Below are positions 1 through 64,000 of a DNA stretch of 64,000 nucleotides, piece after piece. How positions within the stretch are numbered: the first letter of the stretch is position 1; each line of letters opens with the position of its first letter. This stretch comes from Aquabacterium commune (GTDB lineage: Bacteria; Pseudomonadota; Gammaproteobacteria; Burkholderiales; Burkholderiaceae_C), in contig NZ_SNXW01000005.1 in assembly GCF_004362855.1 (NCBI RefSeq), positions 62,001 through 126,000 on the forward strand. Direction: 5' to 3'. The translations under genes and the position numbers were made by a program. The notes under the pieces were generated by a model. It ran no database searches, was not told the DNA's origin, and worked only from the letters and a program-made list of their open reading frames with translations.

Positions 1-389
<389 letters not shown>

Positions 390-390
390 G

Positions 391-1473
391 ATGAACGCCC
401 CCGCATCCACCAAGACCCTCGTTTGCCGCACCGCCATGGGCGCCATCCTGGCCACCGGCCTGGCCGCCAGCGGCGCTGCCCAGGCCCAAAGCGCCGCAAC
501 GTCGTCGGTGACCCTCTACGGCATCATCGACATGTTCGTGCAGTACGGCAAAGGTGACGGCACCCAGCTGGCCGTGCAATCGGGCGGCGTCAGCGGCTCG
601 CGCCTGGGCTTCAAGGGCAGCGAAGACCTCGGCGGCGGCTTGAAGGCCCAGTTCCAGCTGGAAGCCGGCATCCTGACCGACACCGGCGCACAGGCCAACA
701 CCAGCAGCTTCTTCAGCCGCCAGTCCTGGGTGGGCCTGAGCAGCGACAGCTGGGGCTCGCTGAGCGCCGGCCGCCAGACCATCCCGCAGTACGACATCCT
801 CGACGCCTTCGACACCTTCGGCACGGGCGTGGGTTCGTCGGCATCCAGCAGCATCGTCTCGACCACCAGCCGCGCCAACAACAGCGTCAAGTACAGCTCG
901 CCCAAGCTCGGCGGCTTCAGCGGCGTGGCCCTGGTCGGCATGGGCGAGACCGCGCCCACGGCCACCAACAGCGGCGACAACGCCAACGTGTACGCCCTGG
1001 GTGGCACCTACAGCAACGGCCCCTTCAGCGCAGGCCTGGCGCTGAACATGTTCAAGCGCGGCACCAATGCGCAGGTGGACGCCCGCTACGTGCTGGCCAC
1101 CGCCTCCTACGACTTTGGCGTGGCCAAGCTCTCGGGTGCCGTGCAGAAGGTGCGCAACCTGTCGGGCACCGACAGCGTGGACCGCACCGAGGCCATGGTC
1201 GGCGTGAACGTGCCGGTGACGGCGCGCAACACCGTGAGCGCTGCCGTCGGCCAGGTCACCACCTCCGGCCAGTCGTCGCTCAACGCGCGCCAATGGACGC
1301 TGGGCGCCACCCACGTGCTGAGCAAGCGCACCAGCTTTTACGGCGTGCTGAGCCACATCGGCAACGGTGCGGCCACGAGCTACACGACCACGGCCGCCAA
1401 CGGCTTGGGGCCCATCACGTCGGCTGGCAAGGACGTGAGCAGCCTGCAAGTGGGCGTGCGGCACGCATTTTGA
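391..1473 (+). CDS. Outer-membrane porin, OmpC-like trimeric family of betaproteobacteria
   Basis: A 360-residue general diffusion porin. Residues 1-33 form a signal peptide ending AQAQS. The mature protein starts with the family hallmark SSVTLYGIID, followed by GSRLGFKGSEDLGGGLKAQFQLE, typical of Burkholderiales porins (16-strand barrel). It ends in phenylalanine (VGVRHAF), the C-terminal signature recognised by the Bam assembly machinery. It starts one base after the asparaginase stop and precedes the amino acid transporter genes, so it may be a dedicated outer-membrane entry route for acidic amino acids or amides; that specificity is inferred from position only. A GC-rich hairpin lies between it and the next gene. 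Confidence 0.95.
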   Translation: MNAPASTKTLVCRTAMGAILATGLAASGAAQAQSAATSSVTLYGIIDMFVQYGKGDGTQLAVQSGGVSGSRLGFKGSEDLGGGLKAQFQLEAGILTDTGAQANTSSFFSRQSWVGLSSDSWGSLSAGRQTIPQYDILDAFDTFGTGVGSSASSSIVSTTSRANNSVKYSSPKLGGFSGVALVGMGETAPTATNSGDNANVYALGGTYSNGPFSAGLALNMFKRGTNAQVDARYVLATASYDFGVAKLSGAVQKVRNLSGTDSVDRTEAMVGVNVPVTARNTVSAAVGQVTTSGQSSLNARQWTLGATHVLSKRTSFYGVLSHIGNGAATSYTTTAANGLGPITSAGKDVSSLQVGVRHAF

Positions 1474-1490
1474 TAGCGTGTTGACCGGGT

Positions 1491-1507
1491 GGCCCCGCAC
1501 CGGGGCT
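1491..1507 (+). other. Intergenic hairpin between porin and transporter genes
   Basis: GCCCCG-CAC-CGGGGC forms a 6-bp GC stem with a 3-base loop, 18 bases after the porin stop. No U-tract follows. It may be a processing or partial-attenuation point that lets the porin mRNA accumulate above the downstream transporter message; this is inference. Confidence 0.4.
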
Positions 1508-1529
1508 GCCTGGTTTGAAAGGAACAACG

Positions 1530-2267
1530 ATGAGCTACCAATGGAATTGGTCCGTCTTCGCACAGGAGACGGTGGTGGGCGATGGCAGCACCTACGCCGG
1601 CTGGATGCTGGCGGGTTTGAAGATGACGGTGACGGTGTCGCTGAGCGCCTGGGTGCTGGCCCTGGTGATGGGCGCCATCGTCGGCGTGCTGCGCACGGTG
1701 CCAGGCAAAGGCCTGCAGCGGGTGGCCACGACCTACGTGGAGGTGCTGCGCAACATCCCGCTGCTGGTCCAGCTCTTCGTCTGGTACTTCATCGTGCCGG
1801 AGTTGCTGCCCACGGCCTGGGGCAACGCCATCAAGCAATTGCCGCCTGACACGCAGCAGCTGGGTGCGGCCATCCTGTGCCTGGGCCTGTTCACCTCGGC
1901 GCGCGTGAGCGAGCAGGTGCGCGCCGGCATCGAAAGCCTGCCCATCGGGCAGACGCGGGCGGCGCTCGCTTTGGGCCTGACGCTGCCGCAGGCCTACCGC
2001 CTGGTGCTGCTGCCCATGGCGTTCCGGCTGATCGTGCCGCCGCTGACCTCGGAGTTCCTCAACATCTTCAAGAACTCGGCCGTGTGCTCGACCATCGGCC
2101 TGCTGGAGCTGGCCGCGCAAGGCCGCCAGCTGGTGGACTACACCGCGCAGCCGTACGAGTCCTTCATCGCCGTCACGCTGATGTACCTGCTCATCAACGT
2201 GGTCGTGATGACGCTGATGGGCTGGCTGGAGCGCCGCGTCAAGGTGCCCGGCTACATGGGCCAATGA
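1530..2267 (+). CDS. gltJ: Glutamate/aspartate ABC transporter permease GltJ-like
   Basis: A 245-residue inner-membrane permease of the polar amino acid (HisM/GltJ) family. Hydrophobic segments occur near residues 26-48, 60-85, 95-115 and 205-230. The cytoplasmic EAA loop that contacts the ATPase is visible (QTRAALALGLTLPQAYRLVLLPMA in three pieces around residues 145-170). The ATG at 1530 is preferred over an in-frame TTG at 1515 because AAAGGA lies just upstream at spacing 6-7. It is followed after 18 bases by a second permease and then the ATPase. No periplasmic binding protein gene is visible; it may lie left of the window. Confidence 0.92.
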   Translation: MSYQWNWSVFAQETVVGDGSTYAGWMLAGLKMTVTVSLSAWVLALVMGAIVGVLRTVPGKGLQRVATTYVEVLRNIPLLVQLFVWYFIVPELLPTAWGNAIKQLPPDTQQLGAAILCLGLFTSARVSEQVRAGIESLPIGQTRAALALGLTLPQAYRLVLLPMAFRLIVPPLTSEFLNIFKNSAVCSTIGLLELAAQGRQLVDYTAQPYESFIAVTLMYLLINVVVMTLMGWLERRVKVPGYMGQ

Positions 2268-2285
2268 GCCTGAAGGAGACCCGAC

Positions 2286-2969
2286 ATGGCTTATGAATTC
2301 GATTGGTCGTCCATCCCTGGCTCCCTGCCCTTCCTCGCGGAAGGTCTGGGGGTCTCGCTGAAGATCACGCTGGTGGCCCTGGTGGTGGGCATGGTGTGGG
2401 GCACGGTGTTGGCGCTGATGCGCCTGTCGCCGGCCGCGCCACTGCGCTGGTTCGCCACCGGCTACATCAACCTCTTCCGCTCGGTGCCGCTGGTGATGGT
2501 GCTGCTGTGGTTCTTCCTGCTGATCCCGCAGCTGCTCAGCCAGCTCTTCAGCCTGTCGCCAGGCACCGACGTGCGCCTGACCTCGGCCTTGGTGGGCTTC
2601 GCGCTGTTCGAGTCGGCCTACTACGCGGAAATCATCCGCGCGGGCATCCAGTCGGTGCCCAAGGGCCAGCTGTCGGCGGCCACGGCGCTGGGCCTCAGCC
2701 GCGGCCAGGCCATGCGCCTGGTGGTGCTGCCGCAGGCCATGCGCAACATGGTGCCGCTGCTGCTGACGCAGGCCATCGTGCTGTTCCAGGACACCTCGCT
2801 GGTCTACGTGTCCGCCCTGGCCGACTTCTTCGGCTCGGCCTACAAGGTGGGTGACCGCGACGGGCGTCTCGTGGAGATGCTGCTGTTCGCCGGCGCCGTT
2901 TACTTCGTGCTTTGCTTCGCCCTCTCGCGCCTCGTGCAGGCGCTGCAGAAGCCCAAGGCCCAACACTGA
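2286..2969 (+). CDS. gltK: Glutamate/aspartate ABC transporter permease GltK-like
   Basis: A 227-residue second permease that would form a heterodimer with GltJ in the inner membrane. It shares the family layout: N-terminal [17 protein letters not shown], a first membrane helix around residues 20-43, and an EAA loop ([24 protein letters not shown] region, residues ~128-150). AAGGAG lies 7 bases before the ATG. It ends 30 bases before the ATPase gene. The GltJ-GltK-GltL order is the normal acidic amino acid transporter order; preference for glutamate versus aspartate cannot be told from sequence alone. Confidence 0.92.
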
Positions 2970-2999
2970 TCCCCCCCTGACAGCCCCCGGGAGTCCCCC

Positions 3000-3728
3000 A
3001 TGATCCAGATCGACAACGTCTCCAAGCACTACGGCAGCTTCCAGGTCCTGACCGACTGCACCACGAACGTCCAGAAGGGCGAGGTGGTGGTGGTGTGCGG
3101 GCCCTCGGGCTCGGGCAAGTCCACCCTCATCAAAACCGTCAACGGGCTGGAGCCCTTCCAGGCCGGCCGCATCCTGGTCGATGGCACCTCGGTGGGCGAC
3201 CCGAAAACCAAGCTGTCCCAGCTGCGCAGCCGCGTGGGCATGGTGTTCCAGCATTTCGAGCTGTTCCCTCACCTGTCCATCGTGGACAACCTGACGCTGG
3301 CGCAACGCCACGTGCTGGGCCGCAGCACCGACGAGGCCGTGGCCAAGGGCATGGGCCTGCTGGAGCGCGTGGGCCTGAAGGCGCACGCCGCCAAGATGCC
3401 GGGCCAGCTCTCGGGCGGCCAGCAGCAGCGGGTGGCCATTGCCCGCGCGCTGTGCATGGACCCCATCGTGATGCTGTTCGACGAGCCCACCTCGGCGCTC
3501 GACCCCGAGATGGTCGGCGAGGTGCTGGACGTGATGACCGAGCTGGCCCAGGAGGGCATGACCATGATGTGCGTGACCCACGAGATGGGCTTCGCCCGCC
3601 GCGTGGCCGACCGCGTGATCTTCATGGACGCCGGCCGCATCGTCGAAGACCGCCCCAAGGCCGACTTCTTTGACCACCCCGAATCCGAGCGTGCCCAGCA
3701 GTTCCTCGCGCGCATCCTGCACCACTGA
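3000..3728 (+). CDS. gltL: Glutamate/aspartate ABC transporter ATP-binding protein GltL-like
   Basis: A 242-residue ATPase that powers the GltJK permease. All motifs are present: Walker [10 protein letters not shown] (residues 34-42), Q-loop [11 protein letters not shown], signature LSGGQQQR, Walker [13 protein letters not shown], and the switch histidine in [10 protein letters not shown]. This combination, especially the Q-loop and H-loop wording, is typical of polar amino acid importers. It is the last transporter gene; gdhA begins 58 bases later on the same strand with its own ribosome binding site, so the operon may continue into catabolism. Confidence 0.95.
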
Positions 3729-3786
3729 CACCGTTCCTGTTTGCCACAACGGGCGCGCAGGGCGTGCCCACAGAGGAGACCCCGTC

Positions 3787-5064
3787 ATGAGCACCCGCCT
3801 GCCCTCGTACCTGAACGCCGCCGAGCCCGGCCCCTGGGCCATGTTCCTGCAACAGCTCGACCGCGTCGAGCCCCACCTGGGCGAGCTGGCCCGCTGGACC
3901 GACACCCTGCGCCGGCCCAAGCGCACCCTCGTGGTGGACGTGCCCGTGCGCATGGACGACGGCCGCATCGAGCACTTCGAGGGCTTCCGCGTGCAGCACA
4001 ACCTCTCGCGCGGCCCCGGCAAGGGCGGCGTGCGCTTCCACCCGGCGGTGAACCTGTCCGAGGTCATGGCGCTGTCGGGCTGGATGACCGTCAAGAACGC
4101 GGCCGTCAACCTGCCCTATGGCGGCGCCAAGGGCGGCGTGCGCGTGGACCCGGGCCAGCTGTCGCGCGGCGAGCTGGAGCGCCTGACACGGCGCTACACC
4201 AGCGAACTCGGTGACTTCATCGGCGCCGAGCGCGACATCCCCGCGCCCGACGTCGGCACCAACGACCAGGTCATGGCCTGGATGATGGACACCTACTCGG
4301 TCAACCACGGCACGATGCAGCCGGGCGTGGTCACCGGCAAGCCCGTCAGCATGGGCGGCAGCCTGGGGCGGCGCGACGCGACCGGGCGCGGCTGCTTCGT
4401 CGTGGCCCGCGAGGCCATGCGCCGCCTGGGCCTGCCGCTGGCCGGTGCCCGCGTGGCCGTGCAGGGCTTTGGCAACGTGGGCAACGCCACGGCCCGCGCC
4501 TTCCACGACGAAGGCGCCCGCCTGATCGCCGTGCAGGACGTGCATGGCACGGTGTTCAACGACGCGGGCATCGACCCGCACGCGCTGCTGGCCCACCTGA
4601 AAGCCGGCGGCAGCTGGTCGGACTTCCCCGGTGCCAGCCTCATCCCCGATGACCAGTTCTGGGGCCTGGACTGCGACGTGCTGGTGCCGGCCGCGCTGGA
4701 GGGGCAGATCACGCCGGAGGTGGCCGCCCAGGTCCGCGCGCGCCTCGTGGTCGAGGGCGCCAACGGCCCGACCACGCCCGAGGCCGAAGACATCCTGCAC
4801 GACAAGGGCTGCACCGTGCTGCCCGACGTGCTGGCCAACGCCGGCGGCGTGACGGTGAGCTATTTCGAATGGGTTCAGAATGCCACCAGCTTCTTCTGGA
4901 CGGAACAGGACATCCACGCCAAACTCGACCGCGTGCTGTCCGAAGCCTTCGACAGCATCTGGCGCAGCGCCCACGACAAAGGCGTGAACCTGCGCACCGC
5001 GACCTTCATCACCGCCTGCTCGCGTGTGCTCGAAGCCCGGGCCATGCGCGGGCTCTACCCCTGA
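3787..5064 (+). CDS. gdhA: Glutamate dehydrogenase (Glu/Leu/Phe/Val family)
   Basis: A 425-residue enzyme interconverting glutamate and 2-oxoglutarate plus ammonia in the cytoplasm. The N-terminal substrate domain carries [25 protein letters not shown] (catalytic lysine at about residue 115) and a conserved PAPDVGTND. The C-terminal dinucleotide fold has [12 protein letters not shown]. The start at 3787 has AGGAGA upstream; the open frame extends further 5' but that part overlaps gltL and looks non-coding. Placed after the transporter, it probably feeds imported glutamate into the citric acid cycle. The stop codon lies in a short direct repeat (CCTGAACGC twice). NAD versus NADP preference is not assigned. 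Confidence 0.93.
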
Positions 5065-5082
5065 ACGCCGATCCCTGAACGC

Positions 5083-7065
5083 ATGGCCGAGGCGCACCGC
5101 CCCCCTTCACCGAGCGCTCCCCCAGCCGGCATCCCGTCCAGCCGCGCCGAGATGGCGGGTGAGCGCCTGTCGTGGCGCGACATCCTCTTGCGCAGCCGCC
5201 GCGGCCTGGTCAGTGGCCTGGCGCTGGTGCTGATCCTGGGGATGGGGGTGGCGGGCTACCAGGCCACCTGGCGGCAGGAGCTGGGCCAGGTGCGCAGCAA
5301 CGCCGACCACCGCCTCGACCTCTTCGCCTCGGCGGTGGAAGGCATGCTCAACCGGCTGGAGCACGTGCCGGCCACCATCCAGCTCAACCGCGACGTCGTG
5401 GCGCTGCTGCGCCCGCGCAGCGGGCCGGTCTCGACCGACGCGGTCAACAGCTTCCTGCAGCGCCTCAACCAGCAGCTCGGCAGCCTGGCCGTCTATGTCA
5501 TCGACGAGCGCGGCCGCGTCGTGGCCGCCAGCAACGCCAGCGAGCCGGGCAGCTTCGTCGGCGAGGACCTGTCGTTCCGCCCCTACTTCATCGAGGCGCT
5601 GTCGGGCCAGGTGGGCCGGCACTTCGCCATCGGCAACACCAGCAAACAGCCCGGCTACTACCTGGCCAACCCCATCCGCGATGGCGAGCGCGTCATCGGC
5701 GTGGCGGTCATCAAGATCTCGCTGAGCCCGCTGGCCCAGGCCTGGGGCATGCTGGGCGTGCCGGCCTTCATCGCCGACGACAACAACGTGATCATCCTGT
5801 CGTCGCAGCCCGAGTGGCTCTACCAGATCGTGGGCGAGCCCGACCTCGACAAGCTGGTGGACTTCCAGATCCGCCAGCTCTACGTGGACCGGCGCCCGCA
5901 ACGCTTCGGCGCCAGCGAACAACTGCTGCAGGCGCACGAAGCCGCCGGGGCCAAAGGGGTGCTGCTCACAGGCCAACCGCTGGGCGCACGGCTGGGCCGC
6001 CAGGTGCTGGCCCAGGCCCAGGAGCTGCCCAAGATGCGCTGGCGCCTGTGGGTCTTCACCGACGTCGATCAGGCCGGGCGACACGCCTTCACCGTGGGCG
6101 TGCTGTCGGCCATCGCCGCGGCGTTCGTGGCCTTGCTCTGGCTGGCCCTCGAACAGCGCCAGCGCATCGTGCGCGACAAGCTGGCCGCCCGCCACATGCT
6201 GGAGCAGGCCAACGCCGAGCTCGAAAGCAAGGTCGCGCGGCGCACCAGCGCGCTGGCCCAGACCAACGAGCGCCTGCGCCGCGAAGTCGCCGAACGCGTG
6301 CAGGCCGAGCTCACCCTGCGCGAAGCCCAGGACGAGCTGGTGCAGGCCGCCAAGCTGGCCGTGGTGGGGCAGATGTCGGCCGGCATCACCCACGAGATCA
6401 CGCAGCCGCTGGGCGCCATCCGCACGCTGGCCGGCAACTCCCAGGCCTTCCTGGCGCGCGACGACCTCGACACCGTGCGCAGCAACCTGGGCCTCATCAC
6501 GCGGCTGGCCGACCAGATGGGCGAGATCGTCCAATCGCTCAAGGGCTTCGCGCGCAAGGCGCCGCCGCAGCCGCAAACCACCGACCTCGCCCAGGCCGTG
6601 CACAACGCCTTGCTGCTGTTCATGGCGCGTATCCGCGCCGACGACGTCACCCTGGTCAACGACTGCCAGGAAGGCCTGGCCCAGGCCTGGTGCGAGCCCA
6701 ACCGGCTGGAGCAGGTCATCGTCAACCTGATCGGCAACGCGCTCGACGCCATGCGCGGGCAACCGCTGCGGGTGCTGCGCCTGCACACCTTGTTGATCGA
6801 GCAGGACGGCGTCAACCGCGTGCAGCTCATGGTCGATGACACCGGATCGGGGCTGACACCCGAACTGCACGGCCGCCTCTTCGCGCCCTTCTTCACGACC
6901 AAGCCACACGGCCACGGCCTGGGGCTGGGCCTGGCCATCTCGCGTGACATCATCCGGTCCTTCCAGGGTGACCTGCGTGCCGACAACCATGCCGGCGGCG
7001 GCGCCCGCTTCACCATCGAACTGCCCGAGCGCCACCCCCACGAGACGCCCCTGACCGCGCCCTGA
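5083..7065 (+). CDS. DctB/AauS-like sensor histidine kinase
   Basis: A 660-residue membrane kinase. One transmembrane helix at about residues 41-62 and another at about 335-356 enclose a ~270-residue periplasmic region with the pattern of a double-Cache sensor (VYVIDERGRVVAASN, FIEALSGQVGRHFAIGN). A coiled coil follows, then the HisKA box with H437 in GITHEITQPLG and a HATPase domain (N box NLIGNALDAM, G1 DTGSGL, G2 GLGLGLAIS). This is the layout of DctB and of the acidic-amino-acid kinase AauS of Pseudomonas. Because it follows gltJKL-gdhA and precedes a sigma-54 activator, acidic amino acid sensing is more likely than C4-dicarboxylate sensing, but that is inference. A second possible start is the ATG at 5152. 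Confidence 0.9.
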   Translation: MAEAHRPPSPSAPPAGIPSSRAEMAGERLSWRDILLRSRRGLVSGLALVLILGMGVAGYQATWRQELGQVRSNADHRLDLFASAVEGMLNRLEHVPATIQLNRDVVALLRPRSGPVSTDAVNSFLQRLNQQLGSLAVYVIDERGRVVAASNASEPGSFVGEDLSFRPYFIEALSGQVGRHFAIGNTSKQPGYYLANPIRDGERVIGVAVIKISLSPLAQAWGMLGVPAFIADDNNVIILSSQPEWLYQIVGEPDLDKLVDFQIRQLYVDRRPQRFGASEQLLQAHEAAGAKGVLLTGQPLGARLGRQVLAQAQELPKMRWRLWVFTDVDQAGRHAFTVGVLSAIAAAFVALLWLALEQRQRIVRDKLAARHMLEQANAELESKVARRTSALAQTNERLRREVAERVQAELTLREAQDELVQAAKLAVVGQMSAGITHEITQPLGAIRTLAGNSQAFLARDDLDTVRSNLGLITRLADQMGEIVQSLKGFARKAPPQPQTTDLAQAVHNALLLFMARIRADDVTLVNDCQEGLAQAWCEPNRLEQVIVNLIGNALDAMRGQPLRVLRLHTLLIEQDGVNRVQLMVDDTGSGLTPELHGRLFAPFFTTKPHGHGLGLGLAISRDIIRSFQGDLRADNHAGGGARFTIELPERHPHETPLTAP

Positions 7066-7081
7066 CCGCGCCTTGACCGCC
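7051..7081 (+). repeat. 11-bp tandem repeat across the kinase stop codon
   Basis: CTGACCGCGCC occurs at 7051-7061 and 7062-7072, and a truncated, one-mismatch copy (TTGACCGCC) starts at 7073. The true stop is the TGA in copy 2. Because 11 is not a multiple of three, the three copies place TGA in all three reading frames. Confidence 0.6.
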
Positions 7082-8446
<1,365 letters not shown>

Positions 8447-8449
8447 GCA

Positions 8450-11422
8450 TCAAACGCTGAAGAACCGCGACTCCAGCGAGCCCTGCCAAGCCTGGTCCAA
8501 CAGCAGGTCACACACCAACTCTTGCTTGTCCGTGTGTGCGAGAGACAGCTGCCCCACCGACTGCCAGCGCTCATCTCTGAACGCTTGTGTCAGGCGAGCC
8601 AGCATGCGCTGCTTGTAGGCGGTGTCATCAGAGCCAGACAGGTGCAGACCCTTGGTCTCCAGGATCACGGTCTTACTGACGCCACCTTGTTGTACCAAGC
8701 CAAAGACGAAGTCTGGGTAAACCTTGTGGCGCTTCCAGCCTTGCAATCCGTACTGGGTTTTGGCCACATTGCGGTGCCACCATTGCAAGGCCTGTTTTCC
8801 ATCGAGGTAACCGGCGAACTGCGCCTCAAAGTCGTTCATGTCGGCGGTCTTGAGTGCGGGCTCCAACAAGCTTTTCTCGACGGGGCGGGCATCGGGCCGT
8901 GACAGCGGCACAGGTTCGTTGCTCAGGTCCAGCGTCAAATCCCTCGGCAACTCGTAGTCGGCACCATCGGCGCGCAAGGCAAACTCGATGCGGCCACTGG
9001 TCACGCCCTGCTCGAACGCATCCTGCGCCAGACGATCACGCTCGGCCTCCAGGTCCACGCGCAAGCGCTCGATCAAAGACGCGCTCGATGCCGCCAACGC
9101 GCCTTCGCTCAAACCTCGTTCAAGCAGCCGGCCCAACACCGCCTCAACCCACCCCCACACCAGCCACGCATTGGGGGCCAAATCGAGCAAAGCCCGAACC
9201 ACGCGGGCGCGGTCCAGCACGGCATCCTGGGGCAGTGCACGGCGTGAACCCGCCAAGGAGCTTCGGTTCAGGATGGAAAGATCCACATCGAATCGCTCGC
9301 CCAACAAGCCGTCGGTGTCGGGTGCCCAGGCTGCAGCCAACGCATCCACGCGCAGGCCATTCCAATCCACATGCGCCAGCACATCGCTGTCATAAACCAA
9401 CTCGCGGCGTGGCTGACCAGGCGTCACCACGGTCACACGCGGCAAAAACAAGCGCACCTTGGCCAAGGCATCGCGGCGCTTGAGCTTGACCTGACGCACA
9501 GTGGCACCAGCGGCGCCGGGGCCCGACACAGCCATGGCCAAGTCACCCATGCCCTCGCCCTCCAGCGAGTTCTTGATGGATTTCACCACATCAGCCGTCT
9601 TGGCGTCGTGGCAAAGCACATAGCAGGCGTCCAGCGCCTCCCGGCCCGTCTTGGTGACGTGCGGCTGGCGCAAAATGCGGCCCACCAATTGCGTCATCGC
9701 ACCAGGGTTGCGGCCAGCGGCCAGCGCACAAAGCACATAGGCAAAGGGACAATCCCAGCCCTCCTGCAGCGCCTGCTTCGTGATGATGACGCGCACCTCA
9801 CAGGTGGGCGCCAGCAGCTCGATGTTTTCAGGCTGCTTGAGGTCGTCTTTCTCAGAAGTCTTGATGGCGATCTGGCGGGGCGTTAAGCCCAACTGCAACA
9901 GATAGTCGCGTGCGTCCTCGGCGTGAATGAAGCCTGCATCGCGCAGGTCGGCCCCGGTTCGCTCCACCTGCACCAACAAGATGGGCCTGATGTACCGGGC
10001 CGTCTCGCCTTGCAGGGCCAGGGCTTCTGCCTGCAGCGCATCGAGCCTTTGCACAGAGGCCGCCAGGCAGCTTTGCCAATCGCTCCAGTGCTGCACGTCC
10101 ACATGGATGGGCAGCTTGATCATGTGCGCCTCGTCCAGGTCGGTGCCGCGCACGTCCACCAAGATGTTCGAGCCCGTGCCCTTGGCTGATGCGACGCGCG
10201 GTGTGGCAGACAACTCCAGCAAGAAGCCTGGGTTGAAACCATCCAGCGTGCGCAACGCGTTCTCGGTGTAGCCGTGGTGGCCTTCGTCGATCACGACCAT
10301 GGGCCGCAACAGCCGCATCACATTGCCCAGCGAGCTTTTGACGATGCTGCCTTTTTGCGCCCGCGCGCCCTCTTGGGACTGCCCCCAGGCGGCGTAGACA
10401 TCGAGGTTGGGCGCCTGCTGGATGGCATCCCAGTGCGCTTCGATGTCGTCTTCGCGCGGCAAGAAGCCCAGCACATTGCCCCGGTCGCGGAAAAAACGCA
10501 GCGTCTCTTTGCTCTGGCGTGCCGCAGACGCCAGCATCAGCACCATCACGCACAGGTGGCTGTCAACGTCCAGGCGACTCAAGGGGCTGTTTTTCTCCAG
10601 GACTTTGACGCGCCCCGCGCCGGCCACGTTCAGGATCTGCCGATACGGGTGGTCACGGTCGCTCAGTGTTTTGAGCGTCTGGCGGTAGATGGCGTCGTTG
10701 GGCACCACCCACAGCACCAGGCCCGTGTGGCGCTTGAACCATTGCGAAAACACGCTGGCCACGCTGGACGCCGCCAGCAGCGTCTTGCCGCCACCCGTGG
10801 GCACCTTCAGGCACACATTGGGAATGGCGCGACCTGCGCCATCGAAACGGCTGGAGTGGGGTTGGTCGACGAAGGCTGGGGGCAACAAGCCTTGCTGCTT
10901 GAGCGCTTGCCAAGCCTTCTTGGGGTAGTCGGCGGCTTCGCGGGCCAGGTCCTCCATGCCCTCCATGGCGCGCAGCGTGGCCACGGCCTTGTCAGACTGC
11001 GCGGCATGGCGCTGCAACTCACCCAGGTAGTCAGACACCCGCTTGAGCACCTTGCCCTGGAAGGCCTTGAGCTGTGTGCCCGCCACCTCATGCACATCGG
11101 CCGCACCGCGGCGGGGCGCCCAAAGCACCCATCGGTCGCGCTCAATGCGCTGTCGAAACTCAGGCGTCAAGCCGTCCTGCCACCAGGCGCAATCCACGGG
11201 GTAGACCATTGGCAGGCGCTTCAGCGCCTGTTCAAAGCTGGCTGCATCACGGGCAGACCAATCTGGCGCGTCGGCCACGAGGTCAATGTCTGAGCGTGCG
11301 CGCTGATCGCCTCGCGCACGCGAACCAAAGAGCCATAAGGCCTGGAGGCCCGGCGTCTGCTCACACAAGGTGTGGATGGCCCTCAGGCTGTGCGGCTCGA
11401 TGCCATGCTTGGGCTCACTCAT
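8450..11422 (-). CDS. MntA-type nucleotidyltransferase fused to type III restriction subunit (Res)
   Basis: A 990-residue fusion. Residues ~1-105 are a minimal nucleotidyltransferase: GS-X10-DXD is exact (G33, S34, D45, D47 in GSRARGDQRARSDIDL) with a likely third acidic residue D76 in YPVDCAWW. From ~112 (GTQLKAFQGKVLKRV) the sequence is a type III Res subunit: Walker A PTGGGKT (207-213), DEGH box in VVIDEGHHGY, motif VI QLVGRILRQP, and near the C-terminus a PD-D/EXK endonuclease core (D904 in YPDFVF, E922 and K924 in ILETKG). Res cuts DNA with the Mod subunit. MntA proteins normally stand alone and AMPylate the HepT toxin, which is encoded immediately upstream with an 8-base overlap. No ATG marks a separate Res start at the junction; valines 109 and 112 are GTG codons, so an internal start for free Res cannot be excluded. 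Confidence 0.9.
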   Translation of the reverse strand: MSEPKHGIEPHSLRAIHTLCEQTPGLQALWLFGSRARGDQRARSDIDLVADAPDWSARDAASFEQALKRLPMVYPVDCAWWQDGLTPEFRQRIERDRWVLWAPRRGAADVHEVAGTQLKAFQGKVLKRVSDYLGELQRHAAQSDKAVATLRAMEGMEDLAREAADYPKKAWQALKQQGLLPPAFVDQPHSSRFDGAGRAIPNVCLKVPTGGGKTLLAASSVASVFSQWFKRHTGLVLWVVPNDAIYRQTLKTLSDRDHPYRQILNVAGAGRVKVLEKNSPLSRLDVDSHLCVMVLMLASAARQSKETLRFFRDRGNVLGFLPREDDIEAHWDAIQQAPNLDVYAAWGQSQEGARAQKGSIVKSSLGNVMRLLRPMVVIDEGHHGYTENALRTLDGFNPGFLLELSATPRVASAKGTGSNILVDVRGTDLDEAHMIKLPIHVDVQHWSDWQSCLAASVQRLDALQAEALALQGETARYIRPILLVQVERTGADLRDAGFIHAEDARDYLLQLGLTPRQIAIKTSEKDDLKQPENIELLAPTCEVRVIITKQALQEGWDCPFAYVLCALAAGRNPGAMTQLVGRILRQPHVTKTGREALDACYVLCHDAKTADVVKSIKNSLEGEGMGDLAMAVSGPGAAGATVRQVKLKRRDALAKVRLFLPRVTVVTPGQPRRELVYDSDVLAHVDWNGLRVDALAAAWAPDTDGLLGERFDVDLSILNRSSLAGSRRALPQDAVLDRARVVRALLDLAPNAWLVWGWVEAVLGRLLERGLSEGALAASSASLIERLRVDLEAERDRLAQDAFEQGVTSGRIEFALRADGADYELPRDLTLDLSNEPVPLSRPDARPVEKSLLEPALKTADMNDFEAQFAGYLDGKQALQWWHRNVAKTQYGLQGWKRHKVYPDFVFGLVQQGGVSKTVILETKGLHLSGSDDTAYKQRMLARLTQAFRDERWQSVGQLSLAHTDKQELVCDLLLDQAWQGSLESRFFSV

Positions 11423-11816
11423 CGGCGCGGGCCTTCAGCACATCGAGCATGTCTTGCAACAAACGCACCGCATCGGCACGGACAAAGGCCGCCACCTGCA
11501 TGGCGGTCATCTCGTTGTAGGTGTGCGAGGTGAGATTTCGGAACTTGCGCATCTGCCCCCACCCCCCCTCATCGGTGATGACGCGGCGCTTGAACGCTTC
11601 GGGGATCACGGAATAAGCGTCTTCGTCCACGTCCACCCCTCGGGCGCGAAGCCAGCGAAAAGCGGCCTTCCAGCCGGCCTCGAAGGTGAACTCGAAGCGT
11701 TGGATCAGGGCGTCGCGCATGAAGTCGTCTTCAGGTTGCGCCAGCACCTCCACAAGGCGAGCCTGTGCGCGGGCGAAGTGGTCCAGGGCAAGCTGGAGGC
11801 GGTCGTCGATGGGCAT
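11415..11816 (-). CDS. hepT: HepT-like HEPN RNase toxin
   Basis: A 133-residue helical protein of the HEPN/nucleotidyltransferase-substrate-binding (HI0074-like) family. It carries an exact RX4HXY motif: R93, H98, Y100 in RNLTSHTY. In characterised HepT toxins this motif is the RNase active site, and the tyrosine is AMPylated by the partner MntA to silence it. The partner nucleotidyltransferase domain begins 8 bases before this gene ends, fused to the restriction subunit. I chose the ATG at 11816; an in-frame TTG at 11843 would add nine residues. The preceding gene ends 33 bases upstream. The toxin role is inferred from the family and the motif. Confidence 0.88.
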   Translation of the reverse strand: MPIDDRLQLALDHFARAQARLVEVLAQPEDDFMRDALIQRFEFTFEAGWKAAFRWLRARGVDVDEDAYSVIPEAFKRRVITDEGGWGQMRKFRNLTSHTYNEMTAMQVAAFVRADAVRLLQDMLDVLKARADE

Positions 11817-11849
11817 GGCGTTTGTTAGGTGGGTAACTTCCAAGGTGCT

Positions 11850-12671
11850 TCAAGCCATGAGACGCTGCAAAAAGGATGCATCGTTCCTTGCACTCCAACG
11901 CATCACTCCTGTGCTGTAGGTTTGCAAGATCGCCACCGCCTGTTCACTGATGGACTTGCTGGGCATGTGCGCGATGGCGTCTTGTCCGTCTTCAAGTGCA
12001 TCCGGTAGCTGCATGTCGTTGACCAACACAACTCGCTCGGCCTGAGGGCGTGTGTCTTTCAATTCCATCCAAGCAAAAGACGCCAGTTTGGCTGCTTGCA
12101 GGCTAGGAGAGGCCATCAATTTCAACAAACGCTCACGCCCTTTGCCAAGGGAAATGACGAAGTCCATAGGGTGATCAACGGTTCGGCCGGGTATTGGCAC
12201 ATTGGCAACGTAATGCGCATCACGCTCGTCTAAGAACTCTTTGACAATGGCAAAAAAATCGGACGACGTGCGCGGCGTTGCGCTCATCCACAAATCGTTC
12301 AAACGCGAAACGGCTGTGAGTAGAAAATGCGCGCGTTGCGCGAGGCTGTCAGGCGTTGCAACGGTGGTCAATCGACCGCCTTCGAAGCGCACACCGCAGC
12401 CAGCGATGGCATGCTCAACAATGCTCTGACGGCGCTCGGATTTGTCGATGCTCACGCCCATGTCCAGCAGATGCTCCAAGGTCTTGCCTGCGTCATGGAG
12501 CACCAACTCGCCGCCTTGGTGATCCAGGCAAATCTCGATGCCATCGTGGAAAGGATCCAGAAATGGTGTGCTCAAAACCTGCGATTGCCCGCGCTCGACC
12601 GTCAGGAAGCGATCTTTCAGCCACGCAAGGTACTCCCTGGCCAAGTCTGGCGCGCGTTGTTGGGTCGTCAT
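11850..12671 (-). CDS. DUF1828/DUF1829-like protein in the restriction operon
   Basis: A 273-residue soluble protein with no signal peptide or membrane segment. The N-terminal ~95 residues (DPFHDGIEICLDHQGG, ELVLHDAGKTLEHLLDMGV) match my memory of DUF1828, and the rest (FFAIVKEFLDERDAHY, PHPMDFVISLGKGRERL-like region, LVNDMQLPDALEDG) resembles DUF1829, often found joined to it. Its biochemical function is unknown to me. Its ATG overlaps the preceding gene's stop by four bases (ATGA), so it is translationally coupled to the 138-residue gene. It sits between mod and hepT, so a role in the defence module is likely. Confidence 0.75.
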   Translation of the reverse strand: MTTQQRAPDLAREYLAWLKDRFLTVERGQSQVLSTPFLDPFHDGIEICLDHQGGELVLHDAGKTLEHLLDMGVSIDKSERRQSIVEHAIAGCGVRFEGGRLTTVATPDSLAQRAHFLLTAVSRLNDLWMSATPRTSSDFFAIVKEFLDERDAHYVANVPIPGRTVDHPMDFVISLGKGRERLLKLMASPSLQAAKLASFAWMELKDTRPQAERVVLVNDMQLPDALEDGQDAIAHMPSKSISEQAVAILQTYSTGVMRWSARNDASFLQRLMA

Positions 12672-13084
12672 AACAAGGCCTCTTGCAGTCCAGCGGGGAA
12701 TCGTGTCCCGATGAGATCCAAAAACTTCACCAGCGTGTCCATGGGTCTGGCCACGTCATACCAGTCGATGGCCTCTGCCCAGGCCAAGCCCTCGCCCTCA
12801 CGGTACCAATGTAAGTGAGGGCCGCGCAGTACGTTGCCGTCAGGGTTGACATGCTGCGCAGCATTGTCGATGCGTGCAAGTGGAATGTGTCTGTCGCGCG
12901 TGCGCAGCTGCGCGGTGATTTCATGGGGATTGCGCTTCATGGAAAAGAGAAACTGCATCCCCCGATCTTCCACGGCGATCACCATCTCTTCCTGGCGCTG
13001 ATTTTCTTGCCATGTCACACATTCACGTGCCAGGGCCTCTTTGGCCAGCTTGATCAACTGATCAGCCCTCTGCTGTGTCAGCAT
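12668..13084 (-). CDS. Small protein of unknown function coupled to the DUF1828 gene
   Basis: A 138-residue soluble protein that I do not recognise with certainty; the pattern RHIPLARIDNAAQHVNPDG followed by GPHLHWYREGEGLAWA recalls an uncharacterised family (DUF6978, from memory). A purine-rich GAGGGTGGG lies just upstream of the ATG. It starts 55 bases after the mod stop and overlaps the next gene by ATGA. The conserved-looking His/Asn/Asp residues in the middle could form a binding or catalytic site. It may be one half of a second two-gene module with the DUF1828 protein. Confidence 0.7.
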   Translation of the reverse strand: MLTQQRADQLIKLAKEALARECVTWQENQRQEEMVIAVEDRGMQFLFSMKRNPHEITAQLRTRDRHIPLARIDNAAQHVNPDGNVLRGPHLHWYREGEGLAWAEAIDWYDVARPMDTLVKFLDLIGTRFPAGLQEALL

Positions 13085-13139
13085 TTCCCACCCTCGTTGT
13101 CGTTATGTATGACCCCGATTCTGAATCAGTTGGTACGGC

Positions 13140-15050
13140 TCAGGCCTCGCGGTACAGCGCAAACGGCAGCGGCGCGTAGTCCACACCGCACGCCTTGAGC
13201 TGCTTGTTGCTGAGGTACTTGGCCGGCGCAAAGACCAAGTGCCCCTTGGGCACGCGTCCCAGAGCCTTGTCGTGCGCCAGGCCCCAGGCCTGCATGGCCT
13301 GCGCCCGGCTGAGCACCAAAGCGGCCTCAGGGCTTTTGAGGTAGTTCACATCGGGCTGGTAGATGAGCCAGACGTGCTTGTCCAGTGCCTCGCCCAAGTA
13401 GTGCGTGGGTGCGCCTTTGGGCAGGGGCTGCAAAGTGCCGCCGGTGGCGGTGTAGAACAGCCAGGCGCCCAGGGCTTCAAAAGCGGGCAGGCGTTCACCG
13501 CTGAGCAGTTTTTCAAGCTCAACGGCCTCGCCCAAAGTGCAGTAGGTGAAGCTGCCGCCCAGGCCGGGGGCCATTTCGCTGATGCGGCGCACGCCTTCGA
13601 CGCGCAGAACGCCATCGTCGATCTTGGCTTCGATTTTGTCGAAGCGGGGGCGATGGGATTTTCCTTGTGCGGTGGCCACTGCTGCCGATGCAGATTGGGC
13701 TTGCTCAACAAGGTCACCGCCTGCAGCACCTTCATCGGCCAGGCCGTGTTCGCGCTTGAGGGCGTCGATCTTGGCCAGCCATTGCTCGGCCTTTTTGAAC
13801 TGCGTGAGGGTGATTTTTTCTTCGAGCAGGGTTTCGCGCTGGGTGCCCGACCACGCATAGCCTTTGATGGCGCGGCGCACGCGCTCTGCTGTGAGCGTGT
13901 CGGCATAGGCTTCGCCTTCGACCAGAATGAACTTGCGCTGCCCGCCGTCTTTGGCATTGGCCTTGAGCACTGCGTGGGCGGTGGTGCCGGAGCCGGCGAA
14001 GGAGTCGAGGATGAGGGCGTTTTCGTCTGCGCCGATCTCCAGCACGCGCTCGATCAACGCAACCGGCTTGGGCGTGATGGTGCTTTCTTGATTTTTAAGC
14101 ACGCCCATTTCAAGCAAGGTTTTTTTGGCGTCTTGCGTGTGGCCCACTTCATCGTAGAACCAGAGTGTTTGTGGGACGCGGCCTTGCTTGACTTCGCTGA
14201 GGTAACGCTTTATCGCAGGTATGTTATTTCCATCCTCTCCCCACCAAATTCGTCCCTCAGCATCCATTTCTTTGAACTTTGACTCTTTGACGCGCCAGTA
14301 GCTGCCCGGGGGTGGCCCCTCAATGATGCGACCGCTTGGACATGTGATGGGATATGTCCCTTCGCTGTAAAAGTTGCGCGCAGACAAATCGCTGGCCTTC
14401 CAAGGGCCACGTTTGTCATTGCCTTGGTTTTCATAGCGCGCATCCATCTCTGCAGTGCGCTCGAGCAGTCGAGGCCGCCACAACGCTCGGTCTTTCGCGA
14501 TAACCAACAAATGGTCGTGGTCTTCGCTGAAAAACTGCGCCGTGCTTTTGGGCGAGTAGTTCTTCTGCCAAATCACATTGGCAATGAACGCGTCTTCCCC
14601 AAAAATCTCATCCAACACCATCCGCGCCCGGTGCACCTCGTTGTCGTCCAGCGTGATCCAGATCGAGCCGCGCTCGCTCAGCAGTTCGCGCAGCAGCACC
14701 AGGCGGGGCCACATCATGCACAACCACTTGTCGTGGCGCAGCATGTCTTCGCCGTCCACCGGGTTGGTGTTCAGCCACTCTTTCATGATGGGCGAGTTCA
14801 CGCCGTCGCTGTAGCACCAGCCTTCGTTGCCGGTGTTGTAGGGCGGGTCAATGAAGATCAAATCAACCGAGCCGGCATAGCGTGGCAGCAGGCTTTTGAG
14901 CGCGTGCAGGTTGTCGCCATGCACCACGAGGTTGCCGTTCAAATCGGCCGGGCCCACGCCTTTGGCCGCGTCTGCCACCAGCGGGCGGTAGGGCACGCTC
15001 AGGTGGTGGTTGTAGACGTACTCTTTGCCTTTGAAGACGATTTCGGGCAT
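13140..15050 (-). CDS. Type III restriction-modification DNA methyltransferase (Mod)
   Basis: A 636-residue beta-class N6-adenine methyltransferase, first gene of the five-gene operon. Catalytic motif IV DPPYNTGN is preceded by DLIFI around residue 67, and the SAM-binding motif I appears later as DSFAGSGTTAHAV (around residue 345), the order expected for Mod subunits. The middle region should carry target recognition; the specificity cannot be read. The C-terminal ~200 residues include a VEGVRRISEM helix and a final LPFALYREA. Mod protects host DNA and provides sequence recognition for Res. The partner Res lies ~1.7 kb downstream, separated by three small genes, instead of directly adjacent as usual. 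Confidence 0.93.
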   Translation of the reverse strand: MPEIVFKGKEYVYNHHLSVPYRPLVADAAKGVGPADLNGNLVVHGDNLHALKSLLPRYAGSVDLIFIDPPYNTGNEGWCYSDGVNSPIMKEWLNTNPVDGEDMLRHDKWLCMMWPRLVLLRELLSERGSIWITLDDNEVHRARMVLDEIFGEDAFIANVIWQKNYSPKSTAQFFSEDHDHLLVIAKDRALWRPRLLERTAEMDARYENQGNDKRGPWKASDLSARNFYSEGTYPITCPSGRIIEGPPPGSYWRVKESKFKEMDAEGRIWWGEDGNNIPAIKRYLSEVKQGRVPQTLWFYDEVGHTQDAKKTLLEMGVLKNQESTITPKPVALIERVLEIGADENALILDSFAGSGTTAHAVLKANAKDGGQRKFILVEGEAYADTLTAERVRRAIKGYAWSGTQRETLLEEKITLTQFKKAEQWLAKIDALKREHGLADEGAAGGDLVEQAQSASAAVATAQGKSHRPRFDKIEAKIDDGVLRVEGVRRISEMAPGLGGSFTYCTLGEAVELEKLLSGERLPAFEALGAWLFYTATGGTLQPLPKGAPTHYLGEALDKHVWLIYQPDVNYLKSPEAALVLSRAQAMQAWGLAHDKALGRVPKGHLVFAPAKYLSNKQLKACGVDYAPLPFALYREA

Positions 15051-15082
15051 TGGCGTGGTGCGCTGGGGAAACAGCGGCTCAT

Positions 15083-15116
15083 TCTATAAGGCAGCCGCCA
15101 ATGTGCTGCCAATGTG
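15083..15116 (-). promoter_or_regulatory. Candidate promoter and direct-repeat operator of the restriction operon
   Basis: On the minus strand, TTGGCA (15107-15112) and TATAGA (15083-15088) are spaced by 18 bases and could be a sigma-70 promoter for mod. The region holds two copies of GCCAATGTG (15097-15105 and 15108-15116, plus-strand reading) at an 11-bp period. One copy overlaps the -35 box, the geometry expected of an operator. Seen by eye only. Confidence 0.35.
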
Positions 15117-15137
15117 GGTCGGGCAGAATCGGCCCCC

Positions 15138-16055
15138 ATGTCCCGCCTGTTCGCCCTGCTGTCCGCCTGGCCGCTGTCCCTGCTGCACCCCCTCGGTTCG
15201 CTGCTGGGCTGGCTGGCTTTCCTGCTCTCGCCCACCTACCGCCGCCGCCTGGTGGCGCATGGGCGTGCCGCGGGCCTGAGCGCTTGGCGCGTGGCCGGTG
15301 CCGTCGCGCACGCCGGCAAGATGGTCGGTGAACTGCCGCTGCTGTGGGGCCGCCCGCGCGACCGGGCCTTGGGCGACGCCGTGCAATGGGTGCACCCCGA
15401 GGTGGTGACGCAGGCCCTGGCAGAGGGGCGCGGCCTGTTGCTGCTCACGCCGCACCTGGGCTGCTTCGAAATCACCGCGCAGGCTTATGCCGAGCGCTTC
15501 GGCGCCCAGCAGCCCATCACGGCGCTGTACCGCCCAGCCAAGCAAGCATGGCTGGCAGAGATGATGAAGAACGCGCGCAACCGCCCCGGCATGCTGACCA
15601 GCCCCGCCACGCTGGGCGGCGTGCGCCAGATGCTGCGTGCGCTCAAATCGGGCCAGACCGTGGGCCTGCTGCCCGACCAAGTGCCGCCCGAGGGCATGGG
15701 CGTGTGGGCGCCGTTTTTTGGCCGTTCGGCCTACACCATGACGATGGCCGCCAAGCTGGTGGCGCAAACCCGCTGCGCCGTCGTGCTGCTGCGCGGCGAG
15801 CGCCTGGGGCCGCTGGCGCGCTGGCACCGTGGCTGCGCCTACGTGGTGCACGCGGCGCGGGTGTCGCCCGAAACCGAAGCGGTGCTGGCCTCGGGCGATG
15901 CGGCACAATCCGCAGCCGCCATCAACCAGCTCATGGAAAGCCTCATCATGCAAGCGCCCGAGCAGTACCTGTGGGGCTACAACCGCTACAAGGGCCCGCG
16001 TTCCGACATCCTGACCTCGGCCACCACGGCCCCGGGCGACAAGGACCGCGCATGA
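15138..16055 (+). CDS. Lipid A biosynthesis (LpxL/HtrB-family) acyltransferase, first copy
   Basis: A 305-residue inner-membrane-associated acyltransferase that adds a secondary acyl chain to lipid A precursors. The N-terminus is hydrophobic (MSRLFALLSAWPLSLLHPLG), a membrane anchor. The catalytic HX4(D/E) box is visible as HLGCFE in LLLLTPHLGCFEIT, and the second motif region VGLLPDQVP is typical. The C-terminal YLWGYNRYKG motif is also typical. ATG 15138 is preferred over GTG 15114. It overlaps the next acyltransferase by ATGA, so the pair is translationally coupled; the two probably act at different acylation steps. It is divergent from the restriction operon. Confidence 0.9.
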   Translation: MSRLFALLSAWPLSLLHPLGSLLGWLAFLLSPTYRRRLVAHGRAAGLSAWRVAGAVAHAGKMVGELPLLWGRPRDRALGDAVQWVHPEVVTQALAEGRGLLLLTPHLGCFEITAQAYAERFGAQQPITALYRPAKQAWLAEMMKNARNRPGMLTSPATLGGVRQMLRALKSGQTVGLLPDQVPPEGMGVWAPFFGRSAYTMTMAAKLVAQTRCAVVLLRGERLGPLARWHRGCAYVVHAARVSPETEAVLASGDAAQSAAAINQLMESLIMQAPEQYLWGYNRYKGPRSDILTSATTAPGDKDRA

Positions 16056-16954
16056 GCGCCAAGGACGTGGGCATCCGCGCCGGGCTGGCGCTGCTCTGGC
16101 TGTTGCACTGGCTGCCCCTGCCTGCGCTGGCCGCCCTGGCACGCGGCGTCGGCGCCCTGCTCTACCGCCTGGCGGGTTCGCGCCGCAAAGTCGGCCTGCG
16201 CAACCTCGCCTTGTGCTTCCCTGACATGCCGCTGGCCGAGCGCAAAGTGCTGCTCCGGCAGCATTTCCAGTGGCTCACGCAGAGCCTGCTGGACCGCGCC
16301 GTGCTCTGGTGGGCGCCGCCCGCGCGCATCCGGGGGTTGATCCAGGTCGAGGGTGACATCGGTCTGGCCGAGCGCGTCTGGCGCGAAGAGGGCCGCGCCA
16401 CCATGTGGCTGTGCCCGCACTTCGTCGGCCTCGATGTGGCGGGCGCGGCCATCCTGCTGTGCCAAAAGCAACCCGGCGCCTCCATTTACCAGGCGCAAAG
16501 CCACCCCCTGCTCGACCGCCTCATGAAACAGGGCCGCCTGCGCTTTGGCAACGCGGACATCTTCCCGCGCCAGGACTCCATCAAGCCGCTGCTGCGCGCC
16601 ATCAAGGTGGGCCACGGCTTCTTCAACCTGCCCGACATGGATTTCGGCATGCGGGATGCCGCCTTCGTGCCCTTCTTCGGCGTGCCCGCCGCCACGTTGC
16701 TGGCGCCCTCGCGCATGTCGCGCATGCTGAACATGGTGGTGCAACCCGTGATCGCCGAACTGCTGCCCAACGGGCGCGGCTGGAAGGTCAAGTTCCTGCC
16801 GCCGCTGGCCCACTTTCCCACGAAGGACGCCGAGGCCGACACGCTCGCGCTGAACCGCTTCATCGAAGGCGAAATCCTGAAAAGCCCGGCCCAGTACCTG
16901 TGGGTGCACAAGCGCTTCAAGACCCGTCCTCCGGGCGAGCCCGGCCTTTATTGA
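16052..16954 (+). CDS. Lipid A biosynthesis (LpxL/LpxM-family) acyltransferase, second copy
   Basis: A 300-residue paralogue of the preceding acyltransferase. An N-terminal hydrophobic stretch (residues ~9-40) anchors it at the inner membrane. The HX4D catalytic box is HFVGLD in LCPHFVGLDVAG, followed by FFNLPDMDFG and the C-terminal YLWVHKRFKTRP motif that ends most members. It begins inside the stop codon of the first copy. Tandem acyltransferases of this kind are common in Burkholderiales; which acyl position each modifies cannot be told from sequence. Confidence 0.92.
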   Translation: MSAKDVGIRAGLALLWLLHWLPLPALAALARGVGALLYRLAGSRRKVGLRNLALCFPDMPLAERKVLLRQHFQWLTQSLLDRAVLWWAPPARIRGLIQVEGDIGLAERVWREEGRATMWLCPHFVGLDVAGAAILLCQKQPGASIYQAQSHPLLDRLMKQGRLRFGNADIFPRQDSIKPLLRAIKVGHGFFNLPDMDFGMRDAAFVPFFGVPAATLLAPSRMSRMLNMVVQPVIAELLPNGRGWKVKFLPPLAHFPTKDAEADTLALNRFIEGEILKSPAQYLWVHKRFKTRPPGEPGLY

Positions 16955-16981
16955 CCCACGTCAAGCGGGCGGAAAACCGAC

Positions 16982-17009
16982 TCAAGTTTGCCCCGCCAAG
17001 CGCCGATAC
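16982..17009 (+). promoter_or_regulatory. Sigma-28 (FliA)-like flagellar promoter upstream of the chemoreceptor
   Basis: TCAA(GTTT) at 16982-16989 and GCCGATAC at 17002-17009, with 16 bases between TCAA and the -10 box. The class-3 flagellar consensus is TAAA-N15-GCCGATAA. The -10 matches 7 of 8 positions. It lies 59 bases before the chemoreceptor start, consistent with co-regulation with motility. Confidence 0.55.
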
Positions 17010-17067
17010 CAAAACACGCTGTGAAAGGGCCACGCCCGTGGTTCGCACTGGCGAGGAGTTTTGGTTC

Positions 17068-18636
17068 ATGACCTGGATCACATGGCTGCGGGGCTTCTCC
17101 ATCCGGTCCCGCCTGATCGCTTGCATGGCGTTGGTGGTGGCGATTGGCACCATCGTGGGCGTGGGCATGAGTTGGCGCCTGCTGTCGCTCAAGGGTGAGT
17201 TCGACACCTTCGCTCAGCAGGAATTCACCGCCACGCAGCGCATGGCGACGCTGGCCTTGAGCCTCAGCAAGCTGCGCGGCCAAGAGAAGGCCGCCATCAT
17301 CAACACCGGCGATTCGGTCACCGCCGAGAACCACTTCAAAGCCTGGAAGGCGGCGTTGGTGGAATCGGGCCAAGCCGCGCAGGCGCTGGTCGCGGCGGCG
17401 CCGAACGCGCAAATCCGCCAGGCGGCCGAGACCGTCAAGGCCAAGCTCGACACCTACGGCAAGGGCCTCACGCCCACGCTGGAGCTGATCGTTTCCAACG
17501 CGCTGGGCTCGTCGGCCGAGGCCTACCAATCGAGCGAGCCGGCCCGCGCCGAAGCCGACCAGGTCGAGGTGATCGCTGCCAAGCTCAATGGCGACGTCAC
17601 CGATTTGGCCGACCGCCACCGCGATGCCGTGGCCGACGAAGTCACCGCCGCCATCACCGCGCTGTGGGCGCTGCTGATGTCGCCGGGCATCGTTTTCCTG
17701 CCGCTGATGGCCGCGACGATTTTCTCCATCACCGGGCCGCTCAAGCGCGCCGAAGACATCACCCAGGCCATCGCCCACGGCGACCTCACCCGCGAGATCA
17801 AGCCCAATGGCAAGGACGAAATCGCCCACCTGATGACGTCGATGCGGACGATGCAGGACGGCCTGCGCCAGATGGTGGCCTCGGTGCGCGACTCGTCCGA
17901 GAGCATGCTGACGGCGTCCACCGAAATCGCGGCGGGCAACCAGGACCTGTCCACCCGCACCGAACAAACCGCGTCGAACCTGCAGGAAGCCGCGTCTTCG
18001 ATGGACCAGCTCAGCAAGACCGTGGAGCACTCGGCCGATTCGGCCAACGAGGCCAACCACCTCGCCACGACGGCCAGCCAGCGCGCCAGTGCCGGTGGCG
18101 AGGTCGTGGGCAGCGTGGTGCAGCACATGAACGAGATCAGCGAGGCCTCGCGCAAGATCGCCGACATCATCGGCGTGATCGATGGCATCGCCTTCCAGAC
18201 CAACATCCTGGCGCTCAATGCCGCGGTGGAAGCTGCCCGGGCCGGCGAACAGGGCCGCGGCTTCGCGGTGGTGGCTGGCGAGGTGCGCTCGCTGGCGCAG
18301 CGCTCGGCCGAAGCCGCCCGCGAGATCAAGGGCCTGATCGGCCAGTCCACCGAGCGGGTGGAAGTGGGCTCGCAAAAGGTGCGCGAGGCCGGCGAGGTCA
18401 TGAGCGAGATCGTCAACGCCATCCAGCGCGTGTCCCTGGCCATGGGCGAGGTGGCCGACGCCACCCGCCAGCAGTCCAGCGGCATCGGCCAGGTCACGCA
18501 GTCGGTGACCCAGCTGGACCACATGACGCAGCAAAACGCGGCCCTGGTGGAGCAGTCCGCCGCGGCGGCTGACAGCCTGCGCCAGCAAGCCATCGACCTG
18601 TCGCAAACGGTGCAGCGCTTCCACATCCAGGCTTGA
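17068..18636 (+). CDS. Methyl-accepting chemotaxis protein
   Basis: A 522-residue chemoreceptor. One transmembrane helix at about residues 15-38, a ~160-residue periplasmic four-helix-bundle-type sensor, a second helix around 190-215, then HAMP and a cytoplasmic signalling domain. The hairpin tip is canonical: DIIGVIDGIAFQTNILALNAA followed by VEAARAGEQGRGFAVVAGEVR. The length and order match Tar/Tsr-type receptors. It lacks the CheR-tethering NWETF-type pentapeptide (it ends QRFHIQA). The start at 17068 has GAGGAG upstream. Ligand is unknown. Confidence 0.95.
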   Translation: MTWITWLRGFSIRSRLIACMALVVAIGTIVGVGMSWRLLSLKGEFDTFAQQEFTATQRMATLALSLSKLRGQEKAAIINTGDSVTAENHFKAWKAALVESGQAAQALVAAAPNAQIRQAAETVKAKLDTYGKGLTPTLELIVSNALGSSAEAYQSSEPARAEADQVEVIAAKLNGDVTDLADRHRDAVADEVTAAITALWALLMSPGIVFLPLMAATIFSITGPLKRAEDITQAIAHGDLTREIKPNGKDEIAHLMTSMRTMQDGLRQMVASVRDSSESMLTASTEIAAGNQDLSTRTEQTASNLQEAASSMDQLSKTVEHSADSANEANHLATTASQRASAGGEVVGSVVQHMNEISEASRKIADIIGVIDGIAFQTNILALNAAVEAARAGEQGRGFAVVAGEVRSLAQRSAEAAREIKGLIGQSTERVEVGSQKVREAGEVMSEIVNAIQRVSLAMGEVADATRQQSSGIGQVTQSVTQLDHMTQQNAALVEQSAAAADSLRQQAIDLSQTVQRFHIQA

Positions 18637-18719
18637 CGCTGCGGCAGGCCACGCGCCCGCCCGCAAACTGCCCGCTAAGTGCCCGCAGAGCGTCACAGAC
18701 AGGCGGATAATCGGCAGCC

Positions 18720-19610
18720 ATGAAGCTGCGTTTCACCAAGATGCACGGCGCGGGCAACGACTTCGTCGTGCTCGACGCCACCCGCGGGCCGCTGGCACAA
18801 GGTCTGACCTTGAGCGCGGCCCAGTACCGCTTCCTGGCCGACCGGCGCTTTGGCATCGGCGCCGACCAGATCCTCATCGTCGAGCCCGGCGACCCGGCCC
18901 GCGGCACCGACTTCACCTACCGCATCGTGAACGCCGACGGCGGCGAGGTCGAGCAGTGCGGCAATGGCGCGCGCTGTTTCGCCCGCTTCGTGCACGACAC
19001 CGGCCTGACCGCGAAAGACGTGATCCGCGTGCAGACGATGAAGGCTGTCATTGAGCCCCGCCTGCAGGCCGATGGCCGCGTCACCGTGGACATGGGCGCG
19101 CCCTTCCTCGTGCCCGCCGAGGTGCCCTTCGATGGCGCCGGCCTGACGCCCCAGCTCGTCAACGGCTGTGAGCTGTGGCCGCTGCCACTGGCCGATTACC
19201 CGGTCGACGTGGCCGTGGTGTCCATGGGCAACCCGCACGCCGTGCTGCGCGTGGACAGCGCCGAACACGCCCCGGTGGAAGAGCTCGGCCCCCAGATCGA
19301 AAGCCATGCGCGCTTCCCGCGCCGCGTCAACGCCGGCTTCATGGAGGTCGTTGACCGCGGCCACATCCGCCTGCGCGTGTTCGAGCGCGGCTCCGGCGAA
19401 ACGCTGGCCTGCGGTTCGGGCGCTTGCGCGGCCGTGGTGGCGGGCATCCGCCTGGGCTGGCTCGATGCCACCGTGCACGTGGACATGCCGGGCGGCCGCC
19501 TGACCATCGCCTGGGCCGGCCCCGGTCAGCCGGTGATGATGACCGGCCCGGCCGTCAAGGTGTTTGATGGCGAGATTGACATCCCGGACACCGACGTCCC
19601 TGAACTCTGA
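18720..19610 (+). CDS. dapF: Diaminopimelate epimerase
   Basis: A 296-residue cytoplasmic enzyme converting LL- to meso-diaminopimelate for lysine and peptidoglycan synthesis. The N-terminal [14 protein letters not shown] and the two catalytic cysteines in CGNGARC and [10 protein letters not shown] are all present, so it should be active. It begins a dapF-DUF484-(PEP-CTERM)-xerC run that resembles the conserved dapF-DUF484-xerC cluster of many proteobacteria. Confidence 0.97.
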
Positions 19611-19628
19611 GTTGCGAGCACCCCTGAC

Positions 19629-20312
19629 ATGACCCTCCAAGGCATCACCGAAGACGAGATCGCGAACTACCTGGTGCACACGCCCGGCTTCTTCGAGCGC
19701 AACGCCCAGCTGCTGGCCAGCATCCAGCTCACCAGCCCGCACGGCCAGCGCGCCGTCTCGCTGCAGGAGCGCCAGATGGAGATGCTGCGCGACAAGATAC
19801 GCGGCCTGGAAAAGCGCATCATCGAGATGATCCGCCACAGCCAGGAGAACGAGGCCATCGCCGACCGCCTGCACCGCTGGGTGCGCGCCACCATGCTGGC
19901 GCACGAAGACGCCGCCCTGCCCGAGGTGCTGGTCGAAACCCTGCGCCACGAGTTCCTGATCCCGCAGGTGGCGGTGCGCATCTGGGGCACGGCCGAGCAG
20001 GCCCTGCGCGCCGAAGTCGCCGCCCTGCCCTGCGCCGAGGCCGTCAGCGAAGACGCCCGCAGCTTCGCGGCCAGCCTGGGCCAGCCCTACTGCGGCCTGA
20101 ACTCCGGCTTCGAGGCGGGCAAGTGGCTGGAAGACAGCGCCCACATCACCTCGCTGGCGCTGATCCCCCTGCACCACGGCGGCGAGTGCCACGGGCTGCT
20201 GGTGCTGGGCTCGCCCGACGCCACCCGCTACACCGCCGACATGGGCGTGGACTTCCTGTTGCAGGTGGGCGACATCGCCAGCGCGGCCATGTCACGGCTG
20301 CTGAGCCGCTGA
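19629..20312 (+). CDS. DUF484 family protein
   Basis: A 227-residue cytoplasmic protein with the DUF484 pattern: N-terminal VHTPGFFERNAQLLASIQL, a coiled-coil segment at about residues 45-75 (LQERQMEMLRDKIRGLEKRI), and a GAF-like C-terminal half. Family function is unknown; it is nearly always next to xerC. It follows dapF by 18 bases. The stop codon sits in an 8-base tandem repeat (CTGAGCCG) which puts TGA in every frame. Confidence 0.9.
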   Translation: MTLQGITEDEIANYLVHTPGFFERNAQLLASIQLTSPHGQRAVSLQERQMEMLRDKIRGLEKRIIEMIRHSQENEAIADRLHRWVRATMLAHEDAALPEVLVETLRHEFLIPQVAVRIWGTAEQALRAEVAALPCAEAVSEDARSFAASLGQPYCGLNSGFEAGKWLEDSAHITSLALIPLHHGGECHGLLVLGSPDATRYTADMGVDFLLQVGDIASAAMSRLLSR

Positions 20313-20359
20313 GCCGCTGAGCCTCTGAGCGGACCGCGGACGGTCGTCAAGCGACCGTC
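20301..20359 (+). repeat. Stop-codon tandem repeat followed by a perfect hairpin
   Basis: CTGAGCCG-type 8-base units repeat about four times at 20301-20328 (last unit CTGAGCGG). They are followed by the perfect inverted repeat GACGGTCG-TCAAG-CGACCGTC at 20339-20359 (8-bp stem, 5-base loop). There is no U-tract. It could end the DUF484 message or act as a control site for the PEP-CTERM gene. Confidence 0.55.
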
Positions 20360-20407
20360 ATGCGGCTGTGGCAGCATCCCGGCACACTCAAAATCCGGGA
20401 GATTCCG

Positions 20408-20980
20408 ATGCACGCACGCCCCCGCGCGGTGCTGGCCATGGCGGCCGCACTTGCCAGCTTCACGGCCTTGTCCACGGTCGCCACACCGGCCCAGGCGGCC
20501 TTCCAGCTCAGCAACGTCGGCCTGCAATGCAGCGAGTCCCTGGTGGTGCAAGAAGGTGACGCCTATGTGCTGAGTTGCGTCGGTGACCTCAACGTGCAAG
20601 GCCTGGGCGGCACCGGCAGCTTCCAGGCCGACACCAGCATCACCCTGACCGCCACCGGCAACCTGAGCCTGTTGGACGTGGTGCTGCGGGCGCCCAACAT
20701 CGTCCTGACCGGCGGGTCGAGCGTGACCGTCGACATCGGCGTCACACTGGATGGCGGAGACGTGCAACTCACCGCGACCGGGGTGACAACGCCCCGCGAA
20801 GGGGGCGGCATCGTCATCTCCAATGGCGGCAGCCTGGGCAGCAACGACCCCAGGCTCGGCGGCGGCGTCCTGACCACCGTGGGCAGCGTCGTGCCCGAAG
20901 CCAGCAGCTTCGCCATGATGGCCTCGGGTTTGATCGCCTTGCTCGGCCTGCTGGGCGTGACCCGCCGCACCCGGCCTTGA
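20408..20980 (+). CDS. PEP-CTERM sorting-domain protein
   Basis: A 190-residue exported protein. Residues 1-~30 are a signal peptide (ALSTVATPAQAAF). The mature part is rich in Ser, Thr, Gly and Val with repeated beta-strand patterns and no catalytic motif. The C-terminus has the complete sorting signal: VVPEASSF, a hydrophobic helix (AMMASGLIALLGLLGV) and a basic tail TRRTRP. Such proteins are processed by exosortase EpsH/XrtA and are linked to exopolysaccharide. No exosortase is in the window. The ATG at 20408 has CGGGAG upstream. It interrupts the usual DUF484-xerC adjacency. Confidence 0.88.
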   Translation: MHARPRAVLAMAAALASFTALSTVATPAQAAFQLSNVGLQCSESLVVQEGDAYVLSCVGDLNVQGLGGTGSFQADTSITLTATGNLSLLDVVLRAPNIVLTGGSSVTVDIGVTLDGGDVQLTATGVTTPREGGGIVISNGGSLGSNDPRLGGGVLTTVGSVVPEASSFAMMASGLIALLGLLGVTRRTRP

Positions 20981-21053
20981 GGCGCTGACAGGCGCTGAAG
21001 CCCGGCGCGCGCAGCAGCGTGCCGGTGCCGGATTTCCGGCCCACAATGGCCGC

Positions 21054-22091
21054 ATGGCCCTGCCCCGCCCCGCCATTGCCGATGCCCCTGCGGCGTCAGA
21101 CACCGCCTCGTCCCATGCGGCCGCCCTCATCGCGCGGCACCTCGAACACCTGCGCGTGCAGCGCCGCCTGGCCGACAGCACCCTGGGCATGTACGCCGAC
21201 GCGCTCGCCCGCCTGAGCGCCTTCTGCGCGCGCGAATCCCTGGCGCTGGGCGATGTCAAAGCCCACCACGCGCGCGGCTGGCTCGCCCGGCTGCACGCCC
21301 AGGGCCTGGGGCCGCGCAGCCTGGCCATCACCCTCTCGGGCTGGCGGGGCTTTTACCGCTGGCTGGGCCGCGAGGGCGGCGTCGCCGCCAACCCCATCGA
21401 CGGGCTCAAGCCGCCCAAGGCCGCCAAGCCACTGCCCAAGGCGCTCTCGGTGGACCATGCCGTGGCGCTGGCCGAGCATGCACCGGCCGACCCGGCAGAG
21501 CACGCCGCCTCCCCGGCCGCGGCCACCCGCTCGGCGCGCGAGGCGCCTTGGCTGCAGGCGCGCGACCACGCCATGGTCGAGCTGCTTTACAGCTGTGGCT
21601 TGCGCAGCGCCGAATTGCTGAGCCTGGACGCGCTCGCCGGCCCCGACGCCATCGGCTGGCTGGACTTGGAAGGCGCCGAGGCCCACGTGCTGGGCAAGGG
21701 CAGCAAGCGGCGCACCGTGCCCATCGGGCAGGCCGCCTTGACCGCCCTGCGCGCCTGGCTGGCCGTGCGCGAACAGCTGACGCCGCCCGACGGCCCAGCC
21801 CTCTTCCTCAGCCGCCTGGGGCGCCGGCTCACGGCCATGCAGCTGCGCAACCGGCTCAAGCAACTGGCCCAGGCGGCAGGGCTGCCCACGCACGTGCACC
21901 CGCACATGCTGCGCCACAGCTTCGCCAGCCACCTGCTGCAGTCCAGCGGCGATTTGCGCGCCGTGCAGGAACTGCTGGGCCACGCACACATCAGCACCAC
22001 GCAGGTTTACACGCGGCTGGACTTCCAGCACCTGGCCAAGGTCTATGACGCCGCCCACCCGCGGGCGCGCCGCAAGGACAGCTGCGACTGA
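21054..22091 (+). CDS. xerC: Tyrosine recombinase XerC
   Basis: A 345-residue site-specific recombinase that, with XerD, resolves chromosome dimers at dif. The N-terminal SAM-like DNA-binding domain covers residues ~20-110. Catalytic residues are visible: R in YSCGLRSAEL, K in GKGSKRRTVP, HxxR in HMLRHSFASHLL, H in LGHAHISTTQ and the nucleophile Y in QVYTRLD. Position after dapF-DUF484 supports XerC over XerD. An Ala-rich insertion (about residues 142-162) separates the N- and C-terminal domains. Its stop is immediately adjacent to the stop of the convergent kinase gene. Confidence 0.93.
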   Translation: MALPRPAIADAPAASDTASSHAAALIARHLEHLRVQRRLADSTLGMYADALARLSAFCARESLALGDVKAHHARGWLARLHAQGLGPRSLAITLSGWRGFYRWLGREGGVAANPIDGLKPPKAAKPLPKALSVDHAVALAEHAPADPAEHAASPAAATRSAREAPWLQARDHAMVELLYSCGLRSAELLSLDALAGPDAIGWLDLEGAEAHVLGKGSKRRTVPIGQAALTALRAWLAVREQLTPPDGPALFLSRLGRRLTAMQLRNRLKQLAQAAGLPTHVHPHMLRHSFASHLLQSSGDLRAVQELLGHAHISTTQVYTRLDFQHLAKVYDAAHPRARRKDSCD

Positions 22092-26444
<4,353 letters not shown>

Positions 26445-26645
26445 CGCCAGGGCGACCGAGGAGGTTCGGGGGTGGATGTGCCGCATGAGACAGGGCTTGG
26501 AGGAAGGGCTTGAGGCCGCCAGGACCGCAGCGGGCAGGTGGAGAAAACGGGCCTCGCCAAGCGCCCGACGATACCGCGCCAGCGGCCCCATGAAAATAGG
26601 CACCATCGGACACGCGTGCGACAACGCATTGTGGGGTCAGACATA

Positions 26646-27773
26646 ATGGAATTGACAAATGTCATGCTTTCGCAGTCACAGATGAGCTCGAAAACCGTGC
26701 CCAGGCAGCTCTGGGATTTCCGCCGCGGCATGGCCACCGCGCGTGTCCTGTGCCAGTTGGGCCTGGACCACGGCCTGGGCCTGGACGAGGTCTTGCGCCA
26801 CTCGGGGCTCGGTCAGGCCCAGACCGAAGACCCGCGCGGCCAACTGGAAGCGCTGCAGGAAATCCAGCTCATCCGCAACCTGGTCAACCTGCTGCCGCAG
26901 CGGTCCACGCTGGGCATCGAGGCGGGCTGCCGCTACCACGTCACCACCTACGGCCTGTGGGGCTACGCCGTGATGGCCAGCCCGACGCTGGGCATGGGCA
27001 TCAGCATGGCCTCGCGCATGCTCAACCAGACGTTTTCGCTGACCACCAATGAGGTCGAGCAGGTCGGCGACCAGATCATGGTGACCTACCACTCCGACCA
27101 CCTGCCGACCGACGTGCGCCAGTTCATCATGGACCGCGACCGCGCCGCCGTGGTCACGCTGCAGCGCGAAATCCTCGGGCGGCCGCTGGCCTACCGGGCC
27201 ATCCTGATGCGCCGCCCCGAGCCCGAGCCCGAGGTCATCGAGGCCTACACCCAGCTCTTCGGCGTGCGCCCGCTGTTCAACCAGGCGCAAGACCGCAGCC
27301 TGTTCGCCGCTGCGCTCATGCACGAGCCCCTGCCCCAGGCCGACCCCCACACCGCCGCACTGTGCGAGCAGATGTGCAAGCGCCTGGTGGACGAGCGCGG
27401 CGCCCGCACCGGCGTGGCCGCCCAGGTGCGCGACCGCCTCATGCGCACGCCCGGCCACATCCCCGACATGGAGGAAATCTCCGCCGAGATGGGCATGACG
27501 TCGCGCACCCTGCGCCGCCACCTCACGGCTGAGGGCGCCTCCTTCCGCTCGCTGCTCGAAGAGGTGCGCTCCACCCTCGCCGAGGAGCTGATGACGCGCG
27601 CCACGCTCACGCACAGCGAAATCGCCGAGCGCCTGGGCTACGCCGACGTCACCACCTTCATCGAAGCCTTCCGGCGCTGGCGCGGCGTGCCCCCCAGCGA
27701 GTTCCGCAAGGCCCAGGGCGTGGTGCGGCCAGGCGCAGGCGGCCCGATGCGTCGCCGTTTCATCCCTCGCTGA
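26646..27773 (+). CDS. AraC-family transcriptional regulator
   Basis: A ~375-residue regulator of the OruR/ArgR-like AraC group: a long N-terminal ligand domain (arabinose-binding-type, residues ~20-220) and a C-terminal double helix-turn-helix (EEISAEMGMTSRTLRRHLTAEG, then SEIAERLGYADVTTFIEAFRRWRG). Effector unknown. It is divergent from the CheR-kinase gene. The ATG at 26646 is used; ATGs at 26664 and 26682 are alternatives, and the last would leave the TGACA-AA-TGTCA palindrome upstream as a possible operator. It ends just before a strong hairpin. Confidence 0.88.
   Translation: MELTNVMLSQSQMSSKTVPRQLWDFRRGMATARVLCQLGLDHGLGLDEVLRHSGLGQAQTEDPRGQLEALQEIQLIRNLVNLLPQRSTLGIEAGCRYHVTTYGLWGYAVMASPTLGMGISMASRMLNQTFSLTTNEVEQVGDQIMVTYHSDHLPTDVRQFIMDRDRAAVVTLQREILGRPLAYRAILMRRPEPEPEVIEAYTQLFGVRPLFNQAQDRSLFAAALMHEPLPQADPHTAALCEQMCKRLVDERGARTGVAAQVRDRLMRTPGHIPDMEEISAEMGMTSRTLRRHLTAEGASFRSLLEEVRSTLAEELMTRATLTHSEIAERLGYADVTTFIEAFRRWRGVPPSEFRKAQGVVRPGAGGPMRRRFIPR
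26653..26664. promoter_or_regulatory. Short palindrome near the AraC-type gene start
   Basis: TGACA-AA-TGTCA is a perfect 12-base inverted repeat between the divergent kinase and regulator genes. It would be upstream of the coding region only if translation starts at 26682. It is short enough to be chance. Confidence 0.25.
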
Positions 27774-27779
27774 GCTTTT

Positions 27780-27797
27780 CTCCCGGCGTGCCGGGAG
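27780..27797 (+). terminator. Hairpin after the AraC-type gene
   Basis: CTCCCGG-CGTG-CCGGGAG forms a 7-bp GC-rich stem with a 4-base loop (closing C-G pair possible), six bases after the AraC-type stop. The run TTTT lies before the stem rather than after it, so this is an RNA-stabilising or weak termination hairpin, not a classical intrinsic terminator. Confidence 0.45.
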
Positions 27798-27900
27798 ATG
27801 CGTGCCATAAGCCTCGTAAAAGCGACCTTGTCGGGTGCAGTTCCATGCATTTGGCCGATGCCAACGGCCTAGACTGGGCAGGTTTTCCAAGGACTTCGCC

Positions 27901-28731
27901 ATGAGCATCGCGCCCCAACTCCGCAACCTGAACATCGACCTGCCGGCCTGCCCGAGCACCCTGGTCAAGCTGTCGTTGCTGATGGCCGACGAGAACTGCT
28001 CGACCGACCAGCTCGCCTCGCTCATCGAAACCGACATGGCCCTGTCCTCGGCCGTGGTGCGCACCGTCAACTCCGCCCTGTTCGGCCTGCTCAAGCGCGT
28101 GGAAACCGTGCACGAGGGCATCCGCTACCTGGGCATGGCGCAAGTGGCCGGCCTGACCTACGAAATCGGCTTGCGCGGCGCCTTCCCGCCCAGCCCGCTG
28201 CTGCAAAACATCTGGGACCGCGCCGGCATCCGCGGCCTGGCCATGGGCCGCATCGCCCGCCAGCTCGACGTGGACCCGTGGCTGTCGCACACCGCCGGCC
28301 TGTTCGCCGAAAGCGGCCGCGCCGTGCTCTTCGCCTACGACCGCCAGCGCTACGCGGCCCTGGACACCGATGGCTCCGACGAGGCTTTGCTGTGCGCCGC
28401 CGAGATCGAAGCTTTCGGCGTCAGCCACTCGGCCCTGGGCGCGGCCCTGTGCCAGTCCTGGGGCCTGTCGCGCGAGGTCAGCGACAGCGTGCGCGCCCGC
28501 CCCAACAGCGCCACCCAGTGGACGCAGGAGCGCCCCGCCGTGCAAAAGCTGCTGACCATCGGCGCCGCCGTGGACAAGCTGCTGCTCAACCCCCTGGGCA
28601 ACACCGACCCGCAGGCCGTCTGGTCGGAGCTGGAGCCGGTCGCCCACCAGGTCGGCCTGCACTTCCAGGCCTTCCAGCTGGCCACCATGCGGGTCTGCGA
28701 GCGCCTGAACATCCCCCAGTCCGAGGGTTGA
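27901..28731 (+). CDS. HDOD domain protein
   Basis: A 276-residue cytoplasmic protein with an HDOD domain (degenerate HD-type signalling domain): LPACPSTLVKLSLLMADENCSTDQLASLIETD at the start, then SSAVVRTVNSALFG, RYLGMAQVAGL and HTAGLFAESGRAV. The metal-binding His-Asp pair of true HD phosphohydrolases is not conserved, as expected. HDOD proteins act in signalling and motility or biofilm control; the role here is unknown. Start 27901 has AAGGA upstream. Confidence 0.88.
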   Translation: MSIAPQLRNLNIDLPACPSTLVKLSLLMADENCSTDQLASLIETDMALSSAVVRTVNSALFGLLKRVETVHEGIRYLGMAQVAGLTYEIGLRGAFPPSPLLQNIWDRAGIRGLAMGRIARQLDVDPWLSHTAGLFAESGRAVLFAYDRQRYAALDTDGSDEALLCAAEIEAFGVSHSALGAALCQSWGLSREVSDSVRARPNSATQWTQERPAVQKLLTIGAAVDKLLLNPLGNTDPQAVWSELEPVAHQVGLHFQAFQLATMRVCERLNIPQSEG

Positions 28732-28930
28732 GGCCGGCGGCCCAGTGTCCGCCCGATTGACACCTGGCGCCAATCGCTGCAGCATCGGCTGCAACGATCA
28801 AACCGAGAGGATGTCCCTGTGACGGGCGCACAGGCGCGCCGGTCTGCGGCCTGAAGCAACAGCCTTCCGGCGGCTCACCGCGCACGCCCCTGCCCACCCG
28901 CCAGCGCGGCCGCCCCGACCAAAGGACTGC

Positions 28931-30829
28931 ATGCCGTCTGGCTTTTCCGCGTTCGCGCCGCCCCTGCACGGCCACGATGCCGCCGCTTCGCACGACCCCG
29001 AACTCACCCGGCTGATCCGGGCCGAGCGCATCCGCATGCTGTTCGCGCCCACCGTGCCGGTGTCGGTGGTCAGCGTCCTGGCCGCCATCGGCCTGGCCAT
29101 CGCCGTGGCCGACCAGACCGGCCACCGCTGGGCCATCGCCTGGGCCTCGCTGTGCGTGCTGGCCTCGGTGGTGCGGCTGCTCCAGTGGCGGGCCTACCGC
29201 CGCGCCGGTCAAGAGGCCACGGCCCACGGCACCGAGCGCGACGACCCGGGCTGGCTGCACAAGCTCACCCTGACCTGTGCGCTGCACGGCGCCTGCTGGG
29301 GCCTGGCCGGCGTGATGATGCCGGTGCGCGACATGGTCACCAGCGCGGTCATCAGCGCAACCCTGGTGGGCGCCTGCGCCGTGTGCACCTTCACGCTGCA
29401 GGCGCACTTTCGCCCCAACCTGGCCATCAACCTGCCCATGCTGGTGCCAGCGGGTCTGGCGCTGCTGTTCCGCCAGGACGCCTACGGCTTCTTCGGCGGC
29501 GCCGGCCTGCTGTCGCTGCTGGCCCTGCTGCTGTTCGAAAGCCGCCGCGCCGAGCGCCGCATCACCGAGCTGCTGTGGCTGCGCTTCACCACCGACCGCA
29601 TCGCCCGCGAACGCACCGCCGCATTGGTCATGGCGCAAAGGCACAGCGCCATCAAAGACCAGTTCCTGGCCACCATGAGCCACGAAATGCGCACGCCGCT
29701 GCACGGCATCCTGGGCCTGGCGCGCCTGACGCTGGAGCGCCTGCCCGCGCGCCCGGGCGTGCTGGCCGAAAGCCGCCACCAGGTCGAGCTCATCGAGCGG
29801 GCCGGCGAGCACCTGCTGCACATCATCAACGACGTGCTCGACTTCTCCCGCATCGAGGCCGGCAAGCTGCACATCGAGCACGCACCCTTCGAGTTGCGCG
29901 CCCTCCTCGACGAGGTGCTGGGCCTGTTGCGCGTCAACGCGTCCGACAAGGGCCTGCGCCTGCTGACCGATGTGCGCCTGCCGCAACCCTGCTGGGTGCA
30001 AGGCGACGCCGCCCGCGTCCGCCAGATGCTGCACAACCTGTTGGGCAACGCCATCAAGTTCACCGACATGGGCGAGGTGCGGCTGGTGGTGGCGCGCGAC
30101 AAGGCGCAAGGCCATGGCGAAGGCACACTGCGCTTCACCATCCAGGACAGTGGCGTGGGCATCCCGCCCGAACAACTGCCCCTGATCTTCGACGCCTTCC
30201 ACCAGGCCGACGGCAGCTTCGTGCGCCGCCACAAGGGCACGGGCCTGGGCCTGACCATCACCCGCGAGATCGCGCGGGCCATGGGCGGCGACGTGGTCTG
30301 CATGAGCGAATTGGGGCGCGGCTCGGTGTTCACCATCACGGTGCCCCTGCCCGACATCCCGGCGCCCGGGCCCGCCGTGGGCGAGCTGCGCAGCGAACCC
30401 GCCGCGGGCGGCCTGGTGCATTTCAACGCCCACGTGCTGCTGGTGGAAGACAACCCCGTGAACGCCCTGGTGGCCGACGCCATGCTGCGCCGCCACGGCC
30501 TGAGCGTGACCCGCGCCGACAACGGCCGCGAGGCCCTGGCCCTGCTGTCACACGACAGCCGGCCCTTTCAGCTGGTGCTGATGGACCTGCAAATGCCGGA
30601 AATGGGCGGCATGGAAGCCAGCCGCCTGTTGCGCCGCTGGGAAAGCGAGCACGGCGTGCTGCCCATCCCGGTGGTGGCGCTGACGGCCAACGCGCTGAGC
30701 AGCGACCGGGCGCAGTGCCTGGCCGCCGGCATGGACGACCACCTCGCCAAGCCCTTCCGGGCCGACGAGCTGCTGGCGGTGCTGCACCGCCACCTGGCCG
30801 GTCACGCCACCGCAACCATCACTGCTTGA
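28931..30829 (+). CDS. Membrane hybrid histidine kinase
   Basis: A 632-residue kinase. Five or six hydrophobic segments occupy residues ~36-200 and look like a membrane-embedded sensor without a periplasmic domain (RpfC-like layout). HisKA has H251 in FLATMSHEMRTPLHGILG; the HATPase has NLLGNAIKFTD and GTGLGLTITREI; the receiver has D552 in LMDLQMPEMGG. No C-terminal Hpt is seen. AAAGGA lies just before the ATG. Its 3' end overlaps the convergent YceI gene by 11 bases. Signal and output partner are unknown. Confidence 0.9.
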   Translation: MPSGFSAFAPPLHGHDAAASHDPELTRLIRAERIRMLFAPTVPVSVVSVLAAIGLAIAVADQTGHRWAIAWASLCVLASVVRLLQWRAYRRAGQEATAHGTERDDPGWLHKLTLTCALHGACWGLAGVMMPVRDMVTSAVISATLVGACAVCTFTLQAHFRPNLAINLPMLVPAGLALLFRQDAYGFFGGAGLLSLLALLLFESRRAERRITELLWLRFTTDRIARERTAALVMAQRHSAIKDQFLATMSHEMRTPLHGILGLARLTLERLPARPGVLAESRHQVELIERAGEHLLHIINDVLDFSRIEAGKLHIEHAPFELRALLDEVLGLLRVNASDKGLRLLTDVRLPQPCWVQGDAARVRQMLHNLLGNAIKFTDMGEVRLVVARDKAQGHGEGTLRFTIQDSGVGIPPEQLPLIFDAFHQADGSFVRRHKGTGLGLTITREIARAMGGDVVCMSELGRGSVFTITVPLPDIPAPGPAVGELRSEPAAGGLVHFNAHVLLVEDNPVNALVADAMLRRHGLSVTRADNGREALALLSHDSRPFQLVLMDLQMPEMGGMEASRLLRRWESEHGVLPIPVVALTANALSSDRAQCLAAGMDDHLAKPFRADELLAVLHRHLAGHATATITA

Positions 30830-31391
30830 CGGCTTCGACCTGGATCACCAGCTTGATGTCGTTGGGGATGAAGGGCAGGCCATAGCCCATGCCGAACTCA
30901 GCGCGCTGGATGGTGGTTTCGAAGTCGCCGCCACACACCTGGCGCTTGAGCATGGGGTTGTCGTAGCAGCCATAGCTGTTGGCCTTCAGCGTCACGGTCT
31001 GGGTCTTGCCCAGCAGGGTCAGGTCACCCACAACGGCCACGACCTTCTCGCCTTCGAACACGACCTTGCTGCTCTTGAACGTGGTCTGGGGGAAGGCTTC
31101 GGCGTTGAAGAAATCTTTGCCCTTGAGGTGGTTGTTGAAGGCCTCGGTGCCAGTGTTGATCGAGCCCATGTCGATGGTGATGTCCACCTGGCCGGTCTTG
31201 GCGGCGGCGTCGATGGTGACCGAGCCCGACTTCTTGTCAAAGCGGCCGCGGTTGGTCGAGGTGCCGAAGTGCTTGGCCTCGAAGGTCACGAAGGTGTGGG
31301 TCGGGTCGATGGCGTAAGTGGCCGGTGCCGCGTGGGCGGCGGTGGCAGCCAGGGAAGCCAGCAGGGCAGAAGCGATCAGGGTGCGGGTCAT
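30819..31391 (-). CDS. YceI family periplasmic lipid-binding protein, copy 1
   Basis: A 190-residue secreted protein: signal peptide at residues 1-~21 (ending AAHA), then the YceI lipocalin-like fold (YAIDPTHTFVTFEAKHFGTSTNRGRF, FNAEAFPQTTFKSSKV, GDLTLLGKTQTVTLKA). YceI proteins bind polyisoprenoid-type lipids such as a ubiquinone precursor. Two cysteines (in GCYD and QVCGGD) may pair. It is the third gene of a minus-strand cytochrome b561-YceI-YceI unit. Start 31391 is chosen because the upstream part of the frame is non-coding in character. Confidence 0.92.
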   Translation of the reverse strand: MTRTLIASALLASLAATAAHAAPATYAIDPTHTFVTFEAKHFGTSTNRGRFDKKSGSVTIDAAAKTGQVDITIDMGSINTGTEAFNNHLKGKDFFNAEAFPQTTFKSSKVVFEGEKVVAVVGDLTLLGKTQTVTLKANSYGCYDNPMLKRQVCGGDFETTIQRAEFGMGYGLPFIPNDIKLVIQVEAVKQ

Positions 31392-31473
31392 GGGAATCTC
31401 CAGTGAAGGGGTGGGTCGGGGGAAAGAAGGGATGGGTGAAGACGGGATGGGTGAACGGGGCGGGCAAGGACGC

Positions 31474-32079
31474 TCAGAGCGCCGGCACGCCCTGCAGCAC
31501 CAGCTTGAAGCTGACCTGGACGTCGTTGGCAACGATGGACGCATCGGCCCAATCGCCCTCGCCCACTTTGAAGTCCAGGCGCTTGAGCACGAAGCTGCCG
31601 GTGGCCGTGCTCAGGCCCTGGGCCTGGCTGAGCTGCACGGGCACGACCAGGTCATGCGCCTGGCCCTTGAGCGTGAGCTTGCCAGCCACTTCGAACTTGC
31701 CACCGCCCAGGGCCTTGATGGCGCTGGACTGGAAGCTCGCCTTGGGGAACTTGGCGGTGCCGAACCACTCAGGCTTGGACAGCTCGCGGTCGGCATCGGC
31801 GTTCAGTGCCACGCTGCCCAGGTCCAGGCTGAAAGCGATCTTGCTGGTGGCCGGCGCCTTGGGGTCGAAGGCCGACTGCACCTGGAAGGCCTTGAAGCGG
31901 CCCTGCAGGGGCACGCCCAGCTGCTTGGCCACGAAGGTGACTTCGCTCTTGGCGGGCACCAGGGTTTGAGGCGCGGCGGCGGCAGGCTGGGCCAGGGCCG
32001 GCCCAGCGGCCAGGCTGGCCAGGGCGCCCATGGTGGTCAGGGCGGCCAGCGCCACGGTCAAGGAACGGCGAGAGGTCAT
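31474..32079 (-). CDS. YceI family periplasmic protein, copy 2
   Basis: A 201-residue secreted YceI paralogue, more diverged than copy 1. Signal peptide to about residue 31 (PALAQ), then KSEVTFVAKQLGVPLQGRFKAF, EWFGTAKFPKASFQSS and GKLTLKGQAHDLVVPV. It lies 53 bases after the cytochrome b561 gene and 82 bases before copy 1, so the three are probably one operon. Lipid or quinone handling next to a di-haem b561 protein is the inferred role. Confidence 0.9.
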   Translation of the reverse strand: MTSRRSLTVALAALTTMGALASLAAGPALAQPAAAAPQTLVPAKSEVTFVAKQLGVPLQGRFKAFQVQSAFDPKAPATSKIAFSLDLGSVALNADADRELSKPEWFGTAKFPKASFQSSAIKALGGGKFEVAGKLTLKGQAHDLVVPVQLSQAQGLSTATGSFVLKRLDFKVGEGDWADASIVANDVQVSFKLVLQGVPAL

Positions 32080-32132
32080 GGAAAACTCCTTGGCAGGCAG
32101 GATGGGGTGGTGTGGGAAGGCGTGGGGTCGGC

Positions 32133-32708
32133 TCAGCGGCCCGGGCGCATGCGGTCCAGCAGGCCATCGCGGTCGATGAACTGGTGCTTGAGTGCCGCTG
32201 CCACGTGCAGGGCCACCAGCCCGATCAGGCCCCAGGCCGCCAGGGCGTGCAGGGGCTTGATCGCATCGGCCAAAGCCGGGTCGGGCGAAACAAAGTCAGG
32301 CAGCGCCAGCACGCCGAACCACACGATGGGGTAGCCCTTGGCCGAGCTGTAGGCCCAACCCAGCAGCGGCACGGCGAAGAACAGCAGGTACATCAGGTGG
32401 TGGGTGCCGTGGTGGGCGACGCGCTGCCAGCTGGGCATGGCCTGTGTGATGCGGGCCGGCAAGGCGGGCGGGCGGTGCGTCAGGCGCCAGACCAGGCGCA
32501 GCAGCGACAGCGCCAGGATCGTCACCCCGGCCCACTTGTGCCAGTTGATGAGCTTGAGCTTGTTCGGCGAGAACGGCAGGTCCTCCACATACAGGCCCAC
32601 CAAGAACGCGGTGAGGATGGCCACGGCCAGCACCCAGTGCAGCAGCATGGCCACGGCGGTGTAGCGCGGCGAGGCCGCGGTCAAATTGGGTTGAGATGGG
32701 TTTGTCAT
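32133..32708 (-). CDS. Cytochrome b561 family protein
   Basis: A 191-residue four-helix inner-membrane b-type cytochrome, an electron carrier that oxidises quinol. Haem-ligand histidines are visible in MLLHWVLA, NWHKWAG, HHGTHHLMYLL and LHVAAALKHQF. A perfect AGGAGG eight bases upstream fixes the ATG at 32708; a GTG at 32717 overlaps that site and is rejected. Pairing of b561 with YceI matches the yceJ-yceI arrangement of enterobacteria. Confidence 0.93.
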   Translation of the reverse strand: MTNPSQPNLTAASPRYTAVAMLLHWVLAVAILTAFLVGLYVEDLPFSPNKLKLINWHKWAGVTILALSLLRLVWRLTHRPPALPARITQAMPSWQRVAHHGTHHLMYLLFFAVPLLGWAYSSAKGYPIVWFGVLALPDFVSPDPALADAIKPLHALAAWGLIGLVALHVAAALKHQFIDRDGLLDRMRPGR

Positions 32709-32899
32709 CGAAGTCACCTCCTGGGGCTTGGCATCACCATCGTCAGCGTAAAGACGCGCCCATTCAAGCAGGTTGAGTGGGATTCACGCCAAACTTCAAA
32801 TCATTTGAATGTGTCGGCGCAAGCCCCCTTGCCTTCCACCGCCTGGCTACAGTTCAATGGCATGAACGCCGATGCCCATGGCAATGTGGTGAAAGGTCC

Positions 32900-34090
32900 A
32901 TGCAGACATCCGTGACATCCTCGCTCGCCAACTGGCTGCTGAGCGCCGACCCCAAGCAGCGCTTGCGCATCCAGCGCTCGCTGTTGGCCGCCAACGTGTT
33001 CCTGGCGTGTTGCGGCCTGCAGGCCTATGCCGTGTGGATGGGCTTCATGAACGCGCAAGACGCCACCTGGCTGTCGGGCGCCATCGTCGCCAACTGCCTG
33101 CTGTGGTACGCCGTGCTGCGCTCGGGCCTCAACCAGCGCTTCGCCGACCCGGCCCTCACCCTGCCCCAGATCCTGGCGGCCCTGACCATCATCATCGGCG
33201 CCTACGCCGTCACCGGGCCGGTGCACGGCTCGACCATGATGCTGCTGGTGCTGGTGCTCGTGTTCGGCGTCTTCAACCTGCAACCGCGCGGGGCCCGCAT
33301 CGCCGCAGGCTACACCGTGGTGGCCATGGGCGTGGCCCAGGGCCTGATGATGGCGCGCGACCCGGTCAACTACCCCTTCAAGCTGGAGATCGTGCACTTC
33401 CTGCTGACGGCCGCCATCGTGCCGACCATCTCCTCGCTGGCCGCCCAGCTCAGCAGCCTGCGCGCCCGGCTGCAAAGCCAGAAAGACGAGCTCGGCCAGG
33501 CCCTGGTGCGCATCCAGATCCTGGCCACGCGCGACGAGCTCACCGGCCTGGTCAACCGCCGCCACATGATGGACGTGCTGCACCAGCACCGCAAGCGCCT
33601 GGAGCGCACCGGCCACCACCGCTTCTGCCTGGCCCTGATCGACCTCGACCACTTCAAGCGGGTCAACGACACCCATGGCCACGGCGTGGGCGACGAGGTG
33701 CTGCGCAACTTCGCCGTGATCGCGCAAAAAGCCCTGCGCGACACCGACGTGCTCGCGCGCTGGGGTGGTGAGGAATTCCTGATGCTGCTCAACGACACCA
33801 GCACCGAGCAGGCCAATGTCGGTCTGGAGCGCGTGCGGGACATGATCGCAGGCGCGCCCATGTCGAGCGCGGTGCCCGAGCTGCGCGCCACCTTCTCGGC
33901 CGGGCTCACCGCCTACGACTGCGCCGAGCCCCTGGACGCCTGCATCGAGCGCGCCGACCGGGCCCTGTACGCCGCCAAGGCCGCAGGCCGCAACCGCACG
34001 GCCGTGGAGCAGGCGCCTGCGCCCGCATCCACGTCCACGCCCGCCAACGCCGCGCCCCAGCGGCAAAGTGATGCAGCCAGCATCATCTGA
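32900..34090 (+). CDS. Membrane GGDEF diguanylate cyclase
   Basis: A 396-residue enzyme predicted to make cyclic di-GMP from GTP. About six hydrophobic segments span residues ~20-190 and form the sensor. A short coiled coil (SSLRARLQSQKDELGQAL) leads into the GGDEF domain with active site GGEEF in ARWGGEEFLML. An allosteric I-site RxxD (RDTD) lies five residues upstream, so product feedback inhibition is likely. A low-complexity Pro/Ala/Thr tail ends the protein. Start 32900 has GAAAGG upstream. It is divergent from the b561 gene. Confidence 0.93.
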   Translation: MQTSVTSSLANWLLSADPKQRLRIQRSLLAANVFLACCGLQAYAVWMGFMNAQDATWLSGAIVANCLLWYAVLRSGLNQRFADPALTLPQILAALTIIIGAYAVTGPVHGSTMMLLVLVLVFGVFNLQPRGARIAAGYTVVAMGVAQGLMMARDPVNYPFKLEIVHFLLTAAIVPTISSLAAQLSSLRARLQSQKDELGQALVRIQILATRDELTGLVNRRHMMDVLHQHRKRLERTGHHRFCLALIDLDHFKRVNDTHGHGVGDEVLRNFAVIAQKALRDTDVLARWGGEEFLMLLNDTSTEQANVGLERVRDMIAGAPMSSAVPELRATFSAGLTAYDCAEPLDACIERADRALYAAKAAGRNRTAVEQAPAPASTSTPANAAPQRQSDAASII

Positions 34091-34288
34091 AACCACCCAC
34101 AAGGGCGCTGGTGCATCCGCGTTGCCCGCGTTATGCTCCCCCCCAGGGCCGACGTGTGCAACGCGGTGCCCAACACAACATTCAGATGACGGTTGACCGG
34201 GGCTCACCACCCCCTGGTCGATGCCGTGGAGGCGGGCCCAGGTCTGTGCAAGACCGATCCCGTGGGTGGTGACTGTCCTTGCAGTGCC

Positions 34289-35911
34289 ATGTCGAGCTTG
34301 TCCTCAGGAGTCCCGGGGCCGTCGGGTGTGTCCGCACCCTTCCCCCACCCCCCGGCCCCCGACCGCGATGCGGCGGAAGCACCCTACCAGCTGATTTTCG
34401 AGGCCGCCGGCATCGGGATGGTGCGGGTCTCCCTGCGCGGCCGCATCCTGGAGGCCAACCCGCGCTTCGCCGACATCGTCGGGCGCCGCCGCACCGACCT
34501 GGTCGGCCTGCACGTGCAGGACATCACCCACCCGGACGACGTCTCGGCCTCGCGCGCCCACATGGAAGCGGCGGTCCACGGCCACACGGCGGGCTACGTC
34601 ACCGAAAAGCGCTACGTCCGCCCCGACGGGCAGGTGGTGTGGGCCTCGCTCAACGTCGCCGTGCTGCGTGACGCACAGGGCGAGCCGGTGCAGTTCATCG
34701 CCGTGGTGGAAGACATCACCGCGCGCCAGCAGATGCAGGACGCGATGAACTCCGCGCGCGCCGCCGAGCGCGCCAGCAAGGCCAAGACGGAATTCCTCTC
34801 GCGCATGAGCCACGAGCTGCGCACCCCGCTCAACGCCATGCTGGGCTTCGCGCAGCTGCTGCGCGTGGACCCGCGCCACCCCCTGCACCCGGACCAGCGC
34901 GGCAAGGTGGACCACATCGAGCGCGCAGGCGCCCACCTGCTGGCCATGCTCACCGACGTGCTGGACCTCTCCCGCATCGAAGCCGGCAGCCTGCCCATGG
35001 CCATCGAGCCCCTGCCCCTGTCCGATGTGCTCGACGCCGCCGTGGCCCTGGTGAGCAACCAGGCCAGCGACGCCCAGCTGCACCTGGTCTGCACGCCCCC
35101 GGAGCCCGACCTGTTCGTGCACGGCGACGCGGTGCGCCTGCGCCAGATCCTGGTCAACCTGCTGTCCAATGGCGTCAAGTACAACCAGCCGGGCGGTCGC
35201 CTCATGGTCGAGGCCATGGGCCTGGACCGCGAGGTGGTCATCACCGTGAGCGACTCCGGGCGGGGCATGAACGAGGCCCAGCTGGCCCACCTCTTCGAGC
35301 CTTTCAACCGCCTGGGCGCCGAGCGCACCAGCATCGAAGGCACGGGCATCGGGCTGGTCATCGTCAAGCGCCTGGTGGAGCTGATGCACGGCCGCATCGA
35401 GGTCAGCAGCCGCCAGGGTGCGGGCACACACTTCCGCGTCTGGCTGCCACGCGCCGAGGCCCCGCAAGACGACGACGCCCTGGCCACGCGCCCACGCACC
35501 GGCTTTGGCGCCCTCGACGACGGCATGGCCGACGGCCTGACGGTGCTTTACGCCGAAGACAACGTGGTGAATGTGGAGCTGCTGCGCCAGGTCATGCGCA
35601 TGCGCCCGCAATGGCACCTGGACGTGGCCACCTGCGGACAGGAGGCCATCGCGATGGCCCTGTCGCAACCGCCTGACCTGCTGCTGCTGGACATGCACCT
35701 GGGCGACATGAACGGCCTGGACGTGTCCGACGCCCTGGCCTTGCATGCCCGCACGGCAGCCATCCCGCGGGTGGCGCTGTCGGCGGACGTCATGCCAGAC
35801 CAGATCAGCGAGGCGCGTCAGCGGGGCTTTGTCGAGTACCTCACCAAGCCGCTGGACGTCGGAAAGCTGCTGACCTTGCTGGACCGCTGCGCGCGAGGCG
35901 ACGCGCTCTGA
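34289..35911 (+). CDS. PAS-hybrid histidine kinase, soluble
   Basis: A 540-residue cytoplasmic kinase with no membrane segment. PAS domain with PAC motif at residues ~32-155 (YQLIFEAAGIGMVRVSLRG, HPDDVSASRAHM), HisKA with H175 in FLSRMSHELRTPLNAMLG, HATPase (NLLSNGVKYNQPGG, GTGIGLVIVKRLV) and a C-terminal receiver with D468 in LLLDMHLGDMNG. The 198 bases before it show no clear promoter. It follows the GGDEF gene on the same strand; functional coupling is possible but unproven. ATG 34289 is chosen over an upstream in-frame start because the PAS domain begins soon after. Confidence 0.9.
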   Translation: MSSLSSGVPGPSGVSAPFPHPPAPDRDAAEAPYQLIFEAAGIGMVRVSLRGRILEANPRFADIVGRRRTDLVGLHVQDITHPDDVSASRAHMEAAVHGHTAGYVTEKRYVRPDGQVVWASLNVAVLRDAQGEPVQFIAVVEDITARQQMQDAMNSARAAERASKAKTEFLSRMSHELRTPLNAMLGFAQLLRVDPRHPLHPDQRGKVDHIERAGAHLLAMLTDVLDLSRIEAGSLPMAIEPLPLSDVLDAAVALVSNQASDAQLHLVCTPPEPDLFVHGDAVRLRQILVNLLSNGVKYNQPGGRLMVEAMGLDREVVITVSDSGRGMNEAQLAHLFEPFNRLGAERTSIEGTGIGLVIVKRLVELMHGRIEVSSRQGAGTHFRVWLPRAEAPQDDDALATRPRTGFGALDDGMADGLTVLYAEDNVVNVELLRQVMRMRPQWHLDVATCGQEAIAMALSQPPDLLLLDMHLGDMNGLDVSDALALHARTAAIPRVALSADVMPDQISEARQRGFVEYLTKPLDVGKLLTLLDRCARGDAL

Positions 35912-35924
35912 CCGAACAGCGCGG

Positions 35925-36434
35925 TCAGATCGGCAAATCGGTGAAGAAGCGCCCGCCGTGGTAAACCAGGGGCGCCGCGCCCACCCGGCGGCTGCAGTGT
36001 GCGACCTCGCCCACGAAAATGATGTGGTCGCCCTCGGCGTGCTGGCTGCGGTTGCGGCACTCGAACACCGCCACGGCACCGTCGATGAGCGGGGCCCCGG
36101 TGAGGCCCGCGCGCCAGGCCACGCCCTCGAAACGGTCGATGCCCTTGCGTGAGAAGCGCTCGGCCAGCAGGCGCTGGTCGGCCGCCAGCACGTTGATGGC
36201 GTAGTGCGCGGCCTCCTGGAAGCCCGGCATGGAGCTGGACTGGCTGGACAGGCTCCAGAGCACCAGCGGCGGCGCCAGCGAGACCGAGTTGAAGGAGTTG
36301 GCGGTCAGCCCCAGCAAACGGCCATCGGCCGCACGCGCCGTGACGATGGTCACCCCGGTGGTGAACTGGCCCAGGGCGGCGCGGTAGTCCTCCTGCGTGA
36401 ACGGCGCGGCGGGGGCGGTGGGCGGTGCGGACAT
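35925..36434 (-). CDS. Flavin reductase family protein
   Basis: A 169-residue FMN-binding flavin reductase-like protein, cytoplasmic. Family features: FTTGVTIVTARAADG near residue 25, LTANSFNSVSLAPPLVLWSL (flavin-binding), HYAINVLAADQRLLAERF and a C-terminal GEVAHC...PLVYHGGRF. Such proteins use NAD(P)H to supply reduced flavin to a two-component monooxygenase; no partner oxygenase is adjacent. It is convergent with the PAS-kinase gene with 13 bases between stops. Confidence 0.9.
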   Translation of the reverse strand: MSAPPTAPAAPFTQEDYRAALGQFTTGVTIVTARAADGRLLGLTANSFNSVSLAPPLVLWSLSSQSSSMPGFQEAAHYAINVLAADQRLLAERFSRKGIDRFEGVAWRAGLTGAPLIDGAVAVFECRNRSQHAEGDHIIFVGEVAHCSRRVGAAPLVYHGGRFFTDLPI

Positions 36435-36527
36435 CGGCTTGGGCAGTCTGAGTGGAACGCGAGAGTGTAGTGTGGACCCTGAACGGGCGTGCGCCGAAGG
36501 GTTGGCGCGGGCCGGTTCAGCGGCGCT

Positions 36528-37340
36528 TCAAGCGCGCACCGGCAAGCGGTACACCCACACGGGGCGTCCGCCGGCCAGGTCGATGCGGGCGTGCGGGCGC
36601 CAGTCCGGCGCTTCGAACTCCAGGCTGACCAGCCAGCTGCCCGGGCGCATCTCCTGCGCGGCCTTGGCCATGGCACGGGGCATGGTCTCGGGGCGCTGGA
36701 ACAGGTAAACGAGGTCGAACGCCGACCAGTCGTCGGCCCACATGTCGCCACGTCGCACGCGGGCCCAGGGACAGCGCCAGGCCGACACCCAGCGCCACAG
36801 GGCGCTCCACTCCACCCCTTCCAGCCGGGCGTTCGGCCAGGTGGCGTGCAAGGCGGCATGCAGGGCGATGAGGCCGTCGCCCATGCCACAGCCGGCGTCC
36901 AGCACGCGGGCGCCATCGGTCAGGCGGATGTGGGCGGGCAGATCGGCCAAGGCGCCGCGCGGGGTGGGAAAGACCGGGGCGTCGCGCCAGGCGCGGCGCG
37001 GGTAAGCCAGCAGCAGCAAGGCCAGCGGGGCCAGCCAGAGCCAGGACGGCAGGCCGCCGCCGATGCCTTGTCCTGTCGCCCCCCCTTGGAAACCACCCTG
37101 GAGGCCTGTTTGGAGCGATTGCGCCAGCACGCTCAGCGGGAAGCCCCCGGCCACGAAGACCCGGCGCCAGGCCGTGGTGGCCACCCAGGGCAGCAAGGCC
37201 GCCAGGGCCCCCAGGGCGGTGGGCAGGCCGAGTGCCACCCACACGGGGGCATCTGCCGAACGCAAGGCCAGCGCCAGCGCCCAGGCCAATGCCCAGGTCG
37301 CCGCGGCCGGCAGGGGCCAGGTCAGCAGGCGGGCGAGCAT
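36528..37340 (-). CDS. Membrane-anchored class I SAM-dependent methyltransferase
   Basis: A 270-residue protein. Residues 1-~120 hold three or four hydrophobic segments, two before a Gly-rich loop (GLQGGFQGGATGQGIGGG) and one after it. The C-terminal half is a Rossmann methyltransferase with motif I VLDAGCGMGDG, an acidic loop near EGVEWSALW, and a GSWLVSLEFEAPDW strand. Substrate unknown; the membrane anchor suggests a lipid, quinone or membrane-protein substrate. It follows parB by 11 bases on the same strand, probably in one transcript. Confidence 0.8.
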   Translation of the reverse strand: MLARLLTWPLPAAATWALAWALALALRSADAPVWVALGLPTALGALAALLPWVATTAWRRVFVAGGFPLSVLAQSLQTGLQGGFQGGATGQGIGGGLPSWLWLAPLALLLLAYPRRAWRDAPVFPTPRGALADLPAHIRLTDGARVLDAGCGMGDGLIALHAALHATWPNARLEGVEWSALWRWVSAWRCPWARVRRGDMWADDWSAFDLVYLFQRPETMPRAMAKAAQEMRPGSWLVSLEFEAPDWRPHARIDLAGGRPVWVYRLPVRA

Positions 37341-37351
37341 GGGCCGCAGCC

Positions 37352-38266
37352 TCAGGCCTCGGGGCCGCCGCGCAGCTTGTCGATCAGGCCATTGAGCTCG
37401 TCGAGGCTGCCGAACTGGATGGTGACCTCGCCCTGCTCGCCGCGCTTGGTCTTGCGCTTGATGTGAATGCCCACTTGCGCGGTGAGCAAGTCAGAGAGCT
37501 GCTCCTCCAGGCGCAGCACGTCGCGCGATTTCTCGCCCTTGACGCGCAGCAGCGGTGCCTGGCGGCCCACGCCCTGCACCTTGGCGACGAGCTTTTCGGT
37601 CTCGCGCACATTGAGCTTTTTGGCCGCCACCTCGTTGGCCGTCGTGATCTGCACGGCCTTGTCCAGCGGCAGCAGCGCGCGGGCGTGGCCCATGTCGATG
37701 TCACCGGCCATCAGCATGCCCTGCACCGGCTCGGCCAGGTGGAGCAGGCGCAGCAGGTTGGACGCGGCGCTGCGCGAGCGGCCCACGGCCTGCGCGGCTT
37801 GCTCGTGCGTGAGGCCGAACTCGGCGGTCAGGCGCTGCAGGCCTTGCGCTTCTTCCAGCGGGTTGAGGTCCTCGCGCTGGATGTTCTCGATGAGGGCCAT
37901 GGCCGCGGCGGCTTCATCGGGCACGTCCTTGACCAGCACCGGCACCTCGGTGAGGCCCGCCAGCTTGGCCGCGCGGGAGCGTCGCTCGCCGGCGATGATC
38001 TCGTAGCGCCCCTCGGCCGGGTCACCCACCGGGCGCACCAGGATGGGCTGCATGATGCCCTGGGACTTGATGCTCTCGGCCAGCTCGTACAGCGAGCCCT
38101 CGTCCATGCGCGTGCGCGGCTGGTACTTGCCCGGCTGCATGCGGTCGAGGCGCAGCACCGAGGGCGCGCCGTCGGGGCCTGCGTTCGCTGGGGGGGTGTC
38201 GCTGACTTTGGGGCCCAGCAGGGCCTCCAGGCCCATGCCGAGGCCTTTGGATTTCTTGGTCGCCAT
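37352..38266 (-). CDS. parB: Chromosome partitioning protein ParB
   Basis: A 304-residue CTP-dependent DNA clamp that loads at parS sites and spreads. Basic N-terminus (MATKKSKGLGMGLEALLG, typical of chromosomal ParB), the CTP-binding GERRSRAAKLAG motif, a helix-turn-helix (THEQAAQAVGRSRSAASNLLRLL) and a C-terminal dimer domain (IQFGSLDELNGLIDKL). ParA lies 53 bases upstream. Three parS-like sites occur 1.4-3.3 kb away. Confidence 0.96.
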   Translation of the reverse strand: MATKKSKGLGMGLEALLGPKVSDTPPANAGPDGAPSVLRLDRMQPGKYQPRTRMDEGSLYELAESIKSQGIMQPILVRPVGDPAEGRYEIIAGERRSRAAKLAGLTEVPVLVKDVPDEAAAAMALIENIQREDLNPLEEAQGLQRLTAEFGLTHEQAAQAVGRSRSAASNLLRLLHLAEPVQGMLMAGDIDMGHARALLPLDKAVQITTANEVAAKKLNVRETEKLVAKVQGVGRQAPLLRVKGEKSRDVLRLEEQLSDLLTAQVGIHIKRKTKRGEQGEVTIQFGSLDELNGLIDKLRGGPEA

Positions 38267-38319
38267 GGGCTTGATTGTCCGCGCTTTCCGGCGGTTTTCT
38301 CAGAGGGGCTCGGGCAGGG

Positions 38320-39105
38320 TCAAGCCGCAGCGCCCAGGCTGGGCGCCACGCGCCGCACCAGCTCCTGGGCGAAGGCCACGAAAGCCTGCGCGCCCTTAGA
38401 AGACGGATCGAACACCACGCCGGGCAGGCCATAACTGGGCGCCTCGGCCAGGCGCACATTGCGCGGGATGACCGTGTCGAAGACCTTGTCGCCGAAGTGC
38501 GACTTGAGCTGGTCGCTGACCTGCTGCTGCAGGGTGATGCGCGGGTCGAACATCACCCGCAGCAGGCCGATGAGCTGCAACTCGCGGTTGAGGTTGGCGT
38601 GCACCTGCTTGACGGTGTTGACCAGGTCGGTGAGGCCTTCCAGCGCGAAGTACTCGCACTGCATGGGCACGATCACGCCATGGGCACAGGTCAGGCCGTT
38701 GAGCGTGAGCAGGCTCAGGGACGGCGGGCAGTCGATGAGGACGAAGTCGTAGTCGGCCGCCGCCGCCTCGATGGCCGTCTTCAGGCGGCGGTCGCGGCGC
38801 TCCAGGTTGACCAGCTCGACCTCGGCGCCCGCCAGTTCGCGGTTGGCCCCGAGCACGTCGTAGCCGGCCTTGTCGCTGCGCACGCGCGCCTCGGCGATGC
38901 TGGCATCTTCCAGCAGCACGTCATAGACGGTTTGCGCCAGGGTGCGCTTGTCCACGCCCGAGCCCATGGTGGCGTTGCCTTGCGGGTCGAGGTCCACGAT
39001 GAGGACGCGCTGCCCCTCGCGGGCCAGGCCGGCCGCCAGGTTGACGGTGGTGGTGGTTTTGCCCACCCCGCCCTTTTGGTTGGCGATGCAGAAGATGTGC
39101 GGCAT
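38320..39105 (-). CDS. parA: Chromosome partitioning ATPase ParA/Soj
   Basis: A 261-residue Walker-type ATPase that moves ParB-parS complexes along the nucleoid. Deviant Walker A KGGVGKTTTTVNLA at residues ~11-24, Walker A' VDLDPQGNATMGSG, and Walker B VLIDCPPSLSLLTLNGL. The start at 39105 (MPHIFCIANQKGG) is standard; the frame extends upstream without homology. It precedes parB in the usual order. Confidence 0.96.
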   Translation of the reverse strand: MPHIFCIANQKGGVGKTTTTVNLAAGLAREGQRVLIVDLDPQGNATMGSGVDKRTLAQTVYDVLLEDASIAEARVRSDKAGYDVLGANRELAGAEVELVNLERRDRRLKTAIEAAAADYDFVLIDCPPSLSLLTLNGLTCAHGVIVPMQCEYFALEGLTDLVNTVKQVHANLNRELQLIGLLRVMFDPRITLQQQVSDQLKSHFGDKVFDTVIPRNVRLAEAPSYGLPGVVFDPSSKGAQAFVAFAQELVRRVAPSLGAAA

Positions 39106-39133
39106 GGGGTGATTATCGCCTGGGGTGCGGGCG

Positions 39134-39994
39134 TCAGACGCCTTGACGACGGGCAACGGGGGTCGCGCCCTTGGCGGCAAGCTTGGCAGACCGTGCCGCC
39201 ACGCCATGCTTTTTGGCCTTGGCAGGCGAGGCGGCGTGCGCGGTGTTGGCCGCTGGCTTCACCGCCCGTTGGGCCCTGGACACGGACTTGCCGGGACGCG
39301 CGGCTTTCGCAGCGATGGCCATCGGGGACCGGCGGTGAGGCCCATGGCCCTGCAGTGTGGCGGCGGCCCGCGCCGCGCTCTGGCTGGCTTTTGACCGTGG
39401 CTGCGGGGCCATGTTGCCGCGGACGCTTGACTGGGCCACAGTGGCAAGCGCTTGCCTCGGCGTCGCACGACCCGTGCCCTTGCGTGAGCTCCGCTCGGTC
39501 GACGGTACTGCGGCGGCATGTCTGGCTGTGTTTCCGGCCTGAGCCGTCCGCCGCTGCGGGGTCAGCGTCTTGGGGGCTTTGCCGGCGGCTTCGCGGTGGA
39601 CGATGTCTTCGCGCGGCAACTTGGCCTTGACGGGCGCCGTGGTTTCACGTGAAACACCATGGCTTGGCCCCGTCTGTGCGAACAAGTCATGCGGTGCGGC
39701 GGGCATGTGCGCTGGCGGGGGCACCTGCACCGCCGTGGACACCACCTGCGGCACCACAGCGGACGGGACGTCTGCGACAACCCGTCCTGTCACAGGCGCC
39801 GGCCGACGCGGCTCGACACGGGCATCGGTCTGAGCTGTTGTCGCACCCGCGCAAGCTGCGTTCACCGTCAAGGCCAAGCAGATGGCCACAGAGGCGTCCG
39901 CTGTGACTCGAAGCGCACGACACCAGTCGGATCGCAGGAGCAGGTGTTTGGCAGGGATTCGCAAAGCGGCCTCCAGAAAATCGCGCTGCCCCAT
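39134..39994 (-). CDS. Hypothetical Ala/Lys/Arg-rich protein between rsmG and parA
   Basis: A 286-codon open frame that I do not recognise. Residues ~25-50 include a signal-peptide-like stretch (ASVAICLALTVNAACAGA). The middle is Pro/Val-rich. The last ~120 residues are Ala/Lys/Arg/Ser-rich and strongly basic (e.g. RPGKSVSRAQRAVKPAAN, SPAKAKKHGVAARSAKLAAKG), resembling histone H1-like tails. A parS-like site lies inside it. Its position in the rsmG-parA gap and strand agreement favour a real gene, but low complexity and weak start signals make it uncertain. If the signal peptide is real the basic tail would be periplasmic. Confidence 0.5.
   Translation of the reverse strand: MGQRDFLEAALRIPAKHLLLRSDWCRALRVTADASVAICLALTVNAACAGATTAQTDARVEPRRPAPVTGRVVADVPSAVVPQVVSTAVQVPPPAHMPAAPHDLFAQTGPSHGVSRETTAPVKAKLPREDIVHREAAGKAPKTLTPQRRTAQAGNTARHAAAVPSTERSSRKGTGRATPRQALATVAQSSVRGNMAPQPRSKASQSAARAAATLQGHGPHRRSPMAIAAKAARPGKSVSRAQRAVKPAANTAHAASPAKAKKHGVAARSAKLAAKGATPVARRQGV
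39641..39656. promoter_or_regulatory. parS: parS-like site 1
   Basis: GGTTTCACGTGAAACA matches the parS consensus TGTTTCACGTGAAACA at 15 of 16 bases, with a perfect 14-base palindromic core (39642-39655). It lies in the hypothetical gene next to parA and should be bound by ParB. Confidence 0.85.
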
Positions 39995-40116
39995 TATCAG
40001 CGCCCGTCACGGCCTGACCATGGGCAACGCTCATCCAAAGCACAGCCAGGCAAGCCAGGTGACGCCACGCCGCCACGGGTAGACCGCTGCTTGGCCGAAC
40101 AGGCCGGCCCTCGCCA

Positions 40117-40896
40117 TCAAAGGCTTTGCTGTGCCGGCTTCAAGCGCATCCAGATCAGGCAGCGCTCGGCATCCAGACCCGGCACCTGCAGATGTTCCAC
40201 GTGAAACACCTCCACGTCGGCCGGCAAGGCGGCGATCTCATCGTCGGGCAGCTTGCCCTTCATCGCCATCCAAACCCCGCCAGGCACGAGCTGCTGCCGG
40301 GTGAGCGAAACGAAATCGTCCAGCGAGGCGAAAGCGCGGGACGTGATCACATCGTATTGGCCCGGCAGCTGTTCGACGCGGGCGTGCTCACCGCGCAGAT
40401 GGGGCAAGCGCAACTCGGCCGCCACTTGGCGGATGAACGCTGCCTTTTTGCCCACCGTGTCCACGCAACTGACGCGCAGATTCGGACAGCAAATGGCCAG
40501 CACCACCCCGGGCAAGCCACCGCCACTGCCCACGTCCAGCAACTTCAGCGGCGCTTCTGCATCATCCAGGTGCACCATCAAAGGTCGCAACACGGCGAGG
40601 CAATCGGCCAGGTGGTGGCTGAGCATGTCGGGCGCACTGCGCAAGGCCGTGAGGTTGTACGTCGCGTTCCAGTGACTGAGCAATCCCATGTAGCGCGCGA
40701 GCTGACTCAACTGCTCTGGCACCAGACTCAACCCCACGGCCTCCAACACCGGAGGGATGGCCGTCAACCAAGACGCTTCGTCCCATTGAACGGGCCCCTC
40801 CGCGGTGCGTTGCACCACCGTTGAGACAGGATGCACTGCACCGCGAGGGGCCGCCTTGCGAGCGGACGAAGGACGGCCTTGAGATGAACGGTTCAT
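40117..40896 (-). CDS. rsmG: 16S rRNA (guanine527-N7)-methyltransferase RsmG
   Basis: A 259-residue methyltransferase that modifies G527 of 16S rRNA. SAM-binding motif LLDVGSGGGLPGVVLA, the KAAFIRQVAAELRL segment and VITSRAFASLDDFV are family hallmarks. The N-terminus carries about 35 extra basic residues (SSQGRPSSARKAAPRG) compared with usual ~210-residue members, so a later start is possible. It follows mnmG by 24 bases in the classic mnmG-rsmG order. A parS-like site lies near its 3' end. Confidence 0.94.
   Translation of the reverse strand: MNRSSQGRPSSARKAAPRGAVHPVSTVVQRTAEGPVQWDEASWLTAIPPVLEAVGLSLVPEQLSQLARYMGLLSHWNATYNLTALRSAPDMLSHHLADCLAVLRPLMVHLDDAEAPLKLLDVGSGGGLPGVVLAICCPNLRVSCVDTVGKKAAFIRQVAAELRLPHLRGEHARVEQLPGQYDVITSRAFASLDDFVSLTRQQLVPGGVWMAMKGKLPDDEIAALPADVEVFHVEHLQVPGLDAERCLIWMRLKPAQQSL
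40193..40208. promoter_or_regulatory. parS: parS-like site 2
   Basis: TGTTCCACGTGAAACA differs from the parS consensus TGTTTCACGTGAAACA at one base. It lies inside the 3' part of rsmG. Confidence 0.85.
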
Positions 40897-40920
40897 GCTG
40901 GGTCAGGTGCTCAAGAAAGC

Positions 40921-43038
40921 TCAGAGGGTCGGTGACGCGACGCTGGCCACCTCGCCGGCGGCCGCGTCTGCACGGGCAAAGCCCTTGAAGCGGCCCTTTT
41001 TCAGATGGATCAGCAACAAAGAGATGGCCGCCGGCGTGATGCCCGAGATGCGCGAAGCCTGGCCCAAGGTCTCGGGCCGGTGCTTGTTCAGCTTCTGGCG
41101 GGCCTCGAAACTCAGGGCCGACACGACCGCGTAATCCAGGTCATCTGGCAAACGCAGGTGCTCGTAGCTCGCGGCACGCTCGACCTCGCCGTTCTGCTTG
41201 TCGATGTAGCCTGCGTACTTCACGCTGATCTCGACCTGTTCGATGACGGCATCGGCCAGGGTGTCGCCCAACTCGGCGCGCAGGGAAGCACGGTCCACCG
41301 CCTTGGGTGACACAGCCGCATCGTCCGTGACCACCCCGTTGGCGGCCTCGGCGCGCAGGGCCGCGTGGCGCTCGGCACCGAGCCTGCCGGCCTCGGCCAC
41401 CTGGTCGTAGCTCACGCCCGGGCGACGCAGCAGGTCTTCCAACTTGTACTCGCGCTCCAGGGCCTTGCCCACCAGGCGTTCGGCATCGACCGGCAGCAAG
41501 GTCGCGGGGCGCACCCAAGTCGTGCGCAATCGCTCTGTTTCACGTGAAACAGCGTCGCGCTTGCGGTTGAAGGCGGTCCAACGGGCATCGCCCACCAGGC
41601 CCAGCTGGCGGCCGATCTCGGTCAGGCGCAGGTCGGCGTTGTCCTCGCGCAGCTGCAGGCGGAACTCGGCGCGGCTGGTGAACATGCGGTAAGGCTCGGT
41701 CACGCCCTGGGTGGTCAGGTCATCGACCAGCACGCCGAGGTAGGCCTGGTCGCGGCGCAGGGTGAAGGGGTCTTTGCCCTGCGCTTGCAAAGCAGCGTTC
41801 ACCCCGGCAAACAAGCCTTGGGCCGCCGCTTCTTCGTAGCCCGTGGTGCCGTTGATCTGGCCGGCGAAGAACAAGCCGCCGATGGCGCGGGTCTCGAAGG
41901 TGGACTTCAACTCGCGCGGGTCGAAATAGTCGTACTCGATGGCATAGCCTGGCCGCAGGACGCAAGCGTTCTCCAGGCCAGGCATCGATCTCAGCGCGGC
42001 CAGCTGGATGTCGAAGGGCAGCGAGGTGCTGATGCCGTTGGGGTAGAACTCGTTCGTCGTCAGGCCCTCGGGTTCCAGGAAGATCTGGTGTGAGTCCTTG
42101 TCGGCGAAGCGGTTGACCTTGTCCTCGATGCTCGGGCAGTAGCGTGGCCCCACCCCCTCGATGACGCCGGTGAACATCGGGCTGCGGTCGAAGCCCGATC
42201 GGATGATGTCGTGGGTGCGCCGGTTGGTGTGCGTGATCCAGCACGGCAGCTGGCGCGGGTGCTGGCTGGCCGAGCCGAGGAAACTGAACACCGGCACCTG
42301 AGGGCCCGTGGGCGCAGACAGCGGCGCGCCCGGTGCACCCCAACCACCCAGCAGCGGCACGCCGTCCCCGGGTTGTTCGGTCAGCTTGGAGAAGTCGATG
42401 CTGCGGCCGTCGATGCGCGGCGGCGTGCCCGTCTTCAGGCGACCTTGCGGCAGCTTGAGTTCTTTCAGGCGTGCCGACAGGGTGATGGCCGGCGGGTCAC
42501 CGGCGCGCCCGGCGCTGTGGTTCTGCAAGCCAACGTGGACCTTGCCATCGAGGAAGGTGCCCGCGGTCAGCACCACGGTTCGGCCGCGGAAGCGGATGCC
42601 CACCTGTGTGACGGCCCCCACCACGCGCGCGCCATCGCCATCGCCCTCCACCATCAGGTCATCGACCGCCTGCTGGAACAGCCACAGGTTGGGCTGGTTC
42701 TCCAGGCGGTGGCGGATGGCGGCCTTGTACAAGATGCGGTCGGCCTGCGCGCGGGTGGCCCGCACCGCGGGGCCCTTGCTGGCATTGAGGATGCGGAACT
42801 GAATGCCGCCCTCGTCCGTGGCCTCGGCCATGGCGCCACCCAAGGCATCGACCTCCTTGACCAGGTGGCCCTTGCCGATCCCGCCGATGGACGGGTTGCA
42901 GCTCATCTGCCCCAGCGTCTCGATGTTGTGGCTCAGAAGCAGCGTGGCGCAGCCCATGCGCGCCGCGGCCAAAGCGGCCTCGGTGCCCGCGTGACCACCA
43001 CCGACCACGATCACATCAAACTCTTGGGGATACAGCAT
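40921..43038 (-). CDS. mnmG: tRNA uridine-5-carboxymethylaminomethyl modification enzyme MnmG (GidA)
   Basis: A 705-residue FAD enzyme that with MnmE modifies the wobble uridine (U34) of several tRNAs. FAD-binding [19 protein letters not shown] at residues ~11-29, then [23 protein letters not shown] and [13 protein letters not shown], with the C-terminal KYAGYIDKQ and [17 protein letters not shown] motifs. ATG 43038 (MLYPQEFDV) is preferred over an upstream in-frame start because the FAD motif normally lies ~10 residues in. Its partner mnmE is ~19 kb away. A perfect parS lies inside it. Confidence 0.97.
41536..41551. promoter_or_regulatory. parS: parS site 3 (perfect match)
   Basis: TGTTTCACGTGAAACA, a 16 of 16 match to the chromosomal parS consensus and a perfect palindrome. 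It lies inside mnmG. Confidence 0.93.
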
Positions 43039-43247
43039 GCACGCCTCACTGGCCACCGCCGGCACCATCGCCAACGGTCAGGTTGCCACATTTTTGAGCA
43101 GCCTTTCATTTTACAGGTGCGAAGCCTGCTGCGGCAGTCTGTAAGAAATCGTTCCGCCACCAAATCACCACCGCCTCGCTACTATGATCGGCGCGCACTT
43201 GGCCTTCATCGGTCAAGTAGCCACACAAAACTTTTCAGGGAAACCAA

Positions 43248-45329
43248 ATGACCTCCAGAACCCTCTGGCGGTGGCTGCTCGCGCTTGCCGCAGCCTTCCT
43301 GCTGTCCGCCTGCGACCCCGCCGCCGACATCATTGCCCCCACAGATGCCACAGTGGGCCTGCCGGTCGAGTTCAGCAACCAACTGCTGCCTGAGTACGCA
43401 GCCGGCCCCGACAACCACCCCAGGTACGAATGGGATTTCGGCGACGGCACGCAGGCCACTGGGCCGCAAGCCAGCCACACCTACCAACAGGCAGGCGAGT
43501 ACATCGTGGTACTGCGCATACGCGACGACGTGCTCGATCAATGGGAGTTTGCGTACGAAACCATCACCACCATCACCGTTCACGCCAATGGCACCAGCAC
43601 CACCGCCGTGAAGGCTGACGCTGGCGCCATCGTCGCCCTGCCGAATGGTGCGAGCATCGACATTCCAGCAAACGCGCTCTCAGGCGACGCCACCGTCAGC
43701 ATCCAAGCCGACTCACCAAACAACTACAGCTTGCCAGCTGGCTTCACACCCTTGGGCGAGGCACTTGTTGTCGACCTGGGCGGCGCCTCCCTGACCCAGC
43801 CCATGGATGTCAGCTTGCCTGCAGTGCCCGACTTACCTCCAGGCAAGGTGCTGGCCTTGTTCACCGCCACGCCCCCCCGCGCCGCACCGATGACATCGGC
43901 AACGTCAGCCACGGCGGCGATCGGCACAAGTGGCAACTGGGTGGGCATACCCACGCAGGCCATCAAGGGCGGGACCGTCAACATCTCTGTCACCCATCCC
44001 GGCGCGCTCATGTTGGGTGCTGTGGATGCGGCCAGTGTTGGTGGGCAATTCGCCGCGTTGGCCAGCAATCCCAAATGGAGCCAACTGCCAGGCACGACAG
44101 AGGCGGCATGCTCGCGAGATTCGGATTTCCGCCCCTTGAACCCCAACGAATCTCCGTCCTACCTGACCCAACTGCACAGCCGACACGTGGCCTGCTCGCA
44201 GCGTGAAGAAAACGAACGCTCCACCTTGGTGCTGGACACCAACCGCTTGCCGAAAACAGGCTACTTTGACCTCAAGCACCAATGGTCCATCCATGGCGCA
44301 TCCAACAGGCTGTCCAAGCGCATGAGCCTCCAGCTCCGCTACGACTACGTCAAAACACTCAGCCCACCGGCGGAAGAGGTTCCCGTGCCAGCGCTGAAAG
44401 TGCGCGCGGTGCTCAAGTGCACCCCCACCTCCAACATCAACAACCCTCTTGCCGTGAACTGCAACACCACGCAAGACTTCACACTGAGCGATGGCGTTCA
44501 GTCCACGAAGGAATTCAGCATCCCCTTCAGTTGGGACACCAGCAAGAAAATCGCAGAGTTCCGGTTTGAACTCAAGCTCTACTTCAGCGCAGACGGCACC
44601 ACGCCGACCGACGAGGGACGCGTCATCATCGACAACCTGGAGCAGGTGACGCTGCGCTGCGACGTCGGTCAGGTCTGGGGCCAGGAGTCCGGCTGCGTCT
44701 TCCCCCAAGCCTCGGCGGTGCTGGTGCTCAACAACCCGCAAAGTGAAGCCCACATCCGCGAAGCCATCGCTGCCAACCCGGCCTTGCCAGGCCAGTACAC
44801 CGGTTTGCGCGCAGGCAGCCGCGCCATTGCGGAGCGCAGCTTCGAGCCCTCCACCGGCTTGCAGCGCCTGCGGGTCACCAGCCTGATCAAGGCCAACCGA
44901 GCCAAAGCCCAGAAGCTGTGCTCGGCCTTGCCCAGCCAGCCGCCCAAGCCCAGCACCTGCCCTGATTTCTCAGACCCCGACACCGTCGAAGCGCTGACGC
45001 CTTGCGACTGCGATGAGTACCCCTTCGCTTCGTCGCGCGAGGGGGCGGCCTTGCCGCGCACCTATGGTGAAGCCAGCGTGAAGTACATCAGCCGCGCCGA
45101 CAACCGCAGTGCTGGGGCCAAGTTGGGCGCATTCCTCCGCAAGGAGCGGCTGATTGATCCTTTTGACCATCGGCGAATGGTCACCCGCGTACCCCCTCCC
45201 AACGTGCCTGACGGGTTTCTTCCGGACCAAGCCTATGAACCAGATCAGAGCACATTGAACTTGAATCTCAAGCCCAATCTGAAAGGGTACGACTCAGATT
45301 TCAATGATCAATACTGGATCGCCTACTGA
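43248..45329 (+). CDS. PKD/ZU5-like lipoprotein with C-terminal NucA/NucB DNase-like domain
   Basis: A 693-residue secreted protein. Residues 1-21 are a lipoprotein signal with lipobox LSAC (Cys22); Asp at +2 is an inner-membrane retention signal in E. coli. A PKD domain follows (YEWDFGDGTQATGP, YQQAGEYIVVLRI, residues ~60-115), then a ZU5-like segment (GASIDIPANALSGDATVSI, ~125-155), and a long middle without recognisable motif. The last ~150 residues resemble the NucA/NucB DNase family: CDCDEYPFASSREGA followed by NRSAGAKLGAFL, matching CDEYPFA...N..G of secreted Bacillus nucleases. A DNase acting outside the cytoplasm is inferred. It heads a three-gene cassette ending in a SUKH immunity-like gene. 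A and T content looks higher than in flanking genes. Confidence 0.8.
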   Translation: MTSRTLWRWLLALAAAFLLSACDPAADIIAPTDATVGLPVEFSNQLLPEYAAGPDNHPRYEWDFGDGTQATGPQASHTYQQAGEYIVVLRIRDDVLDQWEFAYETITTITVHANGTSTTAVKADAGAIVALPNGASIDIPANALSGDATVSIQADSPNNYSLPAGFTPLGEALVVDLGGASLTQPMDVSLPAVPDLPPGKVLALFTATPPRAAPMTSATSATAAIGTSGNWVGIPTQAIKGGTVNISVTHPGALMLGAVDAASVGGQFAALASNPKWSQLPGTTEAACSRDSDFRPLNPNESPSYLTQLHSRHVACSQREENERSTLVLDTNRLPKTGYFDLKHQWSIHGASNRLSKRMSLQLRYDYVKTLSPPAEEVPVPALKVRAVLKCTPTSNINNPLAVNCNTTQDFTLSDGVQSTKEFSIPFSWDTSKKIAEFRFELKLYFSADGTTPTDEGRVIIDNLEQVTLRCDVGQVWGQESGCVFPQASAVLVLNNPQSEAHIREAIAANPALPGQYTGLRAGSRAIAERSFEPSTGLQRLRVTSLIKANRAKAQKLCSALPSQPPKPSTCPDFSDPDTVEALTPCDCDEYPFASSREGAALPRTYGEASVKYISRADNRSAGAKLGAFLRKERLIDPFDHRRMVTRVPPPNVPDGFLPDQAYEPDQSTLNLNLKPNLKGYDSDFNDQYWIAY

Positions 45330-45351
45330 CCTGCAGCAACACGACAAATCC

Positions 45352-47100
45352 ATGTCAAACCACGCCAAAGACCTGCTGCACCGCGTGATTTCGCAGGGGG
45401 CATTCGTGCCCCCGATTGGCCTGTTCCTTCGCGCGCAGTACTACGCCACAGACCATGCCTTGCTGCAAACAGCAGAGCACCACCGCGTCCGCGAGACGGG
45501 CGAGCACGCTGACCGCTTGTTGTTCCGCCCAGTCAGCATCGGTCGTGTCCCGGGCATCTCGGAAGTGAGTCTCCACCAGGCCCTCGGCCACGTCCTGGCC
45601 GAGGACGTCTGCACCCGCCTGCCCGTGCCCAACTGGCCCCTGGCCAAGGTGAGCGGTTACGCCATCTGCACAACCCAGTGGCAGCAGGCCAGCCAGGGCA
45701 AGGCCCTCAAGGTCGAAGAAACCATCATCGACACTTGGGGCAGCAACTGGCATTGGCCAGGGTTCGGCCTGAGCCACTGGTTGCCGCTGCCCAACACCCC
45801 GAAGCGCTTGGCTGTCAAAGTAGAGGCCCTGCGGCCCATGCCCTTTGACACCGACGCCGTCCTGCATGCCATGTCGCCCTTCTTCCGGGGCACCAAGCTG
45901 CGGGAGAAGCGCGCCGAGCGGGTCATCGCCCCGCCACCGGCAGGGCACGACGTCATTGGCCGCGGAGCACACCTGGCGGCAGGCGCCCCCTTGCTCAAGC
46001 GTGGCCAGCCCCTGGGGCCCAAAGAGCTGGCCATGCTGGGCTGCAGCGGCGTCAGCACCGTCAAGGTGTTCCACAAACCACGCGTGGCCGTGCTGACCAT
46101 CCATGCAGAGGTGCGCAGCCCTGACCACGAAGCCCCGACAGGCTGGTTGCCCGATGGCATGACGCCGCTCATCGTCGGCACCCTCACCCAGTGGGGGTTC
46201 GCGCCAGAAGAAATCGGCACCGTCACCTTGGACCAAACCGAAGGGCTGGGCGACGCATGTGCGAGGGAGGTTCAAGCCTTCAGAGAACGCTTTGACTTCA
46301 CGGTCATCCACGGTGCAGGCATCCGCGCCGTGGACTACCCGCCCAGAACGCATGGCCTCGTGTACGTGAGCGGCGGCGGCGGCTTCCTGCCAGAGTACAT
46401 CTACCCGGACGAAGGCGAAGATGGCAGCGGCGGGCTGGACTCCTACCCGCTGCATGCCGGTCTCATCAAGTCATGCGAGCGCGTCACCAGCCACCGGCGC
46501 GTCCACCCAGACGAGGCCTTGCCGGTGTCCGACAAGCCGCTGAACTTTGCCCAGGTGATGGAGGGATGCACCTCGCCCCTGTCTGTGCTCATCGCGCTGC
46601 ACCTGTTGGTGCGGCCAACGCTGAGGGCCTTGTGCGGCGTGGGTGACTTCCCCCTCATCGATAGTCCAGATTACCCGGGCAGCCCCAACGCCTCTGCGAC
46701 CATCCCGCCCCAGGCAACGTTACCAGACATCTACACGCCCACAGAAGATGGCCGGGTGTACGTCATCGAGGGAAGCCGCGCCGTCTACCTCGACCTCATG
46801 CCTGCGCCTGAAGCCGTCAAACACTTTGCGCGCGGGGCCTTCGAAGAACGCTGGCGCAGGCACATCACCCCCTGGTTCACCGGGGTGCTGGTGGGGCCCG
46901 CGCCGCGCGACCCCAAGCGCCACGGGCTGCAAATGGCTCAGGTCGACCCACTGCCAGATGGCCGCACAGGGGTGCGCGTGCTGCCCACCGAGGAGTTCCA
47001 GGTGGCCCGGCTCAACGAGGCCGAGGCCATCTGCCTGATTGAGGCGGGCGAAGGTGAGCTCGCCGCAGACACCGTCGTCCACTACTTCCTGCTCGATTGA
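45352..47100 (+). CDS. Degenerate MoeA-like (molybdopterin molybdotransferase-like) protein
   Basis: A 582-residue cytoplasmic protein clearly related to MoeA: ALGHVLAEDVCTRLPVPNWPLAKVSGYAI (cf. MDGYA in MoeA), GRGAHLAAGAPLLKRGQPLGPKELAMLG and PRVAVLTIHAEV, and near residue 420 CTSPLSVLIALHLLVRPTLRALCG (cf. GNPVS...RPALR). Key MoeA motifs are broken: MDGYA is VSGYA, the GGxSxGxxD loop reads HGAGIRAVD, and GLPGNPVS reads GCTSPLS. It also has a ~100-residue C-terminal extension. Molybdenum cofactor activity is doubtful. It lies between the DNase-like lipoprotein and the SUKH gene. ATG 45304 (overlapping the previous gene) is an alternative start. Confidence 0.75.
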   Translation: MSNHAKDLLHRVISQGAFVPPIGLFLRAQYYATDHALLQTAEHHRVRETGEHADRLLFRPVSIGRVPGISEVSLHQALGHVLAEDVCTRLPVPNWPLAKVSGYAICTTQWQQASQGKALKVEETIIDTWGSNWHWPGFGLSHWLPLPNTPKRLAVKVEALRPMPFDTDAVLHAMSPFFRGTKLREKRAERVIAPPPAGHDVIGRGAHLAAGAPLLKRGQPLGPKELAMLGCSGVSTVKVFHKPRVAVLTIHAEVRSPDHEAPTGWLPDGMTPLIVGTLTQWGFAPEEIGTVTLDQTEGLGDACAREVQAFRERFDFTVIHGAGIRAVDYPPRTHGLVYVSGGGGFLPEYIYPDEGEDGSGGLDSYPLHAGLIKSCERVTSHRRVHPDEALPVSDKPLNFAQVMEGCTSPLSVLIALHLLVRPTLRALCGVGDFPLIDSPDYPGSPNASATIPPQATLPDIYTPTEDGRVYVIEGSRAVYLDLMPAPEAVKHFARGAFEERWRRHITPWFTGVLVGPAPRDPKRHGLQMAQVDPLPDGRTGVRVLPTEEFQVARLNEAEAICLIEAGEGELAADTVVHYFLLD

Positions 47101-47115
47101 GCAACGCGCATCGCC

Positions 47116-47649
47116 ATGACCTCTTCCATTTGGCAGACCTTCCGTCAGGAGACCGGCCTGGCGCTGCGGAAGGCCGTCGACCCCAAAGTGCTTGAGCAGG
47201 CTCAGCACGCACTGGGTCACCCACTGCCCCCATTCCTGCTGGACATCTACCAACAACACGATGGGCAGCACCCCGCGGGCCAACCCCTTTTCCTGGACGA
47301 GTACCGCTGGTTGAGCATGCAAGAAGCCTTGCGCGAATGGCAGGTGTGGCAAACCACCATGGCGCAACCCGACATGGCAGACATGCGCCACACCCATGAA
47401 TCGTGTGGCGCACCAGATGCCTCCGTGCGAATGGACTGGTGGAATGAACACTGGTGGCCACTGGCCGTGTCAGGGCTCGGTGACCTGCTGTGCGTCGACG
47501 GCCAACCCGCGCCAGGCGGCCATCTCCACCAAATCATTGCGGTGTCATCGGCCCACGAGGCACGTGAGTGCGTCGCCGACTCGCTGACATCGTTGTTTGA
47601 CAATGCAGCCGCCGATTTGGCTGGTGACATGTCAGACGGCCCTGGGTGA
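47116..47649 (+). CDS. SUKH (SMI1/KNR4) superfamily immunity-like protein
   Basis: A 177-residue soluble protein with the SUKH pattern: [26 protein letters not shown] at residues ~27-52, then [11 protein letters not shown], a Trp-rich stretch ([13 protein letters not shown]) with [10 protein letters not shown], and a [10 protein letters not shown] segment. SUKH proteins are widespread immunity proteins that neutralise nuclease toxins of polymorphic toxin systems, and some have other roles. Because a DNase-like protein heads the cassette, an immunity role is the best guess. It starts 16 bases after the MoeA-like gene, and a perfect hairpin follows its stop. Confidence 0.8.
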
Positions 47650-47654
47650 ATCAA

Positions 47655-47675
47655 ATCCCTGGTGTCGCCAGGGAT
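47655..47675 (+). terminator. Hairpin closing the DNase/SUKH cassette
   Basis: ATCCCTGG-TGTCG-CCAGGGAT is a perfect 8-bp stem with a 5-base loop, six bases after the SUKH stop. No U-tract follows, so it may stabilise or mark the 3' end instead of terminating alone. Confidence 0.5.
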
Positions 47676-47779
47676 GCCACCGCCTGTCATCTGCCCTCGC
47701 TAAATTGAACCCAACGCTGTCATCGCGCCACATCCAATCAGGGACCCCAACTTGCGCCAGTCGCGCCACAATGCGCGGC

Positions 47780-48052
47780 ATGGACTGCCGACCCGGCTGC
47801 GCGGCCTGCTGCATCGCGCCCTCGATCTCATCGCCCCTGCCAGGCCTGCCTCACGGCAAACCTGCGGGCGTGCCCTGCCCCCATCTGGACGAAGCCTTGC
47901 GCTGCCGGATTTTCGGCCAGCCGGAAAGGCCTGCGGTGTGTGGCTCCCTGCAACCCAGCGAAGAGATGTGCGGCAACAACCGCGAGCAAGCGCTGCGCTG
48001 GTTGGGCCGGCTCGAAGACCTCACACGCGCCGAGCCTGCGCCCCCGCGGTGA
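47780..48052 (+). CDS. YkgJ family cysteine-cluster protein
   Basis: A 90-residue protein with the zinc/iron-chelating YkgJ pattern: [22 protein letters not shown] at the N-terminus, CPHL, CRIF, then [12 protein letters not shown]. Eight or more cysteines fit a metal cluster. Function unknown for the family. ATG 47780 (MDCRPGC) matches the usual start; ATG 47771 is three codons upstream. Its 3' end overlaps the convergent desaturase-like gene by 32 bases. Confidence 0.85.
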
Positions 48053-49094
48053 AAGCCATGGACTGCGGCGACCCCGCCGCGGCGGGCGCGACAGCCGCCT
48101 CGCCCACGGGCGCGGGCTGCCCCTCCAACAACCACTCCGGCGGCACACCCGCAGGCTGCCCCGTGAGCCCGGTCATGGCCTGACGCAGGCCTTCCGTGGT
48201 CAGGCCGCGGCCATGCGGCGCCCAGCCCGGTGGCCCGAACAGGTAGCCCAGCGCATGCAGGGGGTTGCGCACCTTGAGCAGGTCCCGCCCGATCGCCGCC
48301 CACTCCGCCAGGCACACCCACAGCGCGTTGCGCGAGGTTTGCGGCTTGACAAGGCCATAGCGGATGGGCACGCCGTCCTGCTCTTCGACGTAGGTGCCGA
48401 AGAGCCGGTCGAACAACATGATGGTGCCGCCGTAGTTGCAATCCAGGTACTCGACGTTGGCGGCGTGGTGCACGCGGTGCGCCGAGGGCGTGTTGAAGAC
48501 GCCCTCCATCCAGCCCAGCTTGGGCACCAGGTCGGTGTGGATCCAGAACTGATAGACCAGGTTCAGGCCGTAGGAAATCAGGACCGCATCTGGCGAAAAG
48601 CCCAACAGGCACTGCGGCGCGAAGAACACGAAGCCGCCCGTGACCTTGCCAGTGATGGACTGACGGAACGCCGCCGCCAGGTTGTACTGGTTGCCCGAGT
48701 GGTGCACCTGGTGCGAGGCCCAGTACCAGCGCACGCGGTGGCCGGCACGGTGCATCCAGTAATAGAAAAACTCGGTGCACAAGAACATGGCCGCCCAGCC
48801 CCACCAGGCGTCCATGGGCACCGTCCACAGACGCTGCTCGTACATCCACTGCCCGAAAGGCAGCGAGGCGCCCAGCACCACGCCCATGGGAATGGCCTCC
48901 ACCAACACGCGCCACATGTTGATGCGCACCGTGACCCAGAAGGCAGACCAGTCGTAGGGCTGGCGCTCGGACGCTTGGCCTTGATCGCGCTTTGCCAAGC
49001 GGCCAATCAACACCCCCTCAAGCGCCGTGATGGCGACCGCCGAGGCGCCCAGCAGGGCCATCATGGTCTGGATGACGTTCAACTTCTCGATCAT
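48021..49094 (-). CDS. Sterol desaturase/fatty acid hydroxylase family protein
   Basis: A 357-residue membrane di-iron enzyme. Three histidine boxes are visible: HRAGH (in [13 protein letters not shown]), HQVHH (in SHQVHHSG) and HRVHHAAN. Four or more hydrophobic segments precede and separate them. Such enzymes hydroxylate or desaturate membrane lipids or hopanoid-like substrates; the substrate here is unknown. The C-terminal ~60 residues are Pro/Ala-rich and of low complexity. Start 49094 ([10 protein letters not shown]) is chosen over an upstream in-frame start. Confidence 0.92.
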
Positions 49095-49143
49095 GGCAGG
49101 CTCTTTGCCGGGCAGGCAGCTTGGACAACGCCTGCACCTTAAA

Positions 49144-49162
49144 GACAAGCACGCATCTTGTC
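49144..49162 (-). terminator. Candidate terminator after the YchJ-like gene
   Basis: On the minus strand GACAAG-ATGCGTG-CTTGTC forms a 6-bp stem followed by TTTAAGG, ~80 bases past the YchJ-like stop and ahead of the desaturase-like gene. Weak but correctly placed. Confidence 0.35.
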
Positions 49163-49243
49163 GCCAGGGGAAGCCCTTTCGGATCGCGTTAAACCCCGCG
49201 AATCAGGGGGCGAGCGGCTTGCGCTGGATCAGCCCCCCAGCGA

Positions 49244-49672
49244 TCAGGCTTCGGCGGCGCCCTCCAGGGCGCAGGTGTAGAACCAGCGACCACCCTCGCG
49301 CACGAAGCCACTGCGCTCGACCAGGCGGTGCGCCCGGCCGCCCAGCTTGCTGCGCGCCACGAAGCTCACCTCGCCGCGGTCCGGCACCGTCATCCTGGTG
49401 GCCGTGATTTGCAGGCCCAGCCAGCGCAAGCCCGGCTCGGGCGGCTCGATGAGCGCAGGACGGTGGTCGGGGTGCCAGGTTGCCATCAGGTAATCGCGCA
49501 GGTCGAGCACGAACGCGCTGTAGCGCGAGCGCATGAGCGCCTCCGGGTCAGGCGCCTGCAAGTGCAAGGGGCCGGCGTGGAAGCGCCCACAGCAATCGGC
49601 ATAGCGCGCCACGCCACCGCTGGCGCCCCGCACCTCGCGCCCGCAAGGGCACGCGTCACTGGGCGTCGGCAT
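49244..49672 (-). CDS. YchJ family SEC-C zinc-motif protein
   Basis: A 142-residue protein with CPCGREV near residue 8 and YADCCGRFHAG, the YchJ zinc-knuckle arrangement (C-x-C...CC), then ALMRSRYSAFVLDLRDYLMATWH, the family's most conserved helix, and a beta-rich C-terminal domain (EVSFVARSKLGGRAHRLVERSGFVREGGRWFY). Function is uncharacterised. It overlaps the end of the upstream membrane protein gene by 17 bases, so both are probably cotranscribed. Confidence 0.9.
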   Translation of the reverse strand: MPTPSDACPCGREVRGASGGVARYADCCGRFHAGPLHLQAPDPEALMRSRYSAFVLDLRDYLMATWHPDHRPALIEPPEPGLRWLGLQITATRMTVPDRGEVSFVARSKLGGRAHRLVERSGFVREGGRWFYTCALEGAAEA

Positions 49673-50618
49673 CGGCGTCAGCGGCGCGCAAGGCCAGATA
49701 GACCTCGCACACGCCGCGCAGATAGACCAGCGTGGGCATCACCAGCGCCAGCGCGAACACCATGCCGCCACCCACCGTGGCCGCCGAGATGTAGCTCAGC
49801 GCTTTGGCCGGCACCACCGCGCCCTGGGTGATCTGCACGGTGCGGCCCAGCAGGCCCGCCATCAGGGCCTCGGGAGGGATGTCCACACCCAGCACGAACA
49901 CCGAGGCCTCGGCCATGACCCGACCGCCCAGTAGCACCATGGCACTGGCCGCCGCACCGACCAGACCGGTGGCCAGGCTCAAGCCGCCCACCAGCACAGC
50001 GGCCTGCAGCAAACGGTCGCGGATGAGCCGCCCGATGGTCGCCACCGCCTGCACGGACGAGGCCCCCGCCCAGACGGTCGGCCCGGTCAAGGGCGCCACC
50101 ACCACCACGCCCGCCAGCACCGTCAGCCCGATGATCAGCACTGTGGCCGGCACCACCAGCACGAACAACCAGGGGCCGATGCGCGGCAGGCCGCTCAACC
50201 AGTACAGCCCCAGCAAGCCACCCGCCAGGGCCGCCGCCAGCACCAGCATCATCGCCAGGGCCAGCAGCACCCGGTGCGCGATGCCCAAGGCGTCGCGCAC
50301 GGCGTCGGCCACATCGCGGGGCGCGCGGCCCATGGCCCGGTCCATCAACAGCAGGCCGGCCGCGTTGGCACCGTAAAACGCGATGAACAAGGCCGCCGCG
50401 CCCTGCCCGATCGCCCAGGGCACGTCCTCGCGTCCGAAGGAGGCCATCGCCGACGCCGTCGCCAAACCCGCGCCACAGAACGAGGCCAGCAGCACGTACA
50501 GGGCGTGGCCATCGCGGACCGCCTCGATGCTGGAGAGCACACGCACCAGGGCCTGCCACCAGTCAAAGCGGCGGCGCGAGGCCACCAAGGACGCAAAAGG
50601 TTCGGGCGGAGTGGGCAT
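49656..50618 (-). CDS. Hypothetical multi-pass membrane protein
   Basis: A 320-residue inner-membrane protein with about seven hydrophobic segments spread through the sequence (around residues 45-70, 80-105, 125-160, 165-190, 220-245, 250-265 and 280-305), and short basic loops. It resembles uncharacterised membrane proteins of Burkholderiales; I recognise no motif that gives a function. Start 50618 (MPTPPEPFASL) is used; an upstream in-frame start would add a poorly hydrophobic leader. It overlaps the YchJ-like gene. Confidence 0.75.
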   Translation of the reverse strand: MPTPPEPFASLVASRRRFDWWQALVRVLSSIEAVRDGHALYVLLASFCGAGLATASAMASFGREDVPWAIGQGAAALFIAFYGANAAGLLLMDRAMGRAPRDVADAVRDALGIAHRVLLALAMMLVLAAALAGGLLGLYWLSGLPRIGPWLFVLVVPATVLIIGLTVLAGVVVVAPLTGPTVWAGASSVQAVATIGRLIRDRLLQAAVLVGGLSLATGLVGAAASAMVLLGGRVMAEASVFVLGVDIPPEALMAGLLGRTVQITQGAVVPAKALSYISAATVGGGMVFALALVMPTLVYLRGVCEVYLALRAADADADAQ

Positions 50619-50889
50619 GTCGCTCAAAAAAGGGGTGGGGCGAGGTGCGAAGGGGCTGAATGCGGTCCGATCATAGGGGCTAGCCCCTAGAAAAACCTGC
50701 AGACAGGCCGCCACATGCGCATCAATGGTTGACATCCATTCAAAAATTTGGGTGCAAAACGCTGGTCGAAGGCGCAGGCTTCACACATAATGATCCGGTC
50801 TGTGTCTGGAAGCGGCACCGTCTTTGGAATGGGTCCTGATGGGTTGAAGCTCCACATGGTTACTTTGTTACTTTGAAAGGGGCTCTCTC

Positions 50890-51360
50890 GTGGGCAACAA
50901 ACTTTACGTGGGCAACCTGGCCTACAGCGTGCGCGATCAGGATCTGCAAGACGCTTTCTCCGAATTTGGCGCAGTTTCCTCGGCCAAGGTCATGATGGAC
51001 CGCGAGACTGGCCGCTCCAAGGGTTTCGGCTTCGTCGAAATGGGCTCTGATGCCGAAGCACAATCGGCCATCAACGGCCTGAACGGTCAGCCCGTGGCCG
51101 GCCGTGCGATCGTCGTGAACGAAGCACGTCCCCGCGAAGAGCGTCCTGCTGGCTTCCGCAGCCCCTACGGTGGTGGCAACGGCGGTGGCGGCAATGGTGG
51201 CGGCGGCTACGGTGGCGCTGGCGGCGGTGGTCGCCGTGAAGGCGGCGGTGGCGGCTACGGTGGTGGCGGCGGCGGCGGTGGCCGTCGCGAAGGTGGCGGC
51301 GGTGGTTACGGCGGTGGCCGTGGCGACGGCGGCGGTGGCTACGGCCGCGGCGGCTACTGA
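50890..51360 (+). CDS. Glycine-rich RRM RNA-binding protein
   Basis: A 156-residue RNA-binding protein. One RRM at residues 1-82 with RNP2 KLYVGNL and RNP1 SKGFGFVEM, followed by a long Gly/Arg/Tyr-rich tail (GGGGYGGGG-type repeats with RREGGGG). This matches the cyanobacterial/betaproteobacterial Rbp group, often cold-induced, which bind mRNA. The start is GTG (MGNKLYVG) with GAAAGGGGC upstream. The 271-base upstream gap holds a TTGACA at 50729 and a CATAAT at 50786, too far apart to form one promoter, so a long 5' leader is possible. A strong terminator follows. Confidence 0.93.
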   Translation: MGNKLYVGNLAYSVRDQDLQDAFSEFGAVSSAKVMMDRETGRSKGFGFVEMGSDAEAQSAINGLNGQPVAGRAIVVNEARPREERPAGFRSPYGGGNGGGGNGGGGYGGAGGGGRREGGGGGYGGGGGGGGRREGGGGGYGGGRGDGGGGYGRGGY

Positions 51361-51406
51361 TCCCAGATGATGCAAGCCTGAATCACTCGCTTGCACATCT
51401 TCACGG

Positions 51407-51434
51407 AGGCGACACCCGATGGTGTCGCCTTTTG
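51407..51434 (+). terminator. Intrinsic terminator of the RNA-binding protein gene
   Basis: AGGCGACACC-CGAT-GGTGTCGCCT forms a perfect 10-bp stem with a 4-base loop and is followed by TTTTGC. It is the clearest rho-independent terminator in the window, 47 bases after the stop. Confidence 0.9.
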
Positions 51435-51493
51435 CTTTGGTGGCTGCGTTAAAGGGTCACAATCACCCTTGCAACCACACGCAGGACCTCACC

Positions 51494-51976
51494 ATGTCGA
51501 TCCACAAAAACACACTGCCCCGCCTGGCCGCCCTGGCTGCGCTGGGCCTGACAGGCCTTTTCAGCGCGATGTCTGCGGCGCAGGCGGCCACCAACGTCGG
51601 CGTGAGCGTGAGCGTGAACCAGCCCGGCTTCTACGGCCGCGTGGACATCGGCGAGCAGCCGCCCGTGCTGCTCTATCCGCAGCCGGTCATCATCCAGCAG
51701 TCGCCGTACGGTGCACGCCAGCGCCCCATCTACATGCGCGTGCCGCCCGGCCACTCGAAGAACTGGTCGCGCTACTGCGGCCAGTACAGCGCCTGCGGCC
51801 AGCCGGTGTACTTCGTGCGCGATGCGCAGCCGCCGCGCGGTGAGCGCTACGACCACGATGACCATGACCACGACCGCAATGGCTGGCGCGATGACGACCG
51901 CGGTGGCCGCGGAGACCGGGACGAACGCGGCCATGGTCGCGGCAAGGGCCGAGGTCACGGCCACGGTCACGACTGA
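51494..51976 (+). CDS. Secreted His/Asp-rich protein of unknown function
   Basis: A 161-residue exported protein. Signal peptide to about residue 31 (SAMSAAQAAT). The mature region has a Pro/Gln-rich stretch (YPQPVIIQQSPYGARQRPIYMRVPPGHSK), two cysteines in RYCGQYSACGQPVYFVRD, and a tail of repeated His, Asp, Arg and Gly (HDDHDHDRN, GHGRGKGRGHGHGHD). The tail could bind divalent metals. Similar PPGHxKxW..C...CG proteins occur in Burkholderiales as conserved hypotheticals. It follows the terminator by ~60 bases, so it has its own promoter. Confidence 0.85.
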   Translation: MSIHKNTLPRLAALAALGLTGLFSAMSAAQAATNVGVSVSVNQPGFYGRVDIGEQPPVLLYPQPVIIQQSPYGARQRPIYMRVPPGHSKNWSRYCGQYSACGQPVYFVRDAQPPRGERYDHDDHDHDRNGWRDDDRGGRGDRDERGHGRGKGRGHGHGHD

Positions 51977-51986
51977 CCGGGCCTGA

Positions 51987-52670
51987 TCAGCGCGGCTGAC
52001 CGTCCAGGCGGCCGTGCACCCGGCCACCCAGCAGGGTGAGGCCGGCCACATCGTCGTGCTGCAGAGTTTGCGCACGGACCTCGCTGTGGTCGCGCGTCAT
52101 GGTCACGGGCAAGGTGGAGCTGAGCACGTGCGCATGGGTGTCCAGGCGCAGGCCTTCGCCCACCACGCGCGTGGTGCCGCTGCGCAGGCCCGTGCCGGCA
52201 TCGCCAGCGACCGCAGCACCCGCGCTGCCCACTCCCGGTGTCGGTGCGGGCATCAGGCGCACATCCGCGCCACCGCTGAGCGTGACCACACCGGTCGGCT
52301 CCACCCATTCGCCTTGCTGCGCCGTGGCGTGCACGCTGCGGCCGTCTGCGTGGCGGGCCGACAGCACCATGGCATCGACCTCCATGGCCTTGCTCACCGG
52401 CCGGTGGCGCATGGTGTCGCCGTCGAGCACGGCCTCCAGCCGACCGTTGCCGTCGAAGCGCGCGATGCGGGCGCGGCTGAGGATGTAGTCGGGCCGGTCG
52501 TCGGCCTTGGCCGCGGTCGCTGCCTGGCGTGGCGCTGGCGAAGACGACACCAACCACCAACTGAAGCCGGCCAGCCCCGCGGCCACCACCACGGGCAGCG
52601 CGGTCTGCAGGCGGGCCAGCCAATCAGGGCCTCGGTTGAAGGGGCCACGGCTCAAAGGGGCTTGGCTCAT
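51987..52670 (-). CDS. lptC: Lipopolysaccharide export system protein LptC
   Basis: A 227-residue bitopic inner-membrane protein that passes lipopolysaccharide from LptBFG to LptA. One N-terminal transmembrane helix (residues ~20-42, LPVVVAAGLAGFSWWLV) and a periplasmic beta-jellyroll (DYILSRARIARFDGNGRLEAVLDGD, VLSARHADGRSVHATAQQGEW). The sequence AVAGDAGTGLRSGTTR is a flexible insertion. It overlaps kdsC by 4 bases. lptA and lptB, usually next, are not here: a convergent gene lies 10 bases beyond the stop. Confidence 0.9.
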   Translation of the reverse strand: MSQAPLSRGPFNRGPDWLARLQTALPVVVAAGLAGFSWWLVSSSPAPRQAATAAKADDRPDYILSRARIARFDGNGRLEAVLDGDTMRHRPVSKAMEVDAMVLSARHADGRSVHATAQQGEWVEPTGVVTLSGGADVRLMPAPTPGVGSAGAAVAGDAGTGLRSGTTRVVGEGLRLDTHAHVLSSTLPVTMTRDHSEVRAQTLQHDDVAGLTLLGGRVHGRLDGQPR

Positions 52671-53281
52671 GCGGATGGGGCTCCGGGTGCAGAGGACGCG
52701 GCGGGTGCGGCCACGTTGGTGTCCAGGGTCTGCAGATGCCCGTGCAGCAAGGCTTCGTAGCGGCCGGTGGCCCACAGCAGCAGGTCGCAGCACTCGCGGG
52801 CGGCACCCTGCCCGCCCTGGAGCTGGCTGACGTGGTGGGCCACGGCCTTGACCTCGGCGTGCGCGTTGGCCGGCGCCACGGCCAGGCCGGCGCGCACCAG
52901 CAGGGGCAGGTCGGGCCAGTCGTCGCCCATCACGGCGAGTTGCGGCCACGTCAGGCCCAGTTGCGCCAGCAGGGGTTCGGCCGCCGCGAGCTTGTCGTGC
53001 GCGCCAAAAACGGCGTGCGCCACGCCCAGATCTTTCAGGCGGCGGCGCACCGCGGGCGAGTCGCGCCCGGTGATGACGATGGGCGTGATGCCGCCTTGCG
53101 CCAGCAGTTTCAAGCCATGGCCATCCAGCGCGTGGAAGGCCTTGAGCGTTTCGCCGGCTTCGCTGATGAACAGGGTGCCATCGGTGAGCACGCCATCGAC
53201 GTCGAAGATGGCCGCGCGGATGCCCTGGGCGTGGTGGCGCAGGGCCGCGGGGAACTGCAAAGAGGGGGTGAGGCTGCGCAT
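52667..53281 (-). CDS. kdsC: 3-deoxy-D-manno-octulosonate 8-phosphate phosphatase KdsC
   Basis: A 204-residue HAD-superfamily phosphatase making free KDO for lipopolysaccharide. Motif I DVDGVLTDG (nucleophile Asp in AIFDVDG) at residues ~24-34, FHALDGHGLKLL, motif II VITGRDS, and motif IV GDDWPDLPLL. The C-terminal ~30 residues after the HAD core are Ala/Pro-rich and likely disordered. The ATG overlaps kdsD's stop by one base. Confidence 0.94.
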   Translation of the reverse strand: MRSLTPSLQFPAALRHHAQGIRAAIFDVDGVLTDGTLFISEAGETLKAFHALDGHGLKLLAQGGITPIVITGRDSPAVRRRLKDLGVAHAVFGAHDKLAAAEPLLAQLGLTWPQLAVMGDDWPDLPLLVRAGLAVAPANAHAEVKAVAHHVSQLQGGQGAARECCDLLLWATGRYEALLHGHLQTLDTNVAAPAASSAPGAPSA

Positions 53282-54264
53282 CAGATCACCTTGGCGCGCA
53301 TCAGGTCGTTGGTGCTGACGGCGCCCACCAGCAGGCCGGCGGCGTCGGTCACCAGCAGGGTGTTGATGCGGTGGGTTTCCATCAGGGCCACGGCCTCGGC
53401 GGCGAGCACGTCGTCGCGGATGGTGCGCGGTGCAGGCGTCATGAGTTCGCGCGCGCTGAGGCTGCGCAGGTCGGTGCCGGCTTCGATCTTGCGGCGCAGG
53501 TCGCCGTCGGTGAAGACGCCCAGCAGCGCGCCGGTCGCATCGACCACGGCGGTGGCGCCCAGGCCCTTGCGGCTCATTTCGGACATCACTTCGCCAAAGC
53601 CCGCCTCGGACGCCACGCGCGGCACGGCGTCGCCCGAGCGCATCACGTCGCGCAGGTGGGTCAGCAGCTTGCGGCCCAGCGAGCCGCCCGGGTGGGAGCG
53701 CGCGAAGTCTTCGGCCTTGAAGCCACGGGCGTCGAGCAGCACGACGGCCAGCGCATCGCCCAGCGCCATCTGCGTGGTGGTGCTGGCGGTGGGCGCGAGG
53801 TTGAGCGGGCAGGCCTCCTGGGCGACCGCGCTGTCGAGGACGATGTCGGCGTGGCGGGCCAGCGCCGACGTGGGCTTGCCGGTCATGGCGATCAGGGTCA
53901 CGCCCTGGCGCTTGAGCACGGGCAGCAGGCCGGTGAGCTCTTCGCTTTCGCCGGAGTTGGAAATCGCCAGCACGACGTCACCGGGCTGGACCATGCCGAG
54001 GTCGCCGTGGTGGGCCTCGGCCGGGTGCACGAAGAGCGCGGGCGTGCCGGTGGAGGCCAGCGTGGCGGCGATCTTGCGCCCGACGTGGCCGCTCTTGCCC
54101 ATGCCCATCACGGCGACGCGACCCTTGCAGGCCAGCACCGCCTGGACGGCGCGCGTGAAGGCCACACCGGCCTCGCCATCGAGGCGGGCGCGCAGCTCGT
54201 GCAGGGCGCGGGCTTCGGTGTCCAGGGCCTGGCGGGCCAGGTCGAGCAGAACGTCAGGCGTCAT
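53281..54264 (-). CDS. kdsD: D-arabinose 5-phosphate isomerase KdsD
   Basis: A 327-residue enzyme making arabinose 5-phosphate, first committed KDO precursor. SIS domain with GMGKSGHVGRKIAATLASTGTPA, the SNSGESEELT loop and the HGDLGM segment, followed by two CBS domains (residues ~205-327; VMRSGDAVPRVA and ELMTPAPRTIRDD). It heads the kdsD-kdsC-lptC unit. ATG 54264 (MTPDVLL) is preferred over an upstream GTG-started frame. It is divergent from the antiporter gene. Confidence 0.95.
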   Translation of the reverse strand: MTPDVLLDLARQALDTEARALHELRARLDGEAGVAFTRAVQAVLACKGRVAVMGMGKSGHVGRKIAATLASTGTPALFVHPAEAHHGDLGMVQPGDVVLAISNSGESEELTGLLPVLKRQGVTLIAMTGKPTSALARHADIVLDSAVAQEACPLNLAPTASTTTQMALGDALAVVLLDARGFKAEDFARSHPGGSLGRKLLTHLRDVMRSGDAVPRVASEAGFGEVMSEMSRKGLGATAVVDATGALLGVFTDGDLRRKIEAGTDLRSLSARELMTPAPRTIRDDVLAAEAVALMETHRINTLLVTDAAGLLVGAVSTNDLMRAKVI

Positions 54265-54356
54265 GGGGGTGGCGTACAAGATTTCAGGGATGGCTGTCGG
54301 GCGGCTGCCCTGCGCCGCCACCGAGGCAGTTAGGATCGGGTGATTCTAGGGACAAC

Positions 54357-56372
54357 ATGGCCTCCACGCTCGACCTGACCCTCCTGTATCTGCTCGCGGC
54401 CGTCGTCGGCGTGGTGCTGTGCCGCCTGTTGAAGCTGCCGCCCATGCTGGGTTACCTCGCCGTGGGCGTGGTGATCGGCCCGAACGCGCTGGCGCTGGCC
54501 AAGGATTCGGCCGGCGTGCGCTACCTGGCCGAGTTCGGCGTCGTCTTCCTGATGTTCGTCATCGGGCTGGAATTCAACCTGCCCAAGCTGAAAAGCATGC
54601 GCTCGCTGGTGTTCGGGCTGGGCCTGGGACAGGTGAGCCTGACCATCCTGGCCACGCTGCTGGGCCACCTGGCGCTGGGCGGGGCGATGGCCTGGTTGGG
54701 CCACGAGCACGGCCTGCTGGGCTGGGGTCTGCACTGGCAGAGCGCGGTGGCTTTGGGCGGCGCCCTGGCCATGAGCTCCACCGCCATCGTGGTGAAAATG
54801 ATGGCCGACCGGCTGGAGCTGGAGTCCGAGCACGGCCGCCGCGTCATGGGCATCTTGCTGTTCCAGGACTTGGCCGTGGTGCCGCTGCTGGTGCTGATCC
54901 CGGCCTTGGGCGACAGCGCCTCCGAGATGACGCGCACCCTGCTGGTGGCCAGCCTGAAGGCCGGCGCGCTGCTGGTGATCCTGCTGGCCGGCGGGCAGCG
55001 GGTGATGCACCTGTGGCTGGACCTGGTGGCGCGGCGCAAGAGCGAAGAGCTCTTCATGCTCAACATCCTGTTGGTCACCCTCGGTCTGGCCTGGTTGACC
55101 GAGCACTTCGGCCTGTCGCTGGCCCTCGGTGCGTTCGTGGCCGGCATGCTGATCGCCGAGACCGACTACAAGCACCAGGTGGAGACCGACATCCGCCCCT
55201 TCCACGACGTGCTGCTGGGCCTGTTCTTCATCACCATCGGCATGAAGCTCGATTGGCGCAGCCTGGTTGACAGCTGGGGCCTGGTGCTGCTGCTGGCCAC
55301 GCTGCCCGTGCTGTTCAAGCTGGGCCTGGTCACCTCGCTGGCCAAGTGGTTCGGCGCGCCCACCGGCGTGGCGCTGCGCACCGGCCTGTACCTGGCGCAA
55401 GCCGGCGAATTCGGCTTCGTGCTGCTGTCGCTGGCCACGCAGGAAAAGCTCATCCCGCGGCAGCTGGAGAGCCCGCTGCTGGCGGCCATGGTGCTGTCCA
55501 TGCTGGCCACGCCGCTCATCATCCAGTACAGCAACCGCATCGTGAACCGGCTGTCCTCGACCGACTGGATGATGCAGTCGCTGGCCATGACCAAGATCGC
55601 GTCCAAGGCCATCAACACCGAGCGCCACGTCGTCATCTGCGGCTACGGGCGCAGCGGCCAGAACCTGGCGCGCATGCTGGAGCAAGAAGGCATCCCCTAC
55701 GTCGCCCTCGACCTCGACCCCGACCGCGTGCAGCAAGCGGCCGCCGCGGGCCAGAACGTCTCTTTCGGTGACGCCACCCGGCTGCAAAGCCTGGTCGCGG
55801 CCGGCCTGTCGCGCGCCTCGGCCCTGGTCATCACCTACCCGGACACCCTCTCGGCCAAGAAGATCCTGCACCTGGTGCGCGAGCATGCGCCCGCCGTGCC
55901 CGTGGCCGTGCGCACCATCGACGACGCGCGGCTGGACGCCCTGCAGGCCGCCGGCGCCACCGTGGTCGTGCCCGAAGCCATCGAGGGCTCGCTGATGCTG
56001 GCCTCGCAGACGCTGGCGCTGGTCGGCGTGCCCATCCGCCGCGTGATCCGCCTGGTGCAGGACCAGCGCATGGCGCGCTACGGCCTGCTGCGCGGCTACT
56101 TCCACGGCGCCGACGACGATGGCGTCGATGAGGGCGAGCTGCAGCGCCTGCAGTCGGTCACCGTCATGGCCGGTGCGGCCTGCCTGGGACAGCGCCTGGG
56201 CGACAGCCTGGACACCGAAACGCTGGGCGTGGCCGTGGTCTCGGTGCGCCAGGCCGGCGGGCGCGTCGTCATCCCCGAACCGGGGCTGACGCTGCAGGCT
56301 GGCGACACCCTGGTGCTGTCGGGCAGGCCGCAGGATCTGGCGCGCGCCGAAAGCCTGTTGCTCAAAGGTTAA
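54357..56372 (+). CDS. Kef/CPA2-type cation:proton antiporter with TrkA-N domain
   Basis: A 671-residue monovalent cation:proton antiporter-2 protein. About 12 transmembrane segments in residues 1-390 begin LLYLLAAVVGVVLCRLLKLPPMLGYL with VIGPNALAL. The cytoplasmic RCK/TrkA-N domain follows with HVVICGYGRSGQNLARML (NAD-binding) at ~420-440, and a TrkA-C domain near residues 590-665 (TLGVAVVSVRQAG, LTLQAGDTLVLSG). It is KefB/YbaL-like; specific ion and glutathione control cannot be told, and no KefF/KefG ancillary gene is adjacent. Confidence 0.93.
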   Translation: MASTLDLTLLYLLAAVVGVVLCRLLKLPPMLGYLAVGVVIGPNALALAKDSAGVRYLAEFGVVFLMFVIGLEFNLPKLKSMRSLVFGLGLGQVSLTILATLLGHLALGGAMAWLGHEHGLLGWGLHWQSAVALGGALAMSSTAIVVKMMADRLELESEHGRRVMGILLFQDLAVVPLLVLIPALGDSASEMTRTLLVASLKAGALLVILLAGGQRVMHLWLDLVARRKSEELFMLNILLVTLGLAWLTEHFGLSLALGAFVAGMLIAETDYKHQVETDIRPFHDVLLGLFFITIGMKLDWRSLVDSWGLVLLLATLPVLFKLGLVTSLAKWFGAPTGVALRTGLYLAQAGEFGFVLLSLATQEKLIPRQLESPLLAAMVLSMLATPLIIQYSNRIVNRLSSTDWMMQSLAMTKIASKAINTERHVVICGYGRSGQNLARMLEQEGIPYVALDLDPDRVQQAAAAGQNVSFGDATRLQSLVAAGLSRASALVITYPDTLSAKKILHLVREHAPAVPVAVRTIDDARLDALQAAGATVVVPEAIEGSLMLASQTLALVGVPIRRVIRLVQDQRMARYGLLRGYFHGADDDGVDEGELQRLQSVTVMAGAACLGQRLGDSLDTETLGVAVVSVRQAGGRVVIPEPGLTLQAGDTLVLSGRPQDLARAESLLLKG

Positions 56373-56489
56373 ATCCGCACGGATCTCGGGTTGATGCCGC
56401 TGGCTGCCGTCACGGACTGCAGGCAAACTGCCCACACACAACGTCTGCCGCGGACGCATCACCCAGCGGCCCGACAGGAGACCCTCAGG

Positions 56490-59400
56490 ATGAGCGCCGC
56501 GTCCCCCGCAGCCAACACCCGCACCGCCGACACCGCACACCCGGCCAGTGGCCTGCGCCAGACCTTGCGCAAGCTGTGGCAGACCGCCGCCGTCTGGACC
56601 CTCGTGGTGGCGGGCACCACCGCCTGGTGGGCCCAGCACGAGCTGGAGCAGCAACGCCAGGACGCGCAGCAATCAGCAGGACGCCGCCTCGACAACCTGC
56701 AAGGCGCGATCGAGCTGAGCTTCCAGCAACTCGGCGCCCTGCCCGGGGCCTTGGGCCGGCAGGCCGATGTGGTCGCCTTCCTGCAATCGCAACGCCAGGA
56801 CACCACGGTCATCCTGAACGATGCGCAGCGCCTGCGCCTGCGCGAGCAAGCGGTGCAAGACCCGGCATCGCGGCGCATCAACCAGCAGTTGCAGGGCGAG
56901 GTCCAGGAACTCCGCGTCGGCCGCATCCTGTTGAACGCGGCCAATGGCACGGTGCTCGCTGACAGCGCCTTCGACCAGCCACACAGCGCCATCGGCATCA
57001 ACAACCGCGGGCGCCGCTACCACGTGCAGGCCCTGGAGCACCCCAGCGGCAAGGGCTCGCAGTTCGCGGTCAGCCAGACGCTGAAGAACCCGGGCTTTTA
57101 TTTTTCGTCCCGTGTGGGCCGCGTTGAAGCGCCCTTGGGCGTGGTGGTCGTCGCGCAAGACGCCACGGCCCTCGACCGCCTGTTCGACGACCCGGTCCGG
57201 CGGGTCTTCCTGACCGACGAGCAAGGCGTGGTGCTGGCCGGCAACCAGGCCAACGATGTGCTCAAGCGCAGCCCGCTCATGGGCATGTTGTCCAGCGACC
57301 GCGACGACGACCTGCGCCTCTACCAGCAACAGCCCGCCGCCCTGCCCTGGGCCATGGACAGCACCCGCGTGGGTGGCCGCACCATGCCGCTGGTGACCAT
57401 CGACGGGCAACGGCACATGGCCTTGTCGCGTCCCTTGCCCAACAGCAAGTTCACCGCCTGGGTGCTGGTGCCCCTGCAAGGCGAAACCGCCCTGATGGCG
57501 CGCTGTGCCACCACGGGCCTGGTGGCCCTGCTGTGCGGCTACTGGGCCATGACCTTGCGCGCGCAACGCCTGCGGCGTCTGGCCGGTCTGCACCAATCAG
57601 AGCAGACCCTGGCCGACATGGCCCACGCCCTGCCGCTGACGGTGTTCCGCTGGCACCAGCCCGCCGACGGCGCAGGGCGCTTCACCTTCATCGGCGATGG
57701 CGTCCAGCCGCTGCTGGGCCTCAGCGCCACGGCTTTGCAGGCACAGCCCGAACTGGCCTGGCAGCTCATGGGCACACAGCACGACCAACCGCCGGAGCGG
57801 GCCATTGAATTCAGCCTGCAGCGCGACGGGCTGCCGGTCTGGGTGCGTTGCGAAAGCCGTTGCACCCGCCAGGCCAATGGCAGCCGCACCTGGAACGGTT
57901 ACTGGGCCGACATCACCGCGCGCAAGGAAGTCGAGGCGCGCACCAACGCCGTCTTCCGGCACACGCCCTCGTCCTTCATTTTCTACAACCCCGAAGAAGG
58001 CATCACGCGCTGCAACCCCAGCGCAGTGGCCCTTTTCCGCGGCGACAGCGAACAGTCGCTGCTGGGCCTGATGCCGTCGCGGCCACCCCTGTCACCGCCC
58101 GGCGCCATCCACCCCGAGGCTGAATTGGCGCTCGACCGCATCCGCCAGACCGGTCAGGCCGAAACGCTGGAGTGGCGCCACACCCGCCTGGACGGCGAGC
58201 CCTTCGACGCCGAGGTCGTCCTCATCCCCTTCGTGCACAACGGCCGCCAGCAGTTCTGCGGCATCGTGCAGGACATCACCGCGCGCAAGCACACCGAGCA
58301 CGCCCTGCGCTCGGCCCAGCAAGCCGCCGAAGCCGCCACCCTGGCCAAGACGCACTTCCTGGCCAACATGAGCCACGAAATCCGCACGCCCATGAACGCC
58401 ATCATGGGCATGAGCCACCTGGCCCTGCTCGACGAGCTGCCACCCAAGGCGCGCAACTACATCGAGAAGGTGCACCGCGCGGCGGCCAACCTGCTGCAGA
58501 TCCTCAACGACGTGCTCGACGTCTCCAAGATCGAGTCCGGCAAGCTGGAGATGGAGCGCACCGACTTCCAGCTCGAAACCGTCATCAGCCACATGGCCGA
58601 TGTGCTGGGCGTGCGCGCCGAAGAGAAGGGCATGGAGCTGCTCTTCACCGCACCGCCCGACATCCCCACCGCCCTGATCGGTGACCCGACCCGGCTGGGC
58701 CAGGTCCTCATCAACCTGGGCACCAATGCCATCAAGTTCACCGACACCGGCGAAGTGCTGATCGGCTGCGAGGTGCAGTCCCTCGATGCCGCCGAGGTGA
58801 CGCTGCACTTCTGGGTGCGCGACAGCGGCATCGGCATGTCGCAGGAACAGCTCGACCGGCTCTTCTTGCCCTTCACCCAGGGCGACAACTCCACCACCCG
58901 CCAGTACGGCGGCACCGGCCTGGGCCTGGCCATTTCGCGCCAGCTGGTCGAGATGATGGGCGGCCAGATCTGGGTGGACAGCGAACTCGGCAAGGGCTCG
59001 ACCTTCCACTTCACCGCCCGCTTCGGCGTGCAAAGCCAACCGGCCAACCGCCGCGCGCTGCTGGCCAGCGAGATGCAGGGCAAGCGCCTGCTGCTGGTGG
59101 ACGACAACGCCGCCGCCCGCGAGGTGCTGGGCGACATGACCCGCCGCATGGGCCTGGACGTGGAAGTCACCGACACCGGCGAGCACGCCCTCAGCCGCAT
59201 GCGCGAGGCCCTGGCCGAGGGCCGGCCCCACCACATCCTGCTGTCCGACTGGAAGATGCCCGGCATGGACGGCATCACCTTCGCGCGGCACGCCCTGTCC
59301 GTGCCGCCCGAGCACCGCCCCTGCGTGCTGCTGGTCACCGCCTTTGCCCGCGAAGAGGCCATGAAAGCCGCCGAGGGCGTGGGCCTGGCCGGCGTGCTCA

Positions 59401-60539
59401 ACAAGCCCGTCACGCCCAGCACCCTGCTCGACACCTTCAGCCGCGTGCTGGGCCAAAGCCTGCCAGCCGACGCCAGCGAGCCCAAAACGCAGGCCATGCT
59501 CAAGCAGGCACAGCGCCAATTGGCCGGCGCCCGCGTGCTGCTGGTGGAAGACCAGCCCTTGAACCAGGAACTCGCCTGCGACCTGCTGGAGCGCGCCGGC
59601 CTGTCGGTCGTCACGGCGTCCAACGGCCAGGAATGCCTGGACAAGCTGAGCTCAGAGGGCCCCTTCGACGGTGTGCTCATGGATTGCCAGATGCCCGTGA
59701 TGGACGGCTACACCGCCACCGAGCGCATCCGCGCCCACGCCGACTGGAAAGAGCTGCCCGTCATCGCCATGACCGCCAGCGCCATGGCCGCCGACCGCGA
59801 GCGGGTGCTCCAGTGCGGCATGAACGACCACATCACCAAGCCCCTGGACCTGGACCGCATGTTCGGCATCATGGCGCGCTGGATCACGCCAGCCCGCCCC
59901 CTGCCCAGCGAAGGCCCCGGCGTGGCCGGCCCCAGCGCCTCGCTGCAACTGGCCAGCCTGGACACCACCGACGGCCTCAACCGCTGCATGGGCAACCTCG
60001 ACCTCTACCGCCGCCTGCTCAAGGGCTTCGCGCGCACCCAGCGCGACTTCGCCCAGCAGATGGCCGCGGCGATGCCCACGGCGGGCCAGACCGACGATGC
60101 CATCGCCCTGGTGCACACCCTCAAGGGCCTGGCGGGCAACATCGGCGCACGCGTGCTGCTGGAGCGCACCACGGTGCTGGAAGCCGAACTGCGCAGCCCC
60201 ACGACAGGCGACCAGGCCGCAACGCCCTCGGTGCAAGCCGCCCTGGGCGCCACACTCGCCGCCCTGGACGCCGTGCTCGCCGACATCGACCGCATGGGCC
60301 GCCCCAACAGCGAACCCGTGTGGGGCAACGGCCCCGATCAGGACGTGCTGCAAGGCCATTGGGCCCACCTGGGCCGCCTGGTGGGCGACCAGGACGCCCA
60401 GGCGCGCGAGCTGCTGCAGGAATTGCTGGGCACCTGGCCCAGCCTGCGCCAGCACCCGCAGGTCACCGCGCTCAAGCAGGCCCTGGACCGCTACGACTTC
60501 GACAACGCCCGCGACGTGCTGGCGCAGGTGCAGGGCTGA
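56490..60539 (+). CDS. BarA-like hybrid histidine kinase with two receivers and Hpt
   Basis: A 1349-residue membrane kinase. A transmembrane helix at ~27-47 and another near 330-350 flank a periplasmic Cache-like sensor. Then two PAS domains, HisKA with H629 (FLANMSHEIRTPMNAIMG), HATPase (NLGTNAIKFTD, GTGLGLAISRQLV), two receivers (D920 in LLSDWKMPGMDG, D1065 in VLMDCQMPVMDG) and an Hpt domain with H1209 (LVHTLKGLAGNIGARVL). The full phosphorelay is thus in one chain, needing only a soluble output regulator. ATG 56490 is preceded by CAGGAG at 56475. The convergent HD-GYP gene starts in the next base. Confidence 0.93.
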   Translation: MSAASPAANTRTADTAHPASGLRQTLRKLWQTAAVWTLVVAGTTAWWAQHELEQQRQDAQQSAGRRLDNLQGAIELSFQQLGALPGALGRQADVVAFLQSQRQDTTVILNDAQRLRLREQAVQDPASRRINQQLQGEVQELRVGRILLNAANGTVLADSAFDQPHSAIGINNRGRRYHVQALEHPSGKGSQFAVSQTLKNPGFYFSSRVGRVEAPLGVVVVAQDATALDRLFDDPVRRVFLTDEQGVVLAGNQANDVLKRSPLMGMLSSDRDDDLRLYQQQPAALPWAMDSTRVGGRTMPLVTIDGQRHMALSRPLPNSKFTAWVLVPLQGETALMARCATTGLVALLCGYWAMTLRAQRLRRLAGLHQSEQTLADMAHALPLTVFRWHQPADGAGRFTFIGDGVQPLLGLSATALQAQPELAWQLMGTQHDQPPERAIEFSLQRDGLPVWVRCESRCTRQANGSRTWNGYWADITARKEVEARTNAVFRHTPSSFIFYNPEEGITRCNPSAVALFRGDSEQSLLGLMPSRPPLSPPGAIHPEAELALDRIRQTGQAETLEWRHTRLDGEPFDAEVVLIPFVHNGRQQFCGIVQDITARKHTEHALRSAQQAAEAATLAKTHFLANMSHEIRTPMNAIMGMSHLALLDELPPKARNYIEKVHRAAANLLQILNDVLDVSKIESGKLEMERTDFQLETVISHMADVLGVRAEEKGMELLFTAPPDIPTALIGDPTRLGQVLINLGTNAIKFTDTGEVLIGCEVQSLDAAEVTLHFWVRDSGIGMSQEQLDRLFLPFTQGDNSTTRQYGGTGLGLAISRQLVEMMGGQIWVDSELGKGSTFHFTARFGVQSQPANRRALLASEMQGKRLLLVDDNAAAREVLGDMTRRMGLDVEVTDTGEHALSRMREALAEGRPHHILLSDWKMPGMDGITFARHALSVPPEHRPCVLLVTAFAREEAMKAAEGVGLAGVLNKPVTPSTLLDTFSRVLGQSLPADASEPKTQAMLKQAQRQLAGARVLLVEDQPLNQELACDLLERAGLSVVTASNGQECLDKLSSEGPFDGVLMDCQMPVMDGYTATERIRAHADWKELPVIAMTASAMAADRERVLQCGMNDHITKPLDLDRMFGIMARWITPARPLPSEGPGVAGPSASLQLASLDTTDGLNRCMGNLDLYRRLLKGFARTQRDFAQQMAAAMPTAGQTDDAIALVHTLKGLAGNIGARVLLERTTVLEAELRSPTTGDQAATPSVQAALGATLAALDAVLADIDRMGRPNSEPVWGNGPDQDVLQGHWAHLGRLVGDQDAQARELLQELLGTWPSLRQHPQVTALKQALDRYDFDNARDVLAQVQG

Positions 60540-61604
60540 TCAGGCCAGCGTGTCCGGCACCGAGCCGCGCTCGTCGGCGTAGAGGTCCATGATGCGCAGG
60601 ATCTCGAACTGCGCCAGGAAGAAGCAGTCCAGCAGCTCGGGGTCGAAGGCCTTGCCGCGCTCCTCGGCCATGATGGCCAGCGACTGCGCCGCGCTCATCG
60701 CCAGCTTGTACGGGCGGCGGTTCATCAGCGCATCGAACACATCGGCGATCGCCACGATGCGCCCGAACACCGGGATCTGTTCGCCCTTCAAGCCCTGCGG
60801 GTAGCCCTGGCCGTCCCAGCGCTCGTGGTGGGTCAGCGCGATGGTGCGCGCCGCCGACAGCAGCTCGTTGTCGTGCTTGCCGATGATGTCGGCGCCGATC
60901 TGCGGGTGCAGGCGGACCTGGGCGCGCTCTTCCTCGTTCAGCGGGCCCGGCTTGAGCAAGGTGGTGTCGGGCACGCCGATCTTGCCCACGTCGTGCAGCG
61001 CGGCCGTCTGGAACAGCAGCTGCACGGCCTCGGGGCCCATGCCGGCCTGCTGCGCGATCAGGCGCGAGATGTGGCTCATGCGCACCACGTGGTTGCCGGT
61101 CTCGTTGTCCTTGAACTCGGCGGCGCGGCCCAGGCGGCGGATGATCTGCTGGCGCGTGGCCACCAGCTCCGAGGTGCGCTGCGCCACCATGCGCTCCAGC
61201 TCGCGGGCCTGGTCATAAAGCGCCAGGTGCGTGCGCACGCGGGCCTGCACCAGCGGCGGGCTGATCGGCTTGGTGATGTAGTCCACCGCGCCCAGGCTCA
61301 GGCCCAAGGACTCGTCCTCGATCGTGGTCATGGCCGTCACGAAGATGATGGGGATGCGGCGGCGGTCCGGGTTGGCCTTGATGCGGCGGCACACCTCGTG
61401 GCCGCTGAGGTCCGGCATCATGATGTCGAGCAGGATGAGCTCGGGCGGCTCGTCGGAATAGACGATCTTGAGCGCCTTGTCGCCCGAAGTGGCCACCTTG
61501 ACGCGGTACTCCTGGCCCAGGATGCGTGACAGCAGCTCGATGTTTTGCGGTGAATCGTCTGCCACCAGCACGGTCGGCCGGCGCATGCCCAGCATGGAAG
61601 ACAT
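60540..61604 (-). CDS. HD-GYP cyclic di-GMP phosphodiesterase response regulator
   Basis: A 354-residue response regulator. Receiver at residues ~10-125 with phospho-acceptor in LILLDIMMPDLSG, a coiled coil (ELERMVAQRTSELVATRQQ), then an HD-GYP domain with HDVGKIGVPD and HHERWDGQGYPQGLKGEQIP, so the metal-binding and GYP motifs are intact. It should hydrolyse cyclic di-GMP, opposing the GGDEF cyclase in the window. The start 61604 (MSSMLGMRRPTVLVADDS) is typical. It is convergent with the hybrid kinase gene; it could receive phosphate from it, unproven. Confidence 0.94.
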   Translation of the reverse strand: MSSMLGMRRPTVLVADDSPQNIELLSRILGQEYRVKVATSGDKALKIVYSDEPPELILLDIMMPDLSGHEVCRRIKANPDRRRIPIIFVTAMTTIEDESLGLSLGAVDYITKPISPPLVQARVRTHLALYDQARELERMVAQRTSELVATRQQIIRRLGRAAEFKDNETGNHVVRMSHISRLIAQQAGMGPEAVQLLFQTAALHDVGKIGVPDTTLLKPGPLNEEERAQVRLHPQIGADIIGKHDNELLSAARTIALTHHERWDGQGYPQGLKGEQIPVFGRIVAIADVFDALMNRRPYKLAMSAAQSLAIMAEERGKAFDPELLDCFFLAQFEILRIMDLYADERGSVPDTLA

Positions 61605-61696
61605 CTCTGGTTTCGCTCCGCTTGAATGGTTTTGCCTGTCCGCGGGAGGGTCGCCCCACGTCGAGGATGAGATTGTGGACCCTGGCGCCACCGGTT

Positions 61697-62164
61697 TCAC
61701 GCCGAAGGCACCAGTCTTGTGAGGTTGATGCGCGTGCGCTGCACCATGACAGCGCCGGCCGCCCGCAGCACCTCCAGCGCCACCGCCGGCGTGCGCGCGG
61801 CCATTTCCTCGAAACGCGGCAGGCGCAGGGCGAACACCACGCAAGGCGTCATCGCTTCGACATGGGCCATGCGGGGCGCGTCGGCGAACAGGCCGGGCTC
61901 GCCGCAAATGGCGCCCGGCCGCATGATGCCGATGCGCGAGGTGCCGGGCGCGCCACCCGTGACATGCACCTGCAATGAGCCCTGGCCGAGGAGGTACATC
62001 GTGCGGTCACGCTCGCCCTGGGTCACCAAGGCCTGACCGGATGTCAGCTCGTGGCGCGTCAGGTACTGCGTGAACAGCCGCCATTGCGCCGCGTCCAGGC
62101 GCGGACGGAAGGCGTCTTCCGTGTTCAGCGTCTGGATGGCCTGGATGAGTTCGCCAACGTCCAT
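61697..62164 (-). CDS. Cyclic nucleotide-binding domain protein without HTH
   Basis: A 155-residue protein consisting of a Crp-type cNMP-binding beta-barrel only: LTSGQALVTQGERDRTMYLLGQGSLQVHV, then GAICGEPGLFADAPRMAHVEA (phosphate-binding-cassette-like), and a C-helix. No helix-turn-helix follows, so direct DNA binding is unlikely. It lies 92 bases upstream of the HD-GYP gene on the same strand; the two may be one unit. Ligand unknown. Confidence 0.85.
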   Translation of the reverse strand: MDVGELIQAIQTLNTEDAFRPRLDAAQWRLFTQYLTRHELTSGQALVTQGERDRTMYLLGQGSLQVHVTGGAPGTSRIGIMRPGAICGEPGLFADAPRMAHVEAMTPCVVFALRLPRFEEMAARTPAVALEVLRAAGAVMVQRTRINLTRLVPSA

Positions 62165-62263
62165 CTTGAGACGGCAGGCGAACGGGCCCGCCGCGGTGAC
62201 CGAGGAATGGACAATTTAATCCATCGGGCCCGCACAAGGCGTGAAAAACGCACGCTTTTGGCG

Positions 62264-63706
62264 TCATTTGCCAATGCAGAAGCGCGTGAAGATCTCACCC
62301 AACAGGTCGTCGGCACTGAACGCACCGGTGATGCGGCCCAGCGCGTTGTGCGCCAGGCGCAGCTCTTCGGCCAGCAGGTCCAGGGCGCCGTCGCGCTGCG
62401 CAGCATGGGCCTGGGCCAGCGACAGGTGTTCACGCGCGGCGTTCAGCGCCTGCACATGGCGCTGGCGGGCGATGAACACGCCCTCCTGCGCGGCCTGCCA
62501 GCCCGCTTGCCGCAGCAAGGTCTGGCGCAAGGCCTGCAGGCCTTCGCCCGTGCGCGCCGACAGCGTCAGCACCTCGCCCGGCGGCTGCGGCTGGGCCAGG
62601 GCATCCGCGTCCACGTCCATGCCCACATCGGCCTTGTTGAAAATGTGCAGCACCGTGGCGCCCTGGCCCGGCGAAGGCAGGCGCGCGGCGATGTCGGCAT
62701 CGGCCTGGGCGTAGGCGGGCTCGTGCACGCGCGTGAGGTCGTGCAGGAAAAGCACCGCATCGGCCTGCGCGATCGCCTGCCAGCTGCGCGCCATGCCGAT
62801 GCGCTCGACCTCGTCAGAGGCCTCGTGGTCGGCGCGCAAGCCCGCGGTGTCGATGATGTGCAGCGGCACGCCCTCGATCTGGAGGGTCTCGCTGACCTTG
62901 TCGCGCGTGGTGCCCGCGATCGGCGTGACGATGGCCAACTCGGCCCCGGCCAGCGCGTTCAGCAGCGAGCTCTTGCCCGCGTTGGGCTGGCCGGCCAGCA
63001 CCACCTGCAGGCCCTCGCGCAGCAAGGCGCCCTGGCGGGCCTGGCCCAGCACGCCGTCCAGCGTGGCCTGCAAACGGTCGAGGCGGCCGCGGGCGTTGGC
63101 CTTCTCCAGGAAGTCGATTTCTTCTTCGGGGAAGTCCAGCGTGGCCTCGACCAGCATGCGCAATTGCACGATCTGCTCGCGCAGTGCGTCGATTTCCCGC
63201 GAAAACGCCCCACCCAGCGAGCGCGTGGCCGAGCGGGCCGCCGCCTCGGTGCTGGCGTCGATCAGGTCGGCGATGGCCTCGGCCTGAGCCAGGTCGATCT
63301 TGTCGTTGAGGAAGGCCCGCTGGGTGAACTCGCCGGGCTCGGCCAGACGCAGGCCGGGCAGCCGGGCGCGGCCCGTGGTGGCATCGACCTCGGCCGCCGC
63401 CTCCAGGCAGCGCGCCAGCAGCAGCTGCATCACCACCGGGCCGCCGTGGCCCTGCAGCTCCAGCACATCTTCACCGGTGTAGCTGTGCGGCCCGGGGAAG
63501 TAGAGCGCCAGGCCCTGGTCGAGCGCCTCGCCGCGACCGTCGCGGAACGGCCCGTAGCTGGCCATGCGCGGCACCAGCTCGCGGCCGCACAGCGCCCGTG
63601 CCAGTGGCAACAGGCCGCGACCCGACACCCGCACGATGCCCACCGCGCCCCGCCCCGAGGCCGTGGCCACCGCCACGATGGGTGCATCCCGATCCATGCC
63701 CGTCAT
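62264..63706 (-). CDS. mnmE: tRNA modification GTPase MnmE (TrmE)
   Basis: A 480-residue G protein that works with MnmG on tRNA wobble uridine. N-terminal tetrahydrofolate-binding domain ([21 protein letters not shown]), helical domain, and G domain with Walker [21 protein letters not shown] and NKAD. It ends in the catalytic C-terminal CIGK. The ATG at 63706 has AGGAG ten bases upstream; ATG 63697 is an alternative. yidC-rnpA-rpmH, its usual upstream neighbours, are not on this side. A short ACGC-TTTTG-GCGT hairpin (plus-strand reading) sits at the stop and may help termination. Confidence 0.96.
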
Positions 63707-63895
63707 GCCCTTGTTGCTCCTGCTTGAGGCCGTCCGCCCGTGGTGCCCCCCCTTGAGAGGCCGCTCACCCCGATTGTCGCTGCCCCCACACACCATTCGG
63801 CGGATGGCGCGTCACACGCACATCACCCAGGGTTTACACCATGGCATTCATTTTGCAGTGCACAATTTGACAATGCACGCCTCCTGGACACCGCC

Positions 63896-64000
63896 ATGCT
63901 CACCTTGATGCAAAACTTCCTGATGATCGGCCAGCCCACCACGCCGGAATCCCCGGTGTGGGCCCTGCTGCTCGCGCCTCTGCTGGTGGCGGCGGTCGTG
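63896..64000 (+). CDS. N-terminal fragment of an unidentified membrane protein
   Basis: The frame opens at 63896 and runs off the right edge after 35 codons. It begins MLTLMQNFLMIGQPTTPES and continues into a hydrophobic helix (WALLLAPLLVAAVV), consistent with an inner-membrane protein. Too little is present to name it. It is divergent from mnmE across 189 bases. Confidence 0.5.
   Translation, partial: MLTLMQNFLMIGQPTTPESPVWALLLAPLLVAAVV

What the first reader, a model, noticed from the sequence alone, without database searches (positions are those of the whole stretch)
8450..11816. HepT toxin paired with an MntA antitoxin fused to a type III restriction enzyme
Seen: a HEPN protein with exact RX4HXY (R93, H98, Y100) overlaps by 8 bases a gene whose first ~105 residues carry exact GS-X10-DXD (G33-S34, D45, D47) and whose remaining ~880 residues are a complete Res subunit (Walker A, DEGH, QLVGRILRQP, PD-D/EXK). 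Known: HepT is an RNase toxin silenced when MntA AMPylates the RX4HXY tyrosine; PrrC, also a HEPN RNase, is held inactive by a type I restriction complex and released by a phage anti-restriction peptide. Inference: here the restriction enzyme itself is the antitoxin, so a phage that disables or triggers loss of Res frees HepT and aborts infection. I do not recall a described system with this fusion.
Basis: partly seen in the sequence, partly recalled or inferred. Interest (0 to 1): 0.95.

Follow-up and report, generated by a model that had tools for sequence, protein, structure and literature searches.

The report
Toxin antidote built into restriction enzyme
A bacterial DNA-cutting defence enzyme carries, as its first domain, what looks like the antidote to an RNA-cutting toxin encoded just before it, and bacteria seem to swap this toxin-antidote pair in and out of the same enzyme, which suggests a fail-safe that kills or stalls the cell if the defence is lost.

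Summary
A HEPN gene (RX4HXY intact) overlaps by 8 bp one open gene of 990 codons that joins an MNT nucleotidyltransferase domain (GSX10DXD plus third Asp) to a complete type III Res subunit.

It is not an error or a one-off. 44 distinct fused proteins (window included; relatives 56-80% identical to it) group as one clade. All 44 keep the MNT catalytic residues. 42 of the 43 with readable upstream DNA have HEPN directly before the fusion, 41 of those 42 with the intact motif. None of 36 unfused relatives has this HEPN.

New here: HEPN changes with MNT but not with Res. 14 of 20 pairs with Res at least 80% identical carry HEPNs only 28-55% identical; in the five profiled, DNA identity drops at the end of Mod and recovers from the MNT-Res junction on. 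The toxin-antidote pair behaves as an exchangeable cassette on a conserved restriction chassis.

Best explanation: a type VII (HepT/MntA-like) toxin-antitoxin whose antidote became part of Res, so that active HEPN appears only when Mod-Res is lost or fails. The AMPylation chemistry is inferred from homology; the phage-guard role is untested. Coupling HEPN to restriction was proposed in 2013; my searches found no report of this fusion or exchange.

The parts
13140..15050 (-). Mod, type III DNA methyltransferase subunit (636 aa; DPPY at 68, F-x-G-x-G at 351)
   Evidence: PADLOC MTase_III E 1e-188, PF01555; motifs (motif names recalled)
12668..13084 (-). DUF6978 protein (PADLOC candidate PDC-M24A); extra module, not part of the conserved core
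   Evidence: found between Mod and HEPN in 2 of 44 fused loci (window, L052) by tblastn
11850..12671 (-). DUF1828/DUF1829 protein (PADLOC candidate PDC-M24B); next to the DUF6978 gene
11415..11816 (-). HEPN (HI0074/PF08780 family), predicted RNase toxin, RX4HXY = R93, H98, Y100; start may lie upstream at TTG 11843
11111..11422 (-). MNT nucleotidyltransferase domain (residues 1-104 of the fusion), predicted antidote; G33, S34, D45, D47, D77
   Evidence: fold like 8xeo_B MNT antitoxin, TM 0.91 by target length, rmsd 1.3
11075..11110 (-). linker (residues 105-116), residues 105-112 below pLDDT 50, least conserved stretch; cassette exchange boundary
8450..11074 (-). Res, type III restriction subunit (residues 117-990): Walker A 210-214, DEGH 379-382, motif VI 578-585, PD-ExK 904/922/924

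Best explanation
A type III restriction-modification operon with a built-in type VII toxin-antitoxin. HEPN is an RNase toxin. The MNT domain at the front of Res AMPylates HEPN at Y100 and silences it. Because the antidote is the first domain of Res, it is made right after the toxin (8-bp overlap, translational coupling inferred) but then lives and dies with Res, a subunit reported in EcoP1/EcoP15 to need Mod for stability. When MNT-Res is lost, degraded or not replaced (Mod lost, operon silenced, phage takeover), freshly made or de-AMPylated HEPN cuts RNA and stops the cell, both as a second line after restriction and as a penalty for losing it. The HEPN-MNT pair is exchanged as a cassette between operons while Res is kept. 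Shown here: anatomy, conservation of both active sites, near-obligate co-occurrence, one fused clade, HEPN-MNT co-change, cassette exchange. Inferred: toxicity, AMPylation, dependence on Res stability, phage role. My odds: HEPN is a toxin neutralised by the MNT domain 0.8; antidote supply tied to Mod-Res integrity 0.5; main benefit is anti-phage back-up rather than retention of the operon 0.5.
For: Co-occurrence: HEPN directly before the fusion in 42 of 43; this HEPN in 0 of 36 unfused loci. Fused Res one clade, support 100 (43 fused, 36 unfused); fused MNT one clade, support 96, against 20 other MNTs. Both active sites are kept although the HEPNs differ on average at 56% and the MNTs at 55% of positions (32 loci): MNT 44 of 44, HEPN 41 of 42. 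PMC3710099 says that HEPNs fused to MNT typically lack the RNase residues (passage), so retention speaks for an active toxin. dN/dS 0.06-0.45 in HEPN, MNT and Res for 10 close pairs (one HEPN value undefined, several dS near or above 1). The exceptions have the polarity of a toxin: L060 HEPN has R for the catalytic H, L066 has lost HEPN, both keep MNT; no such HEPN beside a Res without MNT was found. HEPN-MNT distance r 0.53, partial on Res 0.55, 0 of 5000 permutations; HEPN-Res -0.02 (37 rows). Assayed relatives: the Legionella HEPN/MNT pair, matched by P0002 at E 1e-11, also 8-bp overlap, poly-AMPylation lost on changing GSX10DXD (PMC11586414 passages); HepT/MntA (PMC7641770 passages). That MNT lacks helix 4 and binds by its alpha2 face, so its C-terminus could be extended; the model here shows no helix there either. 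Mod protects Res from proteolysis in EcoP1/EcoP15 (postulated; PMC3874151 passage).
Against: No wet-lab evidence for any member. The MntA and HepT equivalog cut-offs are missed. AMPylation is covalent, so loss of Res would act slowly. MNT is N-terminal, so truncated Res could still protect. HEPN type is independent of Res type, so no fine-tuned Res-HEPN signalling is visible. MNT, unlike HEPN, keeps a weak link with Res (r 0.19; 0.38, partial 0.33). The HEPN tree fits one fused clade but with support 0. L066 keeps an intact MNT without HEPN, which could mean a second MNT role; and 5 of 30 family HEPN loci showed no MNT match in the stretch fetched, so HEPN of this family is not always paired. 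No fused copy among 3 viral hits. 39 of the 43 fused records are titled MAG.
Confidence: 0.6

Rival explanations
1. Plain addiction module: the HEPN-MNT cassette mainly keeps the R-M operon (and itself) in the population, with no phage sensing. Fusion only guarantees that the antidote cannot be lost without Res.
For: The operon sits as an insertion between dctD and lpxL, which are adjacent in 3 of 14 same-genus loci, and has lower G+C (0.56-0.63 against 0.70-0.71). Unfused relatives hold other toxin-antitoxin-type genes in the same Mod-Res gap: DUF433/DUF5615, PIN, NTase/HEPN PF05168, DUF4160 or DUF2442.
Against: AMPylated toxin is not quickly freed, unlike classical post-segregational killing; cassette diversity is not needed for mere addiction; N-terminal placement protects poorly against truncation of Res.
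Confidence: 0.25
2. Regulator of restriction: MNT (with HEPN as substrate-binding partner) modifies Res or Mod, for example to delay restriction after entry into a new host.
For: Older reading of HI0074 as substrate-binding subunit (TIGR01987 name); res translation is delayed on entry for EcoP15I (PMC12707154 passage); L066 keeps MNT without HEPN.
Against: The RNase residues R and H would not need conservation, yet 41 of 42 HEPNs keep them; near-identical Res carry very different HEPN-MNT pairs; 36 unfused Res do without.
Confidence: 0.1
3. Passenger or artefact: chance read-through of two neighbouring genes, or chimeric contigs explaining the apparent cassette exchange.
For: 39 of 43 fused records are titled MAG and one more is a bin; one type I case (L148) looks like an accidental fusion through a REP-like repeat.
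Against: 44 fused proteins with invariant catalytic residues and dN/dS below 0.5; three records read as isolates (L041, L064, L076, titles); identity drops at the end of Mod in 5 of 5 swapped pairs profiled and recovers from the MNT-Res junction on, sharply in 4 and gradually in L044/L049, with the unswapped control high throughout.
Confidence: 0.05

Closest known systems
HepT/MntA (HEPN/MNT, type VII toxin-antitoxin), in particular the pair of PMC11586414
   Same: HEPN then MNT, 8-bp overlap, RX4HXY and GSX10DXD, MNT without helix 4, fold TM 0.91 to 8xeo_B
   Different: Known MNT antitoxins are separate proteins under 150 aa (PMC7641770 passage); here MNT is the N-terminal domain of a type III Res, inside an R-M operon
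Type III restriction-modification (EcoP1I/EcoP15I class)
   Same: Mod-Res operon, MTase_III and REase_III profiles, Walker A, DEGH, PD-ExK
   Different: Extra N-terminal nucleotidyltransferase domain and a HEPN gene between Mod and Res; Res of unfused relatives starts at about residue 117-121. Sequence similarity to EcoP15I Res itself is remote (E 0.07)
PrrC-EcoprrI and the 2013 proposal that HEPN RNases back up R-M systems (PMC3710099)
   Same: HEPN RNase gene inside an R-M operon, predicted to be held off by the R-M enzyme
   Different: PrrC is an ABC-ATPase-HEPN protein masked by a type IC enzyme; here silencing would be by AMPylation from a domain of a type III Res. The 2013 table says HEPN-M proteins are occasionally fused to MNT, a REase or methylases and mentions an archaeal HEPN family in operon with MNT and REase (DUF1626) proteins; an MNT-Res fusion is not in the passages and section I saw

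Membership tests
HEPN/MNT (HepT/MntA) type VII toxin-antitoxin | HEPN with RX4HXY next to MNT with GSX10DXD | tested here: met
   Window; family 41 of 42 HEPNs and 44 of 44 MNTs
HEPN/MNT (HepT/MntA) type VII toxin-antitoxin | Score above NCBIfam HepT and MntA equivalog cut-offs | tested here: not met
   26.7 and 33.9 bits against 60 and 60; HI0074 subfamily cut-off is met (69.4 of 55.8)
HEPN/MNT (HepT/MntA) type VII toxin-antitoxin | MNT fold | tested here: met
   AlphaFold2 blocks of residues 11-100 at pLDDT 88-91; Foldseek 8xeo_B TMt 0.91, rmsd 1.3 over 98 columns
HEPN/MNT (HepT/MntA) type VII toxin-antitoxin | Antitoxin is a small separate protein | tested here: not met
   In one frame with Res in 44 of 44; no conserved internal start
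HEPN/MNT (HepT/MntA) type VII toxin-antitoxin | HEPN toxic; (poly)AMPylated on the motif tyrosine by MNT | not testable with these tools
   Needs expression and mass spectrometry
Type III restriction-modification | Mod (DPPY, F-x-G-x-G) and Res (SF2 ATPase plus PD-ExK) in one operon | tested here: met
   Walker A, DEGH 44 of 44, PD-ExK 43 of 43 (one truncated)
Type III restriction-modification | NCBIfam type III endonuclease model PRK15483 | tested here: not met
   15.4 bits against a cut-off of 564; a distant branch of Res, named by PADLOC REase_III
Type III restriction-modification | One-strand methylation, two inverted sites, Mod2Res1 assembly | not testable with these tools
   Biochemistry
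PrrC-type R-M guarded RNase | ABC-ATPase fused to HEPN, type I R-M host | tested here: not met
   HEPN is a 133-aa single domain, R-M is type III
PrrC-type R-M guarded RNase | RNase released when the R-M enzyme is inhibited | not testable with these tools
   Needs phage or anti-restriction challenge

The most novel reading that the evidence does not exclude
An integrity-sensing restriction system with polymorphic toxin-antidote cassettes: the antidote activity lasts only as part of an assembled Mod-Res machine, so any phage or mobile element that dismantles, degrades or outcompetes the machine triggers an RNase; and the HEPN-MNT cassette is swapped between chassis, much as R-M specificity domains are (recalled), to escape phage-borne antidotes or toxin inhibitors.
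Probability: 0.35. Interest if true: 0.9.

Novelty: new variant of a known kind. Interest (0 to 1): 0.76.

Why it matters
It would be a direct physical link between DNA restriction and an RNA-level suicide switch, in one polypeptide, conserved in records named as Beta- and Gammaproteobacteria. It makes the 2013 proposal that HEPN toxins guard restriction systems testable in a compact operon, and suggests how a system could punish loss or sabotage of its own restriction enzyme. The cassette exchange on a constant Res gives ready-made natural pairs (for example L059 and L073, Res 97% identical, HEPN 42%) to test whether antidotes are specific to their toxin and whether Res matters for toxin control.

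Tried and rejected
Rejected: sequencing error or hidden stop at the junction (44 fused proteins); internal translation start that would split the product; recent one-off fusion (clades); HEPN degenerate or domesticated (41 of 42 keep the motif).

Considered and dropped: a second kind of fusion, MNT to a type I specificity subunit, in L127/L148. The joint runs through a REP-like palindromic repeat of which another copy lies about 900 bp upstream, so it may be accidental. Another same-family locus (L156) has HEPN and MNT unfused between HsdM and HsdS; 2 of the 20 regions fetched are of this kind, with type I queries taken from L148 itself, so more distant systems could be missed, and some regions end at contig edges.

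Led nowhere: plasmids (57 records matched; in the 40 rows shown no match starts before residue 85); viral contigs (3 hits, starting at residues 110, 115 and 121). The model of the whole fusion has mean pLDDT 66.8, so only the MNT domain and the linker are used from it; its best Foldseek hits are SF2 helicases at low TM-score, and EcoP15I is not among the 50 rows shown. The MNT tree has few columns and many open forks, and one of its 20 'standalone' MNTs is L127, in frame with HsdS. Inter-protein contacts could not be predicted. Metagenome scan: cap 0, not run. The second structure job and the phrogs library were not used.

Limits of counts: one search kept the best 80 of 305 relatives. Fused copies seen are at least 56% and unfused ones at most 51% identical in the best segment; L070, L074 and L090 match only a later part of Res and are counted in neither group; fused copies on short contigs may be among the 225 not fetched. 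Mirror-tree rows: one search used 32 loci with a long Mod; one search used 37 of 40 after removing near-copies; L072 (truncated), L069 (partial HEPN), L045 and L066 (no HEPN seen) were left out. MNT tree: 20 of 24 other pairs (4 with short matches dropped). Swap profiles were made for 5 chosen swapped pairs and 1 control out of the 20 pairs with Res at 80% or more (14 swapped, 6 not). One search used a pattern too narrow (29 of 44) and was replaced.
Full report
WHAT IS THERE. On the minus strand an operon runs Mod (15050-13140), DUF6978 (13084-12668), DUF1828/1829 (12671-11850), HEPN (11816-11415) and a 990-codon gene (11422-8450). HEPN carries R93-X4-H98-X-Y100; the last gene carries G33-S34-X10-D45-X-D47, then Walker A 210, DEGH 379, motif VI around 581 and PD-ExK at 904/922/924; the two genes overlap by 8 bases. 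Pfam, NCBIfam and PADLOC name the parts NTase_sub_bind/HI0074, Polbeta/NTP_transf_2, REase_III and MTase_III. The Res is remote from EcoP15I itself (E 0.07) and far under the NCBIfam PRK15483 cut-off, so it is a distant branch of type III Res. The own genome has one copy and one PF08780 protein.

THE FUSION IS REAL AND NOT RECENT. A scan of one genome per species (best 80 of 305 relatives kept) and a survey of 399 family genomes gave 51 loci with MNT and Res in one frame, 44 of them distinct, window included. Identity to the window is 56-80%. G33, S34, D45, D47 and D77 are present in 44 of 44, Walker A, DEGH and motif VI residues in 44 of 44, PD-ExK in 43 of 43 with one contig ending earlier. 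The MNT domain as a whole is only moderately conserved (mean majority frequency 0.58 against 0.81 for residues 118-630), so the constancy of its catalytic residues is not background. The stretch 105-117 is the least conserved (0.46) and residues 105-112 are modelled with pLDDT under 50. No internal start is conserved. The 36 unfused relatives start at or near the residue that aligns with 117-121. In trees, fused Res are one clade (support 100; 43 and 36 rows; quick tree with a long-branch warning) and fused MNT one clade against 20 other MNTs (support 96, few columns); the HEPN tree also needs only one change (41 and 24 rows) but with support 0. One origin is the simplest reading.

HEPN GOES WITH IT. 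A HEPN gene lies directly before the fusion in 42 of the 43 loci where that stretch is on the contig: L045 is cut off; L066 has no HEPN, its Mod ending 5 bases before the fusion. The motif is intact in 41 of 42; L060 (same locus as L008, from the one other same-genus genome that has the fusion) has R in place of the catalytic H. A HEPN profile found nothing in the 36 unfused loci (2 of them without Mod on the contig); an MNT profile found three, of which two (L092, L095) are unfused NTase/HEPN pairs of another HEPN family, PF05168, also sitting between Mod and Res, and one (L079) lies downstream of Res. Away from Res, HEPNs of this family are not always paired: 5 of 30 family loci had no MNT match in the stretch fetched. 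Prevalence by sampling: fused copies in 8 of 399 family genomes, 4 of 399 order genomes and 1 of 398 phylum genomes, own genome counted each time; the three order genomes besides the own are L062, L067 and L069 again.

HEPN AND MNT FORM AN EXCHANGEABLE CASSETTE. Among 37 loci, pairwise distances of HEPN and MNT correlate (r 0.53; 0.55 after removing Res; 0 of 5000 permutations as high), while HEPN and Res do not (-0.02; 2992 of 5000 permutations as high) and MNT and Res do weakly (0.19). One search, on 32 loci, gave 0.52, 0.10 and 0.38 (MNT-Res partial 0.33). The nearest neighbour by HEPN is the nearest by MNT in 26 of 40, by Res in 11 of 40; MNT and Res agree in 11 of 40. HEPN motif class (SHTY, SHEY, SHAY types) needs 6 changes on the MNT tree but 15 on the Res tree, where shuffles need 14.6 on average and 11 at least. 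Of 20 pairs with Res at least 80% identical, 14 have a HEPN at 28-55% and an MNT at 37-61%; the other 6 have HEPN at 77% or more. Examples: L059/L073 Res 97, Mod 80, HEPN 42, MNT 50; L055/L057 Res 88, Mod 91, HEPN 29, MNT 49; L032/L039 Res 92, HEPN 38, MNT 41. DNA profiles in 60-base windows of five such pairs fall from mostly 70-100% to mostly 40-70% (one window at 1%, a gap) at the end of Mod, and rise again at or just past the MNT-Res junction to mostly 80-100% in four pairs, more gradually (68-80%, then 80-95%) in L044/L049. The unswapped control L056/L073 stays at 80% or more. The first or last window of the cut stretch is low (10-43%) in several pairs, the control included, which I take as an edge effect of the alignment. 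The cassette of L059 is closest to those of L058 and L049, which sit on a different Res branch. dN/dS is 0.06-0.45 for all three parts in 10 close pairs, apart from one HEPN value that could not be computed and with several dS near or above 1, so fast drift does not explain the pattern.

HOW IT MOST LIKELY WORKS. Established relatives: MntA transfers AMPs to the tyrosine of RX4HXY in HepT and reduces its toxicity (PMC7641770, passages). In the pair of PMC11586414, whose HEPN is among the nearest PDB chains to the window's HEPN (E 1e-11), the genes also overlap by 8 bp, changing GSX10DXD abolishes modification, the MNT lacks the C-terminal helix 4 used by MntA and binds HEPN by its alpha2 side, and degradation of labile MNT or de-AMPylation is proposed to free the toxin (passages; sections 11 and 17 read). 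The MNT domain here has the same fold (8xeo_B, TM 0.91, rmsd 1.3) and no helix after its last strand before the linker, which would let its C-terminus be joined to Res. N-terminal placement means the antidote is made before the long Res part. In EcoP1/EcoP15, Mod raises the amount of Res and was postulated to protect it from proteolysis (PMC3874151 passage). Tying the antidote to Res would therefore tie it to the assembled Mod-Res complex. I infer a fail-safe: lose or sabotage the complex and new or de-AMPylated HEPN acts. This resembles PrrC with EcoprrI, where inhibition by T4 Stp releases the RNase (PMC12707154 passage), and follows the 2013 proposal that HEPN RNases back up R-M (PMC3710099, section 10 read). 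[quoted passage not shown]

SURROUNDINGS. The operon (G+C 0.56-0.63) interrupts dctD and lpxL (0.70-0.71; gene names recalled), which are adjacent in 3 of 14 same-genus loci; the other 11 have no dctD in the roughly 1.5 kb fetched upstream. It is most simply a horizontally acquired unit. The Mod-Res gap is a recurrent landing place: besides HEPN it holds DUF6978/DUF1828 in the window and L052, a Ppl-like ATPase plus an AlbA_2 protein in L046, and in unfused relatives (gap over 150 bp in 13 of the 34 with Mod on the contig) DUF433/DUF5615, a PIN protein, NTase/HEPN, DUF4160 or DUF2442, DUF3800. DUF433 next to PIN genes is a predicted antitoxin in PMC2701414 (passage); DUF4160/DUF2442 as a pair is recalled. 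The fused system looks like the case where such a guest became part of Res.

NOVELTY. Searches of the held open-access library listed no paper whose title, abstract or passages that I saw describe an MNT domain fused to a type III Res or exchange of HEPN/MNT cassettes. Subscription papers and preprints are not covered; of the papers named I saw passages or single sections, of the rest only listings. It is a new variant built from two known kinds, not a new kind of biochemistry.

Noticed in passing
window 11850-13084; L052 6285-7492: A DUF6978/DUF1828 gene pair (PADLOC candidates PDC-M24A/B) is nested between Mod and HEPN in the window and in L052 (67% and 65% identical), with the lowest G+C of the window's operon (0.56).
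   Followed up: partly
L077, L088, L091, L092, L095, L097, L098 between Mod and Res: In unfused relatives the gap between Mod and Res is repeatedly filled with toxin-antitoxin-type or other genes (DUF433/DUF5615, PIN, NTase/HEPN PF05168, DUF4160 or DUF2442, DUF3800): a hotspot for guest modules.
   Followed up: partly
L046 3590-7545: A 900-aa Ppl-like SMC-type ATPase and an AlbA_2/Schlafen protein are inserted between Mod and HEPN: a possible defence module nested inside this operon.
   Followed up: partly
L148 4518-12527 (same place as L127): Type I operon HsdM - HEPN - MNT in frame with HsdS - HsdR; the MNT-HsdS joint runs through a REP-like palindromic repeat. L156 has the same order unfused.
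   Followed up: partly
L060 7531-7968; L066 around 587: Natural toxin losses in the fused clade: HEPN of L060 has R in place of the catalytic H; L066 has no HEPN before the fusion; both keep an intact MNT domain on Res.
   Followed up: partly
L074 6324-9947; L116: Res matches only from residue 339 on, and in L074 Mod is matched in two pieces with no HEPN or MNT found: perhaps a decayed or deleted copy of the system.
   Followed up: no
window 8446-15114: The whole operon is an insertion between a dctD-like and an lpxL-like gene that are adjacent in L172, L179 and L185 (3 of 14 same-genus loci looked at).
   Followed up: yes
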